A stretch of 64,000 bases of DNA from the NCBI GenBank assembly GCA_033558025.1, contig JAUCEF010000012.1, positions 3,410,001-3,474,000 on the forward strand, in the 5' to 3' direction. The number at the start of each line of letters is the position of its first letter. Position 1 is the stretch's first letter. The notes beneath the pieces are model-generated. The model made no database searches. It was not told the DNA's origin and saw only the letters and a program-made list of their open reading frames with translations. Source of the stretch: Phytophthora sp. 'mugwort'. Lineage: Eukaryota; Oomycota; Peronosporomycetes; Peronosporales; Peronosporaceae. This document shows positions 1 through 64,000 of this stretch, in pieces. The position numbers were made by a program, and so were the translations under genes.

Positions 1-3000
1 CCGAGACTCGCGCTTGTGGAGCTGCAGGTGCTCCGTGTAGGTCTTGAAGTTGCTGGGCTGCACCGAGCCCAGCGACCCGTACACGATGGCGGCGGTCTTA
101 ACCCGCCACCCCTTGAGCCGCAATTCGGCCACGATCGGTTGGTACTTGAGTGTCTTGTAGTCGTGGCTGAACTGCAGCGAGGAGTGGCGGGCCCCGGCCG
201 CCTGGTCTTCAAACGTGACCGCCAAGTCGGCGATCACCATCGTCTTGGCGGTCACGTTGCGCAGCACGATGTCCGGTCGCAGAGCTGCGCCTGTGTACTC
301 GGGCACCGTCTGGTTCAGGCGCAGCTCCGTGGTCGACTTGGCGCGGTCCAGTGCGCCGCGGATCTTGGACCCGATCTGCTCCAAGGCGTCGTCGTGACGC
401 TGCCTGATGGCGTCCATGTTGGACGCGCAGTGGTTAAGAACATGGGGCAGCGTCTCCGCCGAGGAGCAGGCCGGATCGCGGCAGTGGTGGTTGGCCCGAA
501 GGCGCCTGCGCTTGAGCACCGAGTTGGTGTCGACTTGGTTGAGGCGGGCCTGGATGCCGAACCTGTGCTCCGCATCCGACAGGCCCGCCCCCGTCGCCAC
601 GAACTTCGCGCCGAGGCCGCCGTGGACACGCACTGTCTTGCCTTGGTCCACCATCCCCTTCCACCGGGTCTGGTGGCGGATCTTCATGTGCAACTTCACG
701 TGCCGCAACACCGACTTGTGGTCGAGCCACTTGGTGTGGTGCGGCACGCGAAGGCCGAGCGTGTCCTGGCCGTCCGCGTCGTCGCGGTCCTCGAGGCGCA
801 GGTTGTTGTTCAGCAGGATGCGCTGGACATCCACCCACAGCGAGCCGATGTCACCGTTGCGGCGGAGCACCTCTGCGTGGGGCGAGGCGGCGAGCTCGGA
901 GTTCAAGAACAGGCGAGCGAGCTCGTCGTCACGCCCACGCCAGTGCTCCTCGTGTAGGCGGTAACGCTTGCGCGCTACCTGCCCCACCTGCGCCTTTGCC
1001 ACTGCGATGATCGCCGGGTCCTTGGAGTGCAGCATCTGCCACGCGTGAGCCACCTGCAGCGCTTGGTGCATCTCCACCAGCGACTGCAGGCCCAGCCCGC
1101 CACCTGATGTCGGCGTGTAGAAGAACTCGGTGGTGGCGGACTGGGGTAGACGCAGCAGATGCCGCAACCCACGGACCACGGCGCGGTCGAAGCCTTGTAG
1201 CTGGGACTGGAGCGGTCGCAGGTGGCGAAGCGCATACTCCACCTTGGGGTACACGTACGTCTTGAGAGCCTTCACCACCTGCCACGCCGCCAGTCCCGAC
1301 TGCATCAGCGCCACCGCCTCCCGCTTGATCTGCTGGATCTTGGGCTCAAGCTGGAGGCGGTGCCGCACGTGGTCGAAGCCATCGCCCACCCCCAGGTACC
1401 GATAGCTGTCTTGGAGGCTGAGGGTGACGATGATGTCGCCGTGGAGCTCCAGGCGCACGCTGTCGTCTCGGGTCGGGTTGCTGCGCGCGTTGGTTGTCAC
1501 CGCCAGGCTGGCACATTTGGCTGGGTTCGCGCGCAGCCCGGTCCACTTGAGGAAGCGAGCGACAACGCCGTGGCACTTCCGAATGCCGGCGGCGCTGTCG
1601 CTGAAGACCTTCAGGTCGTCGGCGTATGCCGTGGCGCAAGGTCGTACACCCTCGGCCAACGGCACGCCAACGTCCTCGAGCTCCTCCAGGCGGCGTAGGA
1701 GCGGCACGAGTGCTGCAATAAACAGGAGGGGGCTGAGTGGGCAGCCTTGGTAGACCCCCACCTCCTGGCGCACCGGGTCCGTCGCTCCTCCAGCGGCGTT
1801 CATCACCACGAAGGCCGAGTCTTGGTAAATGTCTTGGCAGCGCGAAGTGAAGCCAGTGTTGACACCGAGGTCGCGGAGCACCCGCCACATCAAGTCCTGT
1901 GGCAGCGACCCGAAGGCGTTCCGAAGGTCGTACCACACTTGGTACAGCCTTCGGTGGCGGCGGCGGGTCTGGTCCAGGAGCGTGGTTGCCACGAAGTTGT
2001 GTTCGTGGCAACCATTGAAGGCCCTGAACCCCTTCTGCGAGATCGGCAGCAGGTTGTTCCTCTCTAGCCAGCGCGACAGCCGACGTGCCAACAGCCCGCT
2101 GTACAGCTTGTAGATAGTGGGCTGAAGGCAGATCGGCCTCCAGTTGGCCGGCTGCATCGGGTCGCCCTTCTTGTGGATGAGACGTACGATGCCCACCTTC
2201 CACAAGGCGGGCACGCGCCGATGCAGCCAGCAAAACTGGTACGCGGCGTGAAGGAGGGGCACAAGTTGGGCAGCGAAGCGACGGTAGACGTCGTAGCCGA
2301 TACCGTCATGGCCAGGGCTGGATGTAACCGCCGCGCGCGTGAGCTGATCTTCCACTTCGTCCAGCGTGATCTCCTCCTCAAACGCGGTCGCCTCTGCTGT
2401 CGCCGCTTCAGAATTGGCCAGGGCATCCCGAAATTCCTCACCGCCATCACCATCATAGTTGAAGTTGGTCCGTGGCGTGTTGGTGCCAGTGAAGTAGCGG
2501 TGGAGTTCCTCGCGGTCGATCGGGCAGGACTCGGGGTGCTCCTCCATCGCCGCTTCCGCCGACGTTCGCTTCATGATCTTTTCCACACACTTGGCCTCGT
2601 CCTTGGCGAATTCCTGGCGGAGCCGCTGCAGAGCCAACGCTGAGCGGATGCGGCCCACTCGGCGGCGAGCGTTGCGGACGGCCTTCTGGTCATCGGGTGT
2701 CGCGCGTTGCACCGCCTCCATGTTGTCGAGGGCCTCGTCGAGGCGGTGCTCGCGCTGTTCCCGTGTGACTCGTGGTGGTCGCCGACGCCTCCATCGACGC
2801 TGTTGATCTTGTTGTGGTCGGGTCGGCTGCTGGTTCGGTGGTCCAGCTGTGTGGGTTGGATCCGGTCGAGGTGGCGACGACTGCGTCGCAAAAGGCTGCA
2901 GCAGCTCGCGGATGCGGTCGGGGATGGCGGCGATGTATCCTTCTCCCGTCGCCCAACTATCCGCATCCGTGATCCGGCTAGCCATGCTCGTGGTGAAGGT

Positions 3001-6000
3001 CTCCAGAGCCGCTGCTGCCGCGTCATGCTCATCGTCCGTCAGCTGCCGCAGTCGAAGTCGAGGTTGCCGCGTGGGGGCCGAGTTGGAGCCAATAGGCAGA
3101 GTGGGGAACACCTCGCCCCCATCACGCGCAGCAATTTCGGCTTCGACGTCCATGTCAGCGGCTTCTGCATTGACGGTGGCGTGGGCATCGGGAAGTCGTC
3201 TAGCCACTGGAGGTGCTGGGTTCGGCGTGGGCGCTGTCGTCGGGGCGAAGCATGTCGCCATGTCGCCGTCGTGGGGGCCACACTCCATGCGCGTCCGGCG
3301 TTGGTCCAGTGCCCTGTTGGCCAGGCGGTCAGCTTGGCCGTTGGCTTTGCGATCAATGTGCCGCAGCCTGTGCCAAGCAAGTCGTCGCAGCGCGTGTCGA
3401 ACTCGGTTCCGCAGCCCTCGGAGCCGTCCATTGGTGCACCCGAAGGAGCCCCGCACTTGCGCCAACACCAGGTTGCTGTCGCCCTCGATCAGCAGTCGGG
3501 AGGCGCCGTGGTGTAGCGCGCTCTGCACGCCGAGCAGCAGCGCCGTGTATTCGGCGGTGTTGTTCGTCTCGCTGCTTCTCGGCATGTAGTGCGAGCACGT
3601 CCACACCACAGCGCCACTTGGGTCGAAGAGTGCTGCACCGGCGCCGCCCGGGCCTGGGTTACGGCGGCAGGCGCCGTCGAAGCGCAGTACCCACGGCTGG
3701 AGGTCGTCCGAGCCGCTGTCAACGTCCATCGTGACCGTGACCGGAGTTTCAGCAGCTTCGGGTGGCACCGGTGCTGGCAGTGGTGCCACCTCTTGGAGCT
3801 GGCTTGGCGGTCTTGGTGCTCGGCGTGCCGCTCGGGTCAGTATCACTAGTGGGCGTGGGCCCCACCGAGTCGAAGTCCGGCTTGGGGCCCTCGCTGACTC
3901 GAGCGACATGCTGCTGGGAGGCGCTGTGGGCGAGGTGCCGGCGGTGGCCTCCAGTCTCGCGATGGCAGCAGCTCCGATTGCGCGTGGGCTTGGGCCCCAT
4001 CTCGTGGTTCGCTGAGTCGGAGCTGCTGTCGGTGTAGGTCGTCGAGCTGTCGGGGCAGCAGTCGTTTGCTCGCCGGTCACCAGCCGAGCGATGGCCGCTG
4101 CTCCGACGGCTCTGTGTCGTGGCCCCCATCGCGTGGGTCTGGCCGTAGGCTGGGCAGAAGAGGCGTCCGGCATGTCCTCGTCCGCTGCGAGCTCGAGCAT
4201 CAGGTCGTCCTCGGCGTCCTGCATCAGGGCGTCCAGGTCGACCGCAGGGCACGAGCTCGAGCTGTTGAGTCGGCGGCGCTTGCCACCGACACGAACTTCG
4301 GGGGGCGGGGACAGTGGGCACCGCACGGGGGGGACGTGTCGGTGCCCGTCTTGAACAGCAGCGGGAGGCATGGCGCTCTGTTGGGCGGCGGTGTCTGCCA
4401 CCGCGATGTCGCTTGATGCGGCTGTCGCAGTGACAGGCACCGCCGCGGCGAGGGGCTTGGTAGGTCTTGGGGCCTCCTCGCCGCGGAGGGAACGAGCACG
4501 AGCTGTAGTCGTCGTTGGGGAGTCGCGTGCAGCAGCTTCGGCCGCGTAGGCGCTCTGCGCGCAAGCCTGGGCATGCTTCGTCGCTGCTGCACGCGACTTG
4601 AAGCCGATGCCGCACGTGCACCCGCTGTGGAAGTGGTCCACGAAGCGGGTGCCACGATGCGCTGTGCGTCGATGGACGACGAGCGCCGCAAGATCGCGGA
4701 CGATGTGCGCGCACAACGCGCACTCGAAAGCAGCAGCGTTGTGCGCGTACACCGTCAGCACCGGGTCCTCGAGGCCGTTGGCCGGCCGAGGGTGGTAGAT
4801 CGGAGGTCCCGGTACTTGAGCGTCCTCGCCGCACTCGTCATCTTCGTTGTCGCCCTTGGTCTCCTCGTCGTAGCGTCCGTCGCTGCTGAACTCGTCGCCG
4901 TACTTGGGCGCCATATGCGCGCGAGCCGTAGGTGCTTGGTCTTGTCGTGGCTCGGCGCGCACGTGGCGCTCCACGGCAGCGCGGTCAGCAGGGGGTGCTG
5001 CATCGTCAGCTGCGGCTGCGGCTACTTGGGGGGAAGCAGCAGCCGCAGCTGGGGATGGGGGAGGGCTTGCCGGAGTGCTGGGCACGACCTGGCCGGGCAG
5101 CACGCAAGCCGCCCTGCCGGGTGGGGATCCAGCACTCGCGAGGGGTTGTGGGCCTTGGGCAGCGGCGGCGTGGACATCCAGCGCGTCCTCGCCGTCGCTG
5201 GAGATGTCGCTGGGGCCGGGGGAGCCGCCCAGGGCACGCGCCGTGGCGGCTGCAAGTGCCTGTCCCCGCGCTACCCGGTCGGGCAGCCTGCCTGCCGCCC
5301 TGCCGGGTGGGGACAGCAAAGCGCGGGGGGTCCTGGGCGGCGGAGAGGCGAAGATGGGCTGGGGGGCGTCGGCAGCGTCGGCTCGGGGCTCGTGGAGGCC
5401 GGTGGCAGCCTCCGGCGTGGACTTGGGGGCGACGAAGAGTGCTTGCCCCGGCACGACCCGATCGGACAGCCTGCCGGTCGCCCTGCCGGGTCGTGCCACA
5501 TCGCAGGGGGGAAACGAGGGGGGCCTGGCAGGCGGACGAGCGAGAGGAGCGTCTTGGCTCTCCGTAGGACCCGGGCCGGGGTCCAACGGAGGTCTTGGGG
5601 CTCCAGGAGAGCCAGCGGCAGCGCCGCCATCGTGGACGTCCATGGTGGCGGGCGAGGCGAGCGGCGAGAACCCCTGCGAGGCCTGAGCGGCCAGGGATTC
5701 TCCCATAGTGGGGGCAAGTGCTTGGGGCCCAGGCCCGTCCATGGGATGGCCCGGGGGCTCGAAGCTGGTCGCCGCCGTCGCGAAACGACGCGACGTTGAA
5801 GCCGCGAGGCTGGCTTCATCTTGGGCCCCAGAGGCCTCGGCCCGCGTCGCGGCTTGGCGTGCAATGGGCGCTGCGGGTCCTGAACCCGTGCCCGAAGTTG
5901 CAGCAGTTGAAACGCCGCCGGTGCCGAGCAGTGGCACCGCGCGTGGAGGGTCCGGCGGCTCGATTTCCGGCTCAGGCGAGCCCAAAACGGGGGCGGTAAT

Positions 6001-6183
6001 GTGTAACCGAACCCCTAGCTCGCCAGAGCCGGGTCTGGTGTACCCATCAGTCAGCCGCTCCGAACAGTCGCCGGATGACGCGCTGTAGAAAGACGCGTCA
6101 CTGGCGAGGCTGGAGTGACTGGCCGTGGAGCACTCGCTGTCCGTAGACGGGGTGCGCTCCCTGATTGGCCAAAACAGACGCAT
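1..6183 (-). CDS. Utopia polyprotein, copy 1 (C-terminus cut by window edge)
   Basis: The reading frame is open from the ATG at 6183 to the window start, about 2060 residues, and matches copy 2 codon for codon apart from one Val/Ala change. That change comes from base 1427, in the stretch just before the RT motif with YRYLG. Domain order is as in copy 2: N-terminal zinc finger, RNase H, reverse transcriptase with YADD, a CCHC knuckle and the start of the restriction-like endonuclease with its RPD motif near 270-280. The last 50-60 residues and the stop lie outside the window. No frameshift or stop is visible, so this copy may be as competent as copy 2. A TTG-initiated extension into the U2-like region is possible, but ATG is preferred. 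Confidence 0.85.
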   Translation of the reverse strand, partial: MRLFWPIRERTPSTDSECSTASHSSLASDASFYSASSGDCSERLTDGYTRPGSGELGVRLHITAPVLGSPEPEIEPPDPPRAVPLLGTGGVSTAATSGTGSGPAAPIARQAATRAEASGAQDEASLAASTSRRFATAATSFEPPGHPMDGPGPQALAPTMGESLAAQASQGFSPLASPATMDVHDGGAAAGSPGAPRPPLDPGPGPTESQDAPLARPPARPPSFPPCDVARPGRATGRLSDRVVPGQALFVAPKSTPEAATGLHEPRADAADAPQPIFASPPPRTPRALLSPPGRAAGRLPDRVARGQALAAATARALGGSPGPSDISSDGEDALDVHAAAAQGPQPLASAGSPPGRAACVLPGQVVPSTPASPPPSPAAAAASPQVAAAAADDAAPPADRAAVERHVRAEPRQDQAPTARAHMAPKYGDEFSSDGRYDEETKGDNEDDECGEDAQVPGPPIYHPRPANGLEDPVLTVYAHNAAAFECALCAHIVRDLAALVVHRRTAHRGTRFVDHFHSGCTCGIGFKSRAAATKHAQACAQSAYAAEAAARDSPTTTTARARSLRGEEAPRPTKPLAAAVPVTATAASSDIAVADTAAQQSAMPPAAVQDGHRHVPPVRCPLSPPPEVRVGGKRRRLNSSSSCPAVDLDALMQDAEDDLMLELAADEDMPDASSAQPTARPTRWGPRHRAVGAAAIARLVTGEQTTAAPTARRPTPTAAPTQRTTRWGPSPRAIGAAAIARLEATAGTSPTAPPSSMSLESARAPSRTSTRWGPRPLVILTRAARRAPRPPSQLQEVAPLPAPVPPEAAETPVTVTMDVDSGSDDLQPWVLRFDGACRRNPGPGGAGAALFDPSGAVVWTCSHYMPRSSETNNTAEYTALLLGVQSALHHGASRLLIEGDSNLVLAQVRGSFGCTNGRLRGLRNRVRHALRRLAWHRLRHIDRKANGQADRLANRALDQRRTRMECGPHDGDMATCFAPTTAPTPNPAPPVARRLPDAHATVNAEAADMDVEAEIAARDGGEVFPTLPIGSNSAPTRQPRLRLRQLTDDEHDAAAAALETFTTSMASRITDADSWATGEGYIAAIPDRIRELLQPFATQSSPPRPDPTHTAGPPNQQPTRPQQDQQRRWRRRRPPRVTREQREHRLDEALDNMEAVQRATPDDQKAVRNARRRVGRIRSALALQRLRQEFAKDEAKCVEKIMKRTSAEAAMEEHPESCPIDREELHRYFTGTNTPRTNFNYDGDGGEEFRDALANSEAATAEATAFEEEITLDEVEDQLTRAAVTSSPGHDGIGYDVYRRFAAQLVPLLHAAYQFCWLHRRVPALWKVGIVRLIHKKGDPMQPANWRPICLQPTIYKLYSGLLARRLSRWLERNNLLPISQKGFRAFNGCHEHNFVATTLLDQTRRRHRRLYQVWYDLRNAFGSLPQDLMWRVLRDLGVNTGFTSRCQDIYQDSAFVVMNAAGGATDPVRQEVGVYQGCPLSPLLFIAALVPLLRRLEELEDVGVPLAEGVRPCATAYADDLKVFSDSAAGIRKCHGVVARFLKWTGLRANPAKCASLAVTTNARSNPTRDDSVRLELHGDIIVTLSLQDSYRYLGVGDGFDHVRHRLQLEPKIQQIKREAVALMQSGLAAWQVVKALKTYVYPKVEYALRHLRPLQSQLQGFDRAVVRGLRHLLRLPQSATTEFFYTPTSGGGLGLQSLVEMHQALQVAHAWQMLHSKDPAIIAVAKAQVGQVARKRYRLHEEHWRGRDDELARLFLNSELAASPHAEVLRRNGDIGSLWVDVQRILLNNNLRLEDRDDADGQDTLGLRVPHHTKWLDHKSVLRHVKLHMKIRHQTRWKGMVDQGKTVRVHGGLGAKFVATGAGLSDAEHRFGIQARLNQVDTNSVLKRRRLRANHHCRDPACSSAETLPHVLNHCASNMDAIRQRHDDALEQIGSKIRGALDRAKSTTELRLNQTVPEYTGAALRPDIVLRNVTAKTMVIADLAVTFEDQAAGARHSSLQFSHDYKTLKYQPIVAELRLKGWRVKTAAIVYGSLGSVQPSNFKTYTEHLQLHKRESR

Positions 6184-6294
6184 CTGTGATTGGCCAAGGG
6201 GGACAAAAGGCAACCGATGGACAGCCGAGGAGAAGTGTAAAAAAGAAGCAAGCGTTGTAGTTGGCCTCGCGGGGGAAAGGTGAACGCCCCCGGA
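1..6294 (-). mobile_element. Utopia-type U2-targeted non-LTR retrotransposon, copy 1 (3' end outside window)
   Basis: Second copy of the element, downstream of copy 2 in the direction of transcription. Its 5' side abuts a truncated U2 sequence ending near 6295. The 5' boundary is uncertain by tens of bases because the U2 3' end is hard to place. The 3' end and any downstream U2 sequence lie left of position 1. Confidence 0.8.
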
Positions 6295-6406
6295 GACCGC
6301 CCCGACGTCGCCCAGCAAGCCGGCCGACGACGGGAGTTCCAAAAATGAGAGTGAAAAAGTTCGCTGACAAACAGCGAAAATCAGTTTTCACACTGATTAG
6401 AACAGA
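6295..6406 (-). pseudogene. 5'-truncated U2 snRNA fragment between the two Utopia copies
   Basis: Reading the minus strand from 6406, the sequence starts at U2 nt 39, directly after the place where the branch-point-pairing GTAGTA would lie. It continues through the stem IIa, stem IIb, Sm-like and stem III sequences, identical to 13132-13021. Upstream is the 3' end of copy 2 instead of U2 nt 1-38. This is the expected 3' flank of an insertion in U2. Stem I and the branch-point pairing sequence are missing, so no functional snRNA can come from it. The left limit is approximate. Confidence 0.75.
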
Positions 6407-9400
6407 ATATGTGTTCCTATTTACCAGTTAGTAACCTCTCCGTAACTAAAAATGTAAGCTAAACTATGCATGTCACTAAAGGGAGGGTGCTTGTATCTTC
6501 CTGGGTTCTTGAAGGGCGGTTCCCTACCTGGGTAGTGCCCTGTCGGTCGATGACCAGCTTATCGCCGTGCCTCTGCCTGCGATGTGCGCCGCGGGGTCCC
6601 CCCAGACCCGCGCGACGCTCGCGAGGAATGTCCGCTTGCTTGGCGCTCGCGGTGACGTCGGCAGTGCCAGCCCCAGATGCGGTGGCTGGCACGAATGCAA
6701 TGGCTCGACAGCTGGATGTCCAGCTGCCGAGACTCGCGCTTGTGGAGCTGCAGGTGCTCCGTGTAGGTCTTGAAGTTGCTGGGCTGCACCGAGCCCAGCG
6801 ACCCGTACACGATGGCGGCGGTCTTAACCCGCCACCCCTTGAGCCGCAATTCGGCCACGATCGGTTGGTACTTGAGTGTCTTGTAGTCGTGGCTGAACTG
6901 CAGCGAGGAGTGGCGGGCCCCGGCCGCCTGGTCTTCAAACGTGACCGCCAAGTCGGCGATCACCATCGTCTTGGCGGTCACGTTGCGCAGCACGATGTCC
7001 GGTCGCAGAGCTGCGCCTGTGTACTCGGGCACCGTCTGGTTCAGGCGCAGCTCCGTGGTCGACTTGGCGCGGTCCAGTGCGCCGCGGATCTTGGACCCGA
7101 TCTGCTCCAAGGCGTCGTCGTGACGCTGCCTGATGGCGTCCATGTTGGACGCGCAGTGGTTAAGAACATGGGGCAGCGTCTCCGCCGAGGAGCAGGCCGG
7201 ATCGCGGCAGTGGTGGTTGGCCCGAAGGCGCCTGCGCTTGAGCACCGAGTTGGTGTCGACTTGGTTGAGGCGGGCCTGGATGCCGAACCTGTGCTCCGCA
7301 TCCGACAGGCCCGCCCCCGTCGCCACGAACTTCGCGCCGAGGCCGCCGTGGACACGCACTGTCTTGCCTTGGTCCACCATCCCCTTCCACCGGGTCTGGT
7401 GGCGGATCTTCATGTGCAACTTCACGTGCCGCAACACCGACTTGTGGTCGAGCCACTTGGTGTGGTGCGGCACGCGAAGGCCGAGCGTGTCCTGGCCGTC
7501 CGCGTCGTCGCGGTCCTCGAGGCGCAGGTTGTTGTTCAGCAGGATGCGCTGGACATCCACCCACAGCGAGCCGATGTCACCGTTGCGGCGGAGCACCTCT
7601 GCGTGGGGCGAGGCGGCGAGCTCGGAGTTCAAGAACAGGCGAGCGAGCTCGTCGTCACGCCCACGCCAGTGCTCCTCGTGTAGGCGGTAACGCTTGCGCG
7701 CTACCTGCCCCACCTGCGCCTTTGCCACTGCGATGATCGCCGGGTCCTTGGAGTGCAGCATCTGCCACGCGTGAGCCACCTGCAGCGCTTGGTGCATCTC
7801 CACCAGCGACTGCAGGCCCAGCCCGCCACCTGATGTCGGCGTGTAGAAGAACTCGGTGGTGGCGGACTGGGGTAGACGCAGCAGATGCCGCAACCCACGG
7901 ACCACGGCGCGGTCGAAGCCTTGTAGCTGGGACTGGAGCGGTCGCAGGTGGCGAAGCGCATACTCCACCTTGGGGTACACGTACGTCTTGAGAGCCTTCA
8001 CCACCTGCCACGCCGCCAGTCCCGACTGCATCAGCGCCACCGCCTCCCGCTTGATCTGCTGGATCTTGGGCTCAAGCTGGAGGCGGTGCCGCACGTGGTC
8101 GAAGCCATCGCCCACCCCCAGGTACCGATAGCTGTCTTGGAGGCTGAGGGTGGCGATGATGTCGCCGTGGAGCTCCAGGCGCACGCTGTCGTCTCGGGTC
8201 GGGTTGCTGCGCGCGTTGGTTGTCACCGCCAGGCTGGCACATTTGGCTGGGTTCGCGCGCAGCCCGGTCCACTTGAGGAAGCGAGCGACAACGCCGTGGC
8301 ACTTCCGAATGCCGGCGGCGCTGTCGCTGAAGACCTTCAGGTCGTCGGCGTATGCCGTGGCGCAAGGTCGTACACCCTCGGCCAACGGCACGCCAACGTC
8401 CTCGAGCTCCTCCAGGCGGCGTAGGAGCGGCACGAGTGCTGCAATAAACAGGAGGGGGCTGAGTGGGCAGCCTTGGTAGACCCCCACCTCCTGGCGCACC
8501 GGGTCCGTCGCTCCTCCAGCGGCGTTCATCACCACGAAGGCCGAGTCTTGGTAAATGTCTTGGCAGCGCGAAGTGAAGCCAGTGTTGACACCGAGGTCGC
8601 GGAGCACCCGCCACATCAAGTCCTGTGGCAGCGACCCGAAGGCGTTCCGAAGGTCGTACCACACTTGGTACAGCCTTCGGTGGCGGCGGCGGGTCTGGTC
8701 CAGGAGCGTGGTTGCCACGAAGTTGTGTTCGTGGCAACCATTGAAGGCCCTGAACCCCTTCTGCGAGATCGGCAGCAGGTTGTTCCTCTCTAGCCAGCGC
8801 GACAGCCGACGTGCCAACAGCCCGCTGTACAGCTTGTAGATAGTGGGCTGAAGGCAGATCGGCCTCCAGTTGGCCGGCTGCATCGGGTCGCCCTTCTTGT
8901 GGATGAGACGTACGATGCCCACCTTCCACAAGGCGGGCACGCGCCGATGCAGCCAGCAAAACTGGTACGCGGCGTGAAGGAGGGGCACAAGTTGGGCAGC
9001 GAAGCGACGGTAGACGTCGTAGCCGATACCGTCATGGCCAGGGCTGGATGTAACCGCCGCGCGCGTGAGCTGATCTTCCACTTCGTCCAGCGTGATCTCC
9101 TCCTCAAACGCGGTCGCCTCTGCTGTCGCCGCTTCAGAATTGGCCAGGGCATCCCGAAATTCCTCACCGCCATCACCATCATAGTTGAAGTTGGTCCGTG
9201 GCGTGTTGGTGCCAGTGAAGTAGCGGTGGAGTTCCTCGCGGTCGATCGGGCAGGACTCGGGGTGCTCCTCCATCGCCGCTTCCGCCGACGTTCGCTTCAT
9301 GATCTTTTCCACACACTTGGCCTCGTCCTTGGCGAATTCCTGGCGGAGCCGCTGCAGAGCCAACGCTGAGCGGATGCGGCCCACTCGGCGGCGAGCGTTG

Positions 9401-12400
9401 CGGACGGCCTTCTGGTCATCGGGTGTCGCGCGTTGCACCGCCTCCATGTTGTCGAGGGCCTCGTCGAGGCGGTGCTCGCGCTGTTCCCGTGTGACTCGTG
9501 GTGGTCGCCGACGCCTCCATCGACGCTGTTGATCTTGTTGTGGTCGGGTCGGCTGCTGGTTCGGTGGTCCAGCTGTGTGGGTTGGATCCGGTCGAGGTGG
9601 CGACGACTGCGTCGCAAAAGGCTGCAGCAGCTCGCGGATGCGGTCGGGGATGGCGGCGATGTATCCTTCTCCCGTCGCCCAACTATCCGCATCCGTGATC
9701 CGGCTAGCCATGCTCGTGGTGAAGGTCTCCAGAGCCGCTGCTGCCGCGTCATGCTCATCGTCCGTCAGCTGCCGCAGTCGAAGTCGAGGTTGCCGCGTGG
9801 GGGCCGAGTTGGAGCCAATAGGCAGAGTGGGGAACACCTCGCCCCCATCACGCGCAGCAATTTCGGCTTCGACGTCCATGTCAGCGGCTTCTGCATTGAC
9901 GGTGGCGTGGGCATCGGGAAGTCGTCTAGCCACTGGAGGTGCTGGGTTCGGCGTGGGCGCTGTCGTCGGGGCGAAGCATGTCGCCATGTCGCCGTCGTGG
10001 GGGCCACACTCCATGCGCGTCCGGCGTTGGTCCAGTGCCCTGTTGGCCAGGCGGTCAGCTTGGCCGTTGGCTTTGCGATCAATGTGCCGCAGCCTGTGCC
10101 AAGCAAGTCGTCGCAGCGCGTGTCGAACTCGGTTCCGCAGCCCTCGGAGCCGTCCATTGGTGCACCCGAAGGAGCCCCGCACTTGCGCCAACACCAGGTT
10201 GCTGTCGCCCTCGATCAGCAGTCGGGAGGCGCCGTGGTGTAGCGCGCTCTGCACGCCGAGCAGCAGCGCCGTGTATTCGGCGGTGTTGTTCGTCTCGCTG
10301 CTTCTCGGCATGTAGTGCGAGCACGTCCACACCACAGCGCCACTTGGGTCGAAGAGTGCTGCACCGGCGCCGCCCGGGCCTGGGTTACGGCGGCAGGCGC
10401 CGTCGAAGCGCAGTACCCACGGCTGGAGGTCGTCCGAGCCGCTGTCAACGTCCATCGTGACCGTGACCGGAGTTTCAGCAGCTTCGGGTGGCACCGGTGC
10501 TGGCAGTGGTGCCACCTCTTGGAGCTGGCTTGGCGGTCTTGGTGCTCGGCGTGCCGCTCGGGTCAGTATCACTAGTGGGCGTGGGCCCCACCGAGTCGAA
10601 GTCCGGCTTGGGGCCCTCGCTGACTCGAGCGACATGCTGCTGGGAGGCGCTGTGGGCGAGGTGCCGGCGGTGGCCTCCAGTCTCGCGATGGCAGCAGCTC
10701 CGATTGCGCGTGGGCTTGGGCCCCATCTCGTGGTTCGCTGAGTCGGAGCTGCTGTCGGTGTAGGTCGTCGAGCTGTCGGGGCAGCAGTCGTTTGCTCGCC
10801 GGTCACCAGCCGAGCGATGGCCGCTGCTCCGACGGCTCTGTGTCGTGGCCCCCATCGCGTGGGTCTGGCCGTAGGCTGGGCAGAAGAGGCGTCCGGCATG
10901 TCCTCGTCCGCTGCGAGCTCGAGCATCAGGTCGTCCTCGGCGTCCTGCATCAGGGCGTCCAGGTCGACCGCAGGGCACGAGCTCGAGCTGTTGAGTCGGC
11001 GGCGCTTGCCACCGACACGAACTTCGGGGGGCGGGGACAGTGGGCACCGCACGGGGGGGACGTGTCGGTGCCCGTCTTGAACAGCAGCGGGAGGCATGGC
11101 GCTCTGTTGGGCGGCGGTGTCTGCCACCGCGATGTCGCTTGATGCGGCTGTCGCAGTGACAGGCACCGCCGCGGCGAGGGGCTTGGTAGGTCTTGGGGCC
11201 TCCTCGCCGCGGAGGGAACGAGCACGAGCTGTAGTCGTCGTTGGGGAGTCGCGTGCAGCAGCTTCGGCCGCGTAGGCGCTCTGCGCGCAAGCCTGGGCAT
11301 GCTTCGTCGCTGCTGCACGCGACTTGAAGCCGATGCCGCACGTGCACCCGCTGTGGAAGTGGTCCACGAAGCGGGTGCCACGATGCGCTGTGCGTCGATG
11401 GACGACGAGCGCCGCAAGATCGCGGACGATGTGCGCGCACAACGCGCACTCGAAAGCAGCAGCGTTGTGCGCGTACACCGTCAGCACCGGGTCCTCGAGG
11501 CCGTTGGCCGGCCGAGGGTGGTAGATCGGAGGTCCCGGTACTTGAGCGTCCTCGCCGCACTCGTCATCTTCGTTGTCGCCCTTGGTCTCCTCGTCGTAGC
11601 GTCCGTCGCTGCTGAACTCGTCGCCGTACTTGGGCGCCATATGCGCGCGAGCCGTAGGTGCTTGGTCTTGTCGTGGCTCGGCGCGCACGTGGCGCTCCAC
11701 GGCAGCGCGGTCAGCAGGGGGTGCTGCATCGTCAGCTGCGGCTGCGGCTACTTGGGGGGAAGCAGCAGCCGCAGCTGGGGATGGGGGAGGGCTTGCCGGA
11801 GTGCTGGGCACGACCTGGCCGGGCAGCACGCAAGCCGCCCTGCCGGGTGGGGATCCAGCACTCGCGAGGGGTTGTGGGCCTTGGGCAGCGGCGGCGTGGA
11901 CATCCAGCGCGTCCTCGCCGTCGCTGGAGATGTCGCTGGGGCCGGGGGAGCCGCCCAGGGCACGCGCCGTGGCGGCTGCAAGTGCCTGTCCCCGCGCTAC
12001 CCGGTCGGGCAGCCTGCCTGCCGCCCTGCCGGGTGGGGACAGCAAAGCGCGGGGGGTCCTGGGCGGCGGAGAGGCGAAGATGGGCTGGGGGGCGTCGGCA
12101 GCGTCGGCTCGGGGCTCGTGGAGGCCGGTGGCAGCCTCCGGCGTGGACTTGGGGGCGACGAAGAGTGCTTGCCCCGGCACGACCCGATCGGACAGCCTGC
12201 CGGTCGCCCTGCCGGGTCGTGCCACATCGCAGGGGGGAAACGAGGGGGGCCTGGCAGGCGGACGAGCGAGAGGAGCGTCTTGGCTCTCCGTAGGACCCGG
12301 GCCGGGGTCCAACGGAGGTCTTGGGGCTCCAGGAGAGCCAGCGGCAGCGCCGCCATCGTGGACGTCCATGGTGGCGGGCGAGGCGAGCGGCGAGAACCCC

Positions 12401-13020
12401 TGCGAGGCCTGAGCGGCCAGGGATTCTCCCATAGTGGGGGCAAGTGCTTGGGGCCCAGGCCCGTCCATGGGATGGCCCGGGGGCTCGAAGCTGGTCGCCG
12501 CCGTCGCGAAACGACGCGACGTTGAAGCCGCGAGGCTGGCTTCATCTTGGGCCCCAGAGGCCTCGGCCCGCGTCGCGGCTTGGCGTGCAATGGGCGCTGC
12601 GGGTCCTGAACCCGTGCCCGAAGTTGCAGCAGTTGAAACGCCGCCGGTGCCGAGCAGTGGCACCGCGCGTGGAGGGTCCGGCGGCTCGATTTCCGGCTCA
12701 GGCGAGCCCAAAACGGGGGCGGTAATGTGTAACCGAACCCCTAGCTCGCCAGAGCCGGGTCTGGTGTACCCATCAGTCAGCCGCTCCGAACAGTCGCCGG
12801 ATGACGCGCTGTAGAAAGACGCGTCACTGGCGAGGCTGGAGTGACTGGCCGTGGAGCACTCGCTGTCCGTAGACGGGGTGCGCTCCCTGATTGGCCAAAA
12901 CAGACGCATCTGTGATTGGCCAAGGGGGACAAAAGGCAACCGATGGACAGCCGAGGAGAAGTGTAAAAAAGAAGCAAGCGTTGTAGTTGGCCTCGCGGGG
13001 GAAAGGTGAACGCCCCCGGA
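6407..13020 (-). mobile_element. Utopia-type U2-targeted non-LTR retrotransposon, copy 2 (complete)
   Basis: A complete element of about 6.6 kb lies between two U2-derived sequences. Reading the minus strand, U2 sequence from nt 1 to about nt 150 leads into the element, one long ORF follows, then a 3' UTR of about 150 bases (6407-6558), then U2 sequence again from nt 39. No poly(A) tail is visible at the 3' junction. Utopia is the known non-LTR lineage specific for U2 snRNA genes, and its oomycete members carry an archaeal-type RNase H upstream of the RT, as here. The exact 5' end is an inference. Confidence 0.85.
6559..12909 (-). CDS. Utopia polyprotein: zinc fingers, RNase H, reverse transcriptase, restriction-like endonuclease
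   Basis: About 2116 residues from the ATG at 12909; the frame stays open upstream to a TTG at 13068. The N-terminal third is rich in Pro, Ala and Ser. A C2H2 finger (FECALC...HRRTAH) lies near residue 486. RNase H follows at about 830-960, with FDGACRRNPG, NNTAEY, EGDSN and a C-terminal QADRLAN motif. The reverse transcriptase spans about 1270-1600, with YDLRNAF, QGCPLSPLLF, AYADDL and YRYLGV. Near the C-terminus a knuckle of pattern C-x4-C-x7-H-x4-C precedes the restriction-like nuclease, with RPD near 1970 and a following ADLAV acid motif. This suits target-primed integration in the nucleus: the nuclease nicks U2 DNA and the RT copies element RNA from the nick. No disabling mutation is seen. 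Confidence 0.9.
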   Translation of the reverse strand: MRLFWPIRERTPSTDSECSTASHSSLASDASFYSASSGDCSERLTDGYTRPGSGELGVRLHITAPVLGSPEPEIEPPDPPRAVPLLGTGGVSTAATSGTGSGPAAPIARQAATRAEASGAQDEASLAASTSRRFATAATSFEPPGHPMDGPGPQALAPTMGESLAAQASQGFSPLASPATMDVHDGGAAAGSPGAPRPPLDPGPGPTESQDAPLARPPARPPSFPPCDVARPGRATGRLSDRVVPGQALFVAPKSTPEAATGLHEPRADAADAPQPIFASPPPRTPRALLSPPGRAAGRLPDRVARGQALAAATARALGGSPGPSDISSDGEDALDVHAAAAQGPQPLASAGSPPGRAACVLPGQVVPSTPASPPPSPAAAAASPQVAAAAADDAAPPADRAAVERHVRAEPRQDQAPTARAHMAPKYGDEFSSDGRYDEETKGDNEDDECGEDAQVPGPPIYHPRPANGLEDPVLTVYAHNAAAFECALCAHIVRDLAALVVHRRTAHRGTRFVDHFHSGCTCGIGFKSRAAATKHAQACAQSAYAAEAAARDSPTTTTARARSLRGEEAPRPTKPLAAAVPVTATAASSDIAVADTAAQQSAMPPAAVQDGHRHVPPVRCPLSPPPEVRVGGKRRRLNSSSSCPAVDLDALMQDAEDDLMLELAADEDMPDASSAQPTARPTRWGPRHRAVGAAAIARLVTGEQTTAAPTARRPTPTAAPTQRTTRWGPSPRAIGAAAIARLEATAGTSPTAPPSSMSLESARAPSRTSTRWGPRPLVILTRAARRAPRPPSQLQEVAPLPAPVPPEAAETPVTVTMDVDSGSDDLQPWVLRFDGACRRNPGPGGAGAALFDPSGAVVWTCSHYMPRSSETNNTAEYTALLLGVQSALHHGASRLLIEGDSNLVLAQVRGSFGCTNGRLRGLRNRVRHALRRLAWHRLRHIDRKANGQADRLANRALDQRRTRMECGPHDGDMATCFAPTTAPTPNPAPPVARRLPDAHATVNAEAADMDVEAEIAARDGGEVFPTLPIGSNSAPTRQPRLRLRQLTDDEHDAAAAALETFTTSMASRITDADSWATGEGYIAAIPDRIRELLQPFATQSSPPRPDPTHTAGPPNQQPTRPQQDQQRRWRRRRPPRVTREQREHRLDEALDNMEAVQRATPDDQKAVRNARRRVGRIRSALALQRLRQEFAKDEAKCVEKIMKRTSAEAAMEEHPESCPIDREELHRYFTGTNTPRTNFNYDGDGGEEFRDALANSEAATAEATAFEEEITLDEVEDQLTRAAVTSSPGHDGIGYDVYRRFAAQLVPLLHAAYQFCWLHRRVPALWKVGIVRLIHKKGDPMQPANWRPICLQPTIYKLYSGLLARRLSRWLERNNLLPISQKGFRAFNGCHEHNFVATTLLDQTRRRHRRLYQVWYDLRNAFGSLPQDLMWRVLRDLGVNTGFTSRCQDIYQDSAFVVMNAAGGATDPVRQEVGVYQGCPLSPLLFIAALVPLLRRLEELEDVGVPLAEGVRPCATAYADDLKVFSDSAAGIRKCHGVVARFLKWTGLRANPAKCASLAVTTNARSNPTRDDSVRLELHGDIIATLSLQDSYRYLGVGDGFDHVRHRLQLEPKIQQIKREAVALMQSGLAAWQVVKALKTYVYPKVEYALRHLRPLQSQLQGFDRAVVRGLRHLLRLPQSATTEFFYTPTSGGGLGLQSLVEMHQALQVAHAWQMLHSKDPAIIAVAKAQVGQVARKRYRLHEEHWRGRDDELARLFLNSELAASPHAEVLRRNGDIGSLWVDVQRILLNNNLRLEDRDDADGQDTLGLRVPHHTKWLDHKSVLRHVKLHMKIRHQTRWKGMVDQGKTVRVHGGLGAKFVATGAGLSDAEHRFGIQARLNQVDTNSVLKRRRLRANHHCRDPACSSAETLPHVLNHCASNMDAIRQRHDDALEQIGSKIRGALDRAKSTTELRLNQTVPEYTGAALRPDIVLRNVTAKTMVIADLAVTFEDQAAGARHSSLQFSHDYKTLKYQPIVAELRLKGWRVKTAAIVYGSLGSVQPSNFKTYTEHLQLHKRESRQLDIQLSSHCIRASHRIWGWHCRRHRERQASGHSSRASRGSGGTPRRTSQAEARR

Positions 13021-13170
13021 GACCGCCCCGACGTCGCCCAGCAAGCCGGCCGACGACGGGAGTTCCAAAAATGAGAGTGAAAAAGTTCGCTGACAAACAG
13101 CGAAAATCAGTTTTCACACTGATTAGAACAGATACTACACTTGATCTTAGCCATTAGGCCGAGAAGGTAT
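13021..13170 (-). ncRNA. U2 spliceosomal snRNA gene, 5' end to stem III (3' end unclear)
   Basis: The minus strand from 13170 shows the conserved U2 start, with CTTCTCGGCC, GGCTAAGATCAAGTG and the branch-point-pairing GTAGTA at nt 33-38. A stem IIa (ATCAGT/ACTGAT) and a stem IIb (CGCTG/CAGCG) follow. Next come an Sm-like ATTTTTGGA near nt 100 and a stem III with the CTTG tetraloop also present in human U2. A stem IV with the usual U2B''-binding loop was not recognised, so the 3' part may be diverged, absent, or replaced by element sequence. This is the only U2 in the window that keeps its 5' end. Whether it still makes functional U2 cannot be told from sequence alone. Confidence 0.85.
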
Positions 13171-13544
13171 GCTTGTATTTTGAAAAGGTCAGCTAGTGCT
13201 ATATGATTATTCTGCCCGCACGTACCGCTGGTAAATTTGTGTCTGTTCTGTAATGTTTAGTCGATTTTGGAATAGATTACTGCTCTTTAATACTAGTATG
13301 CTTGTAAATTGAATTTTGTTGCATAGACTTGCGAAACGGTTGTTGCCTAAACTAAGCAAATTAATCAAATTACTGGATGTAAAGGTAGGGCTGGTCGCGT
13401 GAATAATCAGTCATTCGTTATCGGTCAAGTATTTTTTTCTATACTGGTCATTAAGAGCACTGTTTAATTAAATAGCACTTACTTTTTCGCAACGAATTAT
13501 TGCATAGCCGGACATTTGAAAAAGTTGGTGGCAGTTTAGTCGAC
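13171..13544. other. Region upstream of the U2 gene, no gene seen
   Basis: AT-rich sequence between the U2 5' end and the piggyBac boundary. It should contain the U2 promoter, but I recognise no conserved snRNA promoter element in it and no coding sequence. Confidence 0.5.
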
Positions 13545-15810
13545 TTAACCCTTTCACTACCAGAGATTTGGTAGAGGTCCGTCGCGGCCCCCTAAGACGA
13601 CCAACGCGATTGCGCCAAGGGCAAAAAAATCAGCCTATAGATCACCGGCATCTATCCACGTGCACCTCACATTTGCGACTCGAGCCGCTTGCGGTATCTC
13701 TCCAACTTGAATTTCGAATTGGCGCGATGACCGGAGCCCCCCCCCCCCCCCGCGGACTTGCATCTACTGCGGCGACGCGCCGTGGGAATGGGACCGGTAC
13801 GAGGTCATCGGCAGCTGGCTGCGGATACTCACCTTGTGCCGCAGGTGGCGCTCTCCAGGCCATATGAAGCAGGCCCTTGCTCAGATTTACTACTATATCT
13901 TGCTCTGCAAGACAAAGCGGATTGGTCTCCCGCTGTGCGTGGAGATGAAGATTGTACACCTCACCAACACAGTCAGGTACGATCTATTCGCCGTTACCCT
14001 GCTCATCTGCTTGCTGAAGCTGATCTAGATACGTGGTGGTTTTGTTTTGTTTTTTAAGCCGTGTGGGTGCGACCGCGTCGCCCAAGGCAGCCGCGCAAAC
14101 TGCGTCGAGGGCTGAACGAACCGTGAGTAAGGTGGAGGTGAGCGCGTCGCGGTAGTGAAACGCGCTAAAGCCTCTATGACAGCCGATGCAGCCAAAGCGA
14201 GCCTTCTTAGTGAACCCACATAGCGTGCACAGATAACACGTGAGCTTGCCAGCAGAGAACTGCTTTGAGTTCGGCGTTATCGCGTAGAGGCTGTTGTCCC
14301 CGCCGATGACTTCTGCAATTGGCTTGCCGGCAACTGACTCGCGACGGCGTTCCTTGTCCAGCCGGGCTCGCTGCACGGCAGTCAACTTGTCTGCCACTCG
14401 CCGCTTGAACTCGCGCAAGGTCACCCGCTCTGCTTGCGGCTCAGCCACCTTTTTTTTTTTTTTGAACAGCGCGAATGCGTTGATTAGCGCATGATTAAGA
14501 GACCAGCTCGGAATGCCCATTGATAACCGTTTTTCTTTCCGCCGGATCGGATTTGTGCTTCTCAGCTGATTAACTCTGTCAGCGCCATTCATAAACAGGT
14601 TGTAGGCAACAATTACTGCGGGCACCTGGAACGTTTTCCGGTGCATTACTTGATCTCCAGTCCATCGCCGAAGCGGCGCGAGCCCATGTCACAGCCAAAC
14701 AGCTTTGGGAGAATCTCTATGAAGCACGCGTTGGGATGGCGTGCCTGCTAAATCGTTGAATAGAAGACGACTGTCAACTTATCACGGAAAATAATGTAGC
14801 CTGCCGTTGCTGCGATCGTCATTGACGCTATGTATACTGTTCACGAGTGCTCTGGCAGCTTCTTCTGCGCTCGCTTATGGTCTTCCTGTAGCTCTTCCCA
14901 GCCTATCGGGACGTCGACGGCTGCGACTAGCTCCCATGAGCCCCGCTCCGCGATGTCAATTCGTCCTTTGGCCACTTCCAGCTCCTTGGCATTCCACTTG
15001 CCTTGAAGAGAGATTCGCACAGTACCTAACATCCGCATTTCACTATCCGTGAAGGCCACCAGCGTCTTGGCCAAGTTGGGACGAGTATAAAAGTTATCGC
15101 AGATCAGTAACCGATGGCTATTAGGAGCAGCAAAGGGCTTGGTCAGATTCCACACATTGCAATCCAGAGTGAGCTAGCATCTTTCCTCTTCATTGGAAAT
15201 ATTGTCTCGCTCCAGAGTTCTAAAGAGCCCTGTGCGGAGGGCTGGGAATACATCCACAACCGCTCAGCCGCCGTAGTCCTCGTGCGATTGCCAGATCCAT
15301 TGTCCCACACCGATAATATATAAACTCTCCCATCCAACCACTGCATAAAATCGGACACCATACTTATCTGGCTTACTCGGCATGAGCTTTTGTGCGCACC
15401 GTGTTTTTGTCCAAGCTGATAGCACCTACAGGTACCGCACTTGATGCGAAGCATCTACGCCATCAGTGACGGCTGTGCCAGAGTGGATCCAGCTCTCTCG
15501 CGCGACGGGCACACTTCCAGGGGCATGCACCTGGAGCCGCGCGCGGATGCTCTCAAAGCGATTTCTAGCCATTGTTGACCCGAAATTGGCTTGACAGAGA
15601 AACAATTTCTGCGGTCACAGCACTTTAATCTTTGTAACTGAAATTATACTCATTGCAATCTCTAAGCCAATATAAGCATCAAGCTCAAATGCAGTTGACT
15701 CTATTTTCCCCTTATCTTTGAGCATTTCGTTGGTCCAGCGGTGCAGAGTGTCACGGAAATCACGAGTGAAGAATAGAGAGTTATCGCAGGCTTCATTCCC
15801 AGATAGCATT
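13545..15810 (-). pseudogene. Decayed piggyBac transposon and transposase
   Basis: The left end is TTAA (13545-13548) followed by CCCTTTCACTACCAG, the target site and terminal-repeat style of piggyBac. On the minus strand, transposase pieces run in order from 15809. They are an N-terminal block with FRDTLHRWTNE and ELDAYIGLEIAMSI, a block with ARNRFESIRARLQ (15540-15580), a KPDKYGVRFYAVVGW block near 15350, and a catalytic-region block with LLICDNFYTRPNLAKTLVAF (14841-15155). Last is the C-terminal part with YNLFMNGADRVNQLR and a Cys-rich tail (13984-14646). Several frameshifts and stops separate them. The right terminal repeat and the extreme N-terminus are missing where Harbinger sequence begins, so the element cannot move on its own. 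Confidence 0.85.
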
Positions 15811-15812
15811 TT

Positions 15813-16455
15813 GTGGTATGGCTATGGGATCTCGCCACTGGGTTTCGCATTATGGAAATCAATGTGTTTGGCTTCATCGATGGGACGAAGCACGCAATAT
15901 GTCGCCCGACGCCGCGCCCCGGACGCTCAGAGAACCTTCAACGTCAAGTTTATTTGGGACACAAGCGTATTCATCGTCTGAACTACCAGTGTATTACAAC
16001 ACCAGACGGGCTGGTGCTTCACTTCTGGGGTCCTGTTGAAGGACGGCGACAAGACGTCACTTTGCTGCGAGAAAGTCAGCTATTGCAAAAAAAAATCGAG
16101 CAAAATCAAGATGTATTTGAAGGCTACGCTGCCTACAGCGATCCTGCTTACAGTATCTCCCGTCCCATTGTGTCAAGTTTTCGTGGTGCTAGCACTTCAC
16201 AGAGGGAGCGTACTTTTAATAGTGCGATGAGCTCCGTTCGCGAGAGTGTGGAGTGGTCATTTGGGCGACTGAAAACGTTGTGGACGTTCAGTGACTTCAA
16301 AAAGTAAAACAAAATTAGGCTTAGTCCTGCTGGAAAGAACGTTATTGCAATGCTGGTGACAAAAAAAATGTCACTGCTGCTACTACAGAGGTAATCAGAC
16401 CAGTCAGTTCTTTGGGTTGGGCTCCACCAACATTGCAAGTATATTTAGCGCTTAA
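15813..16455 (+). pseudogene. PIF/Harbinger transposase (DDE_Tnp_4), N-terminally truncated and broken
   Basis: The open part (to 16307) contains GFIDGTKHAICRP near its start and TPDGLVLHFWGPVEGRRQD in the middle. GYAAYSDPAYSI and VRESVEWSFGRLKTLWTFSDFKK-type sequence lie near its end, which is typical of the Harbinger nuclease. Homology continues past the TAA at 16305-16307 and a further frameshift to NQTSQFFGLGSTNIASIFSA, ending at 16455. The N-terminal third, including the first catalytic region, is absent. The piece starts directly beside the truncated end of the piggyBac relic. It would have acted with a DNA-binding partner such as the one encoded convergently at 16482-16900. Confidence 0.85.
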
Positions 16456-16481
16456 TTAATGTTTGTAATAAACTTGCCTTC

Positions 16482-16900
16482 CTATTTGTTGCCCATTGCA
16501 TTCACCAAACGCGACGTGAATGCATCTAACAGCTTTAGCAGTCTATCGCTGTCATCTGCGCGAAGCTGAGCTTGATCCGCTCTGTCCTCAGCGCGCTGAC
16601 GCGCACGATCTATGTATCGCTGCTTCATCTTCAACATAGCGTCCGTTGGCTGCGCTATTCTCGCGTTCTTTGTCGGTGTCGAAACACCCTCTTCCGATGG
16701 CGACTGCTTGAGTCGTTCCATGGCAACACGCCGAGCAACCGAAGATGCATCCTCATCTCGCTCGCGTTTCTTCTGCTCTTCTTTCTCTTGCTCTCATACG
16801 TGCGTTTGGCGTCGTCTAGGAGCTCAACGAAGCTCATCAGAAGCTCATCACGTTCTGTCACCTCCTCCGTGGACAGCAACTCTGCCTCCTTCATTTTTTT
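16482..16900 (-). pseudogene. Probable Harbinger accessory (DNA-binding) protein, C-terminal part, frameshifted
   Basis: Two overlapping minus-strand frames give one coherent protein. The first has EEVTERDELLMSFVELLDD and a basic stretch (about 16730-16900). The second has MERLKQSPSEEGV followed by a charged helical tail rich in Arg, Asp and Gln that ends ...TSRLVNAMGNK (16482-16721). The position, convergent with the Harbinger transposase and 26 bases from it, fits the second ORF of a PIF/Harbinger element, usually a Myb/SANT-type DNA-binding protein. The SANT region itself is not present, so the assignment rests on context. Confidence 0.5.
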
Positions 16901-16903
16901 TCG

Positions 16904-17215
16904 GTGAGCAATGACAAGGACAACGCGCCTATTCACACGTCACGTGAAACGCGTGCGTTCTTCGACGAAATGAAAATGAATGTGATGGATTGGCCTGCAA
17001 GGTCTGCGGATCTGAATCCGATAGAAAACCTCTGGGTCATTCTGTCACATGCTATCTACCAAGATTGCCCCTTCAACACGACTCGTTAACTTACCGAGGC
17101 AATCCTCGCTGCCTGGACCAAAATCCCCAACAAGATTCTCAAGAACCTCGTCTCTTCGATGCCTCGCCGCTGCGTCGAAGTCATTGAGCGCCGCAGAAAC
17201 AAGCTACTAAGCTAG
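16904..17215 (+). pseudogene. Tc1/mariner transposase, C-terminal fragment
   Basis: The fragment begins within the catalytic core at KDNAPIHTSRETRAFF, with the second Asp and the DNAP-H signature. It continues through DWPARSADLNPIENLWV, which holds the last catalytic acid region of the DDE/DDD triad. An in-frame TAA follows NTTR (about 17087-17089), but homology continues (AILAAWTKIPNKILKNL, MPRRCVEVIERR) to a stop at 17213-17215. Everything upstream of the core is missing and is replaced by the Harbinger relic. The family terminal repeat follows at 17233. Confidence 0.85.
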
Positions 17216-17232
17216 TGGCCTTCATTCTATAT

Positions 17233-17473
17233 TGGCAATCATTCTGTTAATATGAAATAAAGTATGCTCCTTTGTCCGATTCAGTGTGGCCAAGCTCCAA
17301 ATACTGCAGTTATGTGAGCAACCGAAGCACGTCTAATCTGCGAATGTTAGCCCAAATGCGCTATTTTCCGATGTGATTGCTACGCCTATCTAAACAGCGA
17401 GCACTGATTCGCCGTAGAAAACAAGTTATTTCGATTTTTCGGCTGTCCGAAAAATTCTGGCCCGGACTTTATA
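17233..17473 (+). repeat. Long terminal inverted repeat of the Tc1-type element, copy A
   Basis: About 240 bases follow the transposase stop and end in CCCGGACTTTATA. The same sequence, diverged, recurs in the same orientation at 24774-24970. Shared landmarks are CAATCATTCTGTTAATATGAAAT, TTTGTCCGATT and CGGCTGTCCGAA..ATTCTGGCC. A terminal repeat of about 200 bases is long for a Tc1 element. Confidence 0.7.
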
Positions 17474-17477
17474 CCCG

Positions 17478-17570
17478 CTACTCACTAACTAATTGAGTGA
17501 CTCAGTCACCACTCACTCACTCATATTCACTTACTTACTTACTTACTTAGTTAGTCTCTCACTCACTCAA
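17478..17570. repeat. ACTC/ACTT tetranucleotide microsatellite
   Basis: Imperfect runs of CACT and TACT tetranucleotides lie directly beyond the Tc1 terminal repeat, including five uninterrupted TTAC/ACTT units near 17530-17550. Confidence 0.9.
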
Positions 17571-18002
17571 CATTTTAGCATTCCTTGTATTGATCGCCCC
17601 TAATCGCAAAAAAAGAAGATATGCACCACGTCGTTTGTGTAGATTCGGTCGTGTTCGTTTAGCTACGGGAACTCAATGACTACTATGAACCTTGACCACG
17701 AAGTTACTCGAGACAAGGCATAAGCTTCGCGTAGAAGAAGCAAGGCATAGCCAAATCGCCATGTTCATCACGGTTTGTCCGTAGGCCTTCCTGATTATCA
17801 CCGATAAAAGTAGGAGAGGAAGAGCGTGCGGGGCGAGTCGATAAAGAAACCTTCTTCTTGGCGAGGTTGCAAAACCAAAAGTGAGTAAGATTGATGTCGT
17901 TATTGTTCTCTACCTTCCTAGCTCATTTCTTCTACTATCTTTGCTACGGTGAGTTTTCTAACCACATCAGGTATCCCATATGTATAGTGGGAAGATGCAA
18001 AA
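17571..18002. other. No recognisable feature
   Basis: No coding frame, RNA gene or repeat was recognised here. Confidence 0.4.
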
Positions 18003-18078
18003 GTTGTGGTCAAAGCGGGACTCGAAGCCGCTAACCGCTGGCTCGCATAGAGAGACTAATTCAGCTGAGCTATAGAAA
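18003..18078 (-). pseudogene. tRNA-like relic (possible tRNA-derived SINE head)
   Basis: On the minus strand a stretch of tRNA length has an A-box-like TATAGCTCAGCTGAATTAG and a B-box-like GCTTCGAGTCCCGC. The second lies in a good T-arm (AGCGG paired with CCGCT), with ACCACA at the 3' end. The acceptor 5' strand and the D-stem do not pair, so it is not a functional tRNA. A decayed tRNA gene or the head of a tRNA-derived SINE are both possible. Confidence 0.4.
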
Positions 18079-18099
18079 GCACTTGGTCTAGCAATTATG

Positions 18100-20607
18100 A
18101 ACGCGTATTAATTCCAAAAATATCGTACTCACGCAAACCCACACATGCACAACATATGCAAACCGGCACTTCAACACACGCAACATCACCTGCCAACAGC
18201 AATAAGGCACGCATTACACTTACATTGAGCTGTTCTTATGTTAATTGACCTTAAACCGTCATCATTAACTGAATTGTTTAAATGCATTGGGATAGGACTG
18301 TCACAATAATAGTTTCGGAAGCGCCCATAAAAAGTGCAAAATGGGCACATGAGAGTGAATTTAAGGGATAGGGTAAACATGAGCCAATGAGCGTCACCCT
18401 TTTTGAAATGAGAATCGCTTATTTACTTTTGGACCAGCCCCGTAAGGAGCTAAACATCAATTCTAGATCAAAATTCGTTTGTTTTTGTGAGCTGGAGCTT
18501 ATATGATCAACGAACACATTTTATCTTGAATATTGTATGCCAGTCTTGGTTTCTGTAAGCTTCAATAGTGACTAGACATAAGCACCATGATTGCTGAATA
18601 CCTCGTCCTTTCTTGACATTTGTATGGTGGCTCAAGTAACAGGACAAATGCCTCAGACGGATGCCACTTCACAGTAAGGTTCAGGTTCAGATTTTGAATC
18701 GTCATCATAGGAATCTTTTCTTGAGAACAGGTTATGCGCAGAATATTTCGTTTATATTTACTGAGTTAAGAACAACCTGCCCTAAGCAAGTTCCGTTCAA
18801 GTCGTCTTCTACAGCGTATGTCTACAGATATTCACGGACAAGATTGCATCATTGCGTTTGTAGTCGAAAAAAGCTGTTCGGCTGGGAAAGTACTCGTCCG
18901 TCATTACGTATGTGTTATTCACGCCAGCGTACATATAACCGACTAGAAGCAACTTGCTTTAGAGCATCACCAAAACGATGGTTTTATCCCAAAAGTAGCG
19001 CTGTTGAGACTACATTTTTATACCAGGACTAAAGGTTCCCAGCGGCAGATCCTATTGTTAGTTTAACTTCACCCAGGCCTATAACTTGGTTCGATAGGCT
19101 TAAAAAATACGAGACTTGCATTGTCGGGGTCGGCATGAGCGACGTGGCTTGCTGTCAGTACAACGTAATAAACGACGGAAACGGCTCTTGCCCTCTTTAA
19201 ACATGGCACAGGGCGAGGATGGAGTGAACACGTGATTTGATCAGCACATCATCCGTGGAGGTGATTTCAGATGTCGCTGTTCGTGTGCTGGGTAGAAGGA
19301 GGAATCCATGGCCAGTCGATTGTATGTTCACTGGCTGGTGAACAAGAACGACGAGGAAACGGGATCGGAGTTATCGGCCACCGGGAGAAGTTGCAACCGG
19401 AGGTGACGATATTCTGCGAGGTGTCTTACAAAATGAAGAGCGGGTCCGGATGGGACGATCAAATGTACCTGGACGCCGTGACGAAAATTACGCTGATCGT
19501 CACAAGCTGCGTTTGATTTATCCCCGCTTGAAATGAGATGAAAGACAGACCCAAGTGGACCAGCCAGCTCGCGAGCGGCGTTGTCGCGAGGATCAAACGC
19601 GAAGCAGGCAAAGGGGCGGCTTGACCAGCAAGGAGGGCAGCTAAACAACAAAGGAGAAGCAGCAAAAGACTTTTATCAGGGTTCTGTCGCCGGTGATGCA
19701 GCTCACATCCGGATCGTCGCAGCGGCGAGCAGAAAGCTAATGTAATGAAGCAGCAGCGGCAGGTATCCATCTTCATGCAGGTCCCGTGTTGCACCGAGTC
19801 GAAGGCGTATATATCGCTACGCGAAAGGCAATCCTCGCGCAGATACAAAAGAAAACCGCAAACGCTGCTGCTGATCAAACGACTACGGCCAAGACGGTCA
19901 AAATCAAGCTGGGCTGTTATATTGATCGGATGCAGCTGTTACTCAAGCCAACAAAGAAAACAAAAACAACGAAATGCCGACGCTTTCACACATGCGTCAT
20001 AATGAATCTAGTAGCAACCTACTTGCCGCCAAGGTACTACTTATTTGCGCTAACCAAATGGACACCATACGGGTTCAATGATATCATTCTTAACTCGTAG
20101 TAAAGTTGTTCCTCTTTAATGGCGCACAAAGCATTTGCAGTTATAGCTACTGGGCTCTCAGTTGCGTGCACAGCAGCAGCTGTCGTACATGGTCTTGGAA
20201 TTATCGTAGCCATGCGGTTGAACACTTTTTCCATCACTAATGTGTACATTTAAGCGCCCAATCAATTCCGGAAACCCACGCGCAGCATTCTCCGCGAGCA
20301 AGGCCTCTTGGCCATCTTGCGTTGGCTTTTTCCGTAGATATCTTCGATCCAGTACGCGAATTGAATTCTCACAAAAGTGATCGAGATGGTAGACTTCCCA
20401 ATTGGTCTACAGACGCATCGTATGTCAGCATGCGCAGCGCGCAGGCACCTTCAGCTCCAGGAGAAACTCAAGTGGCCTAGTCGCATCATTATAATTACAT
20501 GTCTTTGGGAACGTATTTAAAATAGAGAGATTCAAAAGTCGTTCATATCCCCGTTTGGACGCTGGATATATAATATAATCCAATGAGAACAAACCAGTTT
20601 ATGCATA
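18100..20607. other. Long stretch without recognised genes
   Basis: Only short, overlapping and compositionally unremarkable open frames occur. None shows a domain or a family I recognise. Confidence 0.4.
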
Positions 20608-22640
20608 TACTTCCTCCGTTCTTTATTTATTGGTGCAGTTGCATGTTTTGGCCAACAACTTTTGACCCATAGCCGTTTCGATAATTTTGATTGGATAAAA
20701 ATTATCTCCGTGATCTCCTGATTCGATTGGTGGTGTGTTTGGCGCCAAAAAAGCTCAACATGAGAAAAGCAATGGTGAAGAAGCAAGACACCTGGAGCTC
20801 CACTCTCGTTTTCCACCCGCCACACTTTAAAATCGCCCTCGTAGCCTACCAACGATGAAGCGTCGGCATCTCACACCGCAGGAGAGGGTGTCTCTGGTCT
20901 GCTTTCTACTCGCCCGTACGAATACAGGCGCGCTAGGTAAGAGCGACGCCAAGGCTGCCGCCCTAAAATTTCAGTGCCATCGCAACACGGTAGGAAGGAT
21001 ATGGAAGTAACACTTAGAGTCTCAGACGTGTATGGACCTTCTGGGAGATGTGGGGAGTCGACGGTTGGTAGGTGTGGTCGTTCCGCGATGAGCACGGCAG
21101 AAATGCGTGAGCGGATCAAGGCCATCCCAGCGCTTCGGCGCACGACCATGCGAAGCCTAGCCGCTGCGCTCAAGGTCTCCACTTCGGTCATCCTGCGGCT
21201 CATGCGAAAAGGCGTCATCCGCCGCCACATCAACAACATCAAACCCGTGCTTACAGACGCCAACAGACTCGCTCGAGTCGTCTTCGTGCTCGACCTGTTG
21301 GTACCAAGAGCGACGGTACCAACACGTTTTGCGACCTATACGATACGGTGCATATCGATAAGAAGCGGTTTAACGAGGACACCGACAAGAAGCAGTTCTA
21401 CCTGTTGGACGACGAGGAGCAGCCTGTGCGCCGCCGACAGAGTAAGCGCTACGTCGGGAAGACCATGTTCATTGCGGCCGTCGCTCGACCTAGGTTTGTT
21501 TTTCTATGATGTATGATAACCCCTAAAATTTATAACATTTTGCCTATGATATTTTACGTATGACCCACATCGAAAAACGGAATTTGACGGGAAAATCGGA
21601 ATCTGGCATTCGCGGAGCCGTAAAACGCAGCGCAACAGCAAGCTGAGAGAAAAGGGTACTGTTGTCCTGCGCAACGTGGAGACAATCGACCGCGAGGCAT
21701 ACAAAGCCGTTCTAATCCACGACATCATTCCCGCGATCAAAGAAAAGTGGCCAGCGGCGGGTAAGAGCCGAACAATTTGGATTCAACAAGATAATGCGAA
21801 GCCGCGCATCCCCGTCAATAATTCTGACGTGATTGTCGCAGGGACGAGAGGCGGCTGGGATATCCGCATGCGCTGCCAGCCCGTGAACTCCCCTGATCTA
21901 AACGTTCTGGACCTGGGCTACTTTCGTTCCCTGCAGTCGCTGCAGTACCAGCGCGATCGCCGCGGTGTGCAGGAGCTCATCGACGTGGTGGGCGAAACGT
22001 ACGCCGCGATGAAGAGCAGCACGCTCAACAAAATATTTTTGACGCTACAAACGGGTGATGGAGCAGATCCTCCTGGTCGACGGCGGCAACGCGTTCAAGA
22101 TCCCGCACAAGGGAAAGGATTATCTCGCGAAGAAGGGTGAGCCCCCAGTGTCGTTCATGTGCAGCCGCGAGGCTTTCTCCCAGGGGAAGTGTTTTGTGCG
22201 CGAGGAGACGCCAAAGATTGCGGCAGCCGTCGCGCAGGCAGCAACAAAGAGGACAGCAGCGACAGAGAAGCGGGTGGTCAACGGGAAGGAAGCAGCGCAG
22301 ATGAAGACCGCAATCCAGAAGGCGGCGACGACGGCAATCCAGAAGATGACAGCCACAGCGCTTGCCACCAAGGCGGCGACGACGGCAAGGAAGAAGACGG
22401 CAGCCGTAGCCGTTGCATCGAAGGCGGCAGCAACAGCCGAAGCCGCCAAGAAGGCGTCGGCAGCCAAGCGCCGAGCGGCTGCAACTGCCACCATCGCGAA
22501 AAACAATGATAGTCAGGAAGCATAAATAAATCCCTTTCTAAATAGATCAATGCTGATTAGCATTTTTGAAATGCACCAAAAGAAACGTGACAGGTGGTGG
22601 AACCAACTGCACCAATTTGATAAAAAAAACGGAGGAAGTA
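20608..22640 (+). mobile_element. Plant-type mariner element with both terminal inverted repeats
   Basis: The left end reads TACTTCCTCCGTTCTTTATT followed by TTGGTGCAGTTG. The right end is its reverse complement with small changes, ending CGGAGGAAGTA at 22640. The TA at each end fits the mariner target. The CTTCCTCCGT terminus resembles plant mariner/Stowaway ends (CTCCCTCCGT). The element is about 2.03 kb and contains one transposase gene, now broken. Confidence 0.88.
20855..22525 (+). pseudogene. Mariner transposase pseudogene with Ala/Lys-rich C-terminal tail
   Basis: It starts at ATG 20855 (MKRRHLTPQERVSLVCFLLA, helix-turn-helix region) and stops at TAA after GRIWK. Homology goes on in other frames: MRERIKAIPALRRTTMRSLAAAL (21090-21180), then an IDKKRF block near 21355 and KTMFIAAVARPRF near 21460. 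A long block at 21640-22060 has TIWIQQDNAKPRI and NSPDLNVLDLGYF, the second and third catalytic acids. The last 330 bases (about 22195-22525) encode a tail of Ala, Lys, Thr and Glu repeats in one open frame to TAA. At least three frameshifts or stops make this copy inactive in itself, but the intact ends could be mobilised in trans. Confidence 0.85.
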
Positions 22641-22995
22641 TGAGACAACGGCAAAAAAAATGCTTCTCAACCAAGGTACGAATCGCGATTTAGGTACACC
22701 ATACGCAAGAAGGCTGTCTTAGCTTTCGTTTGAGCGCCACAGTTAATTATATGCTGAGGAAGCCAAGCGCGAGGTCCGTAAAAATATATCTTCATTTTCG
22801 GCTCGAGAACTCAGAAATAGTTTATCAATGTTTTAGGGTTAACAGCGCGAGAGGTATCCGCTCACGGTCGTAGAATTCACTAAAACGAACAGTAACATGT
22901 CGAAAATATATTTTACCAGGTCACTTCAAATCTCAGGTGTATACTTTTGGAATATTTTCCAAAAAGTTAAATGCAGTTAGTAGGTAACACTTTGA
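22641..22995. other. No recognisable feature
   Basis: AT-rich sequence right of the mariner element with no gene recognised. Confidence 0.4.
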
Positions 22996-23041
22996 TTAGC
23001 CAGTGTACATAATAACAAAATGTTGAACTTCCCTTCGTAGC

Positions 23042-23600
23042 CTAGGTCTCATCGTTCCCAGGCGCCGGAGCCTTGCGCTTCTTGCTTTTTGCAGTACCCA
23101 TCTTACCTGCAGCTGCTCTCTTCTTTTGCGGCGCCCTCTCCTTATTATTCGAAGATTCCGCGTCTGAGGAATCGTAAGCCATTCCACGTTGACCCTGGTT
23201 CTTCTTCACTACCACCGCCATAGCAGCACGGCGCGCTAAGCGTGCTTGCTTAGTCGTCTTCGCGGCAGCTCCCTCATTCTCACTCGGCTTTGCGTACAAA
23301 GGGTCGCTCTGGAACGCTTGCGGGACGTACAGCCGTATCGATTTGTACATCTGCGTTTTCTTTTCGGCGTTTATAGGCGGGGAGGCAGGTCTTCGATGTG
23401 GTCAGACATGATTCGCACCGCCTTCTCCTTCACCGTCATACCACCATCGATCTTCCGCCGTAAATTCTTATCCTCCGCGGCGGACTCTGGGTCCTTCTTG
23501 CACATCACAACCCCGGGCATAGAGTTATTCATAGAAAAATCATGAACTGCTGCACGCCTTGAAGTTGTTTGTACAGCTCAGTCAAAACCGGCTTGTACGA
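23042..23600 (-). pseudogene. Basic, Lys/Ala-rich ORF of a probable transposon, frameshifted
   Basis: Minus-strand pieces fit one protein. LTELYKQLQGVQQF lies near 23550-23590, CKKDPESAAEDKNLRRKIDG with MTVKEKAVRIMSDHIEDLPP at about 23385-23500, and MYKSIRLYVPQAFQSDPLY from 23350 to a stop at 23042. A shift in a short C run near 23375 separates the last two. The C-terminus is basic (KSKKRKAP, a likely nuclear localisation signal). I do not recognise the family. The decay and the surroundings suggest a transposon accessory ORF, but this is inference. Confidence 0.4.
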
Positions 23601-24155
23601 CTTAACAAAACACTGCCCCGCGGCACATGGGTCGTGACAGAGTTTGATGCAGCCACATTGACTGCTTCTATGACGTGGCCCATTGTCAGCACTCAGCGAG
23701 GACATGCGCTTGCGAAATATGCCAAAGTCGGGGTCGAACGAGTTCTTCGTATGACCTTTTACGAAGATTTGAAATACACGTGCTCAAAAGTGCCGTGTCG
23801 ACGAGGGTCAGCTAGAACTTAATCACGTAGTTGTTTTGTTTGACCCGAGCGGTTGCCCGCATACACAGTAAGCCTGTTGCTTTTTTTCAGACGGCACAAG
23901 CTTTGTCTCTTTGCCACTGGTGTTTCGTCGTAGATGTAGTTCGTCTGAGCGCTGGTCCCGTTGTAAATACCGAAACAGCTTACTGACACCAGCAAGCAAA
24001 AAAAAAACACCATTGCGACGGCGTATTGGCAACGCTAGGGATAGGCAGGCTCTAGGAGTAGTCCATGACAACGACAGCATGCTCACTGGAGCACGACGAT
24101 TTGTCTTGCTTGTATTCTCGCCTGTAAGTAATTAAAAAAGTTATCAACATCCACA

Positions 24156-24722
24156 TCAGATTCTACCGAGGCCAACAAAATGCCCCCCCCCCGCACGAAA
24201 CTTACCGCATGTGCCGAGCTGATTCAGTATGACGCCCGAGTGCTTCCGTCTTCTCTGGCGTGACACCACTCCGCAGCCCGGAGTGGTAAATAGTGCAAAC
24301 GTCACAGACGTTGCGGCGCAGAAACCGAATTCGTATCGTAGGACAGTGCAGCGTAAGCAGCTTCCGCATCGTGGCTCACGCACTCTCAGCCCAGACTCCA
24401 CAAAGGCGTGCTTCATCCCAAATTGCGTCCCAAGGTAAGTGCGCTGGCAGCAGTGTTCATTTATCACTGCTGTAGTATTTCTTGATAGTCCCGTCGATCT
24501 TCTCCTGCACCCGAACGCGCACTGACTCCAACCTCCTCCGCAAAACTTGTAAACCACTGCACTAGGCAAACGACGTCTACTTGCAACGCGTTCTTGTTGA
24601 GCTTGTTTCCGGGATCTTTGACTGCCATTTTTTTTTTTAGTTGCCATCACGAATGCGGTCTTGTGCCGATGCACAGTCATCGGTACAACTCCGTAGCGGC
24701 GAGCGGAGATTGGACGCCACAC
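24156..24722 (-). pseudogene. Possible transposon ORF with HTH-like N-terminus
   Basis: The frame begins close to the Tc1-type terminal repeat at 24774-24970 and reads away from it. ARRYGVVPMTVHRH near its start looks like the helix-turn-helix of a transposase. Downstream the frame is poor in recognisable motifs and alternative frames look equally protein-like, so it is probably shifted. It could be the 5' part of a minus-strand Tc1 relic, but no DDE core was found. Confidence 0.3.
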
Positions 24723-24773
24723 TTGGCCAACGAACTGGAGATAATAGTTAAATCTCTCTCGATCACCAAATTG

Positions 24774-24970
24774 AGTGTGACAATCATTCTGTTAATATGA
24801 AATATGGTATGCTACTTTGTCCGATTAATTTTGGCCAACTCCCAAATATTGCCGTTGTATGAGGGGCCATCGAAGCACGTTAAGTCTGCGAGTGTTTGCG
24901 CAAACGCGCTAACACTCGCCCTAAAATAGAAGTAATTCGGCTGTCCGAATAATTCTGGCCAGGACTTTAA
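24774..24970 (+). repeat. Long terminal inverted repeat of the Tc1-type element, copy B
   Basis: Diverged copy of 17233-17473 in the same orientation, ending CGGCTGTCCGAATAATTCTG and then GGACTTTA. Because these are inverted terminal repeats, the right end of a minus-strand element would look the same as the right end of a plus-strand one. That fits an ORF reading leftward from here. Confidence 0.65.
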
Positions 24971-25276
24971 GGTGCGCAGTGCTTCACTATTCACATGCGT
25001 GCACGAGAGCACTAGTGGTCTAATCGACAGGTACCATTCAGCTGAGTAGTTCAACTGCACCGTGCGCTGCCTTGAAAACAGCTGACTGGCTGGATTGTCG
25101 CAGTTATATTTGAATACTCATTTTACAATGAATACCCTTGTCGATATCGGATTTATCCGATTTTGTGAACCCATCGCAGCCCACTCGGATTTGTTCGCGT
25201 CATTTGACTGCTTTATACGAAGGTCGACAGGAAATCCCATTCCGACGTTATATTCCTCGCCGATGTTATCCAATAT

Positions 25277-25330
25277 CACCGCTGCTCTCGCTGAACATCA
25301 TCACGTTCTGTCATCCGCTATGTATAATTC
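25277..25330 (-). repeat. LTR-like remnant, left side of decayed Gypsy element
   Basis: The segment around TCTGTCATCCGCTATGTATA with following AGAGCTGTTC matches 32698-32752 on the far side of the Gypsy relic at roughly four of five bases over about 40 bases. This is consistent with two badly decayed LTRs. The LTR ends could not be defined. Confidence 0.35.
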
Positions 25331-25539
25331 CAGAGCTGTTCGGAGCCCACGCGCGTAATTCAGACTATTTATTCTGGCACACAGTATGGCTTAGCTAAAT
25401 TTCGACCGAAGAATTGCATCGTATTAAACTTGAACGAAACTTATAGCTTGTTGCAGCACCACTCCTAATTTCCAAGTCGATCCAAGGTCGCAGCGAATTG
25501 CCATTCGGACGACGAGAAGGAACCGGCGCCCACCAAGCT

Positions 25540-25790
25540 CTGGTCGCCGACAAAGACAACGACGACCACTCTGACGACAACAACGCCGACGACGACCAGG
25601 ACCCCTACAACAAGTCTAATGACGAAGACGAGCAGGACGAAGAATGCGACAAGGACGACGACAAGGACGACGACCCTGACGATGCCAGTGGTAGCGACGG
25701 ACCCGACGAGCGAGGAGACACCGAAGAAGCTAGTGGCAGCGGTGCGAGTCCGGACGCCGGTAACCTCAGCCTACAGGGGACAACGACGAC
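25540..25790 (+). repeat. GAC-rich trinucleotide tract
   Basis: A degenerate (GAC)n-rich tract leaves several frames open. On the plus strand it encodes an Asp/Glu-rich stretch in one frame (within 25498-25830) and a Thr-rich stretch in another. It lies between the Gypsy integrase end and the left LTR-like remnant. I see no evidence that it is an independent gene. Confidence 0.5.
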
Positions 25791-26099
25791 CCCTTGCCTC
25801 CGTAGCGACGGCTCCAAACCGTCCTCCTAGAATCACACAAGATCCCTATCTAAGACGAAACCGGCTTCTCCAGCGAAGGTCTCTTGAGTTCACGCTTAAA
25901 CTGAGACTCTGCTTTCTTTCCAAACCGTGCCATGTTTTCGCGAGTGTCTTCCGAGCAGTCTCCAAATATTCAATTATTATAAACATGCATTTGCTTTTCC
26001 ACCATCCGTTCCGTTCTTAAGCTTCCGTTTGATAACCGTTCCGTTCCCTTTTTCACGAACTCAAAACCAACATCTCCCTCCCCAACTGCGCTTCCACCA

Positions 26100-27080
26100 T
26101 CAACAAGGCTTCGTCGGCCGCGTTGTCGTTCGCGTCGGCCATGCGGGCTTGTCGACTCAACGCGGCCAGACCCATCTCTTACGTTTCGCTTGCATGAAGG
26201 CGGTCATAAGCCGACATCAGTAGCGACCGTGCAAGGCAGGTAGGTCGAACTCTTCCAGTGGACCTTCAAGCGGCCGCTTCATCCAGGTTCGCGACTCATT
26301 GCTCATCTACTGCTTCCCCAGTGATGAACGCCACATCCAGGGATAGGACGGGATTACGCTCGTAAAGCGAGACGAACGGGATGTCTCTCAAGGCTTCATG
26401 GTACGCCGTCCTATAGGCAAATAGTACCCGCGGTAGCCAGTCCGTTTGCGCTTAACTGACATGCATACGTAACATTCCAATAAGCGTGCCATTACATCGT
26501 TCACCATCCATACATTTTTTTGATTCCAAGAGTCCGGTAGAACGACCGCACTACTTCAGCCGTGAAGTTCGAGCTTTGGTTACTCAATAACTTGGACGGG
26601 ACTCCTTGCCAGACTGACACTCCGTTAATCATGGTCTCCACGAAAGTCACGGAGTCCAACCTTGCCACCGGAAACGCTTCCGCCCGACGCGTAAATAGTC
26701 TACGAAGACAAGGATGTACACGTTGCCGCTATCCGTAACCGGCGGAGGCCCGATCGCGTCTACTGCCAACATCGAGAAAGAGCCGGGTAAGTCCGCGACC
26801 GGCATACATTGCATTCGTCCAGCTCTCCTGGTTCTCTGCCCTTTGCCGCTTCCGCACTTGGCACACTCCCAGATATATTCCGCGACATCCTTGATCCACC
26901 CCAGCCACTAGGCATGACACCGGACCTTCTCAAGCGTCTTTATCAACCCCAAGTGGGACGATAACAGATCGGCGTGACAGTGGTGCAAGAGCGTCTCCAC
27001 GTACGGAAACGGCATAACCAGTACCTTCACTGTCCAGACCGGTCCCACGCGAGCTGGCAAGTCCACAAGCACCCGCAACA
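26100..27080 (-). pseudogene. Gypsy integrase region (decayed element 1)
   Basis: On the minus strand, broken frames give an H2C2-type zinc-binding region (HADLLSSHLGLIKTL, then WECAKCGSGKGQRTRR). The start of the integrase core follows (FSMLAVDAIGPPPVTDSGNVY) and later ...LPRVLFAYRTAYHEAL. The order fits Ty3/Gypsy pol after RNase H. Many stops and frameshifts are present. Confidence 0.75.
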
Positions 27081-27574
27081 ATATTCTTCTGGCCCCTCAT
27101 GCTTAGGAGCCGTCCTCACAAGCTTTACACGCAGGTAAGAGTCCACGGGCAGCGCACGACTTTCGAGGCAATCCACCAAGGCCTTAATCCATGTCACTTT
27201 CTGGTACTCTTCCGGAACTGTTCCGGGTCGAGGCCGAACGCATTCACGGTCGCTTCTGGGACCTCCAGCCCCTGCTCTCCCTACGATGCTTCATCTTCCT
27301 TGCCTCCACCGCCTTCGACCTCGACCGGGACCTAGTCTTGGTGCTCTAATCGGGACGCTTCCACCCGGCTCAACCGGTCGCTCAACTCCGTGCTTTTTGA
27401 ACATCTTCTTCAGAACGGACGGTCTCTTCCGTGCCATATATGACAGGCGTCCTATCACTTGGCTCCAGTGGAACGCATGGCCTAGGCCCGGCGAATGCCT
27501 CGAGCCCACCCAAACTTATGGTATTTCTCCGACTGGAGCAGGAGGCATGGCCTCATCCGTAACATCCGGAATCA

Positions 27575-28115
27575 TCAAGTCAGCGAGGGTACTCTATCCG
27601 TCGGTAGGCATGACAACCTGTCCACAGGACCCATCGACGTGCCCGGCTTATGGTGCACTTGGAACCGGAAGTTAGACAACTCCATTGCCCACCGCGCCAG
27701 CTTCGCATTAATAGTACGGTTACCGGGACTGAACACCCATGTCAGCGCCTGGTGACCCGTATACAGGTCAAATTTTCTCATATCCAGATAACAGCGAAAA
27801 TTTCTCGTGGTCAACACCGCTCCTCAACACCCAATATCTCGGATGGCCATCCTGCTTGCCCATCCAGTTTTTCTGCTTGCTAGCGTAAGCCATAATACGG
27901 TCTCGACCGTCCACTTCTTGCATGAGGCACGCTCCAACCGCATACCATGACGAATCGACATACAACTTCAACTGTATCTTGCCGTCCGGTGAGATCAGTA
28001 TAGGCGGCTTCACCAGGGTCATCTTTAGGTATCGGAACGGACTCGCGTCTGCGTTCCAATCGAAAAGTGCGTCCTTTACCTCAACCATTCTAGCGGAGCC
28101 GAAATTTGTGCGCAT
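27575..28115 (-). pseudogene. Gypsy RNase H region (decayed element 1)
   Basis: Minus-strand frames read WNADASPFRYLKM, then KLYVDSSWYAVGACLMQ (catalytic Asp) and DRIMAYASKQ, then YTGHQALTWVF and LARWAMELSNF, followed by PVDRLSCLP. This is the usual Gypsy RNase H series. A frameshift lies near 27790. Confidence 0.85.
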
Positions 28116-28199
28116 TCCGGTATATACCGTCGGAAGTAGCTGGTCAATCCGAGGAACGACCGGATCCCATGCACATCCCGAGGTCTCTGGACATTCATC

Positions 28200-28810
28200 A
28201 CGGCTTTCACCTTTCTGGGTTAGGTAGAATAACGTTAGGCGTGGCGATGTGTCCTAAGAGCGTCACTTGACTCCGTCCACAGTGACACTTTCTCATCTTG
28301 AGTTTGAATCCCGCTTGCTGGAACCGTGTCAACACCTGTCGTAACACTATTAAATGAGCCAGGAAGTCCTTGCTGAAAAATGACGCAGTCGTCGAGATAC
28401 ACCAGACAAATCTGCCATTTCAGGTACGAGTACGTTTCCATTAACTGTTCGGACGCCGGTACCGCATGACAAAATCAAATCGGCATAACCAGCATCTCAT
28501 AGAGACCGTGCGTGCAAATAAACGCGGTCTTAGACACGCTGCCTTCATATATAGGCATGTTCCAGTATCCCGACACCAAGCCCATTGTCGAAAAGAGTTG
28601 CGCCTCCCCGAGCAAGTCTAAGATGTCGTCAATCAATGGCATGGGGTAGCAGTACTTCACAGTCACGGGATTGAGCCTCCGGTAGCCGATGCAGAACCGG
28701 ATACCGCCATCTGGGTTCCAGATCATGAGAACCGGGCTTGCCCAAGGACTGTTCGATGGTCGGATTAGATCCAGGTCCAGGTACTGCTGTATATCAGCTT
28801 CCATAACTTC
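28200..28810 (-). pseudogene. Gypsy reverse transcriptase (decayed element 1)
   Basis: The frame at 28475-28804 carries IRPSNSPWASPVLM, GGIRFCIGYRRLNPVTV and FSTMGLVSGYWNMPI. The Asp of motif A is replaced (normally D in the F.xxDL.SG motif), and a frame break follows. Motif C appears as LVYLDDCVIF at about 28375-28420. The enzyme is inactive as written. Confidence 0.88.
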
Positions 28811-29099
28811 CCATCGGCTGAAGAGACACGGTAAGGTTGCTTATGATAGGCGTACTCGAGCCCGTGTCAATTTCAAGACTCAACAGATCCGTCCGCTCAG
28901 GCTTCTTAGAGATGATTCCACAAATATTCCCTCAAACCGATCCAACTCAGCTTGGAACAACGCCTTCTTCTCGTCGGACAGCTTCGACTCAGAAACGTCA
29001 TCCTTAAAACTTATTGTTGGGCGGCATTTCGGGCTCTGCCAGCCTTTACCTTTCCCCTGTCGCGCTCGGATCGCTCCTCTGTCATAGCACGGACGCTCG

Positions 29100-30370
29100 C
29101 TTCAGCTTCCGGCTCCTTGTAACGGGACACCGGCCTTTCCTGTCATCATGGCCCTTTCGGTCCCTCGAAACCGCTCCGATTCCGGAATCATGGACGTCGA
29201 GGCTACAACCGTACCCTTCCGTATATACAATTCATCCGTAGACGCGTTACAAATTTCCACCAAGACACGGCCTTGCTCAACTATTCCCATGGACCGTGCC
29301 ATGCATAACGTCGGCGGCAAGCGACCCATCCACCAAGACAACAGCTTCTCTTCAATGTCGCCTATCCCGTAGCTCCAACCAGAGACTAGCCTTGCGGAGG
29401 CAGTCGGACGGACGCTCCCATCACAGTCATGTACTTCCGGTAGAGGATAGTGACACCCAAGGCAGCAAATCGCCGTCGACTTCAGATTGAGTGACCGATC
29501 GGCCGCGTCGATCACGGCGCGAAAGGCCCCCAACGCGTCCACACTCAATATGGCGTCTACATGTTCTGCTCCGTTACCAACAGGCTGAGTCGAATCTCCA
29601 TAGCCCTAGTCGTTTGGGCAGGGTCAATCAGCCTCGCTTCAACCAGTGTCCGGACGAACTCCGCACTTGACCGTCGTACGGCACCAAGAACGCCGATGCC
29701 ATCCCCAGCCCCTTCAGCACCCGACCGTCCAGCGGACTCAGGGTAGCACCGGTACCAGCGAGCATCTGGAGCGGTAGGCAGTTAATCTAGCCGCCGGCCA
29801 GTGCCTCGAACATACCAATCGAGCACAACCTATCCGGGGCGTGTCAACTTTACGCGGTATTTCCTCGCCTTCGTTATCATCACGGACGCCGAAACCGTCC
29901 GGCAGGTTAATCGTGCCGACTTCTACCAACCGGGATTAGGTACGCGGGACGGTTCATGCACTTCGGGACAGACGACATCCACATAGTGAATCGCATCTTC
30001 CTCGCGCTTATCATGTAATCCAAAATCACCTAACGCCTCAGCTTGTTCTCCATACAAAGATGAACAGTCAAAACCGAGTAGGGGCTTCTTAGCCCGACGT
30101 CGGCGACGATGCTGCGCGCTGGGCGATCTTTTGCTCCGACCTCGATTGCGTAACTGTTGCCATTGTGACGATTCCTCGTGAAGTAACCGGTGACCCAGGT
30201 CCGTACGGGGTGCCAGCGACCACCCTTACCTCGTGTAGGTTGGTTCCCTGGTCTACAAACCAGCGAAACCGTGACCAGTTCAGTTCGGCCTTCTGGTCGC
30301 GCTCTACCGAGACCTCGTCGACTCCTTCCGTCTTCACGGGTAGATCCTCGGGAGTAATGACCGGTTTCAC
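29100..30370 (-). pseudogene. Gypsy protease and linker region (decayed element 1)
   Basis: Minus-strand frames upstream of the RT contain SVDALGAFRAVIDAADRSL and KGTVVASTSM, typical of the stretch around and after the retropepsin of Gypsy polyproteins. A Glu/Lys-rich linker lies at 30089-30370. No intact DTGA/DSGA motif was found. Confidence 0.55.
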
Positions 30371-31880
30371 TTTCTTCCAGGTTTCTTAGAGCAGGAGGTA
30401 CGTTGCTCGGCTAGCAATGGTGCGCACTAGCCGGGCAGATGATACTCCGGCCTGTTCACTCCCACGCAGTAATATGATGCACCCCGGGACGAACCGTGAC
30501 CTCGTATGGAATCGACGTATTATCTGCTACCGCTTCTTCGATACTCAACCGATCTATGCCCTCCAAGATGTCGTAGCGGAAGCACAGCCAAGCGTCTCCC
30601 CGTCGGAACTCGTCTCTTGTGCGGGGGCCGAATTTTCACCCGTTTCCGTTGGGAGTTCCGTTTTGCCGAAGTCCCTGTTGGCCCTTTTAGCTTCTTCAAA
30701 ATTTTCCAACACGGCTCGGAACCACTTCTCCCAGTATTCCGCCATTTCTCCCGCAGTCGCTTTCTTAATTCGCTCGAGAATAATCTCCGACAGGCCCAGC
30801 TAGCGAGACATATCCTTAATAGACGGTTCCTTCTGTGCGTCCTGATTCAGTTCCATCCGTCGTTTAACGTGGGGATAGTCGATCTACCAGTTCTTTGTCA
30901 TATTCTTCCCCCTCGACAGCTATGGCTGTACCAGTTACAGAGTCCTTCTTGCCCGGGAGCGCACTTCTCCGTCTCCACGAGCGCTTCGTCCTTGAGCAAT
31001 TGCTCGTAAGGCGGAGCCACCGCCTCCTCGGGTTTCAGGCTCGCACCGTCCTCCCCGCGGTTGAGGAACCGTTCCGCAAAGTCGAAGAATCGTTTTCCGC
31101 TCTCGTGGAACTGTCCCCCTTAACTGTTTCCGAGGGCTCCACGTCACACGCCGTCAATCGTTTCCTGTAGGGCGGTCGCAGCGTCTTCTTCCTTGGTAGG
31201 AGCCGGGATCGCGGCCCATTCGGCGTAAACACAATCACCGAGGTCAACCCCTCTATCGTCAAGGTATTCTTCATCGATCATCCACCTCTTCCACGGCTTC
31301 TTATTCCTTGCAGGCTTCTTTAGGATGCCGTGATGGGCCCCGCTCACTTCAGCGCGAACTCTTGAGGAGGTCTTATAGGCGCCGCTTCATATTCGTCGTC
31401 GGTCCCGTGTACGTCGGAAAGCTCAGAGCCAGATGGGCGGTTCCCGTTCTTTACTGTATCAGCGATCATAGTCCCGCCCTGAGTCCTAGTCAGGGTAGTT
31501 CCGTTGCTGACGGTCTTCTCGACCGTATCCCCGTTAACACCGCTACCGTCTCCTCATTTCCATACGTGATCTCCATTTTCTTGTTCATCTTCACAGCTAA
31601 CCAAGCTGCATTCCATTCTAGGACCATCATCTCTTCGGCCCCCTTCTCAGTCGCGGCAGCGAGCACCCCATGCACGCCTCTCGAGCTTCAACCTCGTTTT
31701 GGGTCACGGTCGACCGTGCTTCACCGCCAGTCCCGACCGTCGTCCATCCTCTACTTGCCATCGCGCCCCCTCGACCCCATTTTACCAACTCCGACGGGCT
31801 CCATTTCTTTCTCCAATTTCGTAATTACCTCCATCTCCTTCTTCTTGATTTTCGTAATTTGCTTGGTAATCGGACTCTCA
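30371..31880 (-). pseudogene. Gypsy gag-pol linker, heavily decayed (element 1)
   Basis: Short overlapping frames on both strands. The minus strand has Lys/Glu-rich pieces such as KKPWKRWMIDEEYLDDRG near 31290. The position between gag and protease makes this the decayed gag-pol interval, but no catalytic motif is visible. Confidence 0.4.
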
Positions 31881-32660
31881 GTGTCCATGGTCACCACTCG
31901 AGCCACCGCTTTGTCTAAATGGATCCATATCCCCCTTCCTCTCGCCCCCATCATTGCCTCGAGGCGTTTTCCTTGTCGGCGGACCCATTATTCCGGAGCC
32001 TCGACAGCTTGGCATATTGGGCCCGCCGAATATTCTAAGAAGCAGCCGCCGTTCCGTTTGCCACCTCCGTCGCACTCGGAACGGCTATGACCGTACACTC
32101 CACACCGTCTGCACTCCATCGTGACCTATCGGCACATCGCACGACTATGCCCCTTGAATCCACATCGTCTGCAAAATGGCACGCCTTCCTGCGTCCGACT
32201 ATCAGCTCCCATATGAATGCCACGAAACAGTTGACCGTCCCCTTAGACAGACCGTCCGCTGGCTGAAGGAGCTTGTGCTCGATTCCTCGGCGATTCTAGG
32301 GTGCTGCCAGCGCGACTGTGCCTACTGTTGTTGCCATTGCTGCGGCTGGGATCTTGGAACCTCTGCGCCAGAGCGTCCATGGATGGGACCTCCTTCCTCT
32401 GGCTAGGAGCCACGTCAGAGAACTCGTCGTCTTCCTCGATCGGCCTGTACATATCCTTTATCATCAGCCACTCGCACGCTTCCGGTATGTCGTTCGCCGG
32501 ACTCGAATCAAGCGTCGCTAACATCGCTTATTACGCAATCCACGACGGAACAGTTGGTACTGCGTCTGGGAGTTAGGATATTTAAGCGAGGCACACAGCT
32601 CGGTCACCCTGTCGCCCCATTCCTCCACAGGCGAGTCCGTGGCCAAGTAGGTTGCTTACT
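31880..32660 (-). pseudogene. Gypsy Gag with two CCHC zinc knuckles (decayed element 1)
   Basis: Reading leftward, a Gag core segment has EEWGDRVTELCASLKYP (32560-32640) and IPEACEWLMIKDMY near 32460. Two zinc knuckles follow, CRRCGFKGHSRAMC (about 32140-32190) and CRRCGVYGHSRSEC (about 32075-32130), separated by a stop. The knuckles keep the C-x2-C-x4-H-x4-C spacing. The N-terminal part of Gag is missing. Confidence 0.8.
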
Positions 32661-32697
32661 AGCCTTAAAGTGTAATGTATTTTTGTTAACTCCGCTG

Positions 32698-32752
32698 GGT
32701 ATCTTCTCGTTTTGTCATTCGCTATGTTTAAATCCGGAGCTGTTACGCGGCT
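32698..32752 (-). repeat. LTR-like remnant, right side of decayed Gypsy element
   Basis: Partner of 25277-25330 (shared core GTCATTCGCTATGT, GGAGCTGTTA). It lies just beyond the truncated Gag start, so a deletion probably removed the leader and Gag start. Confidence 0.35.
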
Positions 32753-33660
32753 TTGTAGTTTTTACTGACAATTAATTTGCAACAAAATTTGATACCGCTT
32801 GCATTTCAAACGTAGTTGGTTCAGAAATTTTGAATTCAGTGTGCACGCAGCTGTAGTGCGACGGACAACCGTACTTTGACGAAACCTTTTGGTTACACGA
32901 TGATAATTGTACTCCTTACCATCCGCTTGCCGAAACACTCGACCCAGCGAAGTAAGTTAGGGAGGTTATATATTGTCTTTATTACTGGCAGCTGATAAAT
33001 CTTGCATTTGATGTGTGCGTTTGAGGAATTCGCCTTCTAGACCGGACAGTTCGTGATGAGCAGCGGACAAGCAAGAAGCAACCGACAATGCTCGCAGTCT
33101 GCGAGTCGCAGATATTTGCTACTTAAGCATAACTAAAAGGGAGTCCGTCGCATCTTGGGAAATATATGCTCACCCTAGTTACTAAGAGATCAGCGAGCTC
33201 TGCACGGCTTTTGTGACTGAATTTTAACGTTACTACGAAAAAAATGAGATTCCAAATTTGTCAGATGCAAAAACAAAGTAACCGAAGATGTTCTCATACA
33301 GCTCATGCTCTAGCACCATCACACTAGTCTTTTATGACCATATGAAGCCAAAATCGCAGTTTCACTCATTTCAAGGGCACAGGCTTTGTTAGTCTTTCTT
33401 GCAACAGCTCTAACGTACTCTTCATTAGCTTGAAGTGCTCTTATAATGCCGTTCTCAAGGCTGCCAGCTCGACGGCGAACGGTCACGAGCGCTTTTGACC
33501 TGCGATGTCCGCGACGCCATTCAGTAGCTTGAGTAGAACTGGGAATGCAGGCTCGATGCTCAACAATCGAGGTGGATCTTGGTATCTATTTTTGCTCAGC
33601 GTGAGTGTCCAGCTCAGTATATCTTAATCGCGTCCTACGTACCTAACGAAGCGATTGTCG
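32753..33660. other. No recognisable feature
   Basis: AT-rich sequence between the Gypsy relic and the gene island. No gene or repeat recognised. Confidence 0.4.
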
Positions 33661-33666
33661 TCGTAG

Positions 33667-34230
33667 TCAGCTTAGCAATGGTAATGCGTCTGGTGCGGTT
33701 CGGCGAGTAGTTTGACGGACGACGGACCACAGCACAGTGAGGCTCGGCTTTTCTCGAATTCGACGCATTCGACGGTTTACAACGCGGCGTACTCGACATC
33801 TCTGCATGTGCGAGCTCTCCAGCATGAAGCCGAGCAAGTTTAGCTGCAACAGCATCGTGGTGGTGACAACGAGAGATGGACTCAAAGTCCCGGACTCGAC
33901 GCGCTCGCTGCTTTGCGGCGTAATGCGTGACCAATATGACTGGAGTGAACCGGGCAAGTGACGACGTGGCCGTTGAAGCACCGTGGGAATCCCTGGACTG
34001 TACTTGAAGTAATGGGCACACTGAAATCCTGCGGACCACATACATTCAGTACTGCAGGTTGTTTTCTTCATCATTTCGAAGCATTTTCGTAGTAACGTAT
34101 TTATTCGTTTAACAAAGGTATATATTCTTGCAGGCAATTGACGCGCATAGTCGCGCTCCAACCCTGCACCCCAAGCAGCCCGCTTCAACCACCTGCTGAC
34201 GAATGCACGCCACGCACTTGACCTGCGCAT
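33667..34230 (-). CDS. Uncertain hypothetical ORF divergent from the epimerase
   Basis: An open frame of 187 codons starts at 34230, only 12 bases left of the epimerase promoter. A second frame (33635-34045) is open over the same region. I recognise no domain, signal peptide or family in either. The divergent placement makes a real transcript possible, perhaps spliced, but chance open frames are equally likely. Confidence 0.2.
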   Translation of the reverse strand: MRRSSAWRAFVSRWLKRAAWGAGLERDYARQLPARIYTFVKRINTLLRKCFEMMKKTTCSTECMWSAGFQCAHYFKYSPGIPTVLQRPRRHLPGSLQSYWSRITPQSSERVESGTLSPSLVVTTTMLLQLNLLGFMLESSHMQRCRVRRVVNRRMRRIREKPSLTVLWSVVRQTTRRTAPDALPLLS

Positions 34231-34241
34231 GGATCTCCACT

Positions 34242-34256
34242 ATCCATTCTGCAATT
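34242..34256 (+). promoter_or_regulatory. Oomycete core promoter (Inr plus flanking region) of the epimerase
   Basis: ATCCATTCTGCAATTG fits the oomycete initiator with flanking region (consensus around TCATTYYNCAATTT). It lies 51 bases before the ATG, a normal short leader. Confidence 0.65.
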
Positions 34257-34306
34257 GATCAGCAAGGCATCAATCAACTCACCGCAAAGCAATCCCCATC
34301 AACCAC

Positions 34307-35299
34307 ATGTCCATCAAGTTTCTGAACCAGGGCGCCAAGATTCAAGAGTTCGTCGTAGGCGGCCGCAACCTCGTGCTGGGCTTCCCCACGCCCGAACTCT
34401 ATATCGAGCATTGCGGGCCACACTTCGGTGAGACCGTGGGGCGCATCGCCAACCGCGTGTCAGGCGCCAAGGTGGAGCTCAACGGCAAGTCATACGACCT
34501 CATCGCCAACGATGGCGTAAACTCGCTGCACGGCGGCAACACGTGGGGCCTCAAGGACTTCGAGGGCCCCACGCCTGTTAAGAACCACGAGGGCAAGGAC
34601 GCCGTGCAGTACAAGCTGGTGAGCCCCAACGGAGACTCAGGATTCCCCGGCACCGTCGAGTTCACTGTTACGTACACCCAGACGATGAGCAAAACGGCGA
34701 ACGGCAAGGAGCGCGTGGAGCTTGAGGCTGAGTACGAGGCCCAGCTCGTGGGCCCGGATGAAATCAAAGAGACGGCCATCAACATCACTAACCACAGCTA
34801 CTTTAATCTGTCGGACCGCGACACTATCGATGGCACGGAGGTCACGCTCGCTTCAGACCAGTACCTAGTGCCGGACGAGGGCAACATCCCCACGGGTGCC
34901 ATCGAGACCTTCCCGGGCATCAAAGCCGATGATAAGTTCACGCTCGGCGTCAAGGAACCCAATGTGGACCACTGTTTCCTCATGAACAAGAATTCCAAGA
35001 GTATTCCGCTCGATACGCGCAAGCTGCCGCTGCAACTGATGGTCACCGCGGAGCACCCGGACACGAAAATTCACCTCGAGGTGCTCAGCACCGAGCCTGC
35101 CTTCCAGTTCTACACGGGCTTCTGGAACGACGTCCCGGCCGTCGCAGGCCAACCCGCCCGCGGCTCGCGCTCGGGGTTTGCCGTCGAACCTGGTCGCTTC
35201 GTGAACGCCATCAACACGCCCGAGTGGCGTAACCAAATGCTGCTGCACAAGGGCGAGAAGTTCGGCAGCCGTATCGTCTATCGCGCCTGGGTGGCATAG
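34307..35299 (+). CDS. Aldose 1-epimerase (galactose mutarotase)
   Basis: A single uninterrupted frame of 330 residues, the usual length for GalM-type mutarotases. The enzyme interconverts the alpha and beta anomers of hexoses such as galactose and glucose in the cytosol, feeding the Leloir pathway and glycolysis. Family signatures in order are GRIANR (Arg50), SLHGG (His75, substrate binding), ITNHSYFNLS (His163, the general acid), VDHCF (Asp221) and GFAVEPGRF (Glu294, the catalytic base). No signal peptide is evident. The start at 34307 is supported by the promoter at 34242-34256 and by full-length alignment to the family fold start. Codons are GC-ending, unlike the decayed sequence on both sides, which indicates a gene under selection. 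No intron is apparent. Confidence 0.96.
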   Translation: MSIKFLNQGAKIQEFVVGGRNLVLGFPTPELYIEHCGPHFGETVGRIANRVSGAKVELNGKSYDLIANDGVNSLHGGNTWGLKDFEGPTPVKNHEGKDAVQYKLVSPNGDSGFPGTVEFTVTYTQTMSKTANGKERVELEAEYEAQLVGPDEIKETAINITNHSYFNLSDRDTIDGTEVTLASDQYLVPDEGNIPTGAIETFPGIKADDKFTLGVKEPNVDHCFLMNKNSKSIPLDTRKLPLQLMVTAEHPDTKIHLEVLSTEPAFQFYTGFWNDVPAVAGQPARGSRSGFAVEPGRFVNAINTPEWRNQMLLHKGEKFGSRIVYRAWVA

Positions 35300-37089
35300 G
35301 CGGCGTTGGTATTCCTTCATGCAGGAGAGGTTGGAAGCGCGTGTTTGGTGGGATGGTATGAGCGAGCACGTGCTGGAGCTAGCACTACTAAGGGAGTACT
35401 CTATGGTGTACGCCTAATTGAGTAATACAAGTTTGTGTGATGTGAAGATTGATAACTGCCAAGCGGTTGCAGCTCGTGGTGTAGAAGTCTCGCAAGTGCA
35501 GCTGCACACCATCGCGGGCATCGGCATTGACAATTCTTTCGTGCACCGTAGCATAGCAATTTCTTGAAAGGATTGCGGACACCGTTAATCTTCAAAATTA
35601 CTTTTACGTAGTATTAGCCGCGCGAGAAAGCATAATGTACAGCGAAACTTGCAGCAACATCTTCCGGTCCAGGCGAAGATATGTGTACGTAGGACGGTCC
35701 TAGGCTATGTAGAACCTAGCTTTCAATATTGTAATTAAGCTACCGAATGAAATTTGAGAAGACTATGGTATAGTTCATGATACTTCGAAGTATATCACTT
35801 CATTCGCGATTTGCGGAAGTACTCGTAAGCTTTCATAACGCGGGTCCAGCCATCCTGCTCTCCAAATGAACAACACTACCTCGCGGTCCACCACTAGCGG
35901 CTTGATTGCGTACATTATAACGATAGAATCAGATGGCTTTTGTATTTTAATACAAGAACTCGCATTGAGGTTTTCATGATGTATTTGAAAATACATCATG
36001 TTCTTGGTTTGTTTACAATATGGATCGTTCAACCTAGCCATATCATACCTGTTTGGTGAGTACTTTACCTATCCTTGGCAACATCCATTGCGAAGTTGGA
36101 TATCTTGAACGGCACATCGGCATTACCGAAGTCCGATTCTTCTAGCGCCGTATGAGCCGCATCGGCCAACTGATCCTACGTGACCAGGTCGTGCATCTCG
36201 CCCGACATCCCGGTAGCGGGCAGGGAGTGGTTGTGGATCGTCTAAGTCGTCGAATACTCGATCTGGGCTCTATCGCCAGGGGGCTACAGATACGAGTTCT
36301 GATAGGACGCAGATGTGGTCCGCGAGTCGAGTCGGACAACCCAGTCTTGGCGGCGTTGCCATCTTTCTGACAGCAGACGGTTGATGATGTAGAGTTTGAA
36401 CTGGTAAACAAAAAAAAATATTCAGCGTTGTTGCAAGCGTCGGCTGAGCGAATGAACAACGGCGTAACGGCGGTTGACGGGGGAGACGAAGCCTTGGTGC
36501 ACCCCCCCCCCCCGTTCGCTGGATAGGTTCGACTCGTGTAGGTGAGCAGCTTTAGAAATGAAATCCGAACACCCAGCAAGTCTGGGGAGTGGTGGTCATG
36601 ATCACAAAAATATGGCGGTGGTTCAAGCACTACTTGGCCGCTCATGGAGGCACCCACACGATATTGCTACCTGCTTTGGCCGTGTCTACCAGGACAAGTG
36701 TAGATGACTCGATTGTCCAGGATACCTACTCTGTGAAATTCACACCGTAGCGGTTGCGTGCCGGCTCCGTTGCCCACGAGCATCAGTGTCTACAACGTAA
36801 TGGCTCGCATTGTCTCCTAGTGTTTCTGTCGTAAGTCATTCGCGAATCGCGGTTGCCATCGAGCAGACTCGATCCTTGGCGTTGCCTCAGGTGCTACGAA
36901 CGGATCCGTTGAGACATTTATGGCAACGTCGGACCCGCTGTTCATATTGGGGTCCTCCAAGTCCCGGTTCCGATCACTGCCTCTATGATCGGCCGCCAAG
37001 CAACATGCACGGTGAACATGTGTGCCGTACCAAGTGCCTTTCTACAGTACTAGAGAAACACTGTGAGAATCCGTAATGAAATGAACGTC
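35300..37089. other. Intergenic region without recognised genes
   Basis: Contains short overlapping open frames without recognisable domains, a perfect hairpin at 35975-36000 and a C homopolymer near 36500. No gene supported. Confidence 0.4.
35975..36000. repeat. Perfect short hairpin
   Basis: CATGATGTATTT and its exact reverse complement are separated by GA, giving 12-bp arms. Confidence 0.85.
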
Positions 37090-37907
37090 TACACTCCGCG
37101 ACAGATTAGATCACCCATCCACGTCGGTGGCTGTAACTCAGTTAATTTTTATAGCTAGAATCTGCTGTTTAGATATGCTGTTCGTGCTATTGCCCAGAAC
37201 CGGCTATACGTGATAACGAGCGCGATTGCGACGTACATGGGAGGGCCCCTATACAAGCGTGCGGTTTTAGCACCGCGACAGGTCACCCACCTCAGCTATT
37301 TAACTTTAAGTATAATCTAACCTAATGAATGTAGCAACTATTCACAATTGCTTCAATTCTAATGACGGATAATCTCGTCCGGCACGACGGGCCTTCGTAT
37401 GGATAGCAGCGACGGTCCGACAAGCTTGTTAACCCCAGACATACTTTATAACCACTAGACTTCATGTCACTACTACAAATTGCTACCATGGGGGCTCGCA
37501 GTGTGAGTCACACTTACCTGGATAAAAATCCACTCATATTGCTACTATATTCCATACAACAATGCCGAATTAGCAACACCTTTAAGGCGAGCTGTGCTAG
37601 TCCTCGGTCGTCATTGTCGGCTGTATATAACACTTAGAAATTGGAGCAATTGTGAATAGTTGCTACATTCATTAGGTTAGATTATACTTAAAGTTAAATA
37701 GCTGAGGTGGGTGACCTGTCGCGGTGCTAAAACCGCACGCTTGTATAGGGGCCCTCCCATGTACGTCGCAATCGCGCTCGTTATCACGTATAGCCGGTTC
37801 TGGGCAATAGCACGAACAGCATATCTAAACAGCAGATTCTAGCTATAAAAATTAACTGAGTTACAGCCACCGACGTGGATGGGTGATCTAATCTGTCGCG
37901 GAGTGTA
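37090..37907. mobile_element. Fold-back/MITE-like element with about 270-bp terminal inverted repeats
   Basis: The arm 37090 to about 37363 (starting TACACTCCGCGACAGATTAG) is the reverse complement of about 37634-37907, with no mismatch seen over roughly the outer 260 bases. The central 270 bases are non-coding. The TA at each outer end could be a TA target duplication. With no transposase inside, this is a non-autonomous element. Identical arms suggest recent insertion or arm conversion. Confidence 0.88.
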
Positions 37908-37990
37908 TGACTCGTAAGTTCATAAGACGTCACCTATTACACATATAGTGGTACACCGGCGAACTCCATCGCAATCTAAGGAGATACAAG

Positions 37991-38020
37991 TACTACATGT
38001 AGTAAGTACTACATGTAGTA
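37991..38020. repeat. Two copies of a 14-bp perfect palindrome
   Basis: TACTACATGTAGTA occurs at 37991-38004 and 38007-38020, followed by a partial third copy. The same palindrome recurs at 41861-41874. Confidence 0.85.
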
Positions 38021-38244
38021 GTACTACATAGTACAGTAGTATAAAGTTTATCGTGTCCATGCCTCGATGTATAGCTGCACTACTGGGACTCGAACGCGCT
38101 GATTTTGTAAGTAAATAAAACACATCAAAATGCGTATCCAAGTAGTATTCAAGTCTGATTACTGGGGAGGACAGGGGCGAGTGCATAGCTGACGCCTGCT
38201 GAATTTGACAAGATGAGGCTCGACGCCTGATAGGAAGCCATCAT

Positions 38245-39594
38245 TTACGGCTTGGCCGTCACGGGGCACGGCGTTGTGGTCTCCGGTAGCGACGTCACGG
38301 AGTTGGGGCACGGAGTTGTCGAGGCCGGAGTAGTAGCCGGAGCCGTAGTCTCAGGCAGGGACGTCGCCGGGCAGGGCGTAGTCGGAGCCGGAGTAGTAAT
38401 AGCCGGAGCCGTAGTCTCAGGCAGAGACGTTACTGGGCAGGGCGTGGTCGTAGCAGGAGTAGTCGTCGCTGGTGCCGTTGTCTCAGGAAGCGAGGTCACG
38501 GGGCATGGGGTCGAGGTGGGGGCCTCCGTGTCGGGCAGTGAGGTCACCGGGCAAGGTGTGGCCGTCGGCGCCTCGGTTTCAGGGAGGGACGTCACAGGGC
38601 ATGGCGTGTCCGGAACCGACGTGATCGGGCACGGGGTGTCCGGCAGAGAAGTAACGGGGCATGGGGTGTCCGGCAGCGACGTCACAGGGCACGGGGTATC
38701 CGGCAGGGAAGTGACCGGGCACGGGGTGTCTGGCAGCGACGTGACTGGGCAGGGGGTGTCCGGCAGGGAAGTGACCGGGCACGGGGTGTCCGGCAGCGAC
38801 GTGACTGGGCAGGGGGTGTCCGGCAGCGACGTGACTGGGCAGGGGGTGTCCGGCAGGGAAGTGACTGGGCATGGGGTATCCGGCAGCGACGTCACAGGGC
38901 AGGGGGTGTCCGGCAGGGAAGTGACTGGGCAGGGGGTGTCCGGCAGCGACGTGACTGGGCAGGGGGTGTCCGGCAGGGAAGTGACTGGGCATGGGGTATC
39001 CGGCAGCGACGTCACAGGGCAGGGGGTGTCCGGCAGGGAAGTGACTGGGCATGGGGTATCCGGCAGCGACGTGACTGGGCAGGGGGTGTCCGGCAGGGAA
39101 GTGACCGGGCACGGGGTGTCCGGCAGCGACGTGACTGGGCAGGGGGTGTCCGGCAGCGACGTGACTGGGCAGGGGGTGTCCGGCAGCGACGTGACTGGGC
39201 AGGGGGTGTCCGGCAGCGACGTCACGGGGCAGGGTGTGGCGGTGTCAGGCAGCGAGGTAACGGGGCATGGTGTTCTGGACGTACCGCAACCGACGGACGG
39301 GAGCACGCAGCCCCAGGTGTCGCCATTAACGATAGCGCACTCGGCGTCCTCGGGTGCCACGCACGTGCTGCCGTTCCAAGACGGCAGGTAGTCGTAGCAG
39401 TCGGCGATGGCCACGTCGCCTTTGAGCGGGCAGGCCGTGCCGGCCGGCGACTCACCAGCGCCAGAGCACATGGCGCCGCGCGAGGCGGGCGAGTTGTAGG
39501 TGGCGTCGCGACACAGTGAAACGGGCAGGTCATCGAGCGCCGCTGCGGCCGACACGGCCATGGCGGCGCATATGAGCGTAGCGAATATTTTCAT
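38245..39594 (-). CDS. Secreted Cys-rich protein with tandem [10 protein letters not shown] decapeptide repeats
   Basis: A 449-residue frame. Residues 1-20 ([20 protein letters not shown]) form a clear signal peptide. Residues about 21-103 are a Cys-rich domain with eight or so cysteines ([48 protein letters not shown]). About twenty near-identical decapeptides [10 protein letters not shown] follow, then a Thr/Ala/Pro-rich tail with looser repeats. Thr/Pro/Ser richness suggests heavy O-glycosylation and a cell-wall or extracellular mucin-like role; the repeat cysteines could cross-link. No catalytic domain or GPI signal was identified. I do not recognise a named family. The repeat is a 30-bp DNA minisatellite, so alleles may differ in length. 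It lies between the fold-back element and decayed sequence. Confidence 0.85.
38630..39235 (-). repeat. 30-bp coding minisatellite
   Basis: About twenty 30-bp units encode the decapeptide repeats. Units fall into a few sequence variants that alternate in blocks, which suggests expansion of higher-order groups. The period is a multiple of three and the units lack stops in some other frames, which creates long spurious open frames on both strands. Confidence 0.93.
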
Positions 39595-39623
39595 ACTTTT
39601 CGTCGGGGTTGCGGAGCTATGAC

Positions 39624-39638
39624 CGATGAAAAGTGGGC
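39624..39638 (-). promoter_or_regulatory. Probable Inr-type core promoter of the repeat-protein gene
   Basis: On the minus strand CCCACTTTTCATCGG partly fits the oomycete initiator/flanking consensus and lies about 30-45 bases before the ATG at 39594. Confidence 0.4.
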
Positions 39639-40037
39639 ACTGCTGAGACTGGGTACAGATCGAGCTTGGTTACGTTAATAACAACGTCAAATTTGGAAGT
39701 GCTGAACAGCGACCTTCAATGCAAGTGCCGAAGCGTGAACCTGAGTGCGTTCCCTCTCGTGCTGGGCGCGACTGCTCTTCCGGCACAGTTGTCCACGCGG
39801 ACATAGCGCGTACCATATTGGATGCGGAACGACATAGACGGGTCCATATGTCACAAGTACATCCATACTTTTTCCAGGTGGCTAGTCTTCAGTCTAAATC
39901 AGTGAGCTCGACGTCTGCCTGGCCGGGAATTCGCCGGGCGAACGCTCGTTACTTGAGGGAACCCCTCTATTAGAAGCATACTGGGTGTTGTACGCCGCAA
40001 TGGAAAACCAACATCAGGGTCGCGGCAACGGGTCCAT

Positions 40038-40138
40038 TGCTGCCAACAAGGCCGCTCGATATCCGTGTACGAGCTCCCAAGCAACTTGCTGGGGAGATTG
40101 TACTGTACGCGAATATCGAGCGGCCCTGCTTCGCGGGT
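40038..40138. repeat. Large imperfect palindrome
   Basis: GGCCGCTCGATATCCGTGTA pairs with TACGCGAATATCGAGCGGCC, and inner CTCCCAAGCAA pairs with TTGCTGGGGAG, giving a near-continuous fold of about 80-100 bases with a tiny loop. Confidence 0.7.
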
Positions 40139-40867
40139 ACCCCGCTCGGGTTTTGCAACGGCTGGTACTGCCCTCTACAGTTCCCCCACGCTAATTTAGT
40201 AGCTGTGCAACCTAATAATCCATCAAACATAATACGTTGAGTCATCAACCGACTTCGCTCCCTATGGTTGTTTGTATGCTCAGGTCCGAATCTGATAGCT
40301 ATTAAGTTGTTGTACATAATACGAATAACTTCCACCGAAGGTATTAAATTGGCGAGGAGGATCTGTAATAAAACGACACCTACTCCTCATTTGTGTGCTT
40401 TAGGTGCAATTTGTTCAATTCAATAATTCCCTCTCATTGCTGTCGCAGACCAGCGCGGCGCTGGCGTTTTGCAACTGTGAGTTTGCCTCTGTCTCAGCTC
40501 GTCACTTGGCTGCCTGCACGGCCGCGAGCAAGCTGCTGGAGACGGTTAGCGGTTAAGTAAGTTGAGGTTTCGGCAGACGGAGAAGCTCTCGGTATCTGCT
40601 GCTGCAGGATCGCCGCAAAGGACCCGCGAGCCGCAGTACTGCTACCAAGTTCTCGATGATAGATTATATCGATAATTGTACATATACAGTAGTGCGAAGA
40701 ATCCCCCTGAGCTTTGCCACTACCGTAGAAAATACTGGATTTCCTGAAACGCTTTCCCGCCAAAAAGCGCTGTCAATCGACGTGAACGAGCCTGACAGGG
40801 TGGTATTTCGGACTAATGGTGCTTCTTGATCAGTACACACTCCGGTCGAGCGCTGAAGTGGTCCGCA

Positions 40868-40920
40868 CCGTTGCATCTTTCCACCCAGCCTGAGTCAGGC
40901 TGGGTGGAAAGATGCAACGG
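40868..40920. repeat. Perfect 26-bp inverted repeat with 1-base centre
   Basis: From CCGTTGCATCTTTCC inward to CAGCCTGA, then G, then the exact reverse complement ending at 40920. Fifty-three bases form a perfect palindrome. Confidence 0.95.
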
Positions 40921-41287
40921 CGAGGATGGCGCCACGCGCCAGCCCTCACTTTCCATTTTCTATGGCGCGTTCGAAAGGTGCACCGGCGGTAAGATGGAAC
41001 ACCAGTACGTGAGAAGCTCAATTCACGTGAGACCGATCGGTCACCGATTCGGTGCAGTGGTCAGACGGAACGTCGTGAAATCATCGGGCACCCACTGGTC
41101 ATACATGCAAGAAACCAAGTCAGCCTGGTCATCAACGCAGTGGTGCTGACAACACACAGCATTGCTAATAAAACAAATAGCAGCTATGGCACTCCCTTGC
41201 TTGTGCGTCTCCGTTTCTTTCTATCGAGCATATGCATGCGAAGGGATCCGGTAGTATCTACCGTAGAAATTCTAATCTACCGTAGAT

Positions 41288-41326
41288 GGAGATTCGAAGC
41301 CTGGTTGTACCAGGTTTTGAATCTCC
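41288..41326. repeat. Two-part hairpin
   Basis: Outer GGAGATTC/GAATCTCC and inner CCTGGT/ACCAGG stems separated by small internal loops. Two direct copies of ATCTACCGTAGA lie just upstream (about 41268-41287). Confidence 0.75.
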
Positions 41327-42873
41327 TTCATGGGACTGGCGTCAAATTGGGCTTTCAACTGAAAGTTTCAAGGGCAGTACTTCAACGAAGTTAAACTATG
41401 TCACCTTCTTGCGGTCTCCATAGTGTCAGTAACGGTAGCAGAACGCTTTAGCAAAAAAGAGATACCAGCATCTTACGATTCGCCCGCAAACGCGAGTGGT
41501 CACACCTATCGATTTCAATATCCTACACCCCCATCTGCCTTCAATTGGTCAAAAGCATTGTATACATTGGTGGTATACGTTGTTATGAGGATAGTATCAT
41601 ACTCGGTCAGTTGGTTCTGATGGAGTTAGAGTAACCCCCCCGTGCCCCACTACCACCAACTCATTTCGAGCACTACCTCTCTAAACGCACGTTGTGGGTA
41701 ATCAATCGAAAGCGTCCTCGTCCTTGCAGCACAACCAACACGAAATGCAGCATTACAGGCACCTAATACTTACAGGCAAAAATATGTTGCCCTAGGAAAT
41801 TCGCCTCGTTATCATTTAAAAATGGACCAATAAAAAAGCGTCCGAGAGTAAAGTCATCATTACTACATGTAGTAGTAGGTTCGTGCAGGTAAATTGACAG
41901 TCTGAATATCTCATTACAGGCACTACCGTTAAACCTGCCCTAATTAGAAAGCCCCGTGGCTTGATTGCTGGTTTAAGTATTCGAGATGCACATGGATTAT
42001 ATTAAATGTCAAGTCAATTGTTACATGTAGACGTTATGGGTAGTAAATATTAGCATACACAGGGATTAGTTAGAATTACAGTAGTATGTCCCGCCCTGGG
42101 TCCAAACACCAACTCCAACTGTCCAAAGTGAGTTGGTTGGAGTCCAACTCACTCTCAGTCAAACCACTCCAGACTGGTCCAGTCGAGTTGAACTCGGGGT
42201 CCAGACCTTAACTCCAACTGTCCAGGTGACACACCTCCAATTTAGTAGATACTGTTAGTTCTTACTTACGAAATTTCTATGGGTGAATTCGTGGGATTTT
42301 GCCTTGTGTGGCGCAGTCGGTTAAGGCTACATGTATTATACAAACGTTGGTGAAGCCAGATATGACTACCCATTTATATATAACCAGTACGCTAATAGAT
42401 AAATGTTGTTTTTCATTGAAAAATAAATACTGTATAGCATTTTTCTTGTGGGGTATAGAGCGCAACTGACATCTGTGTCGGTTCAACTGCTGGCTGACAT
42501 GAGGTCCCACGGTTGTCACGTCCCGCTTAACGCCCTCCTATCTCCAGGAGATTCTCCTCGGTCACTTCAACCACAGGTGCAACCTTCACGACCAGTTTTT
42601 GAAAACTGATTTTCGGCGCACGTTGCGAAAGCCTTGCGCAGCTTCAACTGTCGTGTCAACCGCTGCCTGTCCTCTTCAGTGGTGTTGCTGTGATCAGTAT
42701 ACGGTTGGACCTTCAGTACAACCGCTGCAAAGTGGGTTGCTGGGCGCCTGCCGTCAAGAGGGGACGCATCACGCCTCTGAGCCGGACTATGTTGCCTTCG
42801 AACAGTGCGAGGGCAAGTGGGCGCTCGTTCGGCCCGCGGCTACCGCCCGATCGAATCGGCTGCTACTGGATCA

Positions 42874-42890
42874 CTCACTTTGCAATTTGC
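42874..42890 (+). promoter_or_regulatory. Oomycete core promoter (Inr plus flanking region) of the elicitin gene
   Basis: CTCACTTTGCAATTTGC matches the oomycete initiator with its flanking CAATTT very well and lies 48 bases before the ATG at 42938. It also argues against the longer open frame beginning at 42599. Confidence 0.8.
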
Positions 42891-42937
42891 ATCTCAAGCG
42901 ACAAATCCAAGCCAAACACCAATCCCCACTCTCCACC

Positions 42938-43396
42938 ATGAACTCCTTCGTTTTCACCATTGCCGCCCTCGCCGCGGTCGTGTCCCAGGCCTCGGCCGCC
43001 ACTTGCACCAGCAAACAGCTATCGGCGCTGCTCACGAACGAGCACCTGGACCAATGCGCGACCGACTCGGGCTACGTGTTTACGGCCGCCAGCATCCCGG
43101 ACCAGGGGACGATCGACAAGATGTGTGCTTCCGCCGCATGCAAGAGCCTTCTCGCGGACGCCCAGGCCCTGAACCTGGAGGAGTGCAAGCTGCCTGTCGG
43201 CCCTGGGATCAACTTGCGCGCTGATCTTCTGGACTACGTGCCAGCCCACTGCCCGTCGACGGACTCCCCGAGCACCGAATCGCCTAGCACTGACGCGCCC
43301 GCGACTGACGCCCCCACCACGGATTCCCCGAATGTCACGGACTCGCCCTCGACGCCGGCCACCGCCGCTCCGACCAAGGCCCCCGTTGCTTGCTAA
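42938..43396 (+). CDS. Elicitin-like protein with Ser/Thr-rich C-terminal tail
   Basis: Encodes 152 residues. Residues 1-20 are a signal peptide ending VSQASA. The elicitin domain spans about 21-105 and has the six conserved cysteines (23, 40, 63, 68, 83, 105) that form three disulfides. Elicitins are secreted sterol-binding proteins specific to oomycetes, and plants recognise several of them. A tail of 47 residues follows, made of PSTDSP/TDAP-type repeats. Such tails are typical of longer elicitins thought to be O-glycosylated and wall- or membrane-anchored. The last residue is an unpaired Cys152. The frame is open upstream to 42599, but the promoter and signal peptide fix the start at 42938. 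A decayed paralogue lies downstream at 43895-44284. Confidence 0.95.
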   Translation: MNSFVFTIAALAAVVSQASAATCTSKQLSALLTNEHLDQCATDSGYVFTAASIPDQGTIDKMCASAACKSLLADAQALNLEECKLPVGPGINLRADLLDYVPAHCPSTDSPSTESPSTDAPATDAPTTDSPNVTDSPSTPATAAPTKAPVAC

Positions 43397-43894
43397 GCGC
43401 TCCTCGGATTGACTCGCAGCTTGCTGCAGCCCGCGCGAGTACTTTGCTGCCTTTTGAGCCCGTCTTCCGTCTCACTCTAAGTATCATCTAGACATCTAGA
43501 CTGATAGGCTTTGTCCATGTTGTGGTCATTCGGTCGGCCGTAAAGCATCGACTTAAACCTGAATGACTATCGTTCGAACCATTTAAATCTTGCACCTTCA
43601 TTATGCCAATTTAGCAACACGCGCACATCGCAAATATCGTCCGGATGTTATTGACGTGCCAAGTAGGTTAAGGCGGGAGCAACCATGACGTCGAGAGCAC
43701 TACGAAGGGGACTGCGTATTCTTCTTCTCGACGTCGCACAAGCTCTGGACGGTCCTGACAAAGGCAACGAGGTTTGATCGCGGCGATTGTGTGTAAGTTG
43801 AGCTCAACTTACATTATCGATGCAAAATTCGAAGAAATACGCACGTAGATGTCTACATTGCCCGCTGTCGACATTGGGGTCCATCGCGACGCAC

Positions 43895-44284
43895 TGTCGA
43901 TCACACTTCAATTCGCTTTTCAGCGACAAGTTCTCCGCTCTACCCCATCAACCTCCAAGATAAAAACTTTCGCAATCGCCTTCGCCGGCATCGTGTACCG
44001 TCTCCGCCGCCATAATCAGCGGCTCATTACAGTGCTAATCACGGACCAGTATGCTCGACCGATTCGGACTACGAGTTCACGGCTAGCATTCTGACCAGTC
44101 TATTATCGACCTTATGTGCGCCTCGACGACCTGCCAGAGCCTGCTTCCCGACCAACTGAGACTGTCCGATATCCTGCCGTTTGCTGATCTGGTGGGCTAC
44201 CTGCTAGTGCATTTTCACTCTCTTCGGGCGAGTCCGCCGTCGCGACACGATTCGAGCTCCGCCGGCTCGGCTACGACCCCATGA
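43895..44284 (+). pseudogene. Decayed elicitin-like paralogue
   Basis: About 0.5 kb downstream of the intact elicitin, a degenerate core promoter (TCACACTTCAATTCGC, 43901-43916) is followed by a decayed copy. The start codon is ATA (43960-43962) in front of a signal-peptide-like stretch. The frame is broken at least twice, including a 2-base insertion near 44120 in the middle cysteine block. The first cysteines are lost, and the frame then runs to a TGA at 44282-44284. The order promoter, leader, elicitin core and Ser-rich tail is preserved, so it arose as a tandem duplicate and then died. Confidence 0.7.
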
Positions 44285-44299
44285 CCATGATCGCCACGT

Positions 44300-45690
44300 C
44301 GAGCCGTGTTAAGCCTCAATAACCGGCCTCATCACTACGTTTAGGTCTTTTGTGTCAAGATTTTTCGAAGATGCGGCATGGACGGCTAGCTAGGTAACTG
44401 GTGGACGGTATCCTTGAAAATGCATGTGGCATTTTGCTCTCTTATCTGACGTCCTGGACCCTTTTACTGGCACCTATCAGCAGCATGATATCCGTGCATC
44501 GTGCAAGACAATAATACTACTACAGTATGGATGTCGTCTTGTCATCGCTAATGAAGGAAGCACTACATGTACTATTTGGCGAGGAAAGTTGTAGACCGAC
44601 AGATAGGATAAACGATACAGTTAGGTATCCCATCCAGACCTCGGAATAAATGATTACGGGTTTGCAATAACTGCGTTTTTCGTATTGTAATGTAGATTAT
44701 GGTCCGCTCTCAAATCGATATAATAATACATGGAAACAATTTATGTCAATACAATTATGTATAAGAGGACGTATCCGGTTCAGCCAGCACGGGTCATTAC
44801 GCGTTTCACGTTCACTGACGCTGAATTGATCAGCGAGAATCGACGAGCTTAATATGGTTGGCGATTTCTAACGCTCGTTAGTGGTTTGGCAAGCTCCAAC
44901 ATAGAGCAATAAAGATAATCTCACTTTCAAATTTACGATTAGGGTTGCGAACAAGGACCTCTGAGCTTTCAAGGCCAAACTCTTCATCGGTGCAAGCTGA
45001 CCGAAGCAGCTGCTCGGAACGGGCTACCCCAACTTGGTCTCGCGGGGCGAGCCGCCACGAAGACTTTCGCGTGCAGTACGACTCCCGTCAGTGTGTCAGC
45101 TAGCGCCTCTCGAAGCATTTGGCTTCGTTCCCGAGGGAATATCCCATTGATACTAGGGGTCGGGGTGGGTTGTTGAGAGGAGCATGCCACTGTGTGAGGT
45201 AGACGACGGTAGGACAAGATCCATGTCCAAGCAGCTTCCAACCAACTCAAAGGCGCTGAAGGCCAAAATGATTACGGTGGCTGCAAAGATGGGGATCGTA
45301 ATCGACGAGGAGATGGGTAACATATTCGGTTTGCTGTCGACGGCTGGAGCCACGAGACCATGCACTCCATCGGCGTCTTCGCGCTCTATGTAGTTGGCGA
45401 CCGACTCCACCGCACGGTTTCTCGCGCTGTCGCTGCTGGACGGCGGGAGCCAGGACGCGGACGCTCATATTGAGCTTTTCCGTAGTAATGACCGCATACA
45501 ACAAAACGGTTGACATGGTGCAGTTTGTCGTGGCAGATAAACTGTAACACAAACGCAGCATCACCACGAAGCTCGGCGATCATTGGCCGGTTGCGCCTCT
45601 CACCGGTTTAACATGGCGGTTAGCAAGTTCTTAACCTAGCACGAACTGCGGTACATAAGAACACGCTAATGTATCACTTACACCAGCCCA
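44300..45690. other. No recognisable gene
   Basis: A minus-strand frame (45153-45410) contains a hydrophobic stretch (ITIPIFAATVIILAFSAFEL), but the flanking frames do not join into a convincing protein. Confidence 0.35.
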
Positions 45691-45699
45691 ACAACGTCA

Positions 45700-46357
45700 C
45701 TGAGCTGCACAAGCTCACTACCTCCACGCCAAAAATTAAACGCGACGCGCTGGTCGCCAACCTACGCGATGTTGGAACGATACGTGGCCCTGCGGACGCA
45801 CATCCGGCTAGTGGAGGCGGTGGAGAATTTCCCCCCGACTAGCAGCGAGCGCAATAACTGGGAGATGTGCTGCCCCATTTACGGAAGCTCAACAGTGTGT
45901 GCAAGCGACTGTAGTGTGAAGGGACGATCATGGCGAGGTACACCTTCTGTTTGACTCGGTTGTGGCTGACTACCCAATTATGGGTGAGTACTTGAAACCT
46001 ACGTCTAAATTGTGCACTCTCCCGCTTTCGAGAACGGCGTCGTCAAGCTGGCCGCTGAGAAAAGGCTGTGGGCGACAGTGACTGCGGCACTGAAGCGCTT
46101 GGAGTGCCCACGAGCGGAGGAATAGCTGCGCGGAACTGGAGGCAAGCCCGTCGGTGGACTATCTGCGCGCGAGGGAACGCTGCACAGATAGTCCACCGAC
46201 GGGGGCCAAGCGCCGCAAGGGAGAGCAGCCAGCATACGCCGCTCTGGCGACGCTGGTGCCCCTGACATCGAACGTTTGCGAGCATCTATTTTCGGAACGC
46301 AAGTGGATATTGACACCGCGTAGGTACGTTGTTCTACGTCTTGGCATGCGCCGCTAA
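45700..46357 (+). pseudogene. hAT-family transposase, C-terminal relic
   Basis: Plus-strand frames read MLERYVALRTHIRLVEAVENF (45769) and, after frame changes, VVKLAAEKRLWATVTAALKRLECPRAEE (about 46040-46120). LVPLTSNVCEHLFSERKWILTPRR then follows at 46255-46325. The last block is the hAT dimerisation signature (P-T-S-N-x-C/V-E-R-x-F-S-x-A-K), here with P-L-T-S-N-V-C-E-H. A perfect 19-bp inverted repeat disrupts the frame at 46147-46203. Confidence 0.78.
46147..46203. repeat. Perfect 19-bp inverted repeat inside the hAT relic
   Basis: CCCGTCGGTGGACTATCTG at 46147-46165 and its exact reverse complement at 46185-46203, with a 19-base spacer. Confidence 0.93.
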
Positions 46358-47940
46358 CACCTTTAATGAAGGAATCGGAAATAACGGCGCAATATTTGCT
46401 ATTGTTTGTTCTTGTATTTTGCCGTGGTTATTATGCCAACGACTCGGAAGGAATTCAGATATTACTGAATTTTCCGAGGTCTGATCGCATCCCACCGGTA
46501 TCAAGCACACACTGTAGGCCTGCCAACGTTTCGGTCTTTGAGCCTCTCCAGCTCACTTCAACTCTGGAGTTGGAGTTAGCGTTTTTCGCAAACTCCTCTA
46601 AACCCTGAACCCGCCTCATCTAGCCCCATATTGATATCCGCATACTATGTTGGCCGAAGAGGTCCCTCTCCCACAGTTCTGTTTCGTCATGTTTGAGTAT
46701 GCTCCTATAAAACGCCAAGATGCTAGCGAGAGAGTCTTCACTTCTAACAAGAACTCGACAAGCATCGGACGCCATGATAAATCTTTATGGCTCTCCGCCT
46801 TCAAGGACGCGAAGCGACACCAGCCGTCGCCTTTTTTTGCGAAGTAAACAAATAAGGAAAAGATGAAGAAGAGCAAGAGAAAGCAAGCGTCCCCCTTAAG
46901 CCGTCTTCGCGTTTTGATGCTCTTCATGCTGTTTCCTTTCCTCGCATGCTCTACTAGTCAGATCTGAAATCGGGAAGCAGACGTCGTTTATCTTCCTCAC
47001 CTCAATATCGACCGACATACGAGAGGCGCCTGCACAGTAGGTCAGAATCAGTAGCGCAGGTCGTCGATGGCGTGCTGCATCTGTGTCGGCGGCCTCATGT
47101 CGTGTAAAGTCTTACCGAGGTTCTCACCATAACAATGAACTGTCAGAATTTACGTCCCTTTTTACTTCTTATCCGCAACCATCGCTGCGCACCTCGAAGG
47201 TTGGCTTCTTGGCCACAATGTGCAGCGCCTCGTCGGGCAGCACAGAGAGGTGGCTGTCGCTGCTGGTGCAATCCACCAGCTGGAACACAGGCGGAGATTG
47301 CGATGCCGTAAAGCTTATGTTGAAGTAGCTGGCCTCCAGTGCTACCAAATGCTACCGGTGGCTCGAGCTTCGGTTTGCTTGTGTGCGCCGCTATTGTCCG
47401 GATACTGCGTGCTTGGCCGATAGCAACTAGCCCAAAATTTTGTGGTCGTACGAGAGGGCCTCGATGGTGAAGCTGCGTGCCCGTCAACGAGCATTGCTGT
47501 ATTAGCATACACGGCGAGTTAGCAGCAGATGAAAACGCGCTGACTATTAAGGGGTCCGTTGTCATGCCTTGCGGTCGTTGAGGAGAACCCCTGCACAGAT
47601 GATCCAGCAACGGGCAACTCCATTATGTTGGGAGTAAATGCATAGGTATATTTAAGTTAGTTTCGTCAAGTGCCGGCGTGAAAGACAGAATTACAAGACT
47701 CCGTTGGGGTGCATCCCGAGGCGGCGGCTAAGTTCAACCAGCAAATGCGTCGATGTGGATCACAACATATTTAAAGCAAACTGCAAGTGTTTTTTGAAGG
47801 GGACAGAAGGCGAGTTTGGAGGTCTCTGGGGGCCCACTCCAACTCACTCCAACCCAACTCGCTGAGTTTCGAGTTGATACAAAACGTTGATATGACTACG
47901 TTTGTGTATGTATTCAGTTGATGAAACGCAGTTAAAGACC
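46358..47940. other. No intact gene; a possible gene fragment near 47150-47340 (-)
   Basis: A minus-strand stretch from about 47345 to a stop near 47165 reads like coding sequence (LEASYFNISFTAS, FQLVDCTSSDSHLSVLPDEA, HIVAKKPTFEV). An in-frame stop lies directly upstream and I do not recognise the family. The rest shows nothing clear. Confidence 0.3.
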
Positions 47941-47945
47941 GCCGA
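47941..47945. repeat. Target-site duplication GCCGA (left)
   Basis: GCCGA directly precedes the left LTR and is repeated at 57824-57828 after the right LTR, the 5-bp duplication expected of LTR retrotransposon integration. Confidence 0.9.
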
Positions 47946-48230
47946 TGTAACGGGGTAAGAGTTACCATTACTAGCTTACACTATTAGTAGCAGAGGAAGC
48001 TTCGAATTAACAGACCCAAGTGTCACTTTAGTGGCAAATTTAACTCTGTTTTATTTTTAGGTCTGAGGAAAAGTTTTCCGGACTTCTGTGAGTCACTCGA
48101 ATGTGGATCGACTCCTGATTGGTCCATATGGGTCTGGCTCCCCATAATCAACCAATAGGAGGATAGCTACCTACTAATGTAATATGTACTAGAAACCTAC
48201 TTACTTATGTAACGGACACAACCCGTTACA
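47946..48230 (-). repeat. 3' LTR of the Gypsy element
   Basis: 285 bases beginning TGTAACGGGGTAAGAG and ending CCCGTTACA, so the ends form a short inverted repeat. It matches 57542-57823. Confidence 0.96.
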
Positions 48231-48248
48231 TCATCCCCTCTTTAAGTA
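48231..48248 (-). promoter_or_regulatory. Polypurine tract of the Gypsy element
   Basis: On the minus strand AAAGAGGGGATGA directly precedes the 3' LTR, the expected primer for plus-strand DNA synthesis. Confidence 0.7.
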
Positions 48249-48381
48249 GCGCTTACGGCAACCTAAGCGCAAAACCGAAAGAAGCACCAAACTGTCAATT
48301 AATCAATCCAACTGGCAAACGTGCGCGCGACGAATTCACTCGGTAGACATTGCCGAGTGTTGCACACAGCAAGCAGATCCA

Positions 48382-48690
48382 ATGAATCCCGAAAAGCACG
48401 CAAGCGAGAACGAAGAGCAAGGCAATCCGCTCCTCGAGCCGGCACCGCGTCTCATGGCGGAGCCTCGCGTGATGGACTCCGACTTGAAACCGTGGGAATT
48501 GTATGAACGTGATAGCGCCGTGAATCCAGATGGCCTTGAAGAGATAAAAGCTTATTTCAAGCAATTTCGCGTAATGAAAGGGAAGACAACGAACCATGCC
48601 TATTCACACGACGCCTTGCAGTGTTCGTGGTGCGCCTTCGTCCGAAGGTGGAACGCCACTCAACGCGAAGGACGATCCTTCGCGAGTTGA
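48382..48690 (+). CDS. Unrecognised ORF between the Gypsy 3' LTR and the LINE
   Basis: An open frame of 102 codons beginning MNPEKHASENEEQGNPLLEP and containing DLKPWELYERDSAV and FKQFRVMKGKTTNH. Composition is protein-like, with no low complexity. It is antisense to the Gypsy element, and a second frame (48621-48836) may continue it after a shift (LRELNRSARGKISEHSIGDL). I do not recognise a domain. It may be an extra antisense ORF of this Gypsy family or a fragment of another transposon. Confidence 0.3.
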   Translation: MNPEKHASENEEQGNPLLEPAPRLMAEPRVMDSDLKPWELYERDSAVNPDGLEEIKAYFKQFRVMKGKTTNHAYSHDALQCSWCAFVRRWNATQREGRSFAS

Positions 48691-48841
48691 ATCGAAGCGC
48701 GCGAGGGAAAATTAGTGAGCACTCGATAGGGGACCTGCGGATTCGCGTCTGCACGGTTGCCGAAGAAAACTGGAGATTGTGCTACGTCCATCTGCATGAG
48801 GGCTGCAATCGTTGTGGAGGAGAGAGATCAGACTAGTCTAT

Positions 48842-51050
48842 TTAACCATTACGGGTGGCAAGACGTCTGGTAGATCTTAACCTGGTTAGCAACGCCGGTT
48901 CCTCGGTTGAGTTCGGTGGTTGTACGGGGCTTGTCACCTTGGGTGACGGCTCTCGAGGTTGTCTGGCTATCATTCGCTGACATAGCATTAGACGTGCTCC
49001 TTGTATTTTTGTTTCTGCTCTTCGATACTCTCGTTTAGCCACAGCTCGTAGCTGCCGCATGCTGGAGTCCCAATATTCCATTACGCTACTTTCCACTGTC
49101 ACTGCCGCTTGGTTGAATGTGATTCTGTTCCGTTGAACTCATAAGCTGGTTATACATGTGCTACTGAGAATGTGCCAGATCCGCTTCCAGATGACTGTAT
49201 ATGCATCTGCCGAATTTGGGTGTTCCCTGGTGAACTGTTCCGTGATCACTTTTGATATTTGTGGTGCTGTTCTGCTCGCGTTACTGGCTAAGAAGCCTTG
49301 CAATCTTCCTAGCTCCCATCATTCCCCGGTCCAGTGGCATATGAGCTTCTGCCAACACGCTTGGGCGCAGGGGCAGTTCCAAAATATGTGTTCCATTGTC
49401 TCTTTTACTCCATGATAACAGCGTAGCTTGCGGCAGCTATTGTCTCGTTCTCGACCAGAATGATAGAGGTTCAATTGCCTCATCGCCACTATATCTCACC
49501 CACACTTGGTACTCCTTTAACTCGTTCTTTAAGGCCCAAATTTTGTTGGCGTCTGATGTAATGCTGCAGATTGCTATTCACTATCGCGCGCTGATTTGCT
49601 GAGTGACTCCAATAGTGTGTCAGTGTTAAGCCTGAACCTTTGTATCTTCGATATGGTTGTTTCTTCAGTGATGGAAGATATGTTTGTTCGCGATGGACTC
49701 AGGCACTGTCCATGGGAACCCATGCATGTGCGGATGCGCATAGAATACGATATCACCCAGATCTTGGAACTTTCGGAGTTGTGGCCGTCTGCTGCCGGAC
49801 TGGGATCGTCAATATTGTTCTTTGCTAACTTCCTATGAACTCCATTGCTCTCTTGCCCCACATGATGACCCTTAGCTGTACAGGGTCTGAAGTCACCATG
49901 GTGCCTCTGATCCTACCCTGTGGTAAATTCCCAGACTACGCATTTTCCAGTTGCGTAGGATGCCTCCGCTTAAGTTCATTCCGTACTTTCAGTCCCTCAC
50001 CAATTCCAATTTTTGGTGCACTTAATTGTATCGCTATCCCCATCTTCTTAACTTTGCTTGTTGATGCATGGTTCGCCGGCCTCCGGAATAATCATTGTGT
50101 ACCTTCGATCTCCCGTTCGCAACAATTGTAGTTCCGCTATGGGGCAGGGCTGAATCTGATTATATTTCGACGGGGACAAAACTCTACCTTGCTGATCAAC
50201 TATTCAAGGATTGTCAGCCCACTGATATGTGGGCCAGAACATTTCCTCCTCTGGAGTCATTTCCTGGGTTGGATTGGGGAGTGGTCGCGCAAGCTCCACG
50301 ACCCATTCCTGTTGTGTCGTCCAGCTGATTGCATCCGCTGTCATCCTGTCGAGCTCCCGCTCATATTTGCTGCTTTTGTCCTTCTGGTTTGGACACTGTC
50401 GGTGCTAACCAGGGTCCTATCATTTGGTGAAAAGTGTTTCCGGGGTCCTGTGGTGTTCGGGGAGCTGTTTAACTTACTCTTGGCGCGGTGAAACCCCTGC
50501 TGTCCAGTCCTGCATTGTTCCTCGTTTGAACCCATACTTGCCACGCTGTGAGATACCGATCCTTGCGTTGGGTGGGCCATAGAATGGCCTACTTTATTCT
50601 TTGCGTTTTGCACGCTATTAGTATTGATGCCTGCCTGATACCCCTGGCCTGTTTGGGAGTGTATAAGAGGGCTGGGTTGATTTTGTGGCGGCTTGCCTCC
50701 GTACCCTAGTGGATTGCTGCCACATGAATTGCTTCTGAAGGTTCCGGAGCTGCTGCTCTGCCCATTGTGGTAGCTCAAAGACTGCTGCAGTAAATAATGC
50801 TGCCAGTATTATTTCTTTAGTCGATGTGCTAGTCTCCTTTGGACATTCCGAATCCTCGTTGCCCAATTCAAATCCGTAAGCTCTCCAGTGCCCACCGCAT
50901 AACCTAAGTACCTCACTGTGTCCCCGTGCCGTAGTACTGGGATTCCGTGAAATGTTGTCGTGTTCACTGCCGTACTCAGGAAAATGATCTTTCTTTTTGA
51001 GGGTTGGACTTGTAGGCCCGATAATCGAACCGTTGTGGAGGAGACTCGGG
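48842..51050 (-). pseudogene. 5'-truncated LINE-type retrotransposon nested in the Gypsy element
   Basis: Minus-strand frames give the end of a LINE ORF2. They are GLQVQPSKRKIIFL and LRHGDTVRYLGYAVGTGELTDLNWATRI (RT motif E and thumb, 50809-51045), then IILAALFTAAVFELPQWAEQQLRNLQKQFMWQQST (50700-50820, other frame). A zf-RVT-like EHIFWNCPCAQACWQKLICHWTG region lies at about 49330-49410, with further charged sequence to 48842. The RT catalytic core is absent, a typical 5' truncation. Frameshifts are many. The insertion ends could not be fixed exactly. Confidence 0.82.
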
Positions 51051-51179
51051 CATCCCACTCGATCTGAGTGGGATGAGCAGGTTCGACTGTATCTCCTTGA
51101 AGAGTCGGAACGGCGCTAGATTGGATATGACGAACGGTCGCTGCATGAATTTCACCAGGCGACGGAACGACGACAGCGT

Positions 51180-51740
51180 GTGCAACCGCGAAATGACGAA
51201 CATCGTGGGCGACTCCCGGAATCTCATTCGCGTGGTCGCGAGCGCAGCCGATCGCGCTCGCGTGATCGTCGCTGGTCACAGGGACCAGATTGGAATAGGA
51301 CTGGATATTACCATGGAAAATATCGCTCGCGTGTCTACGAGCGAGCGCGTACTCGGGCACGAAGCCGCAGTCGATCGCTTGAATATTGTAACTGGAGTCG
51401 GTTTGCTTGCGAGCACAGCCGCTCGCGAGGGCGAATGCTAAATCGTTCGCAGATCTCTCGACAGGAATATCCGTGTTACTCCGGACAAGAATATTCGCAT
51501 ACCTCTGGTCCGAAATATTCCCAGACTTCTCAGCCTGAATATTCGCGGAGCTCGTGGAGTGGCGGCAGACTGGGACTTCTCAAAGTCGGTCATAATATCC
51601 GGGATAGCCTCAAGGAGAGCCTCACGCAATTCCCACGTGTCCTCCGCTGGCTGGAACCTCTGCCAGCGGACCCGATACTGGATTTCGGGGCGTGCCGGGT
51701 GTTGGCCCGGACCGGGAATCGTGCGCGTGCCGAGCGTTGA
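51180..51740 (+). other. Arg/Ser-rich open frame antisense to the Gypsy 3' region
   Basis: A 186-codon plus-strand frame with SRGRERSRSRSRDRRW and ERARTRARSRSRSLEY, then QEYSHTSGPKYSQTSQPEYS repeats. The DNA is built of repeated CGCGAGCG/CGCTCGCG and GAATATTC motifs. The frame overlaps the chromodomain antisense at its right end. An SR-like protein is possible, but a by-product of the short repeats is more likely. Confidence 0.25.
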
Positions 51741-51775
51741 TCTACGATCCGCTCGGCGACCCAGCGCCGAGCGCC
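51590..51775 (-). pseudogene. Chromodomain at the end of Gypsy integrase
   Basis: Minus-strand frames read RRWVAERIVDQR, then in another frame VRWQRFQPAEDTWELREALLEAIPDIMTDFEK. This matches a chromodomain (hydrophobic-V-R-W-x-G-x6-D-T-W-E-P pattern). Chromodomains on Gypsy integrases bind modified histones and steer integration to heterochromatin. One frameshift is present. Confidence 0.75.
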
Positions 51776-51782
51776 AGTCGCA

Positions 51783-53898
51783 TCAATCAGGGGGGGAGGA
51801 CACCATCACGATGATAACGCTCCCGTTGCCGTGGAGGGGACTCCGCCTTCCGAGGCGGCCTCTCAACCGGAAGGGATGACGGCGGAATATCGTCTTCTGC
51901 GAGCTGAGGCGCAACAGATGACGGACGAATTGCAGGACGCTCGCGAGATGGCGGAGTAGGCCCGGGAAGACGCGGATGCCGCGACGTCCTCTGCGGAGCG
52001 AACCCGTCGGAACAACGGGTTCTCGTAGAGCGATTCCGGCGGCTGGAGACTGAGGCATTTGGAGCGCCGCAGCAGGGCGAGATGACGCGCGAGAAGTGGG
52101 GACTTGGCTTAAGTTTGCGACAGCGTCGTCGGCTTGGGATATCCGAGTACGAGCCGGCATCTGCGGATCAGGGATCTCCGCCGGGAGATAAGTCTTGAGC
52201 CGCCCGACGTAGAGCGTGGGGTGTAGTCGCATAGTCGTAGGAATATCTAATGTATATGCGTCCCCTTTGTGTATCGTAAATGGCCAAATAAATCGCGGGA
52301 CCAATTATTGGCTCCCAAATTCGTAATTGCAGTAGATTGTATACCGGGGGTAGACAATAATACTCTGTCGCCTACCCGGAAGACAGAAGTATTCTTTCGG
52401 CCTCGGCGATCTGCATTTTCTTTCTGTTTATCCACGGCTGCTTGCAGCGCGTCATGTACTTTGTGCGTGACGGATTGACGACATATACGAAGTCCGATTC
52501 CGCGGCGGAACTTATCGGCGAATCAACTTCTCGTGGAGAGAAGTTGGCTATGGGTGACGCGTTAGGTACTAACGCGTCGGGAATACAGCGAAATACAGAA
52601 CGGGATCTTCCCTTGGCAATTGTCGGGTCGGCCACCGGGTGTGTTACCGATGGTAATCTCGTGATGAACGTGTCGCAGCGCTGATTGTAACTGGAATGTC
52701 GGTGGAGTGTGCTTGGACCGTATTGACTTTAGCCGTATTAGTACCGCCAGGTAGAGGTGTGGATGTCGTGGAGGCCACCGGACCCTTCGCCGGTGGCGCT
52801 ATCGAGGAAGACTCAAGAGTTTTTCTTTGAGTACCACTAGGTTCTCCCCACCAAGAGCGGAGCCGATAGTGTGGGGGAGGCTCCAAGAGCCAGAACGGCG
52901 GGGACACGCGGGTGCCGCGCGGAATTTACGATGAACCGCGTCAACAGGGTTGACGCGTGCACGGAATTATTGATTGCAAATTCAGCGAGCGGGAGAAATG
53001 AACTCCACGACGTAAAAGACGTCGCGTAGCTGCGAAGCACGTCCTCAAGGACGCGGCTTGACGCGTTCTGTTTGCCCATCCGTCTCTGGATGGGCTGCCG
53101 TCGACATAAGGAGGCGGGTACCGAGTAATTCGAACAATCGGCTCCAGAAAGCCGATGTGACGCGTGGGTCACGGTCCGAAACAATTGATTCCGGCAGACC
53201 ATGCTGTCGGAATATTAAGTCAATGAAGAGCGTAGCCGTGTCTTCCGCGGAAACATGGGCCGGTACCATTTTGCTGAAACGGTCGACGGAGACCAGGACA
53301 CCGGTACGGCCCTGGTCATCCGGAGGGAGGCTGAAGATAAAGTCCATGCTGACTGAGAGCCACGCGTCTGTGGCGACTGGCAACGACGCAATGGGGCCTG
53401 CGACGAGGAAGCCGGCTTAACACGCTGGCAGATCTCGCATGATCGTACCCATTTGCGGACCCACTTGTACATGTGGGACCAGAAGAAGTCGCGCGACAGG
53501 GCGCTGAACGTTTTCTCGCGTCCAAGGTGACCACCGACGGGAGCGACATGGTATTCATGGACGAGACGAGCACGAAGGTCGTCGTCAGCAGGGACGACGA
53601 CGCGAGGGGAGTTGAACGTATCGACTGTATACGTTAGCAACGCGCCATCAAGCTGATACCACTTGATGCGAGAACGAACGGGACCCGTGACTTTCTTTTC
53701 GGACTTGAGGGTCGGCTCGCACAGATGGTCAATGATGTTGGCATAGAACGAATCATGAGCATACGGCATCGGGGACGTCAATGTCGCATTGACGTCAAGC
53801 TGAACACAGCACGCACACTCGTCATCCTCATCCACTTCAACAAGGGCTTGATGACCGAGGTCTCGACGTGGACGATCGTAGTCGGGACGGCGCGACAA
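51783..53898 (-). pseudogene. Gypsy integrase (zinc-binding, catalytic core, C-terminal domain)
   Basis: Reading leftward, an H2C2 region (LVHEYHVAPVGGHLGREKTF, then RSCEICQRVK, 53400-53590) is followed by the catalytic core. The core has SMDFIFSLPPDDQGR, a VSVDRFSKM block and IVSDRDPRVTSAFW (second Asp) at 53045-53383, then AAHPETDGQTERV with the Glu region. The C-terminal region includes FTIHKGDAYTLDIPTTM and LHPTLYVGRLK (52190-52304) and leads into the chromodomain. Frameshifts separate the pieces. Confidence 0.88.
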
Positions 53899-53899
53899 C

Positions 53900-54470
53900 G
53901 CGTCGGCAAGAATGTTATTCTTGCGGGCTTGTAATGCACGACAAAATTATACTCCGCAAAGAATGATAATCAGCGAGCCATGTGTTGCGAGAGGTGCGGA
54001 CTTTCGGTCGCAGTCCTCAACGACGCATGATCCGTGTAAAGCGCGAACGTTTGCTCGCCGAGCAGGTACGCTCTAAATTTAATCAGGGCGTAGCGCATCG
54101 CGAGCAGCTCCTTGTCATCTACCGGGTAATTCCTCTCGGCCGGCTTCATCTGTCGTGACTGGAAGCTCACGACGCGCTCGCGGCCCTCACCATCGACTAC
54201 CGTTGGGGAGTACCAATATTGGAGCTTCGAAGAGGCTCTTCTTCACCGAGTCAAACGCTGCTTGGTGTTCCGGACGCAATAACCAGACGACATCCTTGAT
54301 CAAGGATGACAGTGGCTGGATCAGGCCGGCGTAATTCGTGTACTTGTGAAGGTAACTCGCGAGACCAGCCACTGACGGAGTTCCGTTTGGTTCTTGGACA
54401 CTGGCCAAGACATATCGACGTGACCTTCTCTGGGTCCGCTCGGACACCGTCTCCACTGACATAACACCCG
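53900..54470 (-). pseudogene. Gypsy RNase H and connection region
   Basis: SVAGLASYLHKYTNYAGLIQPLSSLIKD (54300-54370) is the connection. The RNase H part has VSFQSRQMKPAERNYPVDDKELLA-type sequence and FALYTDHASLRTA at 53970-54170, continuing NILADALSRRPDYDRPRRD near 53900. Confidence 0.85.
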
Positions 54471-54479
54471 AGAACTGGA

Positions 54480-55519
54480 ATCTAGGGTGCGCAGAATACG
54501 CATTTCTTCAGGTTCGCGTACAATTTGTTATCGCGCATCACTTGAAACACACGTTTCAAGTGCCGGAGGTGAACTTCGACCGCGCTGAAATTAATTTAGC
54601 GTGACTGTGAACGAAGATATCGTCGAAGTAGCTCGGTGCAAAGTCACGGAGCGGGCGGAATACTTGGGAAACCATGCGATGGAACGTGGCAGGGGCGTTC
54701 TTGAGCTCGTGGCATCACGAGCCACTATCAGAGCATACCACTGGGAGTGCTTACCGCAGTGAAGGGAACATCACTCTCTCGCATGAGGATCTGATAGAAC
54801 CCGTGTGTCAGTTCGATCGCGCTGTAGATCGTGCTGCCTGACATGGAGTCTAATACCATGTCCTTTCGAGGAATCGGCGTCTGTGCGGGGATGATGGCAT
54901 CATTCAGCTTGTTAAAAGCGTGAACGATGCGCCATCCAACCTTCGCCTTCTTGGCGCAAAAAGTCGGACTCGAGTGAGGCGAGATGCTCTCACGGACGTG
55001 GCCGGTTCGGCGTCGACCTTCGAAGAACTCATCGATCGCAATGACTTGGTCTCGCGGCAGTGGCCACTGCCGCATCGCGCAGTATTTCGTGCCCGGGGCG
55101 AGATCAATGTCATGGCGAACTCCTCTGTCGGCGGGGACTTCTGCAGGAATTATATCCGGGAATACATCTGCATATTCCCGGACGATCGTGTACACCGGAT
55201 TATTGGATGCCAGGAGTGATTCCCAGGACTGAGCCGCGAACCGTTCTTCGCGCGTTGATTTCGGCTCGGAGTTATGAGGCCGAGCCGACACGTTAGTATC
55301 AATTACAGCGTTGAACGTGTCATGCGCTGGGGCCTCGATGGTGATCAAGTACACTTGATCAATTTCGCCGGACTTGAGCTCGTGGAGAAAATTATTCCAG
55401 CGAGAGACCCAGCAACCGGATGATCGACGTTGCGTCGCGAGCTGGGCTCGCGACCTCAATTCTGCAACGCGTTGCGGGAAACCATCCACATACTCAAGGG
55501 CGTACACGGATTCCAGCAC
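54480..55519 (-). pseudogene. Gypsy reverse transcriptase
   Basis: The frame from 55519 carries YADVFPDIIPAEVPADRGVRH and IDLAPGTKYCAMRQWPLP, then FCAKKAKVGWRIVHAFNKLN and IYSAIELTHGFYQI. The motif A Asp has become Glu here (normally S-x-x-D-L). Further left, in a shifted frame, motif C is SYFDDIFVHS at about 54605-54640. Stops follow. Confidence 0.88.
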
Positions 55520-55899
55520 AGCCTATTTGCTGTCGCTGGGAGGCGGGGTTTCAGCCGTCGCTTGGCTCGGCGCGATGATTTCGTGCGTCTCGAGCCCCTA
55601 CTCGAGACTGATACGCCACCTGTCGCTGCCCGATGAATTTGTCTGAATACCCCTCCCTAGGTGCGAGGGCTCTGCCTCGATCGCACCGGAATCATGCGGG
55701 AGCCTCTGCTCGACCACCGCGGAAATTTGCGGGAACCCCTGTTCGACCGTCTCGAAAACATGCGGGAGCCCCTACTCGACCGCCTCGTGAACGCGCGGGA
55801 GCCTCGGATGCTCGACCGCCATATTATTTCATATTATTTCGCGGGAGCCTCTGCTCGGCCGCCTCAGGTACATCCACCGATACGGCGCATACCATGCAA

Positions 55900-56340
55900 A
55901 TAGGGCCATCTCCTTCTCGATGTATGGAATGTGTCGTGATGGATTAATCCGCCACTCGAACGTGTGGCCAGCCCGAGGGTGCGACGAGCAGGTGTGTGAA
56001 CAGATCTCGTACATCGAAATCGGCCCGACGTTTTACCGATCGGGCCAGCCAGTCAATCTACGGACGATACGTGCAAGCCACGGTATCCTAGGATTGCAGT
56101 CGAACGCGTTCTTCATCTCGTACACCATGAACTCGTCGTTGCTGCGGAAGCCGTCGAAAGTGTACGGGAGCGAGTCCACTCGCCGCGGCACACGATGCGG
56201 CTTCCTGTCAACCAATTTGACGATGACTTCACCCGGCTCCTCATTGACCGGAACCAAAGCGGGTAGTAGCGGGAGACATGACGCCCTGAAAAAGTTATTC
56301 GACGCGCCGGAGTCGAGAAGCGCGCGGAGTGGACGCCATG
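55900..56340 (-). pseudogene. Gypsy aspartic protease
   Basis: LRALLDSGASNNFFRA at about 56290-56335 holds the DSGA active site of a retropepsin. EPGEVIVKLVDRKPHRVPRR and FDCNPRIPWLARI (56033-56257) complete the fold. It would process the Gag-Pol precursor. Confidence 0.75.
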
Positions 56341-56378
56341 CGCCAGCGACGAACAGACTAACGACGATCAGTCTGGAA

Positions 56379-57515
56379 TTACCGCTGCATTAAAATGTGC
56401 ATTCTGCACATAGGGGCTAGGAGGTTCGGTTGCCACCAGGGGACCCGGACCTCCGTTCCAGCCAGTAGGGCGCCCCGCATGACTGGGCCTGACCGTTTTT
56501 TGGCTGGGCCGTCTGGCGAGGAACATCGTCCCTCGACTGCGTTCGCGTAGATCGGCGCAGCAGCGCGGTAAACCGGCTCGGGCGCGCGGTGGCCCTGCTT
56601 ACCATAACCGTAACAGGTCGTGATACTCGGGCTGCGAGTGCCGCGGTTGGGCAATCGACTGTGGCCAACAGGAATGTCGATCGCGTCGATCTCTATTGGC
56701 TCGGGCAATGACCCGCGGGCTTCGACCGGGGGACCGCGGGAGTATGAAGACGATAGAGTATAATCCTCGCGTAGCGTGAAGGCGAAGACCTCTTCCAGAG
56801 ACTTCGGGTCGGCGCGCGTGATAGAATAGCGCGTCAAGCCCTCGCGCATACCAAAAAAAAACGTGAACTTACGAGGCCATGTCGATAGGGTTCGTAAGTA
56901 CACACGAAACTAAGTGTCGTGTCTTCTGAACGTGATCGCGCATTGACAGTAGATCTTGCTTGAGAGCAAAGAAGTCTGCTCGCATGCGTGCCTCGTCCTG
57001 TGGAGGCTCGAATGCGAGTCGCAGGTCACTCTGGATGCTCTCCAGAGTGGGGGAATGCATTGGGGTCGGCAACCAGTTTGCCTAGGCCACTCCTTCGCTT
57101 TTCCGGACAGGCGAGACAGCAAGAAGTTTATTCTTGCTGAGGTCGCTTCGATTAGCCTCGAAACGATTGCGATGTCGACTTCGCGGAACCAGCGGTTCAG
57201 TGGCAGACGGTCTTGTCCGACACCGGAGTAAGTCGACGTCTACATCTTGACAGCATCGTTCCGCGAGCCACGCGAGGGAGTTGATACTCGCCGATTCGGT
57301 TCGGCGAGCTCGCGTGACATGAACTCTTGAATATTTCACGTTGTCGTTCGGTCGTCGCTGAGCTCAGCAGCGACGCTATGAAGACTTCCTGACACCGCCG
57401 CGAGGCGGTGTAGGGCTTGCAACTCGACGGTGGTGAGATGGGGGAAGGCCGAGTGATCCAGCGTTGTCGCTGGAGTCGCGTAGGGGTTGTCCAGGCTCGT
57501 CTCGTACTTGGGCAT
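56379..57515 (-). pseudogene. Gypsy Gag
   Basis: An ATG near 57515 starts MPKYETSLDNPYATPATTLD shortly after the 5' LTR and primer site. Later pieces include [19 protein letters not shown] (57000-57050) and a Pro/Arg-rich part. The zinc knuckle reads TCYGYGKQGHRAPEP, with the second and fourth zinc ligands lost. Several frameshifts and stops interrupt it. Confidence 0.75.
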
Positions 57516-57523
57516 TGGAAGGA

Positions 57524-57541
57524 TTACTAAGTGCTACCAGG
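57524..57541 (-). promoter_or_regulatory. Primer-binding site of the Gypsy element
   Basis: On the minus strand, immediately after the 5' LTR, CCTGGTAGCACTTAG begins with TGGTA as in tRNA 3'-end complements (initiator Met type TGGTATCA). The match is partial. Confidence 0.55.
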
Positions 57542-57823
57542 TGTAACGGGGTAAGAGTTACCGTTACTAGCTTACACTATTAGTAGCAGAGGAAGTTCTA
57601 ATTAACAAACCCAAGTGTCACTTTAGTGGCAAAATTAACTGTTTTATTTTTAAGTCCGAGGAAAAGTTTCCCGGCCTTCTGTGAGCCACTCGAATGTGGA
57701 TCGACTCTTAATTGGTCCATATGGGTCTGGCTCCCCATAATCAACCAATAGGAGGATAGCTACCTACTAATGTAATATGTACTAGAAACCTACTTACTTA
57801 TGTAACGGACACAGCCCGTTACA
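57542..57823 (-). repeat. 5' LTR of the Gypsy element
   Basis: 282 bases with the same ends as the 3' LTR (TGTAACGGGG...CCCGTTACA). It differs at about fifteen positions, including short indels. Confidence 0.96.
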
Positions 57824-57828
57824 GCCGA
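57824..57828. repeat. Target-site duplication GCCGA (right)
   Basis: Matches 47941-47945. Confidence 0.9.
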
Positions 57829-59605
57829 TCTAAAAAGTAACTACACATTTTCCATGACGCGTCAGCGACACTGCAATCTCCGAGCCCGACCAAAGTATAT
57901 TATTTGTATATTATAAATTTAGACAGAAATATATTACGCGCAAGGTTTTACTCTTGTACAGATTCCGCCCTCAATTCCGTCCGGGGTATCACTCTTTCCA
58001 TATAAACGGGATATATTAAAGCAGGTGCATAGCCGATGCACACAGGCCGTAACCTCGTGTACTCAGCTCTCGTGGCAGACAGATATTGCGTGACTGCTGG
58101 AGCACAATCCAGGCCGGTACATTCGAACCGGATTGACACCACGAGGATCTTTCGCCGGTTATCGTCGTCGCACCGCTGTCTTGAGGAGGATGTCGCTGAC
58201 AGTGCTTCTCACGAACTTCATAGGGAGATTTAGCGCGGCTTCGTCCATTGAGCTAGCTCCCGAGTGCGTCACGATAGGTCGCTACGATGAGTGGCAATGA
58301 TGTTTTCTTCTGCTTCATGGTAAGCCAGCGAGCGAGCCGTGTTTGTCTGATCGGGTTGATCCAGTCGCCTCAGTATGAATTCAAACGACCTCCTAAGCCG
58401 AATATTTTAAATGGCTAGAGGCTATAGGCGGACTACGGGGAGGGCGGAATCTCTATGTCGATACAGACGGGTGACATTATCAATTATTATGATATTAGCC
58501 AATAAAAGCGCGCCATCTGCGGGATCTGGTAGACATTATAAAATGCATGTCGCCAGTCATAAATTGTTGGCAACCAGCTAACAAGCTTTCTTTATATTCA
58601 AGCGGGGAGGGTCCGATCCCCTCGACAGCAAAATAAATCACCTTTGTTGTGACCGTGGTGCCGGGTTTCCAAGGCAACATGCGCATCTTCGCCCTATCTG
58701 GTCTGTCTTTAATGGCCAGCTTTGAGCCGCGCTTTCCTTTATACTGCTATCACTAGCCGCATACCAGGCAGAGATAACGCGTTCCACTAGACACCCACGC
58801 TTTTCTGGCGCTGAAGGCGCTCGCGAAGAAGAACGTGACTACTAGAGACGACTGTGCTGGGTTTTCTAGAGACCGGCGTGAATGGCGTCATGTATCTTTA
58901 TTTTCAGCACGTTAATGTTAGCATCCATCGTCCGTGGACGATCACACTACCAGTCTTACCGACAGCGAGGCCTCTACTTCATCATCGCTGCTATCGATAC
59001 TCCCTCCCCCACTCTACCATGGTAGCAGTGCCTGCGTCCGATGGCTCGTGTTCTTTTTAGTTTTGAGTGGACTCAGCGGGCTGCTGCATGCTAGTTTGCT
59101 ATTGGTTATAATTTTTGTATGGCCTTGATTTGGCATGCAGCAACATAACCTCGACTGTCATATTTTCAGTCCGTTATATTCTAATGTATAAATCTCTATC
59201 GACATACATCGCGTAGCACTGCAACGTGTGAGCGCCGAGTTTTTTATTAGGCATTTGCCCGTTAAGCAAAGCAAACAGAGACAGTGCATAGCAAGCCAGA
59301 TTAGTTGAGTGCTCTCTGGAGCAAGTGAGGCCATTCGTTGCGAGGGCGAGTCCCGCTCAGGTGTCAGTTTAGACCGACCCAAATGAAGTGAGGTTCGTAC
59401 ATTGCATCCTAGCATCCTAAGTTCTGTACTACGTACCCTCCATATTAAGAGCGTCGTAGCGGGCATAGCGCGCTAGGAATGCAACGCAGTTAATGCGACG
59501 AGGAAGCGGTGCATGTAGTGTATCGAGACATTAGCTGAACCTTCAAGCAGCGTCATCCGCGACTCCGTCAACGACCGGAACGCGCCTTGGCCAAACATGA
59601 GCTTC
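57829..59605. other. No recognisable gene
   Basis: Short frames only. A GC-rich inverted motif (GGGGAGGGTCCGATCCCCTC) lies near 58600. No gene or element could be defined. Confidence 0.4.
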
Positions 59606-60775
59606 CTATGGGCTGCCAAATAGGTCATCACCTTGGCCCTGAAGACACTGAAGCAGCCTATAATAATAAGTAGGCATTCTTAGGGTTAGTTCGCGGTCAA
59701 TTAACCGTGCACATACACAAGCTAATCTTACCTTCGAGGAGATTGAGCATCGGAGACTACGGACGAGCCTGAGCAATACAAGACGACTGCTTTCTCCAAG
59801 CCCCTCCGCCAACCGTACCTCTGTTTGGTTGTGCGCAGGAGCATTGTCGAATACAATGACCACGCTCTTGACGGCACAACAACTAATCTACCTTTCTGAG
59901 TTTTTTGCTATGGGGTAAATGCCCTTGCCAAAAGATGTATTCACCTCCATCCGAATGCCCCCCGCTGCAGCTGGAGCAGCACGAAGCCGTCCTCGACTTA
60001 CCTAGCGCATTGAACTACTATGTTTAATCCCCTTCGGAAGGCGGTGTCTTGACAACAGCGCGCTTTCCCTTCGCTGCGCGGCCCTGTGAGCGCAACCGAA
60101 CCGGTTGTAGTTCATTGCAGACGATATAATCGTCGTTTACTTGATGCTCTACGAGCTTCTGGTCAAAGAGGAGACGTTTCATCTTGTTAGAGTGCTCTTT
60201 GCGAATCTACAGTGCATGGATAGTACGTTACTATCAATAGATTAACTGTAGCTATTCAGTGCACATACTTGGGTGAACTTCATTAGCCTCGTCGCTAACT
60301 TGGCGCTGACCGTCGACGTGGAAAGCTGTACGACGAAGATCTCCATCACCTTGTCCAGTGCACATACCTGGTTGAACTTTATTAGCCTCGTCGCTAACTT
60401 GGCGCTGACGGTCGATGTGAAAAGCTGTACGACGGAGATCTTCATCACCTTGTCCGCCAGATCCGAGAGCATCAGCGAGCAGTCGGGTTCAAGGTACACC
60501 TCATCGCCTCAACAATCTCGTCGAGACGCTTGCACGAGCACCGCCTCGTACTGGCGGGCTTGGATCGCCGACCTTGTATAGGTGATACACAGCCATGTGG
60601 TTGTACTTGGTGAGCCAGCCATCCCCTCTCTAATACGTGGTGAGGACACGTTGGCGATCTTCTTGAGTGGCGAGGTGGCGAGGCGCCATGGGGGCGGTGC
60701 GTCGAGTTCTTTGGGGTGTTGATAGCGGCGGGGTGGCAGAATGTAGGCCGAGCATCTCCGGTGCAAATTAATCAA
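59606..60775 (-). pseudogene. Tc1/mariner (IS630-type) transposase relic 1
   Basis: From 60775 leftward: YQHPKELDAPP and further decayed N-terminal sequence, then SLMLSDLADKVMKISVVQLF with TSTVSAKLATRL (second helix-turn-helix, 60380-60480). KRLLFDQKLVEHQVNDDYIV follows near 60130-60180, then VVIVFDNAPAHNQTEVRLAE at 59800-59863 with the catalytic DNAPAH signature. Frames change several times. A 99-bp tandem duplication lies within the HTH region. Confidence 0.82.
60257..60454 (-). repeat. 99-bp in-frame tandem duplication in the transposase relic
   Basis: Units 60257-60355 and 60356-60454 share a start at CAGTGCACATAC and an end at ATCACCTTGTC, with about ten differences. Ninety-nine bases are 33 codons, so the frame is kept: KISVVQLFTSTVSAKLATRL and EIFVVQLSTSTVSAKLATRL. 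Confidence 0.93.
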
Positions 60776-60887
60776 CGCCCACCACCACTTTATGTGCGCT
60801 TATACTAATCTTTGCATGAGCCACGTGAAGTTGCATGCATAAGTCGCAGCATTTTGGACGGAAAAGCTGGCGTTCGCGCGCGAGCGC

Positions 60888-61585
60888 TTGGAGTTAATTT
60901 TTGCATTTGCCCCAGCTACCGCAATGGGACCTGTTCGTTGTCAGTATTGGCATGACCTGCGTGTCGAAGTGAAAAATTCATCGGTCTGGAAGAGAAGGAT
61001 GGAAGAAGGTGCTCTTCACGGACGAGGCATCTGTTCAGTTGTCACGGGACCTCAGGACGCGTTTCCGTCTGGCGCCGCACGCACGAGCTTTCGCCGAGAA
61101 GTGCGTGGTGTCGACCTTCAAGTCTAGACACAAGTCGCTGATGGTGTGAGCGTCTATTGCGGCGAATGGCGTCGGCACCATGCATTTCTGCGAGAAGTCC
61201 GTCAATGGAGAATACTACCCGCAGAATTCTTGAGCGACAGGTGACGTTTACGAAGATGATGCTTGGTCTACCAAGTCCAACGCCCCTTGTTCAAGATAAC
61301 GCGCCTGCACATCGGATATGGCCACGAAGAAGTTCACCGAGGGCCTCAACTTGAAGGACCTTGAGCATCCTCCACAAAGCCCTGACCTCAGGCCTATTCA
61401 GAACGTGTGGGCATCATGAAACATGAGCTTAACCGGCGCCCAGCAACCACTATAGAGGAGCTGAAGATTCGCCTGCCGACATCTGGACCAGCATTGACGA
61501 CGATGTATCTGCTATATCGTGAAGTCCATGCCAACCCGCCTTAATGCTGTCATCGCGAGGAAGGGAGGTCACACCAGGTACTGAT
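60888..61585 (+). pseudogene. Tc1/mariner transposase relic 2
   Basis: Plus-strand frames read KVLFTDEASVQLSRDLRTRF (first catalytic Asp, about 61010-61070) and KSRHKSLMVWASIAANGVG (61120-61175). PLVQDNAPAHR follows at about 61280-61310, then PQSPDLRPIQNVWA and MKHELNRRPATTIEELKIRL (61370-61470), ending MPTRLNAVIARKGGHTRY before TGA near 61585. Most catalytic regions are present, but across at least four frames. It points toward relic 1 from the opposite direction and is a different subfamily. Confidence 0.85.
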
Positions 61586-62002
61586 TAAAATGACTAGGCT
61601 TCAGTATGTTTTAGTAGGTGAGCGGTGAGTTTTTTTATCACCGCCTTTTGACATTTTTTCGGATTGTAACTAATTTCTAATAGAGACCTCATCTGCCGGC
61701 TTCATCCTCGCGCGTGCACGTTGCTTGTGATCTTACCTACAAGCTCGTCCAAACCGCATTAAAAAAAAATTGCTGTTTAACAGATCCCATCTATTTTTTA
61801 GTACGGTGTGGGCCATAAATTGCTGTACCCGCTGTACATATCGGTCTTGACATTATCCAACATTAAGATATTGGGAAACAGTCACGTGTTAAGGAACAGC
61901 AGAATCTTCTCATGAAAGGTTTCATGGAATCTCCGCTGGGAAAATGTTACAGTTGTGAAGTCCCAAGACAAAACACATCCGTTGACATCGCTGCCAACAC
62001 AG

Positions 62003-62250
62003 AAATCCGTTTGCCTCAAACGAATGGAATCCTAGCCACGGCAGGGTTTCGTTTATACCTGTAGCGGACCAGGTATAAACGAAATAAAAATATAGCTCCA
62101 GATATTATATCTATTTTTGGACGAAGTCATGAAATCGGTTCGCCTCGAACGAACGGGAGCGTAACGACGACAGGAGTGTTGCGCTTGGATCAGGCATAAA
62201 TGAAGTAAAAATAATAGTTTCAGATATTAAAATTAAATTTTGAGCGACTT
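62003..62250. repeat. Two diverged direct repeats of about 120 bp
   Basis: Unit 62003-62125 (AAATCCGTTTGCCTCAAACG) and unit 62132-62250 (AAATCGGTTCGCCTCGAACG) share their order of motifs, including a CAGGTATAAACGAA-type block and GATATTA..ATTTTTG. The first unit also contains a perfect 15-bp hairpin. Confidence 0.7.
62047..62084. repeat. Perfect 15-bp hairpin
   Basis: TTTCGTTTATACCTG and its exact reverse complement separated by 8 bases. Confidence 0.92.
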
Positions 62251-62522
62251 GCATCATTTCGGTTATCATTTTCAGTCTCATCTAATACACCAGTTGCTCT
62301 GGTGGCGAGTGAATCGGCCTTAACCTGTCGAAGTATTGTTGAACTTAGTCTGCGTCCGCTTCCCGCGCAAGCCGCATCAGAACCTTGCGAGAAAACTCGG
62401 TGCAAACCGTAGCGCTCCGCAAATTGTAGCAGTAGATTTTTTGTATTCGGAAGCTTGTTTCGTAATGTATCTTGGAGACCTTCCAGGTTAAAGCGATGAT
62501 GCTCTTTTACATATTTCAGCAT
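62220..62522 (-). CDS. Unrecognised 100-codon ORF, probably a transposon fragment
   Basis: Open from MLKYVKEHHRFNLEGLQDTL to a stop at 62220, with LRNKLPNTKNLLLQFAERYG and a charged C-terminus. Composition is protein-like, but I recognise no domain and the start overlaps other open frames. It lies in a field of transposon relics. Confidence 0.25.
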   Translation of the reverse strand: MLKYVKEHHRFNLEGLQDTLRNKLPNTKNLLLQFAERYGLHRVFSQGSDAACAGSGRRLSSTILRQVKADSLATRATGVLDETENDNRNDASRSKFNFNI

Positions 62523-62689
62523 ATACTGGTAGAAGCTTGGAGGCCACCGCGATGGCCGTTTCGTGCCTTTCTAACCCTGCCACCAGGCCGTGAGTTTGAC
62601 AGAATCCATCGAGCGGGCTGAGGCTCCGAAAAGACGTGCGATCTGGGCCATCCCGATGTTGTAAGTGGAAATCAGCACCGCTACGCACC

Positions 62690-63580
62690 AGCCTAGATCT
62701 TTAAAATATGCCATAATGTCGGGCTTGTTGTAAATAAGTGACGGAGCAAACGGTTCTCATTTTCGTTGACCACAACCACCGGCCAAAAAAGGCTTCTGAA
62801 TTGGATCGCATAGACTACTTCGTTCACAAACTGCATATATTAGTGCTTGGGTATGACTTGCAGATTTCGTGCGACGAATAATCCGTCGAAAATGGTCTCG
62901 GGAGTGCCAAAATTGCAAAGCACAACAATGTATATATTACATACAATGTTGTCGCAGTTCTATATGTAATGACGTTGTATTAAGATGATTATTTGATAGC
63001 AATATTACTGCTGAAAAATAAATTGCGAACCACGCGTTATTAGCTTAGATAAGGCAAATCTCAGGGCACAAAAAGTCGAGGATAACCTCCAAAACATCTG
63101 TCTGCTCCACCCTTTACACGTCATGGGGTAGAGGGCGTCGCGTGGACTTGTACCGGTACTGTAGCTGCTACTGCAGCTTTATCTAAAGATCGGATCCGAT
63201 CAACACGTGGCTCACGTCGTGTCATATCTCGGTTGGAAGCTCGAACATGTGCCAGAACAAAGCGAGACGACACTACGGCCGTTTATGTTTAGCAAAGTAA
63301 GATTTGGCGCAAACTGCGTCTTTCTACCGAGCTGACTATATAATGCGTGCTCCGGCACAGTTGGTGTCGATCCGTCAGGTTTTTCGTGCACGCTACGTTG
63401 CCAAATATATTAGTGTCAAACTGTCTGACTGAAATGGAGGCTGGCCAGTAGCTGCTAGGTGATCCATAAATGGAGTTGAGCGCTAATCCTTGCTCCGGAT
63501 GTACTTCTAATTGCTGGAAAAGTACAATCTACACGGAAACCTTAACATGTTAGCACATTAGAACTCAGGCTATGAAGTAC
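62690..63580. other. No recognisable gene
   Basis: AT-rich sequence without supported genes or repeats. Confidence 0.4.
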
Positions 63581-64000
63581 TACTTCCCTGGTCCACCAAA
63601 TTATGGACAGTTTGGCTTTTTGTGTACTACACAAAATAGTTATAAGGATCCTATTGGCTAATATTGTTAGGGGTTCGTCGGCCGTAAAACGGTCGGCAGC
63701 TACCACTAATTCGCTGCAGGCCTCACAACGCAAAAGGAACAAAATGGCGAGGATACTTGGCGCCAAGGACATCACACCAGCAACACGCGTCGCGGTGGTG
63801 GTCTTCCTTTCCAAGCTCAGTAAGGAAGGCCGCCTCCGCTACGACACAGTCGCGCTTGCCAAGAAGGCGTTTGGGCTCAGTCGCGCGCCCATCGAGTCAT
63901 TGGGGCCTGCGTGACGACGCGACCGCTCTCGTGCATCCGGGTACCCGCCCAGGAAGGTCCGGCTGAACCCCGAGGAGGTGGGTCAATGCGTCGCTGCGTA
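63581..64000 (+). mobile_element. Second plant-type mariner element, 5' part (cut by window edge)
   Basis: It starts with TACTTCCCTGGTCC, similar to the terminal repeat at 20608. A transposase start follows at ATG 63744 (MARILGAKDITPATRVAVVV, then FLSKLSKEGRLRYDTVALAK and KAFGLSR), which resembles the HTH start of the mariner at 20855. A frame change near 63885 is followed by HPGTRPGRSG-type sequence. The catalytic region lies outside the window. Confidence 0.6.

Follow-up and report, generated by a model that had tools for sequence, protein, structure and literature searches.

In this Phytophthora genome, the 3′ part of the U2 snRNA gene behaves as the 5′ end of the retrotransposon that inserts into that gene. 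The window, a stretch of 64,000 nucleotides (C12:3410001-3474000), contains an intact U2 gene at the head of a tandem array of Utopia units. Each unit begins with U2 nt 39-190, and U2 nt 1-38 are present once, at the head. Where each new unit joins the array, the U2 gene would be complete again. The most probable explanation is that read-through RNA from the U2 promoter serves as template for target-primed reverse transcription at nt 38/39, which would insert U2(39-190) and Utopia together and restore both the gene and the landing site. The assembly comprises 86.26 Mb in 154 contigs, and our survey was confined to its own sequence.

The U2 gene of the window is continuous. U2 nt 1-190 run on the minus strand from 13170 to 12981, and this stretch matches all 192 positions of the Rfam model RF00004 at 144.9 bits (cut-off 46 bits). 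A second RF00004 match, from 6462 to 6255 on the same strand, reached 76 bits, and the real U2 sequence in it is nt 39-190 only. At this junction, base 6407 is the Utopia 3′ end of unit 1 and base 6406 is U2 nt 39 of unit 2. GTAGTA makes up U2 nt 33-38, and TCTGTTC (nt 39 onward) directly follows the Utopia 3′ end ...ACACATAT. The initial annotation had placed the resumption of U2 at nt 39, right after GTAGTA, and both the Rfam match and the junction sequence bear this out. It had also described U2 sequence shared by both sides of the element. The duplication and the unbroken upstream copy stand, but the extent had to be revised: the shared stretch spans nt 39-190; it goes past stem III and nt 150, takes in stem IV and ends with the Rfam family model. 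The downstream copy is the start of the next Utopia unit and not a remnant of a split host gene. Across the whole unit, unit 2 differs from unit 1 by one substitution (window 1427). The features are collected in Table 1.

Table 1. Features of the U2-Utopia array in the window
Feature	Position	Strand	Remarks
Putative promoter (PSE-like) motif GTACGTGCGG	13216..13225	-	Starts 55 nt upstream of U2 nt 1 of the C12 head
U2 snRNA nt 1-38	13133..13170	-	Sole U2 part outside the repeated unit; Rfam match
U2 snRNA nt 39-190, 5′ end of Utopia unit 1	12981..13132	-	Forms an intact U2 gene with nt 1-38
Leader, 71 nt, from U2 3′ end to Utopia start codon	12910..12980	-	Precedes the ATG at 12909
Utopia ORF, 2116 aa from ATG (2169 aa from first TTG)	6559..12909	-	RNase H, R2-type reverse transcriptase, C-terminal region
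Utopia 3′ UTR, ending ACACATAT, without poly(A)	6407..6558	-	Sequence reading; genome-wide 3′ end matches
Utopia unit 1, 6726 bp, head of C12 array	6407..13132	-	Comparison of C12 units 1-12
U2 nt 39-190 of unit 2, without nt 1-38	6255..6406	-	Directly after the 3′ end of unit 1
Utopia unit 2 body	1..6254	-	Near-identical to unit 1; extends beyond the window

Judged by its sequence, the element is Utopia, a U2-specific non-LTR retrotransposon of the NeSL clade; the insertion site, the R2-type reverse transcriptase and the order of the RNase H domain all fit. RNase H (RVT_3) lies at residues 888-1011 of the protein (P0001), N-terminal to the reverse transcriptase (RVT_1, residues 1389-1652, E 1.7e-24), which is the oomycete Utopia layout. 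The closest named Utopia proteins came from Phytophthora and other oomycetes. Identity was 86% to a Phytophthora protein (P0003) and 34% to an Acanthamoeba protein (P0052), and the top solved relatives in the PDB were the R2 proteins 9nl3 and 9dou. The ATG at 12909 was placed by the N-terminus MR[LF][FYW]WP, which is common to 7 of the 27 other homologues longer than 1700 aa; the remaining 20 start elsewhere. Pfam gave no match in the ORF to a restriction-like endonuclease or to zinc fingers. Cys/His and RPD...D motifs were seen by eye only, and the C-terminal region contains a candidate endonuclease. At the U2/Utopia boundary (12500-13400), Rfam returned no HDV-like ribozyme at E values up to 5. 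U2-encoded residues in the homologues were considered as a trace of the same arrangement in other species and were discarded, as only scattered 5-residue matches occurred, in 12 of 80 homologues.

The window has further repeats outside the array. A perfect inverted repeat with 269-nt arms, 280 nt apart, occupies 37090-37907, and a 449-aa ORF on the minus strand (38245-39594) lies over a long array of 30-nt repeats. Direct repeats of ~280 bp at 47946-48230 and 57542-57823, 9.6 kb apart and 88-98% alike by segment, are possibly the LTRs of an LTR retrotransposon.

Genome-wide searches gave the same junction throughout. With all match counts for U2, leaders, 3′ ends, U1 and U4 read as lower bounds, a 190-nt U2 query hit 39 places. 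Of these, 2 span nt 1-190, 35 span nt 39-190, and the remaining 2 are fragments on C16. In an Rfam U2 search, which scored 46 of 1555 first-look candidates, 2 matches reached 144.9 bits, 35 scored 66-77 bits and 2 fell below the cut-off. With a tolerance of up to 3 mismatches, a 32-letter pattern from the U2 5′ region matched only at the two heads and at a C16 fragment. The two intact U2 genes are on different contigs (C12 and C13), both match the full covariance model (positions 1-192), and both head Utopia arrays. Both heads contradict a simple cut of U2 at nt 38/39 that duplicates nothing. The U2 query, the Rfam search and the 5′ pattern found no Utopia-free intact U2 gene in the assembly. 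For scale, comparable searches found 2 U1 genes and 1 U4 gene.

The ends of the element were equally constant. The Utopia 3′ end matched 37 times; 35 of these matches were full or nearly full, and 35/35 adjoined U2 nt 39, the other 2 being 44-nt partials. The Utopia 5′ leader also matched 37 times, in every case directly after U2 39-190 (35 internal units and 2 heads), with small length changes inside the leader in the oldest copies. Conversely, Utopia follows every U2 39-190 found, except at a diverged relic on C16. Found 35 times in the genome, the nt 38/39 junction is not a product of chance. The junctions are not all independent, and the counts are weaker than they look, since unequal exchange can multiply units. 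Because all 35 of these 3′ ends and all 37 leaders border U2 in this way, and because both U2 genes are array heads, U2 39-190 behaves as the element's own 5′ end. The earlier description of a U2 gene invaded by Utopia thus located the insertion correctly at nt 38/39, but it was too simple for a genome in which no Utopia-free intact U2 gene was found. Its expectation of duplicated U2 sequence upstream of other insertions agrees with every leader found genome-wide.

These junctions also bear on the model of Kojima and Jurka. For Phytophthora, these authors expected a stub of U2 nt 1-38 upstream of Utopia and found intact U2 genes there instead (PMC4640811). They proposed that insertion deletes the U2 5′ fragment and that the upstream intact U2 is a neighbouring gene of a U2 array, with caveats of their own that leave room for duplication (PMC4640811). 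Here, however, U2 and Utopia are contiguous, with nt 190 joined to the leader in 37/37 cases and no spacer, and a neighbouring intact gene free of Utopia was not found in the assembly. We therefore rejected the idea that the U2 5′ part was lost next to a separate intact U2 gene, and we regard the deletion model as very improbable for these arrays.

Two diverged U2 pieces lie on C16. At C16:1162475-1162605 (L060), ~15 nt of the Utopia 3′ end are followed by U2 39-181 at 88% identity, and in the surrounding stretch (C16:1161001-1163500) the sequence after U2 39-181 has no match to the Utopia leader. This relic may be a truncated insertion, and it may preserve the old host flank of a U2 gene. The second piece, at C16:1324362-1324400 (L059, C16:1322001-1325000), is a U2 5′ fragment of ~nt 1-35 with the direct repeat CTATACCGGCATGAG on both sides; by eye, this resembles the insertion of a piece of U2 RNA that duplicated 15 bp of its target. 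Old Utopia copies were also tried as a source of the host U2 3′ flank. Four stretches, 25 kb in all (L066-L069), were examined past the C12 tail and past two outlying copies; they contained no U2 match and degenerate Utopia relics only, so this source was set aside.

The two arrays differ in make-up. The C12 head lies at 3423170 on the minus strand and the C13 head at 2042948 on the plus strand, and BLAST found no match between the upstream 1500 bp at the C13 head and the upstream 10 kb at the C12 head. On C12, the array comprises 12 complete units, each 6719-6726 bp long. By spacing, the C13 array has 21 complete units: six of 2953 bp, nine of 6726 bp and six of 6534-6725 bp. None of the 33 complete units (12 + 21) is 5′-truncated, as judged by junction spacing. 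The 2953-bp unit keeps both ends and has element nt 614-4386 deleted (numbered from U2 nt 1). All six such units are at the C13 head (C13:2042986-2060703) and are near-identical, with one differing site in the stretches compared; these internally deleted units may have been moved by full-length copies. The U2 and all the Utopia sequence retained by the short C13 head unit are 100% identical to the C12 head unit. Near-identical units of this kind could reflect a collapsed or chimeric repeat in the assembly, and copy number may be off. But the arrays are on two contigs with different flanks, the units carry ordered, unit-specific variants, and the same junction occurs in older diverged copies at C13:1526833 and C12:3723062, which leaves an assembly artefact highly implausible.

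The order of units was examined in the C12 array, where all twelve were compared in full with the head unit as reference. From unit 1 to unit 12, substitutions relative to the head numbered 0, 1, 1, 1, 2, 10, 10, 11, 17, 15, 14 and 15. The variants are nested: 2098 is found in units 3-12, 941 in units 5-12, and 373, 2294, 3413 and 4027 in units 6-12, while a one-base deletion marks units 8-12. Among 23 informative variants, 21 occur in contiguous blocks and 15 in blocks that reach the tail, with 8 of these 15 confined to units 11 and 12. When unit order was shuffled 20000 times, no shuffle equalled either count, the maxima being 20 contiguous and 13 tail-reaching; the shuffles test order, not direction, and direction comes from four polarised sites. 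Six substitutions are common to at least 7 tailward units, and 4 of them could be polarised with other Utopia copies (L061-L064 and L068). At all four, the other copies carry the tail state, so the head is the young end of the array. By this comparison of sequences, the C12 array grew at its U2 head, where the derived state is found. The C13 array changes likewise at site 373, with T in the 3 tailmost and A in the 19 headward of 22 unit starts. Middle stretches of C13 (2 of 21 units) have T at 2098 and the head state at 2294, 3413 and 4027, like C12 units 3-5.

Part of the pattern fits a handful of original insertions that were multiplied by unequal crossing-over or gene conversion, an account that is compatible with read-through as the origin of the unit. 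C12 units 11 and 12 have 8 substitutions in common, several of them derived or otherwise present only in the next tail copy (L061), and look like a local duplication, which runs counter to pure one-by-one growth. The six near-identical short units at the C13 head and the near-identity of the C12 and C13 arrays point the same way. Nesting has exceptions: in C12, 2 of 23 variants do not form contiguous blocks, and in C13, units 2134497 and 2147765 share variants that are absent from 2141040 between them. Exchange alone, however, would not be expected to nest the variants towards one end and to place the derived state at the head that bears the putative promoter, or to change site 373 alike in both arrays. 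Nor does it explain why, at two loci whose upstream flanks are unrelated, each unit begins with U2 39-190. As the main mode of growth we consider exchange possible but doubtful.

We also asked whether the carried U2 diverges more slowly than the sequence after it, and the copies disagreed. In substitutions, carried U2 (nt 39-186) versus the next 432 nt, L061 (2 vs 2) and L062 (1 vs 2) gave no difference, and L064 gave 4/148 vs 33/432 (P 0.03); L063 (1 vs 37) was left out because a deletion spoils the alignment.

A promoter-like motif lies upstream of the U2 heads. GTACGTACGG stands at -55 of the C13 head, and one U1 gene has GTACGTGTGG at -56; at U4 the resemblance is looser, with 3 mismatches. 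Within the 64-kb window, the pattern GTACGT[AG][CT]GG occurs once when both strands are searched. The motif may be a PSE-like element. Internal units have the Utopia 3′ UTR at the motif position, so only the head unit is placed for transcription from the U2 promoter. The two U1 snRNA genes lie in opposite orientation, ~2 kb apart, at C3:884790-886998 (L081/L082), and the motif belongs to the first of them.

In the cycle that we infer, the head unit would be transcribed from the U2 promoter to give a U2-Utopia read-through RNA, and the Utopia protein would nick the bottom strand at U2 nt 38/39. Target-primed reverse transcription would then run from the Utopia 3′ end through U2, and the cDNA end complementary to U2 1-38 would anneal to the upstream target, forming a seamless 5′ joint. 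This would restore the U2 gene and the landing site, the older head would lose its promoter, and the next insertion would stack on top. Insertions that fail to rebuild U2 would be eliminated by selection. U2 sequence could first have been acquired when the reverse transcriptase jumped from its template onto U2 snRNA, and template jumping has reportedly been seen with the R2 reverse transcriptase.

That the host gene is spared and its landing site restored for repeated insertion had been suggested at the outset, and the genome-wide junction counts and the ordered array support it well. Two routes had been offered, a read-through transcript and a target duplication of more than 100 bp. The first fits better because the nt 190/leader joint is the same in 37/37 cases, no complete unit is truncated, and the promoter-like motif occurs in the window at the head only. 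The second route would be a very long target-site duplication, of ~152 bp or more, which would still restore the U2 gene and for which the same anatomy is expected as for carried U2. It has a reported precedent in R9 of rotifer rDNA (an element also named in PMC3636483), in R1 arrays new copies enter a 14-bp duplication (PMC2718515), and the C16:1162475 relic could be one 5′-truncated insertion. But the U2/Utopia boundary would then be every 5′ junction, and such junctions, often variable in R1 and R2 according to the accessible literature, are constant here. Copies with 5′ truncations would be harmless, yet the complete units include none, and the duplication would need to end at the U2 gene's own 3′ end. 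On these grounds the long duplication ranks lower, and we judge it unlikely.

If the read-through mechanism operates, the host U2 snRNA would be co-encoded by a retrotransposon. The locus would supply the promoter and 38 nt, Utopia would supply 152 nt, both intact U2 genes found would be chimeras of this kind, and one transcript would be both snRNA precursor and retrotransposon template. We lean slightly towards this reading. It would let Utopia home without end into an essential gene present in two copies, and U2 would stay intact. If true, an essential spliceosomal RNA would have its sequence copied by error-prone retrotransposon replication, and the array would be an ordered record of the Utopia master copy. 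The account also offers an answer to a published puzzle. The persistence of several U2-specific families with so few U2 genes was called a surprise and left unexplained in the accessible parts of PMC4640811. If U2 and the landing site are rebuilt at every insertion, the number of targets would set no limit and the cost to the host would be small.

Known elements share parts of this design. R9 of bdelloid rotifer rDNA reportedly makes an exceptionally long target duplication of 126 bp. Unlike the arrays described here, R9 sits in rDNA, and we know of no report that it rebuilds a gene. In the R1 tandem arrays of Drosophila 28S genes, an older copy has restored target sequence at its 5′ end, which new copies enter, and precise 5′ joints were inferred to come from the upstream 28S sequence that melanogaster-type R1 transcripts carry (PMC2718515). 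The R1 copies are separated by a 14-bp 28S duplication (PMC2718515), whereas in the Utopia arrays the gene's entire 3′ part is rebuilt. R2 is co-transcribed with rRNA, and target arms on its RNA aid integration (PMC12203849).

Kojima and Jurka (2015) named Utopia, fixed the nt 39 boundary and reported families in Phytophthora and Nasonia (PMC4640811). Our element agrees with those of Phytophthora and Nasonia in the U2 nt 38/39 site, the strict U2 specificity and the downstream U2 sequence from nt 39, with oomycete Utopia in having RNase H before the reverse transcriptase, with Phytophthora Utopia in the intact U2 upstream, and with Nasonia Utopia in tandem copies, which are occasional there (PMC4640811). 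It differs in that the U2 39-end is not described as part of the element in the accessible text of that account. Intact U2 genes were put at 7-10 per Phytophthora species (PMC4640811). Here, 2 were found, both of them array heads. As far as the open-licence literature is accessible, no paper was found on the U2 39-end as part of an element or on arrays that regenerate U2. A parallel comes from integrative elements that restore tRNA genes. These carry the 3′ end of the RNA gene that they enter, and they use DNA integrases. Their insertion restores the entered RNA gene, and Utopia would be the RNA-mediated counterpart.
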